A DNA stretch of 45,549 nt from Planctomicrobium piriforme. GTDB taxonomy: Bacteria; Planctomycetota; Planctomycetia; Planctomycetales; Planctomycetaceae. Position numbers and translations under genes: made by a program. Positions 1-45,549 of the stretch are shown here, one piece after another. Every line of letters begins with the position of its first letter. Position 1 is the first letter of the stretch. The notes under the pieces are model-generated. The model saw only the letters and a list, made by a program, of their open reading frames with translations, was not told the DNA's origin and searched no databases. The stretch spans positions 1 to 45,549 of the forward strand of contig CAMATH010000063.1 of assembly GCA_945860955.1 (NCBI GenBank), given 5' to 3'.

Positions 1-50
1 CGCGGCTCTGCATGGATGTCGAATGGACCGCCATTCTTGGAATCCAACGC

Positions 51-85
51 AAAAACCCCCCGAACCGCAATCGCGATTCGGGGGG
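51..85 (-). terminator. Rho-independent terminator of the outer-membrane barrel gene
   Basis: A 9-bp perfect G/C-rich stem (56-64 pairing with 77-85) with a 12-nt loop is followed, in the minus-strand direction, by five T residues (51-55 read in reverse). It lies 80 bp beyond the stop of the minus-strand gene that starts at 1581, so it most likely ends that transcript. Confidence 0.85.
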
Positions 86-165
86 CATGTGTCAGTCGAA
101 CTCAGGTGGCGATCGCCTCGAGACTCTCGCCGACTGGGCGGAAGGCTCGAATGTCGCCAACAAGA

Positions 166-1581
166 TTAGAACAGGATCGTGGTGTCGAGGGCGAACAGGG
201 TCTGGTTGAACAGTTGGCCGCTGTAGCCATGCGCACCGTTGTAGACCTGCTGGTTGCCGGGCGACCACATGCCGCGGACTTCAGGCCGGATGAGCAGCCA
301 GTTCGTCGGCTTAATGTTGAAGCCACCGGTCATCGTGTTGTACGACGTTCCGTCAGCCTTGTACCATTCATAACGAGCCCCCATCTTGACCTTGCTGGTC
401 AGGTCGTAGAAGGCGTAGTTGATGAATGCGGTCGAATTGTTGGGGACACCACCATTGGTCAGTCCCTGGGTCACCGCCGAGGTGGTCGACAGGTCAGTTC
501 CCAACACGTCAAACTGATGGACGGTCTGGAATTTCTCGGTCCACTTGTGCGACAGGATGAAGCTGTTGACGGCACCATTGCCGCGCCATCCCAGGTTGCC
601 ACCAACCATCGAGTAAACGAAGTCGGTCTTGTCGTCGATCTTCCAGGTCATTCCGCCCAGGAACGCGCTGCCGCCGTTGTAGCGGTAGAAGCCCGTGTCC
701 CAGCCCGCGACCCAACCGCCGCTGACGCTGACCGTGTCGGTCGCTTTGTAGGTCGCCAGGGCGCCGGTATGGGTGAACGGCTCGCTGTTCCAGAAGTTCA
801 ACTGCTTGGTGAAGAAGAAGTTCCCGGTCGTCGGCACCACTTCATATCCCACCAGGGTGTAGAAGTGACCCAACTTCACGCTGAGCTTGTCATAGGCCAG
901 CTCGGCATACGCCTGGGGCAGCGCCCATTCGTAAGCCCCGTGGTCGAAACCGTTCAGATAATCCCACTTCCCGGCATTGATATTGCCGAACGCCTGGGCG
1001 TCGTTTCCGTCGAGGCCGTACATGCCGTCAACACGGAAGCCCCAGCCGAAGCCATTCGACCCGTCGGCGACTTTCTCCAGGAACATGTACTGCTGGTTCA
1101 ACATGAACCCGCCCCATTCCTGCTGATTGACGCTCGCACCGTTCCCGATGAACGAGCCGTCGGGGTTGCTGGCATAACCCCAGCTCGACCACCCGCTCAG
1201 CTTGATGCCGTTGTCTTTCAGCATGTTCTCGCCGCAGCCGTTGTCGAACAGGTTCGTCAACGTCCAGGGTTCATCGGGGGCGGGTTCCGCCTGATGTTCT
1301 TTGTTGTCGGCCTGATAAAACGAGGGAGCCTGTTGCCCTGCCATGGGAGCTTCGGGGATGGTCGATCCCAGCGGAGCTTCCGTGGGTAATTCGTCGGCAA
1401 CCGGGACTGGGGGCGGGACGTCTTCCCCCTGCACCTGACGAACCTGCCGACGAGCGGCAGAACGGCTGGCAGAGCGATCCTGAGCGTCAGCGGCGGCGGT
1501 GACGGTCATTCCGACGGCACCAGCAATGGCACCGGCTCGCAACCAACGCAACAGCATCGAAGTTTTCGATCCAAGAAACAT
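166..1581 (-). CDS. Outer-membrane beta-barrel protein (BBP2/OmpL-like porin)
   Basis: This 471-aa protein is predicted to be exported and to form a beta-barrel in the outer membrane. The N-terminus has a charged start, then a hydrophobic stretch (about residues 14-33) ending in an Ala-rich cleavage region, then a Pro-rich linker (about 45-100). From about residue 118 onward it shows alternating aromatic and small residues (LSGWSSWGYASN, FGWGFRVDGMYG, LSVKLGHFYTLVGYE), the pattern of the putative beta-barrel porin-2 family (PF07642), common in planctomycetes. It ends in Phe, as barrels recognised by BamA usually do. The ATG at 1581 is preceded by GGAG at 8-nt spacing. It stands alone, with a strong terminator downstream. 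The transported substrate cannot be read from sequence. Confidence 0.85.
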   Translation of the reverse strand: MFLGSKTSMLLRWLRAGAIAGAVGMTVTAAADAQDRSASRSAARRQVRQVQGEDVPPPVPVADELPTEAPLGSTIPEAPMAGQQAPSFYQADNKEHQAEPAPDEPWTLTNLFDNGCGENMLKDNGIKLSGWSSWGYASNPDGSFIGNGASVNQQEWGGFMLNQQYMFLEKVADGSNGFGWGFRVDGMYGLDGNDAQAFGNINAGKWDYLNGFDHGAYEWALPQAYAELAYDKLSVKLGHFYTLVGYEVVPTTGNFFFTKQLNFWNSEPFTHTGALATYKATDTVSVSGGWVAGWDTGFYRYNGGSAFLGGMTWKIDDKTDFVYSMVGGNLGWRGNGAVNSFILSHKWTEKFQTVHQFDVLGTDLSTTSAVTQGLTNGGVPNNSTAFINYAFYDLTSKVKMGARYEWYKADGTSYNTMTGGFNIKPTNWLLIRPEVRGMWSPGNQQVYNGAHGYSGQLFNQTLFALDTTILF

Positions 1582-2036
1582 GTCGCTCGCTCCTCAAATG
1601 GGTATCCGTACACATGCGACCGATCACGACAGCGGAGGTGACACAGTGACCGGGGGTGAGTCAGACCCGGACGCCGTCCCTGGCGAACATCCCGGGGAAC
1701 CGTGTCGATCGCATTTTGAATCACCTGATCGCTTCTCGCGGAGCACATCGCACAAGATCAGGTCTGACGCAACTTATCGAATGAACCGCCTGTGCCACTT
1801 GCGACACGCCCCGATCACGCGAACGAACCGGTGCCCCGGGCACGACCCACACAATCACTACAGCTTGACAAAATATCGTAAGTAACTACCAAACAATGTG
1901 TTACGCCAATTCGTCCGAGTGGAAAGCTGCCGATTTTTTCCGCAATTGGCACGCCTGCTGAAGGGTTTAGCAGGCGACACGAATGGTGGCGTCGGACCGA
2001 CCGCGGGCTGCTGGATCCGAATCCATCCCTAACCGT
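1582..2036. other. Intergenic region upstream of the barrel gene
   Basis: No gene is supported here. Roughly 1850-1910 is clearly more A+T-rich than its surroundings. Read on the minus strand it contains TTGTTT, a 15-nt spacer and TATTTT, which could be a promoter for the barrel gene with a long leader of about 300 nt. This is a weak, unproven match. Confidence 0.35.
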
Positions 2037-2208
2037 TTCAGATGAGCGGTGGCGTTGTCCTCGTCCGTGCGATTGCGCTGGTGGGTCTGCGGCGAAGCCT
2101 CAAACGTCGCGAGTCGCTCCAGCCATTTCTGGTAGTCGGCGTGCAGCCCCGGTTCATCGTCGTTGATTAAGAAACTCGCGGTGATGTGCGTCGCATTGAC
2201 CATCCCCG
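2037..2208 (-). pseudogene. Partial, degraded duplicate of yjbQ
   Basis: The translation reads [18 protein letters not shown], then [16 protein letters not shown], then [20 protein letters not shown]. This is nearly identical to the central part of the intact YjbQ gene 0.9 kb away (2799-3221). At nucleotide level 2037-2208 matches 2938-3109 over about 170 bp with scattered substitutions, roughly 85-90 percent by eye. Both the N-terminal part and the C-terminal part (the [17 protein letters not shown] region) are missing, so it cannot encode a working enzyme. The open frame runs beyond the homology on both sides (1967-2341) by chance. Confidence 0.8.
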
Positions 2209-2258
2209 CTGCGGATACTCCTGAACGGCCTATACTCCGCCACTCCGCCACCGGGTAG

Positions 2259-2419
2259 CCAATCCCCGAACGCCTACGCGCCGTCGACGCCCAGATGGTT
2301 GCCAAGGCGGTCAAACTCCGGCAGCAGGGGAAAACGCACACCGAGGCCTGAGAAACCCTGAGCCGGTTCGGCTACCGCACCCGATGCAGATCATCAAGTT
2401 GCTGCGGTCATTCGGCTGA
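2259..2419 (+). pseudogene. Remnant of a serine-recombinase C-terminal region
   Basis: The plus strand reads [20 protein letters not shown], then GKTHTEA, an in-frame TGA, then [10 protein letters not shown]. After a shift of frame near 2378 it reads HPMQIIKLLRSFG and a stop at 2417-2419. This resembles the helix-turn-helix part of large serine recombinases or resolvases (pattern: long helix, GKT..EIAETL, GYRT, short C-terminal helix). With one nonsense codon and one frameshift it is dead. The family call rests on pattern memory only; a profile search against the Recombinase/HTH_7 families would settle it. Confidence 0.5.
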
Positions 2420-2785
2420 CACCAACAGGTCGCCTGAACTGATCTGCTCCTTATTGGCTCCTGTCAGCATGATTCCAATCCTGTCGCCAGCTTTGCCTCG
2501 CTTAACCGGCTTGTGGAAGGCTTCAAGGGCTTTGACCACCACTCGCAGTTGAGCATGTGCTGTCTGAACAGAGAGAACATCGCCGGGCCTGACCTCACCT
2601 TCGGAGACAACACCAACGACCACGACGCTCCCCTGCTCCTTCAGGGCAAAAGCGTCATCAACCGTCATTCTGAAGACTGCCGAACGGGACGGGGGTGCGG
2701 GAGGATCCCGCATCATCTGCCAGATCAAGACAGCCGCCAAAACAACCACGGCAACGCCGAGGAGAATGAGAAGCGTGGGCTTCAT
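2408..2785 (-). CDS. Membrane-anchored EF-Tu domain 2-like protein
   Basis: This 125-aa protein starts with one hydrophobic helix (MKPTLLILLGVAVVVLAAVL, about residues 4-22), followed by a short linker and a beta-barrel domain that fills the rest. The segment FRMTVDDAFALKEQGSVVVV through GVVSEGEVRPGDVLSVQT, then GKAGDRIGIMLTGANKEQIS, GDLLVSAE follows the layout of domain 2 of translational GTPases (PF03144): a VEDVF-like strand, a regulated-GDxL turn and the RG..G.. loop. No GTPase domain is present. The ATG at 2785 has GGAGG 4 nt upstream. It lies 13 bp downstream of yjbQ on the same strand, so the two are probably co-transcribed. The domain is likely exposed either outside or inside the inner membrane; its role is unknown. 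Confidence 0.75.
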   Translation of the reverse strand: MKPTLLILLGVAVVVLAAVLIWQMMRDPPAPPSRSAVFRMTVDDAFALKEQGSVVVVGVVSEGEVRPGDVLSVQTAHAQLRVVVKALEAFHKPVKRGKAGDRIGIMLTGANKEQISSGDLLVSAE

Positions 2786-2798
2786 GGAGCCTCCGAAA

Positions 2799-3221
2799 CT
2801 AGTCCCCAATGATCTTGACCAGCACCCGTTTGGGCCGCCGGCCGTCGAACTCGCCGTAGAAGATTTGCTCCCACGGGCCGAAATCCAGTTTACCCTTCGT
2901 GATGGCGACGACAACCTCCCGGCCCATGACTTGCCGCTTCAGATGAGCATCGGCGTTGTCCTCGCCCGTACGGTTGTGCTGATACGTCTGCGGCGAAGCA
3001 TCAAACGGCGCGAGCCTTTCCAGCCATTTCTGGTAGTCGGCGTGCAGCCCCGGTTCGTCGTCGTTGATGAAGACACTCGCGGTGATGTGCATCGCATTGA
3101 CCAGCACCAGCCCCTCCTGAACGCCACTCGCGCGGACGATCTCCTCGACCCGGGGCGTGATGTTGATGAAACCCACACGATGTGGGAATTCAAAGGTGAG
3201 GTACTCGGTTGTTGATTTCAC
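2799..3221 (-). CDS. yjbQ: YjbQ/UPF0047 family protein (secondary thiamine-phosphate synthase-like)
   Basis: The 140-aa product matches the full length of the UPF0047/YjbQ family. Visible family blocks are [56 protein letters not shown] and [18 protein letters not shown]. YjbQ proteins have been reported to have weak thiamine-phosphate synthase activity; their main role is unsettled. The longest frame runs to an ATG at 3281, but family length and conservation favour the GTG at 3221 ([15 protein letters not shown]), which has GGAAG at close spacing. It is the first gene of a likely two-gene operon with the EF-Tu domain 2 protein. A broken second copy lies at 2037-2208. Confidence 0.88.
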
Positions 3222-3268
3222 GGGACTTCCAAAGGACTCAGGGCAATTGCCGCCCAGACACGCCTCTT

Positions 3269-3538
3269 TTACAATAACCACGGAACGGCGGCCATTTCGC
3301 CTCCTTTTTGTTCGAGAACCGAAACACCGCCCTTCGGGGTTTCACTGTCTCCACGAATCCCGATCTGCGCCCGGTCAAAGTCCAGATCACAGACCCGCAA
3401 TTGACAGCATTCCGAAATCCGCATGCCAGTGCCGGATAGTAGTCCCACGATCAGCCGATGGGTTCCCTTTTCCGGCATCGCGGAAATGAGTTGACGAATC
3501 TCTTCCTTGGACAAGGTGACGACAAAATGGCTTTATCG
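3269..3538 (-). pseudogene. Truncated tyrosine recombinase (integron/phage integrase-type)
   Basis: The segment TLSKEEIRQLISAMPEKGTH, then RLIVGLLSGTGMRISECCQL, then RVCDLDFDRAQIGIRG is the first part of the catalytic domain of tyrosine recombinases. It includes the conserved catalytic Arg in GTGMRISE. An in-frame TAA lies just upstream (about 3539-3541), so the N-terminal DNA-binding part is absent. After [10 protein letters not shown] the family similarity stops, and His-x-x-Arg, the second His and the catalytic Tyr are all missing. The fragment overlaps the region just upstream of the AlkD-like gene, on the opposite strand. It marks a past integration or rearrangement. Confidence 0.8.
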
Positions 3539-4168
3539 CCACGAGCATCGAAACTTGCCGCCGAGATCACTCGCGGAAGCCCGAAGATGGGTGACCTAAA
3601 AAAGCGTGGCAGCGAGATCAAGAAGGATCACGATCTGGCAACGGAGCTCTGGTCGACGGATGAATATTACCCGCGTCTACTCTCGACGCTCATATTCGAT
3701 CCGAAACTCCTCACAGCGGATGTCATCAATCAGCTTGCCACCGACATGCTTCGACACGACGCGGAGGAACGCAACCAATTGGCGGATTGGCTGTTGGCGA
3801 ACCAACTCACCAAAAACAAGAAACTTGTCGCCTTGATCTCGACGTGGGAGAATAATCCTTCTCCCATCCTGCGCCGCTGCTTCTGGTATCACCAAGCGCG
3901 CTTGCGCTGGGTAGGGCAAACTCCTCCCGCCAACAGCGCAGAGCTGCTTGATTCCCTGGAAAGCGAGATGGCGATTGCAGAACCCGAAGTTCAGTGGGCG
4001 ATGAATTTCTGTGCTGGCCAAATTGGCGTTCACGAGCCCGAATTTCGTTCCCGATGTATCAAACTCGGGAAGGCACTGGGGCTCTACAAGGACGAGCATG
4101 TTGCCAAGAACTGTACGCCGTCGTACCTTCCCGAGTTTATTAGGATCGAAGTCGCCAAACGTGAATGA
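3527..4168 (+). CDS. DNA alkylation repair family protein (AlkD-like, HEAT repeats)
   Basis: A 213-aa all-helical protein that resembles the DNA alkylation repair enzymes (AlkD/AlkC group, PF08713), which remove alkylated bases using a HEAT-like repeat scaffold. Supporting parts are the N-terminal GSPKMGDLKKRGSEIKKDHD, LATELWSTDEYYPRLLSTLI (the typical 'LW....E.r.la..ll' block), AITELATDM-type helices, and the late E.QWAMNFCAGQIGVH and RCIKLGKALGLYKDEHVAKN segments common to such proteins. The ATG at 3527 has GGTGA about 8 nt upstream; an in-frame upstream ATG at 3458 would start inside the recombinase remnant and is less likely. No close partner gene. Whether the glycosylase residues are conserved was not checked. 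Confidence 0.72.
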   Translation: MALSPRASKLAAEITRGSPKMGDLKKRGSEIKKDHDLATELWSTDEYYPRLLSTLIFDPKLLTADVINQLATDMLRHDAEERNQLADWLLANQLTKNKKLVALISTWENNPSPILRRCFWYHQARLRWVGQTPPANSAELLDSLESEMAIAEPEVQWAMNFCAGQIGVHEPEFRSRCIKLGKALGLYKDEHVAKNCTPSYLPEFIRIEVAKRE

Positions 4169-4725
4169 CAGCGACCGCGGATAACCCTCTGCTGCACCGG
4201 ACCGGGGGCTCGTCGTGTCGTTTGTAATAAGCCGGGCGAATGCCCCGGCGGATTCCGAGGAACTCGTTGTCGGCGAGACGCTCCGCGGCTCGCCTAGACG
4301 CACCGCAGGTGCCGGTCGGAAGCGTCGACGGATAGCCAGTTCCTCTTCACCACACGTTTGTACCACCGCGAATCCAGCGGCGGCTTCCGAGGGAACGTGG
4401 TTCGATGGCTGCCCGGAGAACTTCGTATTGCGCTCGAAAGCACACTGGCGGCTCAGCAGGAGCTTCGCCCTCCCGAGACGCGGTTCCTCGACACTACCTG
4501 TCGCGTGCCGCGACTAAAATTACTCGGCAGGAGCCTCGCCTTCCCGTCCCCTCGCTGGCATTCCGATCACGCGTATTGATTGACGTCCCAGCATTCGAAC
4601 TCCAATCCTGCGTCGTCTCCGGAAACTGGCCCTCGGTCTTCTCCCCGGTTACGATGCACAAGCACCCGTCGATTGGACGTGGGTCCGCCGCGTCGCATCA
4701 CACCTGTTGCCGAGATTCTCCGAAC
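4169..4725. other. Intergenic region with imperfect repeats before the first PSD1 operon
   Basis: No gene is convincing in these 557 bp. A G/C-rich hairpin lies near 4231-4251 (CCGGGC-GAAT-GCCCCGG), possibly ending the AlkD-like transcript although it has no T-run. Two imperfect copies of a roughly 22-bp unit (CAGCAGGAGCTTCGCCCTCC and CGGCAGGAGCCTCGCCTTCC) lie about 70 bp apart near 4454 and 4525. The promoter of the operon starting at 4726 should lie in this region, but I cannot point to it. Confidence 0.4.
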
Positions 4726-7700
4726 ATGCCTCGTCGTTTGTGCGCTCTCGCATTCCTGCTGCTGGTCCCGCTGGCGAGTGACCTGCGGGGGGCTCCGCCG
4801 GTTGATTTTCAACGCGAGGTCCAGCCGATTCTGAACGAACATTGCAACGCCTGCCACGGTGTCGACGCAAATGACCGCAAAAGCGGTTTGCGGCTCGATC
4901 TACGGGAGAATGCCCTCAAGGGTGGCGAATCCGGTACCCCCGCGATTGTCCCGGGCAAAACCGACGACGGCGAACTGCTCCGCCGAATTCTGTCCGCCGA
5001 CGAATCGGAGGTGATGCCCCCTCGAAGCCACAACAAACCCCTTTCACCCAAACAGATCGAAACGCTCAAACAGTGGATCGCGGAGGGGGCGAAATACGAA
5101 ACGCACTGGGCGTTCTCCACACCACAAAAGCCAGCGGTTCCCGCTGTTGGCACGCCTCACCCGATCGACGCGTTCGTCCGTTCGCATCTGAAGTCGCTCG
5201 AAATTGCGCCGTCGCGGCCAGCCGACTCGGCCACCCTGTGCCGGCGGCTCTACCTCGACCTGATCGGACTTCCGCCGACCCCTGAAGAATTGGCGACATT
5301 CGAAAAGATCGGGGTCGAAGCGACAGTCAAGACGCTGTTGGCCAGCGAGCGGTTTGGCGAAAAGTGGGCCCGGCACTGGCTGGATGTCGCCCGCTATTCC
5401 GACACGAATGGCTACGAAAAAGATGTGCAGCGCGAGCAGTGGGCCTGGCGCGACTGGGTGATCGACGCGTTCAATCGAGACATGCCCTACGATCAGTTTC
5501 TGATCGAGCAGATCGCGGGAGACCTGCTCCCCCAGGCGACGCAATCGCAGGTGATCGCGACCGGGTTCCTGCGGAACAGCATGATCAACGAAGAGGGAGC
5601 GATTGTCGCCGAGCAGTTCCGTATGGTCGAGATGTTCGACCGCATCGATTGTGTGGGGAAAGCCGTTCTGGGGCTGTCGACGCAGTGTGCCCAGTGTCAT
5701 ACGCACAAATTCGACCCGCTCACGCACGACGAATACTACGGCATGTTCGCGTACCTCAACAACACGTATGAAGCGCAATCTTGGGTCTACACCGCCGACC
5801 AGCAGAAGCAACTCGCCGACATCCGCCTGAAGGTCGAGGACGCCGAGCGGCGCTGGCGGGCGACCCGGCCCCAGTGGGAGCGCGAATTCGCCGATTGGCA
5901 ACAGAATCTGCTCAGTCAGCAGATTGTCTGGGAACCGCTGGAGACGATCGAACTGGGAAGTATCAGTGGTCTGAATCACCCGACCCAGGAAGCGGACAAA
6001 TCGATTCTGATGAAAGGACACACCAGCGGCGATGTGTTCTTCATCGGCGTGCCCAAACTGGACGGGGTGACCGGCGTGAGGCTGGAAGCGCTGACTCACC
6101 GCGATCTGCCCCACAATGGACCCGGGCGCAGCCGACTGGGGACCTGGGCGATCAACGAAGTCGAGGCGTTCCTCAAAAAGCCGGGGAGCAATGATTGGGA
6201 GAAGCTGAAACTGGTGAACGCGACGGCGGACTTTTCAGAACCCGAACAGAAGCAGCCCGACGGCAAAAAGCCGCGCGGGCCGGTCGGGTTGCTGATCGAC
6301 GGGACCGACGATTCGACGTGGCTTTCGGACCGTGGCATGGGATTGCGAAATCAGCCGTCGGTCGCGGTGCTGCAGTTCGAGCAACCGGTCAACGCGCCGG
6401 AGGGAACGCAGTTCAAATTCGTGATGCGAATGGGAGACATGCTGGGATGTTGCCGGGTGAGTCTGACCCGGCAGGCGGCTCCCATCGCGCCGCCGGTCGA
6501 TCACGCCGCGATTCTGGCGTTGCAAACGCCGGCCGACCGACGCACACCCCAGCAGACCGCGATCCTGTTGGCCGCCTGGAGGGCCGGCATCCCCGAGGCG
6601 AAACCGTTCCATGATGAAATCGCGACGTTGTGGAAATCGTCGTCGCAAGCGGGGACATCAATTCTGCACCTGGCGGACCGAGACCCTGCCGACCCCCGTC
6701 CGACCCATTTGCTGGATCGTGGAAACTGGGATCGGCCTCTACATGTGGTTGAGCCTCACGTGCCGGCGGCATTTCATCCCTTCCCGGTCGGCGCGCCTCA
6801 AAATCGACTCGGATTCGCCCGCTGGCTGGCGGACGCGAAATCCCCGTTGACTGCGCGGGTGGAAGTGAATCGTGTCTGGCAGTCGATTTTTGGAGTCGGG
6901 CTGGTCGAGACGGCGGAGGACTTTGGAACCCGTGCTGCGGTCCCCGAATACCGCGATGTTCTCGACTGGCTGGCGGTCGATTTCATGGAGCATGGCTGGA
7001 GCCGAAAGCACCTGATCGCGACGATTGTCACGAGCGCGACGTATCAGCAGTCGTCCGCCGCGACGGCGGCCCAATTGGAACGAGATCCGCGCAACGCCCT
7101 CTTGGCCCGCGGCCCCCGGTTTCGCGCCGACGCCGAAGTGGTGCGCGACATCGCGCTTGCAGTCTCGGGACTGCTCACCGCAAAAATGGGTGGCCCCGGT
7201 GTGATTCCCCCGGTTCCTCAAAACGTGCTCGATTACAACTACGTCTACCCCGGCTACTGGAAGCCCGCAGAGGGGGCCGAGCGGTATCGGCGGACCGTGT
7301 ACGGATTCCGCAAACGGTCGATGCCCGACCCGGTGATGTCGAATTTCGACGCCCCCAACGGGGACTTCGCCTGTGCCCGCCGAATCCGGTCGAACACTCC
7401 CCTGGCGGCGCTGACGGGGCTGAACGAGACGATTTTTGTGGAGTCGGCCCGGGCGCTGGCGCTGCGGGTGTTGAAGGAAGGGGGAGCGACCGACGCCGAC
7501 CGGGCGTCACGGGCGTTCTCTCTCTGCACTCTGCGACAACCCACGCCGGCGGAACGGGACGCGATTTTGACCCTGCTCGAATCGCGACGGAAGCGGATCG
7601 CCGACGGCTGGCTCAACCCGCGCGAAGTGACGACGGGAGATCCGGCGACCCTGCCTGCGCTACCTCCGAACACCACACCACAAGACGCCGCCGCGTGGAC

Positions 7701-7752
7701 TCTGGTCGCGCGCGTGCTGCTGAATCTTGACGAAACCATGACGAAGAATTGA
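4726..7752 (+). CDS. PSCyt1-PSD1 protein (cytochrome c-like + DUF1549 + DUF1553)
   Basis: An exported 1008-aa protein of the planctomycete-specific cytochrome family. In order: signal peptide (1-22); PSCyt1 haem-binding domain with CNACHG (Cys40, Cys43, His44) and a downstream MPP (about 97-99) where the distal Met would sit; DUF1549 (about 150-340) with [18 protein letters not shown] and a second C-x-x-C-H ([11 protein letters not shown], 321-325); an inserted jelly-roll-like segment (about 400-590, [19 protein letters not shown]) similar to discoidin-type domains seen in this family; and DUF1553 (about 690-960, [24 protein letters not shown]). The ATG at 4726 gives the signal peptide; the frame is open further upstream. 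Function is unproven; such proteins are thought to take part in periplasmic redox or polysaccharide breakdown. Nine bp upstream of the DUF1501 gene, an operon arrangement. Confidence 0.92.
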
Positions 7753-7760
7753 GTCGTACC

Positions 7761-9194
7761 ATGAACATCAGCCAGGAATTGCAAGCCGCCCGGGCGCGGT
7801 TGTTGAGTCGCCGGTGGTTCTTGAGAGACTGTGGCGTCGGTCTGGCGGGAATCGCCGCCCGGTCGTTGTACGCCGGTGAAACGGCGCGAGGCGGCGATGC
7901 CTCCCCCAATCCGCTGGCTCCCCGTCAGCCGCACTTCACGGGGAAGGCGAAGCGGGTGATTTACATCTTCCAGGCGGGCGCGCCGAGCCATCTGGAGTTG
8001 TTCGACAACAAACCCGAACTGACAAAACGGAACGGCCAACTCCCTCCCGCGGAGCTACTCAAAGGATATCGCGCGGCGTTCATCAATCCCAATTCGGCGC
8101 TCCTGGGGCCGAAGTTCAAGTTTGAAAAACACGGACAGTGCGGGATGGAACTGAGCGAGGTTCTGCCGCACACCGCGAAGATCGCCGACGACTTGTGCCT
8201 GATCCGCACGCTGCAAACCGAGGCGGTCAACCACGCCCCGGCGCAGATCATGATGAACTCAGGATCGCAGCAATTCGGTCGGCCGAGCTTTGGCTCGTGG
8301 TCGCTGTATGGTCTGGGAAGCGAGTCGGCCGACCTGCCGGGATACGTGGTGCTGACAAGCGCCAAAGGGACGAGCGGCGGTGCCAGCAATTATGGTTGCG
8401 GGTTTCTGCCCACGATGTACGGCGGAACGCCGTTTCGCAACACGGGGGATCCGGTGCTCTACCTGTCGAACCCGAAGGGGATTGACGACGAAACGCAGCG
8501 TGAGTCGCTGGGAACATTGCGGCAGTTGAACGATCTGGCGCTCAAGTCGGTGGGTGACCCGGAGATCGCCGCCCGCATTCAGAGCTACGAAATGGCCTAT
8601 CGGCTGCAAACGAGCGCACCCGAGCTGATGGATCTCGCGAAGGAGCCGAAAGAGGTGCTGGAACGGTACGGCATCAAGGATCCCAAAGAGGCGAACTTCG
8701 CGCGGAACTGCCTGCTGGCGCGTCGATTGATTGAACGGGGAGTGCGGTTTGTGCAGTTGTTTCACGAGGCATGGGACCAACACGGCAACCTGACGGCGGG
8801 CGTGAAGCAGAACGCTCTCGACACCGATCAGGCGAGTGCCGCGCTGGTGACCGACCTCAAGCAGCGGGGTCTGCTCAACGACACGATTGTCATCTGGGGG
8901 GGCGAGTTCGGAAGAACGCCGATGGTTCAAGGGGGCAACGACGGCCGCGACCATCACAACCGCTGTTTCAGCCTGTGGCTGGCGGGTGGCGGGGTGAAGC
9001 CGGGGCATACGCATGGCAGCACAGATGAATTCGGTTTCAACGTCGCGGCCGACCCGGTTCATGTCCATGACCTGCACGCCACGCTGTTGCACCTGTTGGG
9101 TTTTGATCACACCCGACTGACATTCCGCTTCCAGGGGCGCGACTATCGACTGACGGACGTCCACGGCAAGTTGGTTCCGGGGATTCTGGCTTAA
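7761..9194 (+). CDS. DUF1501 exported protein (sulfatase-like fold, Tat signal)
   Basis: A 477-aa DUF1501 family protein, related to alkaline phosphatase/sulfatase folds. The N-terminus [20 protein letters not shown] is a twin-arginine-type signal, implying export after folding. Family blocks seen are [76 protein letters not shown] and [20 protein letters not shown], the last three carrying the His/Asp residues expected to bind metal. The ATG at 7761 is chosen; a TTG at 7749 overlapping the end of the upstream gene is an alternative. It forms the usual pair with the PSD1 protein, with 8 bp between them. The substrate is unknown. Confidence 0.92.
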
Positions 9195-9208
9195 GTGTGG
9201 AAAGTGCG

Positions 9209-10030
9209 ATGAACTCGAAGAATGGAAGTGTGTTTGACGATCGGATACCGATCGACGTGGAACACTTTCTGCGCGCATCGCGACAGCGGGTCGAGGGCTA
9301 TGGCGAACGGGTCGGTGTTCTGGCGGAACAGCAAAGTCGTCGTCAGGAGGAATGGTATCAACGCTTGACTGCGGAAATTCGTTCGGAGTTGGAACTTGAC
9401 GACGACATTGATCCAGCCGACCTCACGGACGAACTCGTCGCGGAACACGTCACGGCCCAGCATTACCGGGGATTTGAGCGTCGTGATTTGGAGGAACATA
9501 CCGACGAACTCGTGGAACTTGAAAACGAACGTCGCCAGTTGGACTATCACAAGTTCCGTATCGCGTCGGTTTACGTGGCCAGGGAGTTCAAGGAAATGGC
9601 GAACGTAGAACGGCTGGTTCTGTACGGCCGTCTCGCAACACCCCTGTCCCTGCAAAAGGAGAACCGCGAACCCTTTCGTTATGCGCGACAGTTGGCGTAC
9701 CCAATCACCAACCACATTGATCTCGCGGTCTGGTTGACGGAATTCGACGACTTGAAATCGCTTCAAAAGGCGCGCGTGCGGGCCGTCCAGAAACTGCTAC
9801 AGGAAACCGGCAACGGGGTCGCGCATCACCAGGTCTGCATCGCCCTGTTCGCCGTCGGCTCCGATGAATACCACGGGCACCTGTGCAATTTCAAAGAATG
9901 CCCGGCGTGTAAACCCGATTGCGACGTGATGGACTGTGGGCTACATCCCTTTGCGCAGCGTTTTCCCCGATTTGAATGGAGAATGGAGGAATTCGCGGCC
10001 GACCGGAGTCTGCTTCTATTGAAACGGTAG
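9209..10030 (+). CDS. Nucleotidyltransferase-like protein with Cys-rich C-terminus
   Basis: A 273-aa protein of uncertain role. Residues 1-115 are highly charged and probably helical. Residues about 118-200 (VERLVLYGRLATPL, then HIDLAVWLTEFDDLKSLQKA) recall the nucleotidyltransferase fold, where a 'GS' loop is followed by an Asp-containing 'DLDLAV' strand, but the GS loop is degenerate and only one clear Asp is present. Then VAHHQVCIALFAVGSDEYHG leads into a Cys cluster (Cys226, 231, 234, 238, 243; CNFKECPACKPDCDVMDCG) that could bind zinc. I recall uncharacterised proteins with the same VDLAVWV, VAHHQVE and CPKGKPEC pattern. The ATG at 9209 has GGAAAG just upstream; a GTG at 9197 is the alternative. 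It sits 14 bp after DUF1501, so it is probably in the operon. Confidence 0.6.
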   Translation: MNSKNGSVFDDRIPIDVEHFLRASRQRVEGYGERVGVLAEQQSRRQEEWYQRLTAEIRSELELDDDIDPADLTDELVAEHVTAQHYRGFERRDLEEHTDELVELENERRQLDYHKFRIASVYVAREFKEMANVERLVLYGRLATPLSLQKENREPFRYARQLAYPITNHIDLAVWLTEFDDLKSLQKARVRAVQKLLQETGNGVAHHQVCIALFAVGSDEYHGHLCNFKECPACKPDCDVMDCGLHPFAQRFPRFEWRMEEFAADRSLLLLKR

Positions 10031-10266
10031 GCGACTGTTCAAGGGCAATTTCGTGGCTTGTGAGATCCTTCGGACAAGTCGAACCACTAATGGCTCATGG
10101 ATTCGTTCCGGAAATCGACGAGTTGTTCCCGCGTGCGGCCGGGATGGAACCCTTTCAGGGTACGGCTCGGTGACGATTCTAAAACCCAGGGTGGGTCTCG
10201 CTCCGCTCGACCAACCCTGGGCTATGGGATCCAACCCCGTTGGGGTAAACTGAAACACTGTTCCAC
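10031..10266. repeat. Palindromic repeat between convergent genes (CCCTGGG/CCCCGTTGGGG type)
   Basis: Between the convergent NTase-like and kinase genes are two hairpins: CCCAGGGTGGG (10185-10195) pairing with CCAACCCTGGG (10211-10221) with one mismatch, and CCCC-GTT-GGGG (10235-10245). The same wording (ACCCTGGGCTAT, CCCCGTTGGGG) recurs at 40.9, 41.2 and 42.5 kb, so this is one member of a dispersed family. It may also act as a two-way terminator. Confidence 0.7.
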
Positions 10267-13200
10267 CTAATTGCTCTCATCCGCTGTCTTGTTCACTCGC
10301 GATTCCGCCTCGCGCAACAGAATTTGGGCGATCAGCAGGTCGTGATGGCCATGGTTGTTGAAATCGGCCAGCAGGCGGTCGATCAACTTCTTGGCCTTCT
10401 CCAGATCCGCCTGCGCTCCCTCGTTTTGTTCCAGTCGGCTCTTGGCGAGCGAACGCAAGGCGTAATTCAGAGCGAGGCCGTTGTCATTGGGCTGATGCCC
10501 GAGTGACGTATTCACCGCGTCGATCGCCGACTTCGCGTCCCCACTGCGATACGCGAGCAGCCCGCGTGCGAACCAGGCCCAGGGGAGCAGCCAGTCGGGC
10601 GGGGTGCCTTTGTCGAGCGCGTTCTCAAGCGTCGCTTTGGGAAGCAACGTCACATCCACTCCGTCGGCGAGCAGCAGACACGCCTTGCACATCCGCTCGG
10701 CCATTTGCGGGTCTTTCGTCCCGCCAAACTGTTTCAGCATCCCCGCGGCCAATTCCCGATAGTCGGCCTCGTTCTTCGACTGGATCAGAATCGGGGCCAG
10801 TCGCAGCCAGGATTCCGAATCCTTGGGTTGTTTCTCGATCTGACCGCGTCCCAATTCGATCGCCTCTTTCCATCGACCCAGGGCGGCATACGCGCGGAGA
10901 AGCTGCTGCTCTGTCTCGGCGTCCTCCGGATTGAGTTTCAAGATTGCCTGGAACGCGGTGATTGCCTGTTCGAAATCTCCTTGCGATCGACACGCCGCCC
11001 CCAGATTCATCCAGGCACTGAAATTGTTGGGATCGAGTTCCCCCGCCTTACGCAGGGCGACAATCGCCTCGTCCATTCTTCCCAGATTGCCGAGTAGCAC
11101 TCCCAGAATGCCAAAGGCATCCGTACTCGTCGGGTCGGCCTCGATCGCCGACCGGCACGCCACGACCCCCTCTTCGTACTTTCCCATCGCCAAAAAATTC
11201 AAGGCGAGATTGGTCTGCGCGAAGGGAGTTTTCGGATCCAGTTCAATCGCCAAACGATACTCCGCGTTCGACTCGGCGAGTTTTCCTTGCCGTTGAAAAA
11301 CGAATCCGAGTTTCAAGTGGGCCGTTGTTGACTCGGGATGGACTTCGATCGCGGCGCGATAGGCGGTCGCCGCTTCGTCGAGTTTCTCCTGCGCCGACAA
11401 CACATTTCCCAGACTGAGCCGCGCGTCGAGGTCTTGGGGATCAAGCGTGATCGCCGCCCGAAATTCAACGAGCGCTTCTTCGGAGCGACCCGCTTCCCAC
11501 AGTACAATGCCGTAGTTCACCCGCCCCACCGCATCCGACGGATCCAGGGCGAGCGCGGCCTGGAACTCGGTGATCGCTTCCTCCATTTTTCCCTGGCGCT
11601 TCAGAATCTCCCCCAGGTTGCTGCGGGAGATCACATCGGTGGGGTTGAGTTTCGCCGCGGTGCGCAGCGCTTCGACCGCCTCGTCGAGTTTGCCCAGATT
11701 TGCCAGATCCACCCCCAAATTGATGTACGCCCCCGCCGCGTTCGGGCTGATCGAGATCGCGGTGCGATAGGCGGCGATCGCGTCGTTCCACTGTCCCTTG
11801 CGCGAAAACGAAACCCCCAGATCGGTACACCATGCCGCCCGGTTGGCCAGCCCCTCGTCCTGCGACAACCGTTCGATCAGTTGTCGAAACAGTCGCAGCG
11901 ATTCGTCGGCTTTCCCGGTCGCCGCGATCGCCTTGGCCAGTGTCCAGAGCGCCCCGGAACTCTTCGGACGCTGGGCCAGAGCGGCACGGGCGAAACCGAC
12001 GCTTTCAACCCATTCTCCGCGCTGGACAAGGCTTTCACTCAATTCATAATTCAGCCAAAAATCCCCCCGGTGCGCGTCCTGGGCATTCCGCAACAACTCA
12101 ATCGACGCCTGAACCTCACCCGCACCGCGGAGCGCCTCTCCCAGCCAGGCGATCAATTCGGGAGATTGCCGTCGCGCTTCGTCACGGTTGGAGAGTTCAC
12201 GTAACACGTGCGACTGATTGGAACGGAGCGCGGCTCGCACGGTGCGCCGCCAATCGCTGGAATCCGCCGCGTCCGCCACGTCGAACAGCTTCGACCGCAA
12301 CGCTTCATCCCGAACCGCGTCGGCGTGATCGCTGGGTGGCACCTCGCTGGTCAAAGCGGCGGCGACCGCTTCGCCCAATTGGGGTTCCCTAACGACAAGC
12401 GGCTGTTCTCCAACCTGCGTTTGCGCCTCATCCAGCAGGATCCGGGAAATCAAAAGATCGTGATCGGACCGATTGCGAATATCTCTTGTCAGGCGCGCGA
12501 GACTTTCTTCCGCCTCCCGCAAATCGCCGCGCGCCTCGATCACCAGTCCAAGCTGCTGGCGAGCCATCGCCCGCACCGCCAGAATCTCCACTTTCGCAAA
12601 ATTGTTGGGGCGGTTCTCTTCCGCCTCATCCAGACAGCGCAGCGCTTCCTTCGCGTCGCCGCCGCGGAGCTCCAGCAACCCCCGCGCGAACCAGAACCAC
12701 GCGAACAAGTCCTGTGATACCGTCGCCCCATCGAGTGCCGCGACCAGTCGCTCGCGTGGCAAGGAACTCAATTCGACAGCATCAGGCCGCAAGAGACACG
12801 CCTTGAGCGTCTGTTCGATTTGCCGACTGTCGGTTGACGAGGCGAACTGCCGCGCCATCCGCTCACAGAAGGGGCGATACGCGGCATCTCCCTCCGCCAG
12901 CACGACCAAGGGAGCAAGCTTCAACCAGGTTTCGGCGTCTCCGGGAGTCTGTTTGACAATTTGCCCCCCACTCCAAATCGCCATCTCCCAGTCTTTCGAC
13001 GAATACGCGTCGTGAAACTGTTTCAGCGTGGGACGGGGTACCGATCGGGCCCAGTTGTCGAGTGCCGCGATCAGGCTTTCGCGAATCGCCGACCGTTCGA
13101 CCCGGGCGGCCAAGTCAGAGGTCGCGAGCGCCGGTACATCGAGTCCCGCTTGTTCGAACGCCCGCGCATAACGTTCCGCCGCCGACGTGATATCGAAATA

Positions 13201-14949
13201 CTCGTAGCCGGCCATCCGCTGGGAATCGCCGGCGCGTCGGTCACCTGCCAGTCGGCCGCCGCGATTCGTATTCCCGCCATCCGCCTGGCTCAGACGGATC
13301 ATCTCCAGTTCATTCTGCAACGCCTTGTCGGACGCCGCCTGTTCGATTTGAGTGCGAACGTTGTCCGACCGCCCTTGCAACTCCGCGAGCAGTTGGGTGG
13401 CACTCTCCCGCAACTCGGGCGGGAGCGATTCCTGTCGAACGAGATCCACCGCCTCTTCGGCGTTCAGAATCCCCTTTTCCAATTCCGCTTGCTGAGTCGC
13501 CAGCTCGCCCGCGTCAGCGAGTCCCCGATGCAGTTGAGCGGCGTTCAACACCTTGTGAAACTTGGCGGTCGCCACCGCGCGCCGTTGTGACTGGGTGGTT
13601 TGAATCCACATCCAGCTCCCACCGGCGAGACTTAACAGCAGGACTACCGAAGTCGCCAGAGCCAAAGTCACGCGACGTCGCTTGCGTTCTTCCTCGGCTC
13701 GGGCGGTCTGTGCGACCCGCTCCATTTCCGCCGCCCGCAACCGCGATTCCACCGACCGCAAATAATCGGTCACACGTTGCGCCACCACACTCGCGTCGCG
13801 CGGACGGTTGGCCGGATCGACCTGGAGACACTCTTTCGCCAGACCAATCAATTCCTGGTCGGCACCACAGGCGTCGAGTCGCGCGAGACAGGGGGCGAGT
13901 TCGCCGCGCGTCGCCAGTTCGACAATGCTCCATCCCGTCGGTCCCAGATACGGGGGCTTCTCGGTGAGGATTTGCGTCAGAATCGCCCCCAACGAAAACA
14001 CGTCACAGCGTTCGTCGAGCCGATCGATCTCACCCCGCGCTTGCTCGGGGGGCATGTAGGCGGGTGTCCCCATCACCCGTCCCATTTCGGTGACGGTCCC
14101 CGCGCCCGTCTGGGAATCCCCCTCCAGAGTGCGGCGGGTTTGAACCGATGTCGTCGCGGGTTTCACGTCGCGATCGGGTCGTTCACCCCCCCGACTCGAT
14201 TCGGCCAGCACCTTCGCCAGCCCCCAGTCCATCACCTGGACTTCACCAAACGCCCCCACCATGACATTGGCCGGCTTCAGGTCACGGTGAATCACTCCGC
14301 GACTGTGCGCATAGGCGACGGTCTGGCAGATCTGTTCGAAGATTCCGACAAACCGGGAACGGCCATCAGCCGGCTCGGCTCGTCGCTCCAATAACTCGAA
14401 CAGCGTTTGCCCTTTCACGAACTTCATGCTGAAGAACGGACTGCGGTCGGCGAGCTGACCCAGTTCATACACCGGGGCGATTCCCGGATGCTGCAACTGG
14501 CCGCCGATCTGCGCCTCCTCAATGAATCGCCGCACCACTTCGGGATTCTGTTTGTGCGATTCGAGCAACACCTTGATCGCCAGATCGCGTCCCAGGTCGG
14601 TATCCCTCCCCAGCAGAACCGCCCCCATACCACCCTGGGCGATTTTCCCCAGCAGTTGATACCGACCGCCGACTTCATTGGTGGGTGGCTGGACCGGAGT
14701 GGAAGGAGTCGTGGGATGCGCGGGAAATGGTGCGGTGTCGGGCAGTTGGACATGCGGGACACAATCGAGTGTTTGCCCCAGCGACTGCAACACACTCGAA
14801 TGCCCCTCGCCGATAGAGAACGAGTCGCTGTCATTTGGGGCGGGAGGAGTTGGATCCTGGGGAACCCACGTCGCCTGTGGATCGAGTTCCGCATCGGAGG
14901 TTTCCATTGCCGTCTCACGCGGATCAAAATCGATTGGCTTCTCGGTCAT
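10267..14949 (-). CDS. Ser/Thr protein kinase with transmembrane helix and long TPR region
   Basis: A 1560-aa bacterial (PknB/Hanks-type) kinase. The kinase domain spans about residues 95-400, with the Gly-rich loop GKIAQGGMGAV, ATP-binding Lys126 (LAIKVLL), catalytic HRDLKPANV (Asp223), metal-binding DWG (Asp241, in place of DFG) and the GTPAYMPPEQARG activation segment end. A basic, coiled stretch precedes one transmembrane helix (about 428-449). The C-terminal part, on the other side of the membrane, is helical and includes about ten consecutive TPR units (for example AGAYINLGVDLANLGKLDEA, VEALRTAAKLNPT), suited to protein binding. All catalytic residues appear intact. Start: ATG at 14949 (MTEKPIDFD) is preferred; ATG at 14988 adds 13 Arg-rich residues and neither has a clear ribosome site. 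Typical of planctomycete signalling; targets unknown. Confidence 0.9.
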   Translation of the reverse strand: MTEKPIDFDPRETAMETSDAELDPQATWVPQDPTPPAPNDSDSFSIGEGHSSVLQSLGQTLDCVPHVQLPDTAPFPAHPTTPSTPVQPPTNEVGGRYQLLGKIAQGGMGAVLLGRDTDLGRDLAIKVLLESHKQNPEVVRRFIEEAQIGGQLQHPGIAPVYELGQLADRSPFFSMKFVKGQTLFELLERRAEPADGRSRFVGIFEQICQTVAYAHSRGVIHRDLKPANVMVGAFGEVQVMDWGLAKVLAESSRGGERPDRDVKPATTSVQTRRTLEGDSQTGAGTVTEMGRVMGTPAYMPPEQARGEIDRLDERCDVFSLGAILTQILTEKPPYLGPTGWSIVELATRGELAPCLARLDACGADQELIGLAKECLQVDPANRPRDASVVAQRVTDYLRSVESRLRAAEMERVAQTARAEEERKRRRVTLALATSVVLLLSLAGGSWMWIQTTQSQRRAVATAKFHKVLNAAQLHRGLADAGELATQQAELEKGILNAEEAVDLVRQESLPPELRESATQLLAELQGRSDNVRTQIEQAASDKALQNELEMIRLSQADGGNTNRGGRLAGDRRAGDSQRMAGYEYFDITSAAERYARAFEQAGLDVPALATSDLAARVERSAIRESLIAALDNWARSVPRPTLKQFHDAYSSKDWEMAIWSGGQIVKQTPGDAETWLKLAPLVVLAEGDAAYRPFCERMARQFASSTDSRQIEQTLKACLLRPDAVELSSLPRERLVAALDGATVSQDLFAWFWFARGLLELRGGDAKEALRCLDEAEENRPNNFAKVEILAVRAMARQQLGLVIEARGDLREAEESLARLTRDIRNRSDHDLLISRILLDEAQTQVGEQPLVVREPQLGEAVAAALTSEVPPSDHADAVRDEALRSKLFDVADAADSSDWRRTVRAALRSNQSHVLRELSNRDEARRQSPELIAWLGEALRGAGEVQASIELLRNAQDAHRGDFWLNYELSESLVQRGEWVESVGFARAALAQRPKSSGALWTLAKAIAATGKADESLRLFRQLIERLSQDEGLANRAAWCTDLGVSFSRKGQWNDAIAAYRTAISISPNAAGAYINLGVDLANLGKLDEAVEALRTAAKLNPTDVISRSNLGEILKRQGKMEEAITEFQAALALDPSDAVGRVNYGIVLWEAGRSEEALVEFRAAITLDPQDLDARLSLGNVLSAQEKLDEAATAYRAAIEVHPESTTAHLKLGFVFQRQGKLAESNAEYRLAIELDPKTPFAQTNLALNFLAMGKYEEGVVACRSAIEADPTSTDAFGILGVLLGNLGRMDEAIVALRKAGELDPNNFSAWMNLGAACRSQGDFEQAITAFQAILKLNPEDAETEQQLLRAYAALGRWKEAIELGRGQIEKQPKDSESWLRLAPILIQSKNEADYRELAAGMLKQFGGTKDPQMAERMCKACLLLADGVDVTLLPKATLENALDKGTPPDWLLPWAWFARGLLAYRSGDAKSAIDAVNTSLGHQPNDNGLALNYALRSLAKSRLEQNEGAQADLEKAKKLIDRLLADFNNHGHHDLLIAQILLREAESRVNKTADESN

Positions 14950-15083
14950 CGGTCGCACCCGGGCGAAAGTCGCGCGAACAGATACCATTCCGGGCAGTCT
15001 GTCTGCGGCGGAACGATCTCGCTGATGGAAACGCTATCAGTCTGACAAGCTGCGGAATCGGCTGGAAGTCGATAAACGATCTC

Positions 15084-15265
15084 GTTCCCAAGGTTTCCTT
15101 GGGAACGCACCCTTAACGATCTCGTTCCCAAGGTCTCCTTGGGGACGCACCATTCCGAAGCTCTGCTTCGGGCGGCAAACAATTCAGCGGCGGCGTCAAC
15201 GCTCTTTGCGATGCTTTTACGAAGCAGAGCTTCGGACGATGCGTTCCCAAGCAGAGCTTGGGAAC
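15084..15265. repeat. Array of five palindromic repeats between divergent genes
   Basis: Hairpins lie at 15084-15106 (GTTCCCAAGG..CCTTGGGAAC), 15124-15146 (same unit, one change), 15155-15171 (CCGAAGCTCTGCTTCGG), 15220-15235 (CGAAGCAGAGCTTCGG) and 15243-15265 (GTTCCCAAGCAGAGCTTGGG plus AAC). The last two units are in inverted orientation to the first ones when their flanks (CTCG..CGCAC) are compared, so the whole block is a large inverted array. This matches the 'GTTCCCAAGCTCTGCTTGGG' class of dispersed repeats I recall from planctomycete and other genomes. Confidence 0.85.
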
Positions 15266-15390
15266 GAGGACTTGTCACGATCTTGTAGTGGCTTCCCCCT
15301 GTGTTCGCGATCTGGCACAATCCGGCGACGGTGCGTCGACACCTTGTGTCGACAACCGATTCCGGGTCAACCACGTCTCGATCGTGCTCA

Positions 15391-15394
15391 GGAG
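15391..15394 (+). promoter_or_regulatory. Ribosome binding site deciding a TTG start
   Basis: GGAG at 15391-15394 lies 8 nt before TTG at 15403. The TTG places a signal peptide exactly at the N-terminus of the DUF1080-serine hydrolase, whereas the longer frame would bury it, so this site decides the start. Confidence 0.75.
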
Positions 15395-15402
15395 ACTTTG
15401 CC

Positions 15403-17238
15403 TTGCTCGCCCGCTCGCTCCGATTACTGGTTTGTGGATTGTCACTCGCTCTGTTGTCTCACGCCGCCCGCGCGGGGGACTGGAGTACCGACCAGATCCC
15501 GCATTTCCCACAGGGGGAATTGCCGGTGCGACTGTTCAATGGCCGCGATCTCAGTGGTTGGGATGGACAGAAAGGGAAGCTCTTTTCGGTGGAGGACGGA
15601 GAGATCGTCGGACGCAACTCCGCCGACAACGCCCCCGCCGCCAGCACCTATCTGGTGACGGCGCGCAAATACCGGAATTTTCGGCTCGTGTTCGAAAGCC
15701 AGCTCGTCACCAGCGAAATGCACTCCGGAATCGCTCTGTGGGGACGCAACGTGGAAAAGGGAGGAGATCCATTCAGCTATCAGGGGCATCTGGTGATGTA
15801 TCCCTCGGGATACGGTTATTACGACCTGTTCCGCCGCAACAGCATCTTTCAAGACACGCTGGGAGTCGCCAAACGCGTGGGGGTTCAGCACGACTGGAAC
15901 AAGATGGAGATTCTGGCGAGTGGCCGGCGGATTCGACATGTTGTGAATGGAACGCTGGTCGCCGACTGGTCGGATCCGCAGCCCGAATTGTGTGACGCCG
16001 GGCCGATCGGCTTGCAACTGCATTCCAACACGGTCGCGCAGGAGGTTCGTTGGCGGGGGTTGGTGTTGTCCGAAAATCCGCAGGACGTGTTGATCACGCT
16101 GGCGCATCGCGACGCGGGACTGGTGACGGCGGGCAATCCGGCCGAGTCGGGAATGGACGCCGCCGCCCTCGCGAAAATCAACGACCGGATGAAGCGCTAC
16201 ATCACCGAAAGACAGGTCGCGGGAGTGGTGACGCTGGTGGCGCGGCGTGGTCGTGTGGTGTATCACGACGCGGTGGGACACGCCGACATCGCGGGGAATC
16301 GCGAGATGGCGAAAGACTCACTCTTCGCCATCGCTTCGATGACCAAGCCGATCACGGCGGCGGCGGTGATGATTCTGGTCGACGAAGGGAAACTGAGTCT
16401 CGACGATCCGGTTTCGAAGTACATTCCCGCGTTCGCGCAAACAACGCTCGCCGAGGGGAAGAAGCCGGCCCGCGAGATCACCGTTCGCGATTGTCTGACG
16501 CACACCAACGGACTGGTGAGCGACCAGAAGAATCAGGGGACGCTGGCGAACACGGCGGAAGTGTTGTCGAAGACCACCTTGGCGTTTGACCCGGGGACCA
16601 AGTGGCAATACGGGCCGGGCTTGAGCGTCGCCGGCCGGGTTGTGGAGATCGTCTCAGGAAAGAGCTTCGACGACTTTCTGGCGAACCGGATTTTCCAGCC
16701 GTTGCAGATGAAGGACACGTCGTTCCGCCCGAGCGAAGAACAAGCGAAGCGGCTGGCGAAGCTGTATCAGCCAACTGCGGACAAGCGGGGAATCGAACCG
16801 GGATCTCACTGGCTGTTTGACTTGAGTCCCGACACCAAACCGAACCCTTCGGGAGGACTTTATTCGACCGCTCAGGATATGGTCCGGTTCTACCAGATGA
16901 TTCTGAACGGCGGGACACTAGAGGGGCAGACGATTCTGTCGTGGAACGCGGTGCGCCAGATGACTCTTGTCCAGACGGGTGACTTGGTCACCGGGTTCAC
17001 GCCCGGCAATGGCTGGGGACTCGGCTTTTGTGTGGTGCGTGAACCGCAAGGCGCGACGGCGGCGGTGGGGGCGGGTACCCACGGCCACGGGGGCGCGTTT
17101 GGGACGCAAGGCTGGATCGATCCGCAAAAGGAGATGATCTACGTGCTGCTGATCGCGCGGCAGAATTTCGGCAGTGGCGACGGAGCCGACATTCGGAGCG
17201 AGTTTCAGCGTCTCGCGGTTGAGGCGATTCGGGATTAG
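15403..17238 (+). CDS. DUF1080 domain fused to class C beta-lactamase-like serine hydrolase
   Basis: A secreted 611-aa two-domain protein. Signal peptide 1-24 (ending SHAARA). Residues about 30-220 are DUF1080 (LFNGRDLSGWDGQKGKLFSV, EMHSGIALWGR, GPIGLQLHS), a concanavalin-like fold in which 3-keto-disaccharide hydrolase activity has been described. Residues about 245-605 are a serine hydrolase of the beta-lactamase/transpeptidase group with the nucleophile motif S312-M-T-K315, Tyr403 (YGPGLS, second motif) and a GHGG third motif. All three motif positions are filled, so the hydrolase is probably active as an esterase or D-Ala peptidase rather than a true lactamase. TTG start supported by GGAG 8 nt upstream. 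It converges with the epimerase gene, the stops being 13 bp apart. Confidence 0.88.
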   Translation: MLARSLRLLVCGLSLALLSHAARAGDWSTDQIPHFPQGELPVRLFNGRDLSGWDGQKGKLFSVEDGEIVGRNSADNAPAASTYLVTARKYRNFRLVFESQLVTSEMHSGIALWGRNVEKGGDPFSYQGHLVMYPSGYGYYDLFRRNSIFQDTLGVAKRVGVQHDWNKMEILASGRRIRHVVNGTLVADWSDPQPELCDAGPIGLQLHSNTVAQEVRWRGLVLSENPQDVLITLAHRDAGLVTAGNPAESGMDAAALAKINDRMKRYITERQVAGVVTLVARRGRVVYHDAVGHADIAGNREMAKDSLFAIASMTKPITAAAVMILVDEGKLSLDDPVSKYIPAFAQTTLAEGKKPAREITVRDCLTHTNGLVSDQKNQGTLANTAEVLSKTTLAFDPGTKWQYGPGLSVAGRVVEIVSGKSFDDFLANRIFQPLQMKDTSFRPSEEQAKRLAKLYQPTADKRGIEPGSHWLFDLSPDTKPNPSGGLYSTAQDMVRFYQMILNGGTLEGQTILSWNAVRQMTLVQTGDLVTGFTPGNGWGLGFCVVREPQGATAAVGAGTHGHGGAFGTQGWIDPQKEMIYVLLIARQNFGSGDGADIRSEFQRLAVEAIRD

Positions 17239-17251
17239 TCGCGAGTCGACT

Positions 17252-18211
17252 TTACGCGAGGACCGGGCCGGCGGTGACTTCAAACCACAGTCGCGCCTGG
17301 CCTCCGGGAGGAAGTTCGCGCCAGCCCGCGTCAACGCCGCGCGCCTCGAGATTGATCGCGTCGGTGACACAGGTGTACGGTTCGAGACAGACGGATCGCC
17401 CATGGGGAGGCGTGAAGACCACCAGCTCCCGGAATTCTGGACCGAACGACTGGGTGACCTGTAGGCCGGCGGCGGGATCCATCACTGTGGTTTCCGTTCT
17501 GCCGCCACGAGATTTCAGCCCGCCAAACACATGATCGAGTTTCATGCCGGCCAGCGTCAGGCCTTCCCTTAAGTCCACTTCAGAGGGAATGGCGAGCCGT
17601 CGGCCCGTGGGGAGTGAGTCGACCAGTTCCCACAGTTCCCCGACAGGTGCCTGTATCAGCACATCGCCAGTACAACCGCCCGGGGCGAGTGGAATCCGAA
17701 AATAGGTGTGCGTCCCGAACCCCCAGGGAAGCGGAACACGGTCGGTGTTGACGATGCGGAGATCGCAGCGCAGAACCGAGTCGGCGAGGTGGTAACACGC
17801 TTCGATCAGAAAATCGGCGGGCCAGTCTTCGCGCACCTCGGGGTAGTCTCGTCCCAGGTGGAACTCCCCAATCAACGTGTCGGCGGTCTGCTTCGTCACC
17901 CGCCAGGCGCGGTTCATGACATAGCCGTGAATTGAATTGCCGTTCGGATCGATGCGGGAATGCCGCAGTTGCCAGTCGCGATTCTGGCAATGAAATTTTC
18001 CCTCGCGAATTCGATTGGGGAACGGAAAGAGGAGCGGAATACCGCTCCGCGTTGGGGAGGAAGCGGGGGTGCCGAATTCGGGTTCCGTGTCGAGAATCTC
18101 CACACTTTTGCCGAAGCAGGGGATTTTCAACGAATGGCAGTTGAACCCGGCTTCCGGAAGAATCTGCGCCGTCGCGCGGCTGGTCTGATCAAACAGGGTG
18201 ATGGAGGGCAT
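17252..18211 (-). CDS. Aldose 1-epimerase (GalM-like)
   Basis: A 319-aa cytoplasmic protein of the aldose 1-epimerase family (PF01263), which interconverts alpha and beta anomers of sugars. Family blocks visible: SGIPLLFPFPNRIREGKF, SIHGYVMNRAWRV (the conserved His region), PWGFGTHTYFRI (second His), DHVFGG, and CLEPYTCVTDAINL, where the Glu of the EP(Y) block is the expected catalytic base. The start at 18211 (MPSITLFDQ) is chosen over an upstream ATG at 18316 because the added 35 residues are of low complexity and overlap the next gene's end. It is the second gene after the zinc-ribbon protein on the same strand, 95 bp apart. It may process sugars released by neighbouring hydrolases. Confidence 0.87.
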   Translation of the reverse strand: MPSITLFDQTSRATAQILPEAGFNCHSLKIPCFGKSVEILDTEPEFGTPASSPTRSGIPLLFPFPNRIREGKFHCQNRDWQLRHSRIDPNGNSIHGYVMNRAWRVTKQTADTLIGEFHLGRDYPEVREDWPADFLIEACYHLADSVLRCDLRIVNTDRVPLPWGFGTHTYFRIPLAPGGCTGDVLIQAPVGELWELVDSLPTGRRLAIPSEVDLREGLTLAGMKLDHVFGGLKSRGGRTETTVMDPAAGLQVTQSFGPEFRELVVFTPPHGRSVCLEPYTCVTDAINLEARGVDAGWRELPPGGQARLWFEVTAGPVLA

Positions 18212-18305
18212 GGGGGCGCAAAGGGACGAGAGTGGGGGCTTTCGGTCGTGGGATCGACCGTCCAGATGTCTGTGGGAATGAAGAGCATCATCCGGGAATC
18301 GACCC

Positions 18306-18767
18306 TTAGAATCCATTCACGGCGTCGAATTGTTTCGCGAACTCCCGATGGACCACGAATTCCATCAAGAGTTCATCGAAGGCGACGGATCGCGGTTCGA
18401 GCGGCTTTTCGGCATGACATTGCCGGCAGTGGGGAACCTGAATTCGCACTTTGCTCGAATTCGCCCGGCGAAACAGCGTGGAAAAAAGCAGACCGATGAT
18501 ACCAAAACCCAGGTACCACAGGACCGGCGAATCATCGTCATTCTGCGGACTCGGTCGCCGGCGTTTGAACGTGACGACCCGGCTGGTGGGAAGCCCGCAG
18601 GTGGCGCAGACTTTGGGAATGACGCATTGCTCGGTGATGCAGATCCGGATCAGATCGAGTGACTCGAGAGGAATGATCGTCGTGTCATTACGGCATTGCG
18701 GACAGATTCCCCCGGTCATTGGAATAACCCGAGCGAAACAATAGGGACAATCGACGGGTTCAGGCAT
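18306..18767 (-). CDS. Zinc-ribbon membrane protein of unknown function
   Basis: A 153-aa protein with an N-terminal zinc ribbon (Cys7-x-x-Cys10 and Cys22-x-x-Cys25; CPYC..CPQC), a second Cys pair (Cys54-Cys57, CATC), a transmembrane helix (about 83-100, LWYLGFGIIGLLFSTLF) and a fourth Cys pair (Cys114-Cys117, CRQC). The last two pairs flank the helix, so they could form a second ribbon only if they sit on the same side of the membrane. I do not recognise the family. ATG at 18767 chosen because it starts just before the first ribbon; an upstream ATG at 18902 adds 45 unremarkable residues. Confidence 0.7.
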   Translation of the reverse strand: MPEPVDCPYCFARVIPMTGGICPQCRNDTTIIPLESLDLIRICITEQCVIPKVCATCGLPTSRVVTFKRRRPSPQNDDDSPVLWYLGFGIIGLLFSTLFRRANSSKVRIQVPHCRQCHAEKPLEPRSVAFDELLMEFVVHREFAKQFDAVNGF

Positions 18768-19325
18768 GGGGGCGGCGGCGGTACAATCGGTCGGTTTCAC
18801 AAAATACTCAGTGCACAGGAAAATACGACTCTCAATCCTGCGGGTCAAGCGGCCGTCAGGAAACGGATTGGCGAGAGTCCCGGCGAAGAGGCGAAGCCCC
18901 AACGGAGGTCAACTCAGTTCGCGACGGATGGTTCGCTTGGGATGTTGCGCCAACCCCGAGTGCGTCGAGCGACGAAGGTGGCACAGCGGGCCGCGCACTC
19001 GCAACGTAGGCGTCTTTCTCCGAAAGACTGCCTCCACTGTGCCTCCGCCGGCGAAACGACGCACTGGGGCAGTCCCATGACATCGGGCAAATTCGAGGAC
19101 GCGTGAAGTCTGACTGCGGGGTCAATGCAGAACGACAGACGTCGAATACGCTCGAACAGGTCCATATCATCCAAGTCGCCATGCCGCCGCTTCGGACGTC
19201 GACCCGCGCAAAGCGAAAACTCGGCAAGTTGTGCAGAAACTGCCAAATTTAGGGGACAACAGGCTGCCGGCCGGGGGTTCGTCTTGACGGATCAGCGATT
19301 CGCAGGCCAAAATAGCGGAAGCGCA
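18768..19325. other. Intergenic region between divergent genes
   Basis: These 558 bp separate the zinc-ribbon gene (minus) and the FHA gene (plus). The open frames inside (for example on the plus strand from 19125 into the FHA gene) have Arg/Ser-rich translations with no domain. I see no clear repeat, RNA or terminator; promoters for both genes must lie here. Confidence 0.4.
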
Positions 19326-19862
19326 ATGCGGGAAGCGGTTTCCGGCGAATGCGCCGACTCCAGGAACTGGGTTTCCCCCGTGTTCGCGCAATTGGTTCCC
19401 GTTGATGGTGGCGTACCGATCACAATCGATCGGGATGTGTGCGTCATTGGCCGGCAGCGGGAGGGGTGTGATGTGGTCGTCGAACGCAAAAGCGTTTCGA
19501 AAATGCACTGCATTCTGGTCAAAACCGACGGCCTGCTGTTCGTTCGCGACCTGTTCAGTACCAATGGCACCAAGGTGAACGGGCAACGAATCACCCGCGG
19601 GGCGCTGCTTCCGGGAGACACGCTCTCGCTGGCGGGAGAAAAGTTCCGAATCCACCTGGGGCCATCACCCGCAGCCAGCGAGTCAGCGAATAACGATCAT
19701 ACGGTGGAAATGGTCATACCCGATGAAGACGAGTCGTTTGGCAACGGCGATCTTGTCGCGAACGGGCACAACCAGGTCTCCGAGGGTTCTGCGGCGGGGA
19801 TGAAATTCGTGCGTCTGCCCCCTGGGGGGATTGCACTCGACACTGGACATGGGCAACAGTAG
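19326..19862 (+). CDS. FHA domain protein
   Basis: A 178-aa cytoplasmic protein with one forkhead-associated domain (about residues 38-105), which binds phosphothreonine peptides made by Ser/Thr kinases. Diagnostic residues are present: the GR pair (GRQREGCDVVV, about 42-43), the RKSVSKMHC segment with the phosphate-contacting Ser and structural His, and STNGTKVNGQRI with the Asn-Gly. The C-terminal 60 residues are acidic and probably disordered. The ATG at 19326 has GCGGAA just upstream; the longer frame from 19125 adds a basic tail without homology. A Ser/Thr kinase is encoded 4.4 kb away, but the two are not in one operon, so a direct link is only a guess. Confidence 0.85.
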   Translation: MREAVSGECADSRNWVSPVFAQLVPVDGGVPITIDRDVCVIGRQREGCDVVVERKSVSKMHCILVKTDGLLFVRDLFSTNGTKVNGQRITRGALLPGDTLSLAGEKFRIHLGPSPAASESANNDHTVEMVIPDEDESFGNGDLVANGHNQVSEGSAAGMKFVRLPPGGIALDTGHGQQ

Positions 19863-20313
19863 CCGGTGATCGGTCGCTGGGCCACGACGTCCACGGCACG
19901 ACAACGGTGACCTGTGAATTCTCACTGCGCGAGCCAGGGAGGGTGGCGTGGATTAAATCCACGCCACGGCCAGCGAACGCAGCGAGGGGGCCGAGAAGCC
20001 GAACTGCGGAATGTGGTTTTGCAGCGATGAGAGCGCTTACGACGGACGGAAAGAATTTGACAGGATGAAGAGGATGAAAGGGATGAACAGGATGGAGTTG
20101 CTCGCCATTCCTGCTCTCTGGATAAGCGGCTGAAATCGAAAAACTCCCAATCCACAAGATTGACTGTCGCCTCAGCAATCCTGTACATCCTTTTCATCCC
20201 TTTCATCCTGTCTAAAAATACAACGACTCGCGAGCGCGGCGAGTCGGCAGTGCGAGTATCAACGGGCTTTGCTGTTGGAGTTCGGGCGATCCTAGTGACG
20301 AAGCGGGCCGTTG
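19863..20313. repeat. Intergenic repeat cluster (25-bp palindrome and inverted GGATGA repeats)
   Basis: A perfect 25-nt palindrome (19943-19967, centre at 19955, GTGGCGTGGATT then A then AATCCACGCCAC) is followed by two 35-bp copies of a purine-rich unit in inverted orientation: 20059-20093 (GACAGGATGAAGAGGATGAA..) and 20178-20212, which match at 31 of 35 positions after reverse complementing. Units of the GACAGGATGAAAGGGATGAA kind recur between genes in other environmental bacteria. No gene is supported here. Confidence 0.75.
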
Positions 20314-20356
20314 AAAAAAAACACCGGCGGGGTCCCATTGGGTCACCCACCGGTGT
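20314..20356 (-). terminator. Rho-independent terminator of the PPC-domain gene
   Basis: Read on the minus strand, a stem CACCGGTGGG..CCCCGCCGGTG (20322-20355) is followed by eight T residues (20314-20321). It lies 68 bp past the stop of the gene starting at 22745. Confidence 0.85.
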
Positions 20357-20423
20357 TGAGTTGCTTGCGGCACACCACTTCGAGCGACCAAAAGGATCAA
20401 CTCGAAGTGGATGGTTCAATTCC

Positions 20424-22745
20424 TCACTCGACGGTCAGCGCCGTATTTCCCGACGCCGCCGGCAATTTCGCCGCTCCATTCATCCCTTCGCCCGCGACCA
20501 CCACGTTCGCGACGGCACCCACCGCCGCGTCGGCCGCCGCGTCGAGTTCGAACTCCACGTCGCTCTTGTCGGCGGGGATCATCGCCGCGGGAGCGGTCAC
20601 TCCCTTGGGCAGATTCTGGAACGTCAATGTGATCGGCCCGTTGTACGCGGGGTTGCGGACAACGGCGATCTTGACTTTCAACTTGCCCCCCTTGGCGATC
20701 TTCGCGCCGCCAAAGTCGGGCTTCACTTCAAACGGCGCCTGCAGCCGCAACGACAATGCGGGGATCGGCTGCACGTTTGTCACATTGCCCTGCTTCCCCG
20801 TGCCAATCAGCACCGCGCTGAACTGGCCCAGCGGAGCCTGCGCGTTGGCGGCGAAGACGATGTCGACTTCCTTCGCCCCCTTCGGAATCGGTTTGACAGC
20901 CGCCGTGACGCCCGGCGGCAGTCCGTTCGCAGGCGGCAACACCGCGATCGCCACTTCCTCGGCGAAATCTCCCGTGGGGGCCAACAACACCTTCACGGTC
21001 GCCGACAGATCCTTGCCAAACACAATCTCCGGCTTGTCGGTCTTGAGGACGAACAGCGGTGCCGGGTTGATCCCGACAGCCACCGTCTGTGCGAGAGCCG
21101 CCGGGGGGACCGGCAGGTTGCTGAACGCCGCCCGTTGAGCGGCGGAGACTGTCGCGACCGCCGTGTATTGGGTGGCCCCTGAAGTCGCCTTGCCGGCGAT
21201 TTTCAGATTGTAGACCTTTCCGGGAGCGACATTCGGGGCGGCGGCGACGGTCAGCACCGTCGTCGCGAGTCCGGGACCGATGACGGTTGGCGTCGCCACG
21301 ACTCCTTCCGGCGCGTCGACCAGCGACAGTTCAATCGGGCCGCCAAAGCTGCCCCGAACCGCGTTGATGGTGATGCTCGCCAATCCCCCCGCAGGGATGT
21401 TCAGAGTGTCCGCCGTCGCGGCCAGTTCAAACTTATCGGCGAACGGGGCGACCGCGATCCGGTAGGCGAACTCGGTTCCTCCACGGCGATGCAGATCCTC
21501 GACCACCAGGGTGTAATCCCCGTCTGCAGGGAATGTGTAGTCGATGATTCCGTCGGCTGTTCCGACGTCGTCCGCTGATGCCACTTCCGCACCGTCGGTC
21601 TTCAACAGACGCAGGAACAGGTCGCAGGGAGATCCCGCCTGACGGGTGACTGCGGTGAACACGTACCGGGTTCCCGCCTTCGCGGTGAAGATGAAGCGGT
21701 CGATGTCGCCCGGAGCGTCGAAGCGGCCATTCAGGCTTGCCTCGACCGGAACCCGGGTCGCCTGGGCCTGCTCGTTGTTCGGTTCAACGTCCATCGCTTC
21801 GGGAGTGCTGCCAACCGAGACCACGCCAAACCCGCTGCTCTTCGCGCCGTTCGTTTTCGCTCCCAACGGGAGGTAGGCGAACGGTGAGTCGGCCGGGAGG
21901 GCGACGGGGACCGGCTGGACCCCGTCGACCGATTTCCCCGCGAAAGTCACCTGGGCGGGCGCACCGCGCTGAACCCCCATCGGATAGGGAACTGTCACGC
22001 ACGGAAAGTCGCCAATCCGCAGACGGTACAGGAAGTTGCCGCCTCCTTGAAAGCGGATGTCGCGGACTTCGACGATGTAGTCCCCCGCCTCTTTCAGGGT
22101 GTACGAAATCATCGAATCGGAGCCGAGACCCAGGGCGTCATCGCTGTAGGCGAGTTCGCGTCCCTTGGCGTCGAGCAGGCGAACCATGGAATCAAGCGGG
22201 GAACCGAGCCGACGGGCCAGGACTTCGATCGAAATCTTCTGGCCAGCCGCCCCGGTGAACTTGTAATAGTCACGCGACAGGTTGTCGACATAGCCATCGA
22301 CCGCCGCCGGTATTGTGATCGCCTGGGCGTTGGCCAGCACCTGGTTCGGTCGAACCTGCGCCACGCTGGGCAGATCATCGACCGCGAACAACTTGAGGTT
22401 GGAAATCCCCTGCGGTGTGGCGATTCGCACACCGTAAATCCCGACAGCCGCGTCCGCAGGAAGTTTGAGGCGGTAGGTGACTTCGGCGGCATTCGTGCCG
22501 TTGCCCGCCAGGTCCGTTGGCAACGTCACTTCCGCCGGGAATCCGGTCCAAAGCTGAGTTGGGCCGGCGAGATTGCCACCGCGGATTTTGACGTCGATTG
22601 TCTGGCCCGGGGGAGCAGCCTGTGGCGAGGTGGAACTGATAGCCGGTATCGCAGGCTGGGCCTGAACCGCCGACGAAATCACGCAGAAGCCCAAAGCGAA
22701 GGCCGGCAAAAACAGGCCGACTCGGGCACGGAGGGAGAGGCGCAT
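20424..22745 (-). CDS. Exported protein with two PPC domains
   Basis: A 773-aa secreted or surface protein. It has a signal peptide (1-30, ending AVQAQ), an IPT/TIG-like first segment (about 33-122, ISSTSPQAAPPGQTIDVKIR), a first pre-peptidase C-terminal domain (about 148-240, VDNLSRDYYKFTGAAGQKIS; DYIVEVRD), a second (about 318-420, EPNNEQAQATRVP; GDIDRFIFTAKAGTRYVF; GDYTLVVEDLHRRGG), and a C-terminal half of repeated beta domains that look like alpha-galactosidase NEW3-type or Ig folds (VTAAVKPIPKGAKEVDIVFA). No protease or other catalytic domain is seen, so it is probably structural or a binding protein. ATG at 22745, with GGAG 10 nt upstream, chosen over the upstream ATG at 22946, which would hide the signal peptide. 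Confidence 0.85.
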   Translation of the reverse strand: MRLSLRARVGLFLPAFALGFCVISSAVQAQPAIPAISSTSPQAAPPGQTIDVKIRGGNLAGPTQLWTGFPAEVTLPTDLAGNGTNAAEVTYRLKLPADAAVGIYGVRIATPQGISNLKLFAVDDLPSVAQVRPNQVLANAQAITIPAAVDGYVDNLSRDYYKFTGAAGQKISIEVLARRLGSPLDSMVRLLDAKGRELAYSDDALGLGSDSMISYTLKEAGDYIVEVRDIRFQGGGNFLYRLRIGDFPCVTVPYPMGVQRGAPAQVTFAGKSVDGVQPVPVALPADSPFAYLPLGAKTNGAKSSGFGVVSVGSTPEAMDVEPNNEQAQATRVPVEASLNGRFDAPGDIDRFIFTAKAGTRYVFTAVTRQAGSPCDLFLRLLKTDGAEVASADDVGTADGIIDYTFPADGDYTLVVEDLHRRGGTEFAYRIAVAPFADKFELAATADTLNIPAGGLASITINAVRGSFGGPIELSLVDAPEGVVATPTVIGPGLATTVLTVAAAPNVAPGKVYNLKIAGKATSGATQYTAVATVSAAQRAAFSNLPVPPAALAQTVAVGINPAPLFVLKTDKPEIVFGKDLSATVKVLLAPTGDFAEEVAIAVLPPANGLPPGVTAAVKPIPKGAKEVDIVFAANAQAPLGQFSAVLIGTGKQGNVTNVQPIPALSLRLQAPFEVKPDFGGAKIAKGGKLKVKIAVVRNPAYNGPITLTFQNLPKGVTAPAAMIPADKSDVEFELDAAADAAVGAVANVVVAGEGMNGAAKLPAASGNTALTVE

Positions 22746-23125
22746 GGTTTGATGTCTCCGAGGCGTACAGGCGTCAATCCGCAGCCTGAAGGGAGTCAAC
22801 ATTCGCGGATGCGAGATCGACGATTCAGACCAACGGCTGGTGGGGCTTCGCTCTCCGCGATTGGTGAAACCATCGGAGAAGCGGAGGGACAAGTGGGGAG
22901 GGCTGGGCAATTCGTGAGGCTGACTCACAAATCGCCAGTCGTTCAATGGATCAATCTATCCGCATGATAGAGAGGGGGGGGAAGGGGCGTCAAAGGAGTT
23001 GATCGTCCGGAAATTCCGATTGCCGAAATTAGAAAGTTGAGACTGAAGAAAAAACACCGTCGCCGATTGCACGGCAGAGAAGGGGCATCTTCTCAGCGAG
23101 TCAACGGATTGTAGTACGCGGTTGA
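22746..23125. other. Intergenic region upstream of the PPC-domain gene
   Basis: 380 bp between two minus-strand genes. It should hold the promoter of the PPC-domain gene. Around 23049-23096 a small stem (GAGAAG..CTTCTC) and a second weak one followed in the minus-strand direction by six T residues may end the protease/permease transcript. Nothing else recognised. Confidence 0.35.
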
Positions 23126-23722
23126 TCACCCGGTGAGTTGAAATTCAGCAACAAGTATCGCGGTTAAAACAAGCCAGGTGATTCCGGCCTGACGCCACGA
23201 AACCGGTTGTGGGTGCGGTCCAAAGCCAAAAGGGCCGGATTGACCATTCCACAGGGCGAAGCCGAGCGGCACGGTGGCGACTCCGAACGCCACCAGCGTC
23301 CAGGCGGGGGAACCATGTCGAACCAGATCCCCCGCGTCTCCCACTCCCCACCACACACCAACCGCCAGGTACAGCCCGTTGGTGACCAGGCAGAATCCCG
23401 CGAAAAACCTCCAAAGGTGCGTCGTGGAATGCTGGAGCAACGACGTGAATCCCCACAACACCAGTGGCAGCACAACTCCCACGACCGGCCCGCCCCACAC
23501 GATCACGAGCGGATATGAATTTGACTCGACATCGGTACGGGAGATCGCGAAAGGATGCAATACGACTTTCGTCACCCGCGCTCCCGATGCCCATGCCGCC
23601 AGAGCATGGCCGCTTTCGTGGACGATCTGCATTCCCAGCCAGCAGAGAGTCAGAAACGGTACCACAAAAAACCAACGGGCCACACCGAGAGAGTCGGTTG
23701 GCCCGTTGGAGGGTTGGGTCAT
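23126..23722 (-). CDS. M50-like membrane metalloprotease
   Basis: A 198-aa integral membrane protein with about five to six hydrophobic segments. The first contains MQIVHESGHALAAWASGARV, a HExxH zinc motif placed inside a helix as in site-2-protease (M50B-like, PF13398) proteins. The next segment, WGGPVVGVVLPLVLWG, corresponds to the family's second region. The third zinc ligand (Asp in the LDG or NPxxDG block) is not obvious in this short protein, so activity is uncertain. ATG at 23722 (MTQPSNGPTDSLG) chosen; upstream codons overlap the permease. It lies 26 bp after the permease stop, so it is probably co-transcribed with it. Confidence 0.78.
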   Translation of the reverse strand: MTQPSNGPTDSLGVARWFFVVPFLTLCWLGMQIVHESGHALAAWASGARVTKVVLHPFAISRTDVESNSYPLVIVWGGPVVGVVLPLVLWGFTSLLQHSTTHLWRFFAGFCLVTNGLYLAVGVWWGVGDAGDLVRHGSPAWTLVAFGVATVPLGFALWNGQSGPFGFGPHPQPVSWRQAGITWLVLTAILVAEFQLTG

Positions 23723-23748
23723 GAATCGGAATCCGTGGCCAAGGAAAC

Positions 23749-25248
23749 TCAGGCCGTCGTGCTGGCGGCTTTGACCGGATCCCGGAAGCCAAGCCAGAAC
23801 AGGATCATCGAGGCCAAAGCTCCCAATGCGGGCCACAGCCAAATGTGGAACCAGTCTTTTCGTTGGGCCACTCGCCATTCGAGGCGGGTGACTTTACCGT
23901 CGGAGTTCGCGTCCGCCTTTTTGACCGCTTCGGCCAAGTCGGCTTTGGCGTAACGGATCTCGTTCGCTTCGCCTTCGTTTTCCACAAGTTCCGCCGGGAG
24001 GGCATCGGCGGTGAGAGTCCCGTCTTCCTTGAGGCTCAACGCTTTCGCGAGTCCCTTTTCTCCAGTCACATCCCAGGCGGGAATCGCGACTTTTTTACTT
24101 TCGGAGGTTCCCTTGTCGCCCTTGACGGTCGCCACCACCTGCGACGACGGATAGGCGTCGACCGTTTTTCCCGCGAGATAGTTTCCGACAAACATTCCGA
24201 CTCCCAATGTCACGAACGCGATAAAGCTCTGGGCGCTCGCGCGGGTCGCCGCCGTCACCCGGCTGTCGACGTAAATCTGGCTGGCGACGAAGAAGAAGTC
24301 ATAGCAGATGCCATGCAGGACCAGTCCGAACACCACCAGCGGGAAGGCGAGTGTGCCAAAGCAAAAATAGCGCACCACCCAGGCGGCCATCCCGACCGCC
24401 AGCATTTTCTTCACGCCCAACCGGGCGATGAAGAAGGGCATCGCCGCCATGAAACCGACTTCCGACAACTGACCAATCGTTTGCAGCGCGGTGGGATACG
24501 GAGCATCGATTTCTCCCAGAAACACATTCGCGAAGCTGTAGTAGAACGACAGTGGAATGCAGATGAAGAACGAGCAGACCACGAAGACCAGAAACGACGG
24601 ATCCTTCAGCAAACTCAACACGCCCTGTCGATCATCGGCGGGAAGGGCCGCGGAAGCGTTCTTGCCGGCGGGAGGGGTATGCGGAAGCGTCAACGCGAAC
24701 ACACCCAGCAACGCCGAGAAGACACCCGACAGCACAATCGGGGAATTCGGCGTCTGAATGACCGCGGGCAGTACATCCTTCATCTTGGGGTTCTGTAGCA
24801 CAAACCCGACGATCCACCCGACGACGATCCAGCCCCAGGTTCCCCAGACGCGAATCGGCGGGAACTCCTTCTCGGGCTCCTTGATGTTCGCGAAACTGAT
24901 GGAATTCGTCAGTGCCAACGTGGGCATGTAGCACATCGCGTAGATCAGCATGATGACCCACAACGGTGTGAAATCTGTGGTATAGGCCGCCGCGAACATC
25001 AGGGCGGCTCCCACCAGATGCAGGATCGCGATCATCTTTTCGGTCGCAAACATCTTGTCGGCGAGGAAGCCCATATACAGCGGGGAGATCATCGCGGCGA
25101 TCGCGGTCGTCCCATAGATCAGGCCGATTTGCGCCCCGGTGAATCCCAGCACGCTCCCGAGATACGCCCCCATCGGGACGGCCCAGGCCCCCCAGATGGC
25201 GTACTGCAGGAACATCATGATCGAGAGTTTGAGCTTCACTGGCGACAT
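23749..25248 (-). CDS. MFS transporter, NHS (nucleoside:H+ symporter) type, with EF-hand insertion
   Basis: A 499-aa inner-membrane permease with 12 predicted helices. The N-terminal LQYAIWGAWAVPMGAYLG, LIYGTTAIAAMISPLYMGFL, ADKMFATEKMIAILHLVGA and the later FPPIRVWGTWGWIVVGW are characteristic of the NHS family (NupG/XapB relatives), which import nucleosides with protons. Unusually, between helices 11 and 12 there is an insertion of about 100 residues (about 365-465) ending in DANSDGKVTRLE (446-457), a textbook EF-hand calcium loop with ligands at positions 1, 3, 5, 9 and 12; EDGTLTADALPAEL before it may be a degenerate partner. This loop should face the periplasm. The substrate is uncertain. 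Divergent from lysS, with an AGGTG site upstream of the ATG. Confidence 0.88.
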   Translation of the reverse strand: MSPVKLKLSIMMFLQYAIWGAWAVPMGAYLGSVLGFTGAQIGLIYGTTAIAAMISPLYMGFLADKMFATEKMIAILHLVGAALMFAAAYTTDFTPLWVIMLIYAMCYMPTLALTNSISFANIKEPEKEFPPIRVWGTWGWIVVGWIVGFVLQNPKMKDVLPAVIQTPNSPIVLSGVFSALLGVFALTLPHTPPAGKNASAALPADDRQGVLSLLKDPSFLVFVVCSFFICIPLSFYYSFANVFLGEIDAPYPTALQTIGQLSEVGFMAAMPFFIARLGVKKMLAVGMAAWVVRYFCFGTLAFPLVVFGLVLHGICYDFFFVASQIYVDSRVTAATRASAQSFIAFVTLGVGMFVGNYLAGKTVDAYPSSQVVATVKGDKGTSESKKVAIPAWDVTGEKGLAKALSLKEDGTLTADALPAELVENEGEANEIRYAKADLAEAVKKADANSDGKVTRLEWRVAQRKDWFHIWLWPALGALASMILFWLGFRDPVKAASTTA

Positions 25249-25500
25249 GGAGCGACACCTGAACGGAAGGGAAACCGGGTGGGTGGGAACGGCGGCGGGA
25301 CGTGCGACAGGCTGGGCCTGCCGGGACGGTCGGAATCATCCCGATTCCCGCGACCCGAGGCAAGCGAACAGCCTTGACGGGCGCGCCGATTCGCCCGATA
25401 GTGGTCCGTTCGCCTCCCGACTGACCGGAGGCCGGGGTACGTGCCGAGCTGGGTGTGTCTTCCCGTTGATTTCGCGACAAGCCGACCATTTTGAACGACC

Positions 25501-27030
25501 ATGAGTGAACCCGATCGTCTGGAACAAGCCCGCCTCGACAAGCTGCGCGAGATCGAAGCCCTGGGAATCGATCCCTGGGGCGAACGGTTCGACGATCACA
25601 AACCGATCCGCCAGGCCCGTGCCGAGTGCCCGGCCGAAGCGGGCGTCGTGGGCTCGGTCTGCCGCGTCGCCGGCCGGATCATGCTGCGGAACAACAAGGG
25701 AAAACTCAAATTCTTCCACATCCAGGACTGGACCGGCCGCATCCAGGTGATGTGTTCCAAAGCCGACTTTTCCGAAGCGCAATGGAAGCTCGTCGAACTG
25801 CTCGACTTGGGGGATCTCGTCGGCATCGACGGTCACCTGAAAGTCAGCAACACCGGCGAAAAGACGATCGGGGCCACCCAGGTCACGTTCCTTACCAAGT
25901 CACTCGCGCAACCTCCGGAAAAGTTTCACGGCGCAAAAGACATCGAATTGCTGCTCCGCCAGCGGTACATCGATCTCATTTACAACGACGGCGTGCTGGC
26001 CCGCATGCTGCAGCGTGGCAAGATCATCGACTCGATCCGCCAGACGCTGCGCGAACGGAATTTCGTGGAAGCCGAGACACCGGTTCTGCACGCGATCGCC
26101 GGCGGTGCCGCCGCCCGGCCGTTCACCACGCACCACAACGCCCTCGACATGGGACTGTTCCTGCGGATTGCGCTCGAACTCCACCTCAAGCGGCTCATGG
26201 TGGGAGGGGTCGAACGGGTGTACGAGATCGGCCGGGTGTTTCGGAATGAGGGGGTCGACAGCACCCACAATCCCGAATTCACGATGATTGAGCTGTACCA
26301 GGCGTACGGCGATTACGAGTCAATGATGGAGCTGACCGAGGCGATCTTCACGAACGCGATCCGCGCGCTCACCGACGCAGCGATCGCCGCGGGGGAAGAG
26401 CCTCCCGCGAACCCCTTCATCCGTCCCTGGGGAGACAAGCTGGTCGACTTCACCGCGCCGTGGAAGCGGGCGAAATACGGCGACCTGTTCAAGGAACACG
26501 CCGGCTGTGAAATGCACGACACCGCCGCCGTCGCCGAGGTCGCCCGCAAGCACCACATCGAAACCGCCGGCAAGCACCCCGACGTCGTGATCAACGATGT
26601 CTTCGAAGCGGTGGTCGAAGACCATCTGACCGGCCCGGTGTTCGTCATCGACTACCCGGCGGCGATGTGCCCCCTGACCAAAAGGAAAAAGGGACACCCA
26701 GAAATCGCCGAGCGGTTCGAGTTGTTCATCCACGGGATGGAACTCGCCAACGCCTACACCGAACTCAACGACCCCCGGCTGCAGGAAGAATTGTTCCAGA
26801 CACAGCTCGCGGGACTGTCGGCGGAAGACAGCATGGCGAAGATGGACCACGACTTCGTGCGGGCGCTCAAGGTCGGCATGCCGCCGGCGGGGGGCCTGGG
26901 CATTGGCATCGACCGCCTGGTGATGCTCCTGACCAACAGCCACAGCATCCGCGACGTGATCTACTTCCCCCTGCTGCGGCACGAACGCCCGGCGGGCGCG
27001 AAGGAGGAAGACGCGTCCGACGAAGCCTGA
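25501..27030 (+). CDS. lysS: Lysyl-tRNA synthetase, class II
   Basis: A 509-aa enzyme of normal length that charges tRNA-Lys with lysine using ATP, in the cytoplasm. The N-terminal OB-fold (about 50-155, [20 protein letters not shown]) binds the anticodon. The class II core follows, with motif 1 near [20 protein letters not shown], motif 2 [20 protein letters not shown] (about 241-260) and motif 3 [20 protein letters not shown] (about 464-483). All are intact. ATG at 25501. It is divergent from the MFS gene and converges with the second DUF1501 gene, only 34 bp separating the stops. Confidence 0.96.
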
Positions 27031-27064
27031 GACGCTGGAGCCCGCTTCTTTCGGGGACGCCCGC

Positions 27065-28555
27065 TTAGCCCAACAACTGATTAACCACCTTCCCACCCAC
27101 ATCGGTCAAGCGGAAGTCGCGTCCCTGGAAGCGGTAGGTGAGTTTCAGGTGATCGATGCCGAAGAGGTGCAGAAACGTCGCCTGCAGATCGTGAACGTGG
27201 ACGGGGTCTTCCACAATGCCCCAGCCGATCTCGTCGGTCTTGCCGATCACCTGGGCTCCTTTGATCCCGCCGCCCGCGCACCACAGACTGAACGCGAACG
27301 GGTGATGATCGCGGCCGGTCACCTTTTCGAATCCTTTGCGGTTCTCGCCTAATGGGGTGCGGCCAAACTCACTGGCCCAGACGACCAGGGTGCTGTCGAG
27401 CAGGCCCCGCTGTTTGAGATCCTTGATCAGTGCCGCGACCGGCTGGTCGGCCATTTGACAGGCCAGCCCCAGTTCGCGGTCCAGATTGCTGTGATGGTCC
27501 CACGACGCATGGACCAGATTGACAAAACGGACGCCGCGCTCGACCAGTCGCCGGGCGAGCAGGCAGTTGCGGGCGAACGCTTCAAAACATCCCTTGGGGC
27601 CGCCGCGCCAGCCCTCCAATTCCGGCTCGGCCCGGCCCAGTCCATACGCCTCTTGCGTCTCCTTCGTCTCACCCGAAAGATCGATCAACTCCGGGGCGGC
27701 AGCCTGCATGCGGTGGGCGAGTTCGTATGCCGCGATTCGGCTGGCGATTTCCGGATCGTGCAGCGCCGCCAGTCGCTGGCGATTGAGCGCGGTGACACCA
27801 GCGATTGTCTGTTCCTGAAGTTCGCTGGAAACGCCACCGGGGTTGGCGAGATTCAACACCGGCTCCCCCTGATTGCGAAACAGCACCCCCGCATAACTGG
27901 AAGGAAGAAAACCACTCCCCCAGTTCGACGTCCCGCCACTGGTCCCTCGTCCGGCCGTCAGCACGACGAAGCCGGGCAGGTTCTGCGTTTCGGCCCCCAA
28001 GCCATATGCCAGCCACGACCCAATACTCGGCCGGCCGAACATCTGCGACCCGGTATTGAGCAGCAACTGCCCGGGATGATGATTGAACGCCTCGGTGTGC
28101 ATTGAGCGGACGAGTGCGATCTCATCGACACAGGTCGCCAGGTGAGGGAGGTAGTCCGACAGTTCCGTCCCACACTGACCGTGCGGCTTGAACGTCCGGG
28201 GACACCCCATCAACCGGGCGGTTTCCTTTTGCAAAAAGGCGAATCGGACCTTTTCGGTCATCGACTCGGGGAGAGGCTGACCGTCGAGTTCGTTGAGTTT
28301 GGGCTTGGGATCGAACAAGTCGATCTGACTCGGTGCCCCTTCGAGATAAATGTAGATGCACGCCTTCGCCTTGGCGGGGAATTGCCCTCGCTTCGCGGCC
28401 AGGGGATTGTCCCCCGCATCGTCGGCGAGCAGTCCCTGATCGCGAAGCAGCGTGGCCAGCGCGAGCGATCCCGCCGCGCTTCCAAGAAACTGGCGCCGCG
28501 GAAGGGGACTGCCGGTCAGAGATTCGGGGTGTGTCATGGTGGTATCCGGATTCAT
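27065..28555 (-). CDS. DUF1501 exported protein (second copy)
   Basis: A 496-aa DUF1501 protein with a twin-arginine-type N-terminus (LPRRQFLGSAAGSLALATLL). Conserved blocks: ACIYIYLEGAPSQIDLFDPK, GSQMFGRPSIGSWLAYGLG, DSTLVVWASEFGRTPLGE, GRDHHPFAFSLWCAGGGIKG and VHVHDLQATFLHLFGIDHLK, matching the first copy at 7761-9194 block for block while being clearly divergent in between. The start codon ATG (28555) overlaps the stop of the upstream PSD1 gene by one base (TGATG), implying translational coupling. An ATG at 28537 is a possible alternative. Function is as uncertain as for the first copy; the pair is a hallmark planctomycete operon. Confidence 0.92.
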   Translation of the reverse strand: MNPDTTMTHPESLTGSPLPRRQFLGSAAGSLALATLLRDQGLLADDAGDNPLAAKRGQFPAKAKACIYIYLEGAPSQIDLFDPKPKLNELDGQPLPESMTEKVRFAFLQKETARLMGCPRTFKPHGQCGTELSDYLPHLATCVDEIALVRSMHTEAFNHHPGQLLLNTGSQMFGRPSIGSWLAYGLGAETQNLPGFVVLTAGRGTSGGTSNWGSGFLPSSYAGVLFRNQGEPVLNLANPGGVSSELQEQTIAGVTALNRQRLAALHDPEIASRIAAYELAHRMQAAAPELIDLSGETKETQEAYGLGRAEPELEGWRGGPKGCFEAFARNCLLARRLVERGVRFVNLVHASWDHHSNLDRELGLACQMADQPVAALIKDLKQRGLLDSTLVVWASEFGRTPLGENRKGFEKVTGRDHHPFAFSLWCAGGGIKGAQVIGKTDEIGWGIVEDPVHVHDLQATFLHLFGIDHLKLTYRFQGRDFRLTDVGGKVVNQLLG

Positions 28556-30933
28556 CACTCGCGCGTCACAAACTCATCCAGGTTCAGCACCACCCGCGAC
28601 AGCGCGATGGTGGCGGCGAGATCGAGTCGCTGGTCGTCTGTGAGGGGCTGTTCCGAAGAAGTGGAAGACTTTTGGGTGGCCCCGGGTTGCGCCCCGGGAG
28701 CGTTCTCCGCCACCGGCGGATCTCCAATCAGTTTCCCCAGCAAGGTCGGCGACCTGGCGAGTGTCGACCGCAACTGTTGAAACAGATCGTGCGATGTCTG
28801 GCGTTCCTCGGACGAGGGATTTCGGGCCAGGCAGAGCGAAAACAGGCGGTCGATCCGCGGGACCAAATCCGCGGGTTGTTCCCGATACACCCGTGTCCCC
28901 AGCGCCTGGGCGCATTCGACGAAGACAGGGTCGTTCAGCAGAGTCAGCGACTGGAGCGGTGTATTTGAACGTTCGCGGCGGGTGCAGACGATGTTCGACT
29001 CGGGCGCATCGAAAGTCATCAACATGGGGTACGGGCTGGTTCGCTGAAACCACGTGTACATTCCCCGCCGATATTTGTCGGGGCCTGCGCTCTCCACCCA
29101 TTTGGTTCTGCTCGCGTAGGTCAATTCGGAAACTCCGGCTGGCTGTTTGGGACGGACGCTCGGCCCCCCGATCGCGGGATGCAACAACCCGCTCGCCGCC
29201 AGCGCCTGATCCCGCACCAGCTCGGCCTCGACCCGCAGGCGATTCTGTCGCGCCAGCAGCGTGTTCTTGGGGTCGCGGTCGACCAGGTCGGCGCGCGGCT
29301 TCGATTCCCGGCGATAGGCCGCCGAACTGGTGATGATCTTGATCATTCGTTTCAAACTCCAGGGCCCGCGAAACGTGGGGGGCGTGTTGGGGCGCGGAGG
29401 AGGAACCATCTCCAACGTCGGCAGGGTGAATTCGGCCGCCAGCCAGTCGAGGAGTTCCGGGTGCGAAGGAAGGTCTCCGCGCGTTCCAAAGTCCTCAACA
29501 CTGGGGACAATCGCCTGTCCGAAGAGCTGTCTCCAGACCCGATTCATCGTCACCCGCGGCGTCAACGGGTTCTGGGGATGAGCCAGCCATCTCGCCAGAT
29601 CCATTCGAGTCGCCACCTGGTCCGCCGCGACTCCCAGCGGAGGCAACACCTCGGGCGTGTGGGGCGGAACCTCATCCCCCGGACGGAGGAAATCGCCGCG
29701 AAGCAGCACGTGGGTGGGACGCCGGGGAGCGATCTCGGAAATCGTGGGAGCGACCGCCTTGTCGTCCCCCGGGAGCGCAGCGGCGAGATCCAACTCGTTT
29801 CCCTGATTGAAGAACGCGAAGAATCCGTAGTATTCGCGCAAGGATAACGGGTCGTATTTGTGTGAGTGGCACTGCGCGCAACCCAGGGTCAAACCGAGCC
29901 AGACGGTCGCGGTGGTGTTGACGCGATCGACAACCGCCGCGACTCGAAACTCCTCCGGATCAACACCCCCCTCTTTGTTGGTGAGCGTGTTGCGATGAAA
30001 CCCCGTCGCGATTTTCTGGTCGGGTCGGGCCTCCGGAAAAAGGTCGCCAGCCAGTTGCTCGATGGTGAACTGATTGAAGGGCAGATCGCGGTTGAGCGCC
30101 ACGATCACCCATTGTCGATACCGCCACGCATAGGGACGGGCCGAGTCTTTCTCGTAGCCATCGCTGTCGGCGTAGCGGGCCAGATCGAGCCAATGCCGGC
30201 CCCAGCGTTCGCCAAAATGAGGCGACGCCAGTAGCTCTTCGACGAGCAATTCGTACGCGTTGGGGCGAGTGTCGGCGAGGAAGGCTGCGACCTGTTCGGG
30301 TGTGGGGGGCAATCCCAGCAGATCGAGTGACAGCCTTCGGATCAATGTTGAGCGGTCCGCCTCGGGGGAGGGTTCGATCTTTTCGCTTTCCAGCCGCGCC
30401 TGCACGAATCGGTCGACCATGTTCCGCACCAGGGCCTCCTTCTTGACCACAGGCGGAGCCGGGCGCTTGACCGGCTGAAACGACCAGTGCTTCGACGCCT
30501 GACCGGTGACACTTTTCGTTTCCACGCCCCATTTGGCCCCCTGATCAATCCAGCCGCGAACGAGCGCGATCTGTTCCTTCGAGAGCTGTTCGCCTTCCGG
30601 CGGCATCAGAATGTCGGGATCCAGGCTGGCGATGTATTTGACCAGCAGGCTCTCGGCGCTCTTTCCCGGTTCAAACGCTTTGCCAGAATCGCCCCCGCGG
30701 AGCGCGTCCCCCTCGCGATCGAGTCGAAACCCGGAAAGCTGCTTGTCCGCCCCGTGACAACTGTCACAGAACTTGGCGAAGATTGGCCGAATGTCGGTAG
30801 TGAAGTCGACCGCGCGGTCGACCGCGGCGGGGAGCGGCTTGATGTCGTCCGCGACGCCCCTGCCGACGATGGTGTGAAGCACCACAACCAGCGTGAGAAA
30901 CTCGCGACGAAGCCAGAATCGGGAACTGAACAC
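28555..30933 (-). CDS. PSCyt1-PSD1 protein (cytochrome c-like + DUF1549 + DUF1553), second copy
   Basis: A 792-aa exported protein from the GTG at 30933. Signal peptide about 1-28 (LRREFLTLVVVLHTIVGRGV), then PSCyt1 with CDSCHG (Cys56, Cys59, His60) and LMPPEG, DUF1549 (RHWLDLARYADSDGYEKD, CAQCHSHKYDPLS) and DUF1553 (RVTMNRVWRQLFGQAIVPSV; RRERSNTPLQSLTLLNDP). It lacks the inserted jelly-roll-like segment of the first copy, which explains most of the 216-residue length difference. The frame is open up to an ATG at 31023, but that start would place the signal peptide 30 residues inside; no clear ribosome site helps. Overlaps the DUF1501 gene downstream by one base. Confidence 0.9.
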   Translation of the reverse strand: MFSSRFWLRREFLTLVVVLHTIVGRGVADDIKPLPAAVDRAVDFTTDIRPIFAKFCDSCHGADKQLSGFRLDREGDALRGGDSGKAFEPGKSAESLLVKYIASLDPDILMPPEGEQLSKEQIALVRGWIDQGAKWGVETKSVTGQASKHWSFQPVKRPAPPVVKKEALVRNMVDRFVQARLESEKIEPSPEADRSTLIRRLSLDLLGLPPTPEQVAAFLADTRPNAYELLVEELLASPHFGERWGRHWLDLARYADSDGYEKDSARPYAWRYRQWVIVALNRDLPFNQFTIEQLAGDLFPEARPDQKIATGFHRNTLTNKEGGVDPEEFRVAAVVDRVNTTATVWLGLTLGCAQCHSHKYDPLSLREYYGFFAFFNQGNELDLAAALPGDDKAVAPTISEIAPRRPTHVLLRGDFLRPGDEVPPHTPEVLPPLGVAADQVATRMDLARWLAHPQNPLTPRVTMNRVWRQLFGQAIVPSVEDFGTRGDLPSHPELLDWLAAEFTLPTLEMVPPPRPNTPPTFRGPWSLKRMIKIITSSAAYRRESKPRADLVDRDPKNTLLARQNRLRVEAELVRDQALAASGLLHPAIGGPSVRPKQPAGVSELTYASRTKWVESAGPDKYRRGMYTWFQRTSPYPMLMTFDAPESNIVCTRRERSNTPLQSLTLLNDPVFVECAQALGTRVYREQPADLVPRIDRLFSLCLARNPSSEERQTSHDLFQQLRSTLARSPTLLGKLIGDPPVAENAPGAQPGATQKSSTSSEQPLTDDQRLDLAATIALSRVVLNLDEFVTRE

Positions 30934-31047
30934 GGCGGGAGAACCAGGGAAAACGAATGCGGAGTGGTTTTCTGCCGGTCCTTCGATTTGACCAGCGGCG
31001 GGGGAGGGGAATTGATACCCCACACGGCAACAATTGCGACATTCCGC

Positions 31048-31108
31048 CCGAGCCGCGCCCGTCAGGAAGCGGTGAATCGGCTACCGCTTCCTGACGGGCG
31101 CGGCTCGG
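31048..31108. repeat. Perfect 26-bp inverted repeat (hairpin)
   Basis: Left arm 31048-31073 and right arm 31083-31108 are exact reverse complements over 26 bp with a 9-nt loop. The arm contains GCCGCGCCCGTCAGGAAGCG, a unit I recall as a dispersed repeat in planctomycete genomes (its translation gives the familiar PLPDGRGS). It lies between two minus-strand genes and could stop the GH2 transcript, although no T-run follows. Confidence 0.85.
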
Positions 31109-31204
31109 AGGCGACTCCTCGTGTCCGGCCGTGCGGTGTGGCAAATCTCCACAGCCACTACTTCACCAGCCGTCGGATGGCGTGTCAACCTCGCGGTCGT
31201 TGGA

Positions 31205-34027
31205 TCATCGCGCCGAACCAACACTCCACAACAGCGATTCCAGCGGCAGCGCTTTCACGCTCACCCGAACTTCGTCGATCAGCGCCTGCGCATCGCGGGC
31301 GATCGCGCCGGCGTGAAAGCCCCGACCGACCGTCCAGGTACCGTCGTTGCGAATCAGGCCAAGCGAGAATTCCGATTCTCCTTCCAGTTCATATCCCTTG
31401 CCGGCGTTCAGGTAGAGTCGCAGCGTTTCTCCGTCACAGACAACGGCCGCGTGTCGCCATTCTCCCTGAGGAATCGGCTGTCGACTCGCGACCGTGCGCA
31501 CTTTCCACGTGCGGTCGATGGCGACAATCGCCAGGTGTCCATCGGCACGCACCAAAAGTTGCAGGGGAGCTTCGTCAGCACGGGTCGGTTTGCCGTCCTC
31601 GCCGACCAGCGTCTGATCGCGATCGGTCGCCGCCATCTGGAACGACGCTTCAACCGTGAACTCCGTAAATGGAAACGTGTTGATCACATCCATATGGGTT
31701 CGCGATCGACCGGGGTCGGTATAGAGATCGCGCGTCGCACCCGGTGTCGATTCGGTGTCATCGAGTGCCCCACGGTTCACGACCCCCAGCGTGGGAATCC
31801 CCGGCGCGGGGACGTTCGCCGAGAGTTTCGGAGCATTCCCTGCCGCGTAGGCGTACAGGTGATTGCGATGACCACTGGAATCGCGGACCGCGAATTTGTC
31901 AGCCGCTCCCCGATCGTGAGGCACCAGTTCGCCCGGCGTCCCTTCTTCGAATCGCCAATGGGCGATCACGCTCGCCTCGACCTTTTCCTTCGCCCGCAGT
32001 TTTCGCAGCGGGGCGTACAGTGTCTGGTGAGCGTCGGCGAGGGTTTTGGGATCGAGTTTGTTGATTTCGCGGTCATACGTCATGAGGCCGTTCACTTCGA
32101 TTTCGACGTCGGTCGTTTGCGTGTAGATCGCCGCGCTCAAGTGCGATTCGATCATCGGACGCAGGTCAGCGATGTATTTGAGATACGTCGCCTGCAACTC
32201 CTCGCGGGTCTTGAACTGCCGATAGCCCCAGTTCTTGGAATCGAGCCAGGTGTGCCCTTCGAGCGGCAGGCCCAAACCGCCGTATTCCCCCAGCACCGAC
32301 GCCCGGTGATTCTCGGCGGGTGGGAATTCGGGTTGTGGATAGAAGTGAATGTCACGCACATCTCCCACGCCAAAGTCATTACCGCCGCTGGCGCTGATCA
32401 CGATTCGTGACGGATCCCGATCTTTGACAAACGTTGTCCAGCCGATCGTTTCGGATTGGCCCCAGCCTTCATTGAAAGGAACCCAGGCGACGATGCACGG
32501 GGCGTTGTGCCGCGCGTTCAGCAGCGCGGTGAGCTCGGGGCCGTATGTCCCGCCCGCTTTCCGAAGATTCAGTTCCATGATCTCCCAACTGGGATCGCGC
32601 CGGGCGACTTCGGGCCGCGGGGTGCTTCCTTTTTCGACGTGCTCGGTTCCATCGACAGGCCAGGGGACGTTGGCGTCGCCACTGGGCATGTCCTGCCACA
32701 CCAGCAGCCCGAGCCGATCGCAATGGTAATACCAGCGGGCCGGTTCGACCTTCACATGCTTGCGGACCATGTTGAACCCGAACCGCTTCGTCATTTCGAG
32801 ATCGTAGCGCAGCGCCTCGTCGGTGGGGGCCGTGTACAGTCCGTCGGGCCACCATCCCTGGTCGAGAGGGCCAAACTGAAACAGCGGCTCATCGTTCAAC
32901 AGAATCCGCCGCATGCCGTTGAGATCGTTCCCCAGTCCGACTTTTCGCATGCCGAAGTAACTGGTGACTTCGTCGATGATTCCCTTCTCGTCGGCGATCT
33001 GGAGGGTGAACTCGTAGAGTTGCGGCTGATCTGGCGACCAACGCTTGAATCCAGGCGTTTTTAGAGTGACGGGCTCGTTGGCAATCCGTCCTTCTACTTG
33101 CCATCCGTCCGTCGCCGACGCGATCTTGACCGCCGGCGTCGGTTCGCCGAGGTCTTTCACTTTTTCAAATGGGATGCCAGGTTTCTTGGAAAACTCCACC
33201 GCGTCGACGGCGATCCGGACTTCCGCCGAGTTGACGTCGGTGTCGATCCGCAATCCGCGAATGAATCCTCGCGGGCTGACTGGTTCCAGCCAGACGGTTT
33301 GCCAGATGCCGGTCACCGGCTTGTACCAGATCCCCTCGGGTTTCGCAACCTGTTTGCCGCGTGGTTGCGGTCCCGCATCGGTCGGATCCCAAACCACGAC
33401 GCGCAGTTCGTGTTGAACGGGGTCTGTCGGCTTCGACGCGGGCTTTCGCACCGCGAGTGCGTCGGTGATGTCGAAAAAGAACGCGTCATAGCCCCCCTTG
33501 TGTTCCCCAATCGACACGCCGTTCACATAGACCTGCGTCTGCCAGTCCACCGCACCGAAATGGAGCAGAACTCGATTCGTATCCAGCTTCCACTCGGGAG
33601 GGACTGTGAACGACCGCTGATACACCAGGTGATTCGCCTGCCCGACAAACCGTCGGACCCTTGAGAGTTCTGACTCAACGGGAAACGGAACCAGAATCTT
33701 GCCGTCAAATTTTGAGGAACCAGGCTCAAAGGTGTCTTTGGGGAGGATCGCATAGTCCCACAGACCATTCAGATTCTGCCACCGCTTCCGCACCAGTTGA
33801 GGTCGCGGATATTCGGGATGGACGTTGTCGGGGGAGACCTCCTTCGCCCAGCGGGTTCGCAGCCTGCCTCCGACCGGACGGTTCGCCGCGGGTTGATCGT
33901 TCGCTGCTGCTGCCGTCGCTTGGGTCGGGGAATCGGCGGCCGACAGCGTACTGGCGAACGGCACCGTCAATGCCAATAGAACAAGAACCCACCAGAAAGT
34001 GAGCAACGCGGGAAAGTGTCTGTTCAT
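31205..34027 (-). CDS. Glycoside hydrolase family 2 (beta-galactosidase-like) with LamG tail
   Basis: A 940-aa secreted enzyme. Signal peptide 1-31; GH2 sugar-binding domain (about 70-250, WQNLNGLWDYAI, FGAVDWQTQVYVNGVSIGEH, GGYDAFFFDITD); Ig-like domain (about 255-365); TIM-barrel catalytic domain (about 370-650) with the predicted acid/base Glu520 (PFNEGWGQ) and nucleophile Glu581 (LGEYGG); and a LamG/concanavalin domain (about 688-935, HWRFEEGTPGE, EFTVEASFQMAATDRDQTLV, IDEVRVSVKALPL) that probably binds a polysaccharide. GH2 enzymes remove beta-linked galactose, glucuronate or mannose; which one is not clear here. Both catalytic acids are present. Upstream spacing 286 bp to a divergent gene. 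Confidence 0.93.
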   Translation of the reverse strand: MNRHFPALLTFWWVLVLLALTVPFASTLSAADSPTQATAAAANDQPAANRPVGGRLRTRWAKEVSPDNVHPEYPRPQLVRKRWQNLNGLWDYAILPKDTFEPGSSKFDGKILVPFPVESELSRVRRFVGQANHLVYQRSFTVPPEWKLDTNRVLLHFGAVDWQTQVYVNGVSIGEHKGGYDAFFFDITDALAVRKPASKPTDPVQHELRVVVWDPTDAGPQPRGKQVAKPEGIWYKPVTGIWQTVWLEPVSPRGFIRGLRIDTDVNSAEVRIAVDAVEFSKKPGIPFEKVKDLGEPTPAVKIASATDGWQVEGRIANEPVTLKTPGFKRWSPDQPQLYEFTLQIADEKGIIDEVTSYFGMRKVGLGNDLNGMRRILLNDEPLFQFGPLDQGWWPDGLYTAPTDEALRYDLEMTKRFGFNMVRKHVKVEPARWYYHCDRLGLLVWQDMPSGDANVPWPVDGTEHVEKGSTPRPEVARRDPSWEIMELNLRKAGGTYGPELTALLNARHNAPCIVAWVPFNEGWGQSETIGWTTFVKDRDPSRIVISASGGNDFGVGDVRDIHFYPQPEFPPAENHRASVLGEYGGLGLPLEGHTWLDSKNWGYRQFKTREELQATYLKYIADLRPMIESHLSAAIYTQTTDVEIEVNGLMTYDREINKLDPKTLADAHQTLYAPLRKLRAKEKVEASVIAHWRFEEGTPGELVPHDRGAADKFAVRDSSGHRNHLYAYAAGNAPKLSANVPAPGIPTLGVVNRGALDDTESTPGATRDLYTDPGRSRTHMDVINTFPFTEFTVEASFQMAATDRDQTLVGEDGKPTRADEAPLQLLVRADGHLAIVAIDRTWKVRTVASRQPIPQGEWRHAAVVCDGETLRLYLNAGKGYELEGESEFSLGLIRNDGTWTVGRGFHAGAIARDAQALIDEVRVSVKALPLESLLWSVGSAR

Positions 34028-34313
34028 GGGAGTCGAAATCGCAGGGGGCGAGGCAAGGAGTGTGACGCGGTCGCCGAGGCGGGCGGTCGGCGGCTACCGG
34101 TGTTATACCGCACTTTGAGCGGATCTGCGGTGATGTGGTCCCCAGTCTCACCCGACTTTCAAGCGATCGCTTTCTCGGTTCCGAATCACTCCTTGCAAAT
34201 CATGGAATGGGGGGAATAAAATGATCCCCTAGACTGGGAAGAATATTCCGATTCGGGCGATTCACTGAAGTCCAGTGAAACCCGGTCGGCAACAACTCAA
34301 GGTGAGGTTTCAA

Positions 34314-34619
34314 ATGAAGACTTGGATGTCTCTGTTGTCGTTGGCGTTGGGAGTTTTCGTTCTCGCGGGTCCGCAGGCCTCAACGGCCGACGCGCACTGG
34401 CGGCATGTCTACTACGCCCCCCGTCGCGTGGTCGTCGCCGCGCCTGTGGTGGTTCAGCGGCCGGTCGTTGTGGTCCGACAGCCCGCCGTCTTCGCGGCTC
34501 CCGTTTACAGCGAAGGGCCGGTTTACGCGTCACCGGTCGTCGCGCCGGCCTACGGCGTTCCCGTCTATCGCCATGTGCATCGCCCCCGGGTGGTCTACGC
34601 TCCCGCTTGGGGCTGGTAA
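34314..34619 (+). CDS. Small secreted Val/Pro/Tyr-rich protein
   Basis: A 101-aa protein with a clean signal peptide (MKTWMSLLSLALGVFVLAGP..ADA). The mature part is short repeats of valine, proline, arginine and tyrosine (RRVVVAAPVVVQRPVVVVRQ, PVYSEGPVYASPVV, HRPRVVYAPAWGW). Low-complexity proteins of this kind are common in planctomycetes and may be cell-surface structural proteins; nothing shows a function. The ATG at 34314 has GGTGAGG 7 nt upstream. A strong terminator follows. Confidence 0.78.
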   Translation: MKTWMSLLSLALGVFVLAGPQASTADAHWRHVYYAPRRVVVAAPVVVQRPVVVVRQPAVFAAPVYSEGPVYASPVVAPAYGVPVYRHVHRPRVVYAPAWGW

Positions 34620-34667
34620 CCGCGAGTTGGTGTCGCGGCTCCGCTGCACCAGAACTGTGAAACACAA

Positions 34668-34709
34668 CCAGCCGTGAGGCCGACCTGGCATCACGGCTGG
34701 ATTTTTTTT
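34668..34709 (+). terminator. Rho-independent terminator
   Basis: A 10-bp perfect stem (CCAGCCGTGA at 34668-34677 with TCACGGCTGG at 34691-34700), 13-nt loop, then A and eight T residues. It lies 48 bp after the small secreted protein gene. Confidence 0.92.
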
Positions 34710-34820
34710 AGGTGACGAGAACGGCGGTAAAGGGCAGACCGTTGCAGTACTTCCGGGGAACGAATCGGCACGGCGACTCTCCTCAGCGCGGCGATTCTTC
34801 ACCCGGTGAGCAAACAGCCG

Positions 34821-35960
34821 TTAAATGAACGACGCCGCCACCACATTCGAGATCCGTGCAAGAAACTGGCCGCCCGGCTCCTGGGGTTGGGTGGTCAACA
34901 GGACGCAGAAGGCGTCGCGGCCCGGGTCGATCCACATCACGGTGCCGGTCGCTCCCCAATGGCCGTAGGTTTGTGGTCCCAGGAGATCGCCGAAGTTTGC
35001 GCTGTGGGCGGCCCAATTGAGCCGCCACCCGAGTCCCCAGGGTCGGCAACGACGGTCGTCCGCCGGGACTTCTCTCATCGCCTCAAGCTGGTTGCGCGTC
35101 GCCGCCTCGATGGAGCTGCGACTGAGAATCGGGGGGATCTCGGGAAGTTCCCAACCCAGCAGCATCGCCGCGAACCGGCCCAGATCGGCGGGAGTCGTCA
35201 GCAAACCTCCCCAGGGAACACCAAGCTGCCGCCAGTACCGGCTGTTCCAATTCCAATGGGTGGCCCTCGCCTGCTCCTCGGTCAAACGCAACTCAGCGAT
35301 ACGATTGACCCGGGAGAGCGGCCCGCCGAACCAATCGTCCGGTGCCCCCAGCGCGGTGTCCCGCATGCCAAGCTTCGCAAAGAACTCCTCCTCAAGAAAT
35401 TTCGCACACGACCGGCCACTGACTCGGGCGATGATTTCACCGAGGATGGCGAATCCCATGCTTTGGTATTGCACACCCCGTCCGGGAGGGAAATCGACCT
35501 CCACTTCGCACGCGCCGGCGGCGAACGCCGACAGAGGGGCGTTCGCTCCCCGCAGGTCCGCATTGTTGGGCAACATGTCGGGCAGTCCCGACGTGTGCGT
35601 CAACAGGTGCCGCAACGTGGTGGCGTGTTTCCCCGGCCTGCCAAATTCGGGAAGGTAATTCTCGACCCGGTCATCGAGCGCGAGTTCACCCCGTTCGACC
35701 AGCAGCAACGCCCCCATCGCGACAATCGGCTTGGTGATCGACGCGATGAGAAAAATGGCGTCGTCACGAATCGGGGCGGAATCGACCGCCACCCGTTCGC
35801 TTCCCCAGACCATTGTTTTCGAGAGCTTCCTGCCACGCCCGACAACCAGCCCCGCCGAGGGGATTTTGCCGGAACCGCACCAATCGCGCATCAGTCGGTC
35901 GACGTGACGAAAGCGATCGGTGGCGATTCCCAACTCTTCAACACGATCGACGACATGCAT
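34821..35960 (-). CDS. Class C beta-lactamase-like serine hydrolase
   Basis: A 379-aa protein with the serine hydrolase fold of class C beta-lactamases, esterases and penicillin-binding proteins. Motifs: nucleophile S74-I-T-K77 (IASITKPIVAMGALLLVERG), second motif Y164-Q-S166 in place of YxN, LRHLLTHTSGLPD, and a late HWGATGT that stands for the KTG-like motif. The Y-x-S second motif and the absence of a signal peptide point to a cytoplasmic esterase rather than a true beta-lactamase. Start ATG 35960, with AGGA about 10 nt upstream. It lies 54 bp after the STAS gene on the same strand, perhaps co-transcribed. Confidence 0.86.
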   Translation of the reverse strand: MHVVDRVEELGIATDRFRHVDRLMRDWCGSGKIPSAGLVVGRGRKLSKTMVWGSERVAVDSAPIRDDAIFLIASITKPIVAMGALLLVERGELALDDRVENYLPEFGRPGKHATTLRHLLTHTSGLPDMLPNNADLRGANAPLSAFAAGACEVEVDFPPGRGVQYQSMGFAILGEIIARVSGRSCAKFLEEEFFAKLGMRDTALGAPDDWFGGPLSRVNRIAELRLTEEQARATHWNWNSRYWRQLGVPWGGLLTTPADLGRFAAMLLGWELPEIPPILSRSSIEAATRNQLEAMREVPADDRRCRPWGLGWRLNWAAHSANFGDLLGPQTYGHWGATGTVMWIDPGRDAFCVLLTTQPQEPGGQFLARISNVVAASFI

Positions 35961-36014
35961 TCCCGCGTTCCTGAATGGTTCCAGGCCCGCCGTTTTGCTG
36001 CCGTCGACCGGCCG

Positions 36015-36344
36015 TCAGATTCCCAGGTCGTGCAACTGGAACAACCGGTTCAACCGCGTCACTTCCAACACGCGCCGCACGTTTTGCGACGGGTTGTAAA
36101 GGTGAACGTCGTAACCCGACTTTTTCAGCGAGGCCAACAGACCCAACATAGCACTGGGAACGTACGGCACGCCAGTCAGGTCCACGGCGATGCCGGTGGA
36201 CTGGTGTTGTTTCAGCAGCTCGACGATTTCATCGCGCATCGCGGGGATGTCGATCTGGTCGGGCATCTCTCCGTCGCCGAAACCGATGACTGTCGTCTCG
36301 CCGGTTTCGTACACGCGGATCAGTTCTTGAGCAATTGGCATCAT
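36015..36344 (-). CDS. STAS domain protein (anti-sigma factor antagonist-like)
   Basis: A 109-aa protein consisting of one STAS domain, as in SpoIIAA-type anti-anti-sigma factors. The block VDLTGVPYVPSAMLGLLASL corresponds to the conserved 'D.s.v.fiDSSGL..L' region with a Ser at the usual phosphorylation position, and VRRVLEVTRLNRLFQLHD is the typical last helix with the 'vfellgLd..f' pattern. Start taken as the ATG at 36344; a second ATG follows directly at 36341 and has better spacing from GAGG. A longer frame to 36416 adds a Pro-rich stretch. No kinase/anti-sigma partner lies nearby. Confidence 0.82.
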   Translation of the reverse strand: MMPIAQELIRVYETGETTVIGFGDGEMPDQIDIPAMRDEIVELLKQHQSTGIAVDLTGVPYVPSAMLGLLASLKKSGYDVHLYNPSQNVRRVLEVTRLNRLFQLHDLGI

Positions 36345-37059
36345 GTCCTCTTCAAATCCAGTCGCCGGGGCGACTTCAATCCAATCGCGAGGGCGATTGG
36401 GCGGGGGACCAGCCAAACCACGCGTTCACGCGTGAAACGGCTGATTCGCCCGCAACTCGGGTAGGCTCACTTCGAGGCGTTGTGCGTCGACAGTGAATTC
36501 AGTGATGAGAGGCGATCCGGTCGCGGTTCGCCTGTGGGGGTGGGCAATGTGCTTGAGACACCGGCAGCAGGCAAAAGGTTCCGTCACCAAACTCTACGTT
36601 CCAATTCGCCGCACAGATCAAAGGATTTCGCGTGCGCGAGCCATTTTTCTGGTAAGCGAGTTAGTTTTGGTTCCCTGGCTCTTGTCGCAACCTGCCTGTC
36701 TCAATGGAGTTGCGTTGGTACCGCCAAAGATCGCGACAATCTTGTCGCATGTGTCGTCCTGGCGATCCGGTCTGCCGTGTTTTGCAACAGTGGCATTCTA
36801 GGAGTGCAGTCAACAGATGGAAACCCCCTGCGGTTACTACAGGCTTTCCACAGAATCTTTGTGGGTCGCGCGTTCGGAATGGTTGGGTGGGAGGGCGTTT
36901 CGGGTCTGGGGAGATTCGTTATACTCGCCGCAGCAGGCAACGAACCCCCCCTGATTCAACGGTCACTGGCCCGGGGGCATTCCCGCCGCCTCCGACCACG
37001 TCGGCCACATTCTCACTCTCGACAATTCAGACATTCGGGTCGAAACAGGAACACACAGG
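36345..37059. other. Intergenic region between divergent genes
   Basis: About 0.7 kb between the STAS gene (minus) and the epimerase gene (plus). Plus-strand frames here (for example 36480-37256, 36704-37063) show no domain and overlap the epimerase start. I see no repeat or terminator. The base composition is slightly lower in G+C around 36640-36850, where promoters may lie. Confidence 0.4.
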
Positions 37060-37998
37060 ATGAACAGCGTTCATGTGATCGATTCCCACACGGGAGGCGA
37101 ACCCACGCGGATTGTGATTGCCGGCGGTCCCGACCTGGGGACCGGTTCACTCGCCGAGCGGCGCGAGCGATTCCGTTCCGAATTCGACCTGTTCCGGTCG
37201 GCGGTCGTCAACGAGCCGCGCGGTTCCGACGTGCTGGTGGGGGCGATTCTGTGTGAACCGGTCGATCCCGCCAACACCGCAGGCGTGATCTTTTTCAACA
37301 ACGTCGGCGTACTCAACATGTGCGGCCATGGCACGATCGGTCTGGCGGTCACGCTCGGTCGACTCGGCCGGATCGCCGCCGGCGTGCATCGCATCGAGAC
37401 ACCAGTCGGCGTGGTCACCGTGGAATACGACGGTGCCCACACCGCGACGATTGAAAACGTCCCGAGTTGGCGTCACGCGAAACAGGTTCCGGTCGAAGTG
37501 GAAGGATTGGGGACAATCCATGGCGACATCGCCTGGGGGGGGAACTGGTTCTTTCTGGTCAACGACCACGGACAGGACTTGGAACTGTCCCGCGTTGAGA
37601 CTCTGACCGATGTCGCCTGGCGCATTCGGCAGGCCTTGGAGCGTGAGGGAATCAACGGGGCCGACGGCGGGGAAATCGATCACATCGAACTCTTCGGCCC
37701 CCCCGCGGCGAACGAGAATCACAGTCGCAATTTTGTGCTGTGTCCCGGCAAGGCGTACGATCGTTCCCCGTGTGGAACGGGAACGAGCGCCAAACTCGCC
37801 TGTCTGCACGCCGACGGCAAATTGGCGCAAGGGCAGATCTGGCGACAGGAGAGCATTTTGGGAAGCGTGTTCGAGGGATGGGTGCGAGAGGCCGCCGGCA
37901 AGGTCGTCCCCAGTGTGCGCGGCACCGCGTACGTCACCGCGGAAGCGACTTTGCTGCTCGACCCGGCCGATCCTTTCCAGATGGGGATTCGATCGTGA
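37060..37998 (+). CDS. 4-hydroxyproline 2-epimerase (proline racemase family)
   Basis: A 312-aa enzyme of the proline racemase family (PF05544). Two cysteines act as acid and base: Cys88 in [11 protein letters not shown] and Cys239 in [12 protein letters not shown]. Having Cys at both places fits 4-hydroxyproline 2-epimerase or proline racemase and not the Thr-containing dehydratase group. It interconverts trans-4-hydroxy-L-proline and cis-4-hydroxy-D-proline in the cytoplasm. The next gene overlaps by four bases (GTGA) and encodes a D-amino-acid dehydrogenase type flavoprotein, which supports the hydroxyproline reading. ATG at 37060 follows a weak AGGA site. Confidence 0.9.
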
Positions 37999-39254
37999 GC
38001 GAGTTGCCAAGACATGTGTTGATTATCGGCGGAGGCATCGTCGGGGCGTCGTGCGCCTACGCCTTGCAGCGAACCGGTGCCCGGGTGACCATTGTCGACA
38101 AGGGCAAATTCGGCGCGGCCTGTTCGCACGCGAATTGTGGTTACATCTGCCCCAGTCATGTGCTTCCGCTGGCGGAGCCGGGGGCGATCGGCCGATCGTT
38201 GCGGGCAATGGTGAAGCCCAATTCCCCCTTCACGATCAAGCCCCGGCTCGATCCCGCGCTCTGGAGTTGGCTCTTGGGGTTCGTGCGGAAGTGCAATGAA
38301 CGCGACATGCTGACATCGGGCCGGGCGCTCCATCCGATTCTGGAATCGTCGCTCGCGCTGTATCGACAATTCATCGCCGAGGAACAGGTTCAGTGTGAAT
38401 GGGAAGAACGGGGGCTGATGTTCGCGTACAAATCCCCGGCCGAGTTCGAGGCGTACGGCAAAACGAACGACCTCCTGGCGCGGGAATTTCAATTGCCCGC
38501 GGAAAAGTTGACCGGTTCCGCCCTGCGCGAGCGCGAGCCGGCCTTGCGCGACGATTTGGCGGGGGGCTGGTTTTATCACGACGACGCTCACGTGCGGCCC
38601 GACCGGTTGATGAGTGAACTGCGACGGTTGCTCGAATCGCGCGGGACGGTGATTCGCGAACAGTGTGAGTTCCAGGGATTCACGGGGGATGGCGTGAGTC
38701 TACGCGGGGCGAAGTGTGGTTCGGAGGAGATTGTCGCGGACGCCTTTGTGGTGGCTGCCGGAGCGTGGTCCCCGCTGTTGCAACAGCATTTGCGGTGCAA
38801 ACTTCCGATTCAGCCCGGCAAGGGATACTCGATCACGATGCGCCGGCCCGAGATCTGCCCCAAAATCCCCATGATCTTTCCTGAGACCCGGGTCGCGGTC
38901 ACCCCCTTCACCTCGGGCTATCGGCTGGGGTCGACGATGGAATTCGCCGGCTACGACACAACGATCAACCGCAGTCGACTCAAGCTGTTGCGCGATGGAG
39001 CCGAACCGTATTTGAAGGAACCGTATTGCGACCCGGTCGAAGAGGAATGGTGGGGCTGGCGACCAATGACGTACGACAGCCTGCCGATCATTGACCGAGC
39101 ACCGATCGCCCCCAATGTCTTCATCGCGGCGGGCCACAGCATGCTGGGACTGACGCTGGGGGCGGCGACAGGAAAACTGATCGCCGAGCTGGTGAACGGC
39201 CAGACGCCCCATGTGGACATCGCCCCGTTTCGCGTGGCACGGTTCGGAAACTGA
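37995..39254 (+). CDS. FAD-dependent D-amino acid (hydroxyproline) dehydrogenase
   Basis: A 419-aa flavoprotein of the DAO family (PF01266). The N-terminal [20 protein letters not shown] is the FAD-binding Rossmann motif; [13 protein letters not shown] and the C-terminal [40 protein letters not shown] are standard for D-amino acid dehydrogenases (DadA-like). Its GTG start overlaps the stop of the epimerase gene (GTGA, 37995-37998), giving coupled translation. The likely reaction is oxidation of cis-4-hydroxy-D-proline to pyrroline-4-hydroxy-2-carboxylate, step two of hydroxyproline breakdown. The later enzymes (deaminase and semialdehyde dehydrogenase) are not in the window. Confidence 0.88.
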
Positions 39255-39667
39255 CCGCAGACTCCCGAATTCCACGGCGTCGTCTGTTTTCGCGATGGGA
39301 ACTGGGGCAATTCCTGGGGAATTGGCCCCGGAGACCCCATCCGGCTTGGGGACTGTCGAACCCGATGATCTTTGTTCGACGCGGGAAAACGCCGGTGCTG
39401 GCCACATGTCGCTCGAACCATGGAGTGCGGGATCTTGCTCCCGCCTTTCGTTCTTCCTTCCACGACACTCAACAGGCACGTTGAGCGTCGTGCGCGCCAT
39501 CATCGATCGCTCACTGGAATCGTCGATCGCCAGACCAGTACGATGTCGAGCCGGTTCGCTTGCAGCTCATCTCGCAACACCAGTCTTGCGCTGGGCGACA
39601 CGACTTCACGCGACCGAGAGCCGCCACACGCGAACTCGTACTCTGTCACCCGCAGGGAGTTGAATCG
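39255..39667. other. Intergenic region
   Basis: 413 bp between the flavoprotein and kelch genes. No gene, and only a small hairpin near 39428-39448 (GCGGGATCTTGCTCCCGC). Nothing else recognised. Confidence 0.35.
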
Positions 39668-40711
39668 ATGAACCTCGCCCGTTGCGTTGCGCTCCTGTTG
39701 ACGTTTGGTATTCCCTGGCCCGTGGCGCACGCGGATGAGCCGCGTTACGAGTGGCGCAACGTCACCCACAAGGCGGCGTTCGCCCCCCGCGACGGTGCCG
39801 GCGCGCTCACCTTTCAAGACCGAATGTGGCTGATCGGGGGCTGGAATCCGGGAGACAAGCAGGCGTTCCCCCGCATCTGCAACAACGAGGTCTGGAGCTC
39901 TCTCAACGGCAAAGAGTGGACTCTTGTCAAACCGAACACGTTTCTGAACGACCGCTTCGACTCCGCGAGCGACTGGGAAGGCCGCCACACGGCCGGGTAT
40001 GTCGTCTTCAAAGACAAGCTCTGGATCATTGGCGGCGACGTCAATCAGAAGCACTATCAGAACGACGTCTGGAGTTCGACGAACGGCAAGGAATGGACCT
40101 TCGTCAATCGAGGCAAACCAGTCCCCTGGGGACCCCGAGCGCTGCATTACACAGTGGTTCATCAGAACAAGATCTGGGTCATCGGCGGCCAGACAATGCC
40201 CGCGTTCAGCCCCAGTGACGAGATCTTCTATCGAGACGCCTGGACCACCACCGACGGCATCGAATGGCAGAAGGTCGACATGGAGGAACCCGCCTGGCCT
40301 CAACGCGGCATGATCGGCGGCAGCGCCGTCTTTCAGAACCGCATATGGATCCTGGGAGGGGGCACGTATGACACTCCCCAGATCCCCTCACGCCAGTTCT
40401 TCAATGACGTCTGGTCGAGCGCGGACGGAAAGAGCTGGAAACAACACGTCAAAGAAGCCCCCTGGGCTCCGCGACAGTACCATGACGTGGCCGTTTTTGA
40501 CGACCGTTTATGGGTACTCGAAGGCTATCAGGCACCGGACGGCAATCGAAACGACGTCTGGCACTCCGCCGACGGAATCCACTGGACCGAGATCCCCAAC
40601 ACCCCTTGGGACAAACGTCATGCGGCGAGTGTGTTCGTCCACCAGAACGCCCTCTGGATGGTCGCCGGCAACAACATGACCTCAGACGTCTGGAAGCTGG
40701 TGCGGAAGTAG
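39668..40711 (+). CDS. Secreted kelch-repeat beta-propeller protein
   Basis: A 347-aa protein with a signal peptide (MNLARCVALLLTFGIPWPVA, cleavage near HADE). The mature part is made of six repeats of about 50-60 residues, each pairing a 'LWIIGG' strand with a 'NDVWSSxNGKxWTxV' strand (WLIGGWNPGDKQ; LWIIGGDVNQKHYQNDVWSS; IWVIGG; IWILGGGTY..FFNDVWSSAD; LWVLEGYQ; LWMVAGNN), i.e. a six-bladed kelch propeller. No catalytic residues can be assigned. ATG at 39668 has GGGAG about 8 nt upstream. Confidence 0.88.
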   Translation: MNLARCVALLLTFGIPWPVAHADEPRYEWRNVTHKAAFAPRDGAGALTFQDRMWLIGGWNPGDKQAFPRICNNEVWSSLNGKEWTLVKPNTFLNDRFDSASDWEGRHTAGYVVFKDKLWIIGGDVNQKHYQNDVWSSTNGKEWTFVNRGKPVPWGPRALHYTVVHQNKIWVIGGQTMPAFSPSDEIFYRDAWTTTDGIEWQKVDMEEPAWPQRGMIGGSAVFQNRIWILGGGTYDTPQIPSRQFFNDVWSSADGKSWKQHVKEAPWAPRQYHDVAVFDDRLWVLEGYQAPDGNRNDVWHSADGIHWTEIPNTPWDKRHAASVFVHQNALWMVAGNNMTSDVWKLVRK

Positions 40712-40887
40712 TCAACGAATTGACAATATCCAGCAGTTCGTCAGCCCGGTCAACGGCTACAAGTTCACCGAGGAGTACAACGTTCAACATCTGAAGTCGA
40801 ACTGTCGCGATCGTACGAGACGGGCGATCCCCTGGCCGCCGAACGGCACAACCAGCCTCAGCCATGAGAAACGACCGTTCAACGCCC

Positions 40888-41011
40888 AGCCCCAAAGGGG
40901 CGTCATTCGATAGCCAAGGGCGGAGCCCCGCGTTCGATTGCGCCGAGCGTCAGGGCGTTGCCCTGGCGCTCGGCTCCACCCTGGGCTATCGAATGACGCC
41001 CCGTAGGGGCT
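40888..41011. repeat. REP-like inverted repeat, copy A (about 40-bp arms)
   Basis: Left arm 40888-40927 (AGCCCCAAAGGGGCGTCATT, then CGATAGCCAAGGGCGGAGCC) and right arm 40972-41011 (GGCTCCACCCTGGGCTATCG, then AATGACGCCCCGTAGGGGCT) are reverse complements with a few mismatches, separated by about 44 bp. Same family as 10185-10245, 41165-41290 and 42430-42570. Confidence 0.8.
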
Positions 41012-41164
41012 ACGCACGCGTGGCGACCGCGTCGATTGCATCGCTGGCGGTGGCGCGGATGCCACACGCACGCCGCTCCCGAAAACCCCGCACAACGCAT
41101 CGAACCCGAGGCACATCGAACAAGAGGCGCATCGAACACGGGGCACAACGACCGCCAAAGACGC

Positions 41165-41290
41165 AGCCCCAACGGGGCGGAATTCGATAGCCCAGGGCGT
41201 AGCCCCGCGTCTGGGCGCAGCCCAGATCCGGGGCGGAGCCCTGGGTTCGACGCCCCCACACCGACGACAAGCCCCAACGGGGCGCAACCC
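41165..41290. repeat. REP-like repeat, copy B
   Basis: Carries the same words as copy A in the order AGCCCCAACGGGGCGGAATT, GATAGCCCAGGGCGTAGCCC, then GGGCGGAGCCCTGGG and AAGCCCCAACGGGGCGCAAC. It is less regular than copy A. Confidence 0.65.
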
Positions 41291-41709
41291 GAAACGGCAC
41301 GGTCATCGAACGCCGAGACCATGACAACGCGGCGTTGATCACGTTCGGCGAAACGGCGATGTTGGAACGATCCGTGGACATCACGTGCAAGTCGCGAGAT
41401 TCGGTTGCGCCCTGCCAGTGTTGTGGCGGGTATTTGACAACGATCTCGCGGTCACGAATTCCCGTATTCAAGCGGCGGAATGCCGGGCCGATTGTGGTTC
41501 GGGTCCGGTGACGGGGTGAATCGAGTCCATCCCTTACTTTTCTACAGGAACTCCCGGTCATCATCGGCAGTCGAACCACTTACGACCTGCGGCTTGTTGT
41601 TCCGGCCCGCCGCGGAGATTTCACTCAGGCCGTTGGTCGACGATGGCCCGCGTTGGGCTGCGAAATGCCAGCGCGCTCGGTTTCCGTTCCAATCCTGGGG
41701 GCGAACCCC

Positions 41710-41917
41710 GGTGACACCCACCAGCGAGCCTGAGAAATCTCTGACCAATCGCCGGAACCTCCGTGTACGGAATCTGCTTCGCACAACTCGCGTTACGCCC
41801 ATCGGCCACGACGCATCACCTGCGACAGATTCCGCAGAATGCGTTGTAACTTGCTGTTCAGCAAGCGGTTATGTGATTCGGAGGGAGACTGTCCATTTCT
41901 GACTGGTGGGTGTCACC
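41710..41917. repeat. 15-bp inverted repeats bounding a 178-bp core (possible MITE-like remnant)
   Basis: GGTGACACCCACCAG at 41710-41724 is exactly repeated in inverted orientation at 41903-41917 (CTGGTGGGTGTCACC). No gene lies between. No flanking target-site duplication was noticed. Confidence 0.5.
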
Positions 41918-41931
41918 CGGCTCACTACGCC

Positions 41932-42345
41932 CAGGGGGTGAAGGCGAACGTACTGTTCTTCGACGCCAAGCCGGCCCAGGAAAAGGCGTGGACGAAAACG
42001 CTGTGGGTCTACGACCTGCGGACGAACCGCCACTTCACCCAGAAGACGAACCCACTGAAGCGGGAAGACCTCGACGAGTTCGTGGCCTGCTACAAGCCGG
42101 GGGGCCGCCACAAACGCAAGGCGACCTTCAGCGACGCGACCCCTGACGGGCGCTGGCGATCGTACGACTACGAAGAGCTGCTGAAGCGCGACAAGTTGAA
42201 CCTCGACATCTTCTGGCTCCGCGATCAGACCCTTGAAGACTCCGACGACCTCCCCGACCCCGACATCCTGGCCCAGGAGATCGCCGACGACCTGCAGGCG
42301 GCGCTGGAGCAGTTCACAGCGATTGCGGAGAAGTTGAAGCGGTGA
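41932..42345 (+). pseudogene. C-terminal fragment of a type I restriction-modification M subunit (HsdM)
   Basis: About 137 residues from GVKANVLFFDAKPAQEKAWT through KTLWVYDLRTNRHFTQKTNP, LKREDLDEFVACYKPGG, YDYEELLKRDKLNLDIFWLR to LQAALEQFTAIAEKLKR. This is the conserved C-terminal helical end of HsdM N6-adenine methyltransferases. The methyltransferase core with NPPF and the SAM-binding motif is missing, and no hsdS or hsdR is near, so this is a dead remnant. The frame opens at 41839, but the first 30 residues have no similarity. Confidence 0.82.
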
Positions 42346-42890
42346 ACGCCCCCTATCGCTACCATTATTGATCCAACGGACCACGTCCATCATCCGGGAG
42401 ATCCGATGACATCGTGTGCGTGTCGTGTGATTCGGTTGCGCCCCGTTGGGGCTTTACGGATGTGTTGTGGTGGAACGCGACCCAGGGCTGCGCCGAGGGC
42501 CAGGGCGTTGCCCTGTCGCTCGGCTCCACCCTGGGCTTTCGAATGCCGCCCCGTTGGGGCTACACCTGCGGGCAGAAAGGGCGGGCAGAAAGGGTTCAGG
42601 TCTCTTTGCGGTTGCGCCCACTTGGGGATCCGGAACAGATTGAGTCAAATTTTGTACAGGTGTCTGGTCCCGCGAGCAGGAAGAACAGAGCCAGCCTAGA
42701 AAATCGAACCTTGGAGCCGCAGTCGGGAGTAGAACGGCAAGGCCAATTCCGACAACACGTTGCGTTCAGGTCGACGATCCGGTGCCGGGGCGGGAAGCGA
42801 TGCCTTCATCCATTGGATGGCTCCGATTTTTGCCCGTATACTCTGTGTGGCCTTGGATTCCCTGTTCACCGCAGACCATCGACGACTCCC
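42346..42890. other. Intergenic region with REP-like copy C
   Basis: 545 bp before the UPF0126 gene. A REP-like unit at about 42430-42570 contains CCCCGTTGGGGC, CCCAGGGC, ACCCTGGGC and GCCCCGTTGGGGCTAC in the arrangement of the copies at 40.9 and 41.2 kb. The long plus-strand frame from 42414 that crosses it is a read-through into the UPF0126 gene. Confidence 0.6.
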
Positions 42891-43559
42891 ATGGAAGATC
42901 CGTTTCTGCTCCCTCCTTTCATCGAGTACTTCGCGACGTTTCTCTACGGTGTGACGGGGGCGCTGCTGGGGGCCAGGCGGGGTTACGCGATTCTGGGAAT
43001 CCTCTCGCTGGCGATCGTTTCCGCCACTGGCGGCGGATTGCTGCGCGATGGCCTGTTTTTGCAACACGGTCCGCCCGTGCTTGTGCGCTCACCCGAATAT
43101 CTCTATCTCAGCACGGCGGCCGGGACGGTGGTGATGCTCTTCGGCCGGCGGGTGCAGCGGTTGCCGCAGTTCGATGCGATCGTGGGTACGGTCGACGCCC
43201 TCGGACTGGGGGCCTACGCCGTCGTCGGGATGGATCGCGCGACGGCGGCGGGGCTCAGTTCTCCTGGGGTGGTAGTCGTCGGAATGGTGAACGCGGTCGG
43301 CGGGAGCCTGTTGCGCGACGTGCTCATTCGCAGAGAGCCAAACCTGTTTCGCCCGGGGACTCTCGAAGAGTCGGCGGCATTCATCGGTTGCCTGACGTTT
43401 CTGGCCGCGACTCGCTGGACCGACCTTCCCAACATTCCCGTCGCCTGGTTTACCATCGGCCTGGTGTTTTTGATTCGCATCCTGGCGATTCGCTACCAGA
43501 TCCAAACGCGGCCGTTGCGCGACTTTGAGGAGTTCTGGAAAGAAAGAGGGGGGAATTGA
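42891..43559 (+). CDS. UPF0126/TRIC-like integral membrane protein (glycine transporter family)
   Basis: A 222-aa inner-membrane protein with about seven hydrophobic segments and an internal duplication, as in the UPF0126 (YicG/YadS) family related to TRIC cation channels; some members are reported to take up glycine. Repeat 1: FLYGVTGALLGARRGYAILG and SATGGGLLRDGLF. Repeat 2: DALGLGAYAVVGMDRA and GMVNAVGGSLLRDVLIRREP. The paired GGGLLRD signature is decisive for the family. The ATG at 42891 starts just before the first helix; the longer frame to 42414 is rejected. Confidence 0.9.
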   Translation: MEDPFLLPPFIEYFATFLYGVTGALLGARRGYAILGILSLAIVSATGGGLLRDGLFLQHGPPVLVRSPEYLYLSTAAGTVVMLFGRRVQRLPQFDAIVGTVDALGLGAYAVVGMDRATAAGLSSPGVVVVGMVNAVGGSLLRDVLIRREPNLFRPGTLEESAAFIGCLTFLAATRWTDLPNIPVAWFTIGLVFLIRILAIRYQIQTRPLRDFEEFWKERGGN

Positions 43560-43782
43560 GGTTGGCTTGCATTCGACCAAAGTCGGAATCGCCCGCTGTA
43601 TCAATCGCTCATCAACAACTCTTCCTTATCTTCCAATTGTCATCTTCGTTGAGGGCACAGGACGGGGCCACCCACACAGTACTACTCCGATTCGACTGGG
43701 CTACACGGTTCTCAAGTTCCGTCACGGGATTCGCCCGAATGCGTAACCGGTTTTTCTGACAGAATTTTGATCGGGTGATCCC
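43560..43782. other. Short intergenic stretch before the transposase remnant
   Basis: 223 bp, no gene recognised. AT-richer than its surroundings around 43610-43660. Confidence 0.3.
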
Positions 43783-43950
43783 ATGGCACGAATTCCGCGA
43801 AGGCTGCTGATTGGTCGGACCAAGCTCGCGGTCGATCGCTGCATCAACCGCTGCGTCCGCCGGAAGCGTTTTATGGGGGATGACCCCTACTCTGGCCAGT
43901 CGTAGGATCAACGCAAAACGTGGCTCGTTGGCCGAATGGTGGAACTCGCC
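43783..43950 (+). pseudogene. Fragment of a REP-associated (IS200-like) tyrosine transposase
   Basis: ATG at 43783 begins MARIPRRLLIGRTKLAVDRC, INRCVRRKRFMGDDPYSGQS, then an in-frame TAG where a Tyr is expected, then DQRKTWLVGRMVELA. I recognise the N-terminus of the Y1-type (RAYT) transposases common in planctomycetes, in which a 'MARI.R....CINRCVRR.FLCG.DP.SG.SYEHR..WI..RL.ELA' pattern starts the protein. Only about 55 residues remain; similarity ends where the 207-bp tandem repeat begins. The HUH motif and catalytic Tyr are lost. Confidence 0.65.
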
Positions 43951-44571
43951 GTTCCTACGACGCCTCGGTCTGGACGTCTTCGGCAGAGTCGAGTGGAGAC
44001 AGATTGAAACTGCGAATCGAAAGCGGCTGCTCGACCGACGATGAAGTCAAAGGACGGGTCACGTTGACCGACCCAGCCGCCGGCTGCGCCGTCGGGCGCG
44101 ACGCCGCAGGAGCGTCGTCGCGACAACAGGGCGTCGTCGCGCCATGTGGCGGACGGCGTTCCTACGACGCCGCGGTCTCGGCGTCTTCGGCAGAGTCGAG
44201 TGGAGACAGATTGAAACTGCGAATCGGAAGCGGCTGCTCGCACGACGATGAAGTCAAAGGACGGGGTCACGTTGACCGACCCAGCCGCCGGCTGCGCCGT
44301 CGGGCGCGACGCCGCGGAGCGTCGTCGCGACAACAGGGCGTCGTCGCGACAAGTGGCGGACGGCGTTCCTACGACGCCGCGGTCTGGACGTCTTCGGCAA
44401 AGTTGAGTGGAGACAGATTGAAACTGCGAATCGAAAGCGGCTGCTCGCGCGACGGTGAAGTCCAAAGACGGGTGACGTTTTCCGACCCAACCGCCGGCTG
44501 CGCCGTCGGGCGCGACGCCGCAGGAGCGTCGTCGCGACAATACGGGCGTCGTCGCGACATTTTCCCCCCGA
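43951..44571. repeat. Three tandem copies of a 207-bp repeat
   Basis: The marker GTTCCTACGACGCC begins at 43951, 44158 and 44365, exactly 207 bp apart. Copies share GGAGACAGATTGAAACTGCG, CCGGCTGCGCCGTCGGGCGC and GAGCGTCGTCGCGACAA. Copy 2 has one inserted base (ACGGGGTCACG) and one deleted base (GCCGCGGAGC), so a frame running through all copies is disturbed inside copy 2. That argues against it being coding. Both strands stay open because 207 is a multiple of three and the unit is G+C-rich. Confidence 0.9.
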
Positions 44572-44733
44572 GCTGGCCCTCTTTTGCCGCTTCGTACCCT
44601 CTCCCCCACCCCAAACAGCCAAAAAATGAAAAAACGTCCACTGTTCTCTTGAATCTAAAAAAATACATGCGTATACTGGAACATATAGGCACACACACAG
44701 CGCAGTTCAACCTGACTTTGAGCGAGGTGTTCC
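44572..44733. other. Upstream region of the ATPase-like gene
   Basis: 162 bp, with an A-rich stretch (44619-44660) and a run of short repeats (ACACACACA near 44690). No gene. GAGGT at about 44724 lies 5 nt before the ATG of the next gene. Confidence 0.4.
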
Positions 44734-45549
44734 ATGAAGTCCTCGGCGATTCCTCCGCCTTTTCCAGGCCATGCCGGTCCCGAAGTACGGCACGATCCGA
44801 CTTCCGAACCGACGCAACCGTCGGATCGACATCCGTACATCAGAACCTGGAATCTCGACGAAAAGTCCGTACTCGAACCCGACTGGATCTGGTACGGGTG
44901 GCTTCCCCGGGGCAAGGTGACTGTTCTGGGGACCCCTTCGGGAACTGATTTTTCGGGGGTGGTCGCCGACATTGTCGCTAGGGTCACTTTGGGAATCGCG
45001 TTTCCCTGTCGGATGCAGCCGTCGGATTCGATGAATTCCCAGCCGGGACCACGGGTGGCCGTCGTGACCGCAGGCGGCGATCCCCGGCGGGACTTTGGTC
45101 GACTGGTTTTGCACGCCGGTGGCCGGCTCGATCGGGTACAGTTTTCCAGCGGCGTCATTGAACCTGCCGGGACGGACGGCGACTCGTCGGAGCGGTCCCT
45201 GAATCTGCCCGCCGACTTCCCCCTGTCACGCCAATGGGTTCTGAGCCGATCCGGTCCTGTCGCCGAATCGGGGGAGACTCTCTCGCAGCCGGATGACCCG
45301 ATCGCATTGCTGGTGATCGAAGCACTCCCGCAGCAGGTGGCGAAGTGGCGGGAGCCGGAGATGCGGACGCTGATGGATCAGCTCAACCGCCTCGCCGCCC
45401 AACGTCACATGGCGATACTCTTGGTGACGCCGCTCAAAGTGCCGACGCCGAAAGTGTCGGCCAAACATCTCACGGCGGCGAAAGTGTATGGCAGTTCGAT
45501 GCTGGTCGAGTCGGCCGCCGCTCTGTGGCACATCGATAAGAACCTGTCC
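44734..45549 (+). CDS. RecA/RepA-like ATPase (AAA_25 type), Walker A degenerate; partial at window end
   Basis: A gene that runs off the right edge of the window (272 codons seen, no stop). The ATG at 44734 has GAGGTG upstream. Residues about 37-80 read WIWYGWLPRGKVTVLGTPSG followed by TDFSGVVADIVARVTLG, which aligns without gaps to the 'WIPRGKLTLLAGDPGLGKS' P-loop region of AAA_25 (RepA/DnaB-like) ATPases. However, the invariant G-K-S/T is replaced by D-F-S. Residues about 191-196 (ALLVIEAL) replace the Walker B 'VIDPL' Asp with Glu. Then MDQLNRLAAQRHMAILLVTP and KVYGSSMLVESAAALWHIDK correspond to the later RepA core. If the reading is right, the protein keeps the fold but not normal ATP hydrolysis. 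Such ATPases often sit in mobile-element or replication genes. Confidence 0.65.
   Translation, partial: MKSSAIPPPFPGHAGPEVRHDPTSEPTQPSDRHPYIRTWNLDEKSVLEPDWIWYGWLPRGKVTVLGTPSGTDFSGVVADIVARVTLGIAFPCRMQPSDSMNSQPGPRVAVVTAGGDPRRDFGRLVLHAGGRLDRVQFSSGVIEPAGTDGDSSERSLNLPADFPLSRQWVLSRSGPVAESGETLSQPDDPIALLVIEALPQQVAKWREPEMRTLMDQLNRLAAQRHMAILLVTPLKVPTPKVSAKHLTAAKVYGSSMLVESAAALWHIDKNLS

Follow-up and report, generated by a model that had tools for sequence, protein, structure and literature searches.

The window, a 45,549-nucleotide stretch of Planctomicrobium piriforme DNA, encodes a nucleoside:H+ symporter (NHS) family transporter that carries an inserted module, probably an EF-hand pair, between its last two transmembrane helices, and we modestly favour a reading in which calcium is a structural cofactor that stiffens this module at the extracytoplasmic end of TM12. 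Most likely, the insert is a calcium-stabilised extracytoplasmic module on TM12 that is normally loaded with the ion. The features on which the analysis draws are the following (positions in the window, with residues numbered along the transporter):

23749..25248, minus strand: transporter gene, 499 aa, MFS nucleoside:H+ symporter (NHS), PF03825 (profile, fold; start consistent with homologues)
24298..24312, minus strand: GXXXD of TM10 (G313-D317), the NHS protonation motif (aligned with NupG D323; motif from excerpts of PMC11979927)
23854..24153, minus strand: predicted extracytoplasmic insert between TM11 and TM12, residues 366-465 (full model, insert-alone model, charge bias of the other loops)
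24085..24141, minus strand: predicted beta-hairpin opening the insert, residues 370-388 (full and insert-alone models)
24073..24081, minus strand: P-x-W motif (P390, W392), conserved without exception in alignment A4 (22 rows)
24001..24036, minus strand: vestigial EF1 loop, residues 405-416, SLKEDGTLTADA (alignment with relative L039, short strand at 411-412 in the model)
23878..23913, minus strand: canonical EF2 loop, residues 446-457, DANSDGKVTRLE (EF patterns, conservation)
23788..23853, minus strand: TM12, residues 466-487 (model)
23126..23722, minus strand: M50-like membrane protein with HESGH, 26 nt downstream of the transporter (translation)
25501..27030, plus strand: lysS, divergent neighbour and syntenic anchor (profile matches, synteny)

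Transporter core and position of the insert

The transporter reading frame runs on the minus strand from an ATG at 25248 to a stop that ends at 23749, and its product is assigned to the NHS family by profile match, predicted fold and the GXXXD motif. PF03825 (Nuc_H_symport) covers residues 4-370 (E 9.5e-108; 361.2 bits, cut-off 25.9), and the AlphaFold2 model of the full protein, built with 18 sequences (pLDDT 87.2, pTM 0.87), predicts a 12-TM MFS fold nearest to YegT and NupG. In structural comparison this model scored Z 50.9 against YegT (384 residues aligned) and 48.0 and 45.2 against NupG, the next row standing at 37.0; these nearest solved proteins (8zoj for YegT, 7dl9 and 7dla for NupG) share its 12-TM core, at 41% and 32% identity in structural alignment, as well as GXXXD in TM10. 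Residues G313-D317 and the TM8 acidic partner E263 align with NupG G319-D323 and E264, the motif being that given in excerpts of PMC11979927. The original prediction of a nucleoside-type MFS permease is borne out for the NHS/MFS family, but "nucleoside" stands here as a family name only, since the transporter misses the cut-off of TIGR00889, the NCBIfam nucleoside permease model (343.6 vs 446.1 bits), and since YegT, its closest solved relative, displayed no significant nucleoside binding by ITC according to the same excerpts (PMC11979927). Proton-coupled nucleoside uptake is, for this protein, putative. A search of the genome itself for a paralogue of the transporter, at E up to 0.001, returned none.

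The model places eleven TM helices ahead of residues 366-465 and TM12 (466-487) after them, in agreement with the approximately 100-residue insertion between helices 11 and 12 that had been proposed from the sequence. The TM11-TM12 stretch measures 105 residues in the window protein vs 8-23 in 44 short-loop proteins, and relatives of ~40-47% identity mostly lose their match near residue 370; YegT and NupG, unlike the window protein, are 418-425 aa long, align only to about residue 369 and have no such insert. By parity with an N terminus on the inside, by homology with YegT and NupG and by charge bias, the insert is predicted to be extracytoplasmic. With helix ends placed by eye from the model, lysine and arginine account for 16 of 96 residues in the cytoplasmic segments vs 2 of 45 in the remaining loops on the periplasmic side, and the insert itself (16 K+R in 103 residues) is uninformative on side. 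The periplasmic location claimed at the outset therefore stands, as neither the model nor the charge bias gave a cytoplasmic placement.

EF-hand character of the insert

Within the full model the insert is folded, with ten-residue blocks at pLDDT 83-95, and modelled alone it reaches a pLDDT of 87.6. The predicted order is a hairpin (370-388), the P-x-W motif (390-392), an EF1-like unit, two strands, helix E (435-445), the EF2 loop and helix F, with a short strand at 453-454 inside the EF2 loop and the F helix (455-462) ending three residues ahead of TM12. The EF2 loop, DANSDGKVTRLE, conforms to the 12-residue EF consensus at ligand positions 1, 3, 5 and 12, so that the claim of an insertion ending in a canonical calcium loop is upheld by the sequence; EF2 is a putative calcium-binding site. 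The loop of EF1, SLKEDGTLTADA, keeps D5-G6-x-L8 and is missing ligands 1, 3 and 12. Where only a single loop had been seen, the insert looks from its sequence like a degenerate EF-hand pair behind a beta-hairpin, with one full loop.

The predicted fold suggests paired helix-loop-helix units through weak matches, the window EF1 being without ligands: a Foldseek search of the insert gave a best E of 0.72, weak and with at least one unrelated protein among the matches listed, and the VIA comparison a best Z of 4.7, likewise weak. All 50 VIA matches listed nevertheless appear to be EF-hand proteins, in part from their titles, and most align over about residues 24-101 of the modelled insert, a range that spans the two EF units. 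The profile built from 22 inserts plus TM12 matched calmodulin among solved chains at 1.8e-9, via the EF2 region. In single scans of these 22 inserts at E up to 0.1, PF00036 was found in 18, PF13202 in 16 and the pair model PF13499 in nine. The window insert plus TM12 stays under the Pfam EF-hand gathering cut-off (17.4 vs 25.9 bits), whereas relative L039, which has both loops, exceeds it with 35.8 bits and clears the cut-offs of three EF-hand families in all, and L071 and L084, which have lost both, match no family. Dockerin type I was considered as an alternative identity and rejected (13.5 bits vs a cut-off of 22.9, E 0.084). The insert resembles calmodulin-type EF pairs (CRACR2a, 6psd, and the calmodulin lobes) in its predicted helix-loop-helix pair and its EF2 loop ligands, and differs from them in its degenerate EF1, in the additional beta-hairpin and P-x-W, in its low fold similarity (Z at most 4.7) and in its location outside the membrane within a transporter.

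A chance occurrence of the loop motif is rejected by sequence shuffling and by the relatives that have no insert. Of 42 unique long inserts, 27 contain a PROSITE-like EF pattern, whereas shuffled inserts gave 0.03 on average and no more than 2 in any of 2000 rounds, and none of the 44 short-loop relatives has it; a relaxed ligand pattern occurs in 34 of the 42, vs a shuffle mean of 3.2 and maximum of 10, and also matches the unrelated insert of L026, which was left out of the EF count. Both patterns are absent from the insert of L083.

Conservation, distribution and genomic neighbourhood

Relatives were gathered with P0001, for which loci of 30 matches were listed, and with two profiles (A3, A4) made from inserts that bear EF loops, extended by TM12, profile matches G912 and G920 being left out of the rows read. 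Removal of 21 duplicate proteins reduced 107 to 86 unique ones (42 long-insert and 44 short-loop), and a counter-sample added 20 further genes, hand-picked for long open frames, in none of which the TM11-TM12 loop holds the EF pattern or P-x-W. With "EF-type" defined as an insert of at least 50 residues with [LIV]P.W, the full set of 106 comprises 40 EF-type inserts, 51 short loops and 15 other inserts; L107 and L110, missed by the anchor pattern, were counted from the EF-pattern scan. An EF loop with ligands 1, 3, 5 and 12 is kept in 33 of the 40 EF-type rows, a rate that is biased because these rows were collected by EF-bearing insert profiles: EF2 only in 18, EF1 only in 12 and both in three (L039, L072 and L098). 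The remaining seven (L071, L084, L106, L109, L111, L112 and L113) have lost both loops, and calcium is therefore not required throughout the EF-type group. The strict EF pattern was found in no other protein examined outside these 40.

The branch of the window protein (16 rows) shows a clear asymmetry between the two halves, the EF1 ligand pattern being lost in all 16 rows and EF2 kept in 15. Position 1 of EF2 is D in 15 rows, position 12 is E and the following residue W in all 16, and positions 1 and 12 are among the best-conserved columns of the insert in this branch. Conservation of the EF-hand residues in homologues carrying the insertion, which the original prediction took as its touchstone, is hence found close to the window, yet not in the seven wider relatives that lack both loops. 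Between the window protein and its nearest relative the insert is identical at 54 of 100 positions vs 316 of 393 in the core, and insert dN/dS, computable in three of five pairs and with dS near saturation, lies at 0.15-0.31. In a tree built from the core alone (98 rows, eight of the 106, mostly near-copies, having been dropped), the 40 EF-type rows group together with the short-loop protein L080 at a fork left unsettled, and a constraint placing the EF-type rows in one clade is not rejected (p-AU 0.641). Judging from the alternative halves that survive, the ancestral insert was probably a full EF pair of which different lineages retained different halves. The module was probably acquired once, between TM11 and TM12, in planctomycetes.

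In the window's family the insert is present in 10 of 170 genomes, after 12 profile matches of which G003 covered TM12 only and G163 a different insert; 23 of 397 genomes of the class sample matched the insert profile, some over TM12 only, as did five of 392 in the phylum sample, some of them not EF-type. One other order, which was also sampled a second time with an overlapping sample of the same group, gave matches in 36 of 246 genomes, five of them over TM12 only. The named carriers (L031-L039) are planctomycete MAGs, with isolate names that refer to lakes, groundwater, a pond and other settings.

Inserts of other kinds occupy the same site in further relatives: some of 115-133 residues, helical-looking by sequence (L118-L121, L129, L132 and L026), some of 57-59 residues (L125-L128, L134 and L137), one of 108 (L122) and one of 61 (L083). 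None of them contains either the strict EF pattern or P-x-W. In NHS transporters, the loop between TM11 and TM12 is a hot spot where extracytoplasmic inserts unrelated in sequence recur, a site at which these transporters take extra domains.

On the downstream side, the M50-like gene is separated from the transporter by 26 nt if its start is the ATG at 23722, an ATG at 23878 implying overlap with the transporter, and the two genes are possibly co-transcribed in the window. Its product has the HExxH motif (as HESGH) and falls under the Pfam cut-offs (PF13398, 24.5 vs 26 bits; PF02163, 14.9 vs 27.2 bits). The suggestion that this protease could process the permease did not survive comparison: an M50-like gene appears in none of nine downstream flanks (1.3-3 kb) of EF-type relatives, M50-like homologues occur in 113 of the 170 family genomes, and among the matches listed, with coordinates compared by eye, adjacency to an NHS gene was seen just in the window and in G164, where the adjoining transporter has no EF insert. 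A conserved role as processing protease of the permease was rejected on these grounds.

G164, a genome from the same genus, keeps the order M50 - NHS - lysS (L157, G164:C1306:5000-10206, compared with window positions 23107-26894), and its lysS is 99.1% identical to that of the window over 465 residues. Nucleotide similarity between the two stops at 23715 and restarts at 25366, and the slot between is filled by a transporter of 42% identity with a short loop and no EF-hand. The most economical explanation is an in-place replacement of the EF-type transporter in the lineage of G164, with hidden paralogy or misassembly of the contig (G164 consists of ~1340 contigs) as a possible alternative. G165 has a lysS of 88% and an EF-type transporter of 74% identity, and no M50 match. 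More widely, lysS is common to the flanks of two of nine EF-type relatives. The M50-like gene of G164 (L157 ~1648-2217) is matched in two overlapping pieces, as if these were mutually out of frame through a frameshift or an assembly error. Elsewhere in the window lie an FHA-domain protein (19125-19862, plus strand; PF00498, E 1.3e-15), a DUF1501 protein immediately downstream of a PSCyt1-PSCyt2-PSD1 protein (27065-31023, minus strand) and, at 31205-34027, a glycoside hydrolase 2-like protein that carries Laminin_G_3.

Proposed role of calcium at the outer end of TM12

Envelope concentrations of calcium are as a rule high and stable. For a module that faces this plentiful supply, we consider a structural role with constant loading likelier than signalling. 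Envelope calcium would occupy EF2 most of the time, and loaded EF2 would stabilise the fold of the module and stiffen it where it sits on TM12's outer end, from where it might prop or shield the outward mouth, or dock a partner, in the manner of the unrelated elements of Rv1410 and QacA; calcium would then act as a structural cofactor and not as a signal. Three observations argue for such a milder role than gating: the module's place in the envelope, the G164 homologue that lacks EF-hands, and the relatives in which loops were lost.

It appears unlikely that the transporter is calcium-gated, with EF2 sensing external calcium and a change of shape displacing the F helix and TM12 to set the outward gate and make uptake depend on calcium. 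The almost straight passage of the F helix into TM12 in the model and the conserved EF ligands would suit this mechanism, whereas a steady ion makes a poor signal, a single surviving loop per pair suggests low affinity, seven of 40 relatives do without both loops and the corresponding position in G164 is taken by a homologue without an EF-hand. The periplasmic face offers no additional argument: among positions that separate the 40 EF-type from 58 other rows it holds 19 top positions out of 30, vs 94 of 376 overall, and was rejected as evidence for gating since a control clade without the insert gave 18 of 30. Rv1410/MHAS2168 and QacA, MFS transporters of the DHA2 type, likewise carry an extracytoplasmic element between their last two helices (TM13-TM14 in QacA), which excerpts of PMC10576003 and PMC10425836 describe as needed for transport. 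Truncation of the TM11-TM12 extension in Rv1410 or a homologue abolishes or reduces lipid transport (excerpts of PMC10576003), and deletion of QacA EL7 or mutation of its EL1 interface abolishes efflux, which favours gating and, for QacA, shows that an element at this place is able to affect the outer gate, although the excerpts of the same study also describe the TM11-TM12 loop of MdfA as having no gating role (PMC10425836). These elements differ from the insert in being helical hairpins or extended helices and in belonging to exporters, and the excerpts mention no calcium loop in them. A more elaborate scheme, where an integral calmodulin-like EF pair sets the outward gate and external calcium at EF2 moves TM12 and switches or tunes proton-coupled uptake, strikes us as decidedly unlikely; if a calcium-gated MFS symporter did exist here, the natural variants with EF1 only, EF2 only, both loops or none would be ready-made tests of it.

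That several sequence-unrelated types of insert share the TM11-TM12 site could also mean that this loop is a docking port, with the module binding a partner or wall component of the envelope and calcium shaping its surface, and Rv1410 indeed uses its TM11-TM12 extension with the lipoprotein LprG (excerpts of PMC10576003). We regard this anchoring role as improbable, as no neighbour among those compared is conserved beside the EF-type gene, neither M50 (none of nine flanks) nor lysS. Still less credible, and very improbable overall, is a decaying passenger, an eroding EF pair with a calcium site that has no role: erosion is visible in the uniform loss of the EF1 ligand pattern in the window's branch and in the relatives that have lost both loops, but EF2 persists in that branch though the surrounding insert has diverged well beyond the core.

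Relatives with both loops, with EF1 only, with EF2 only and with neither form a natural series on how external calcium might tune a secondary transporter, to which the EF-less transporter that takes the place of the EF-type one at the G164 locus adds a further member. No EF-hand domain within an MFS transporter is described among the open-access literature matches listed, which does not prove absence. The human ATP-Mg/Pi carrier (4zcv, 4zcu) also has a calcium-bound EF-hand domain in a secondary transporter, similar to the insert at Z 4.2, and differs from the window protein in belonging to another superfamily. The EF domain of that carrier is a separate N-terminal domain and not a loop insert. 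Among other EF-hand ORFs of the window's own genome, nine were compared (L138-L141, L146-L148, L150 and L151), each with 2 to 8 EF-like loops and at most one hydrophobic segment (0-1), a composition that fits secreted or anchored proteins, which they likely are.
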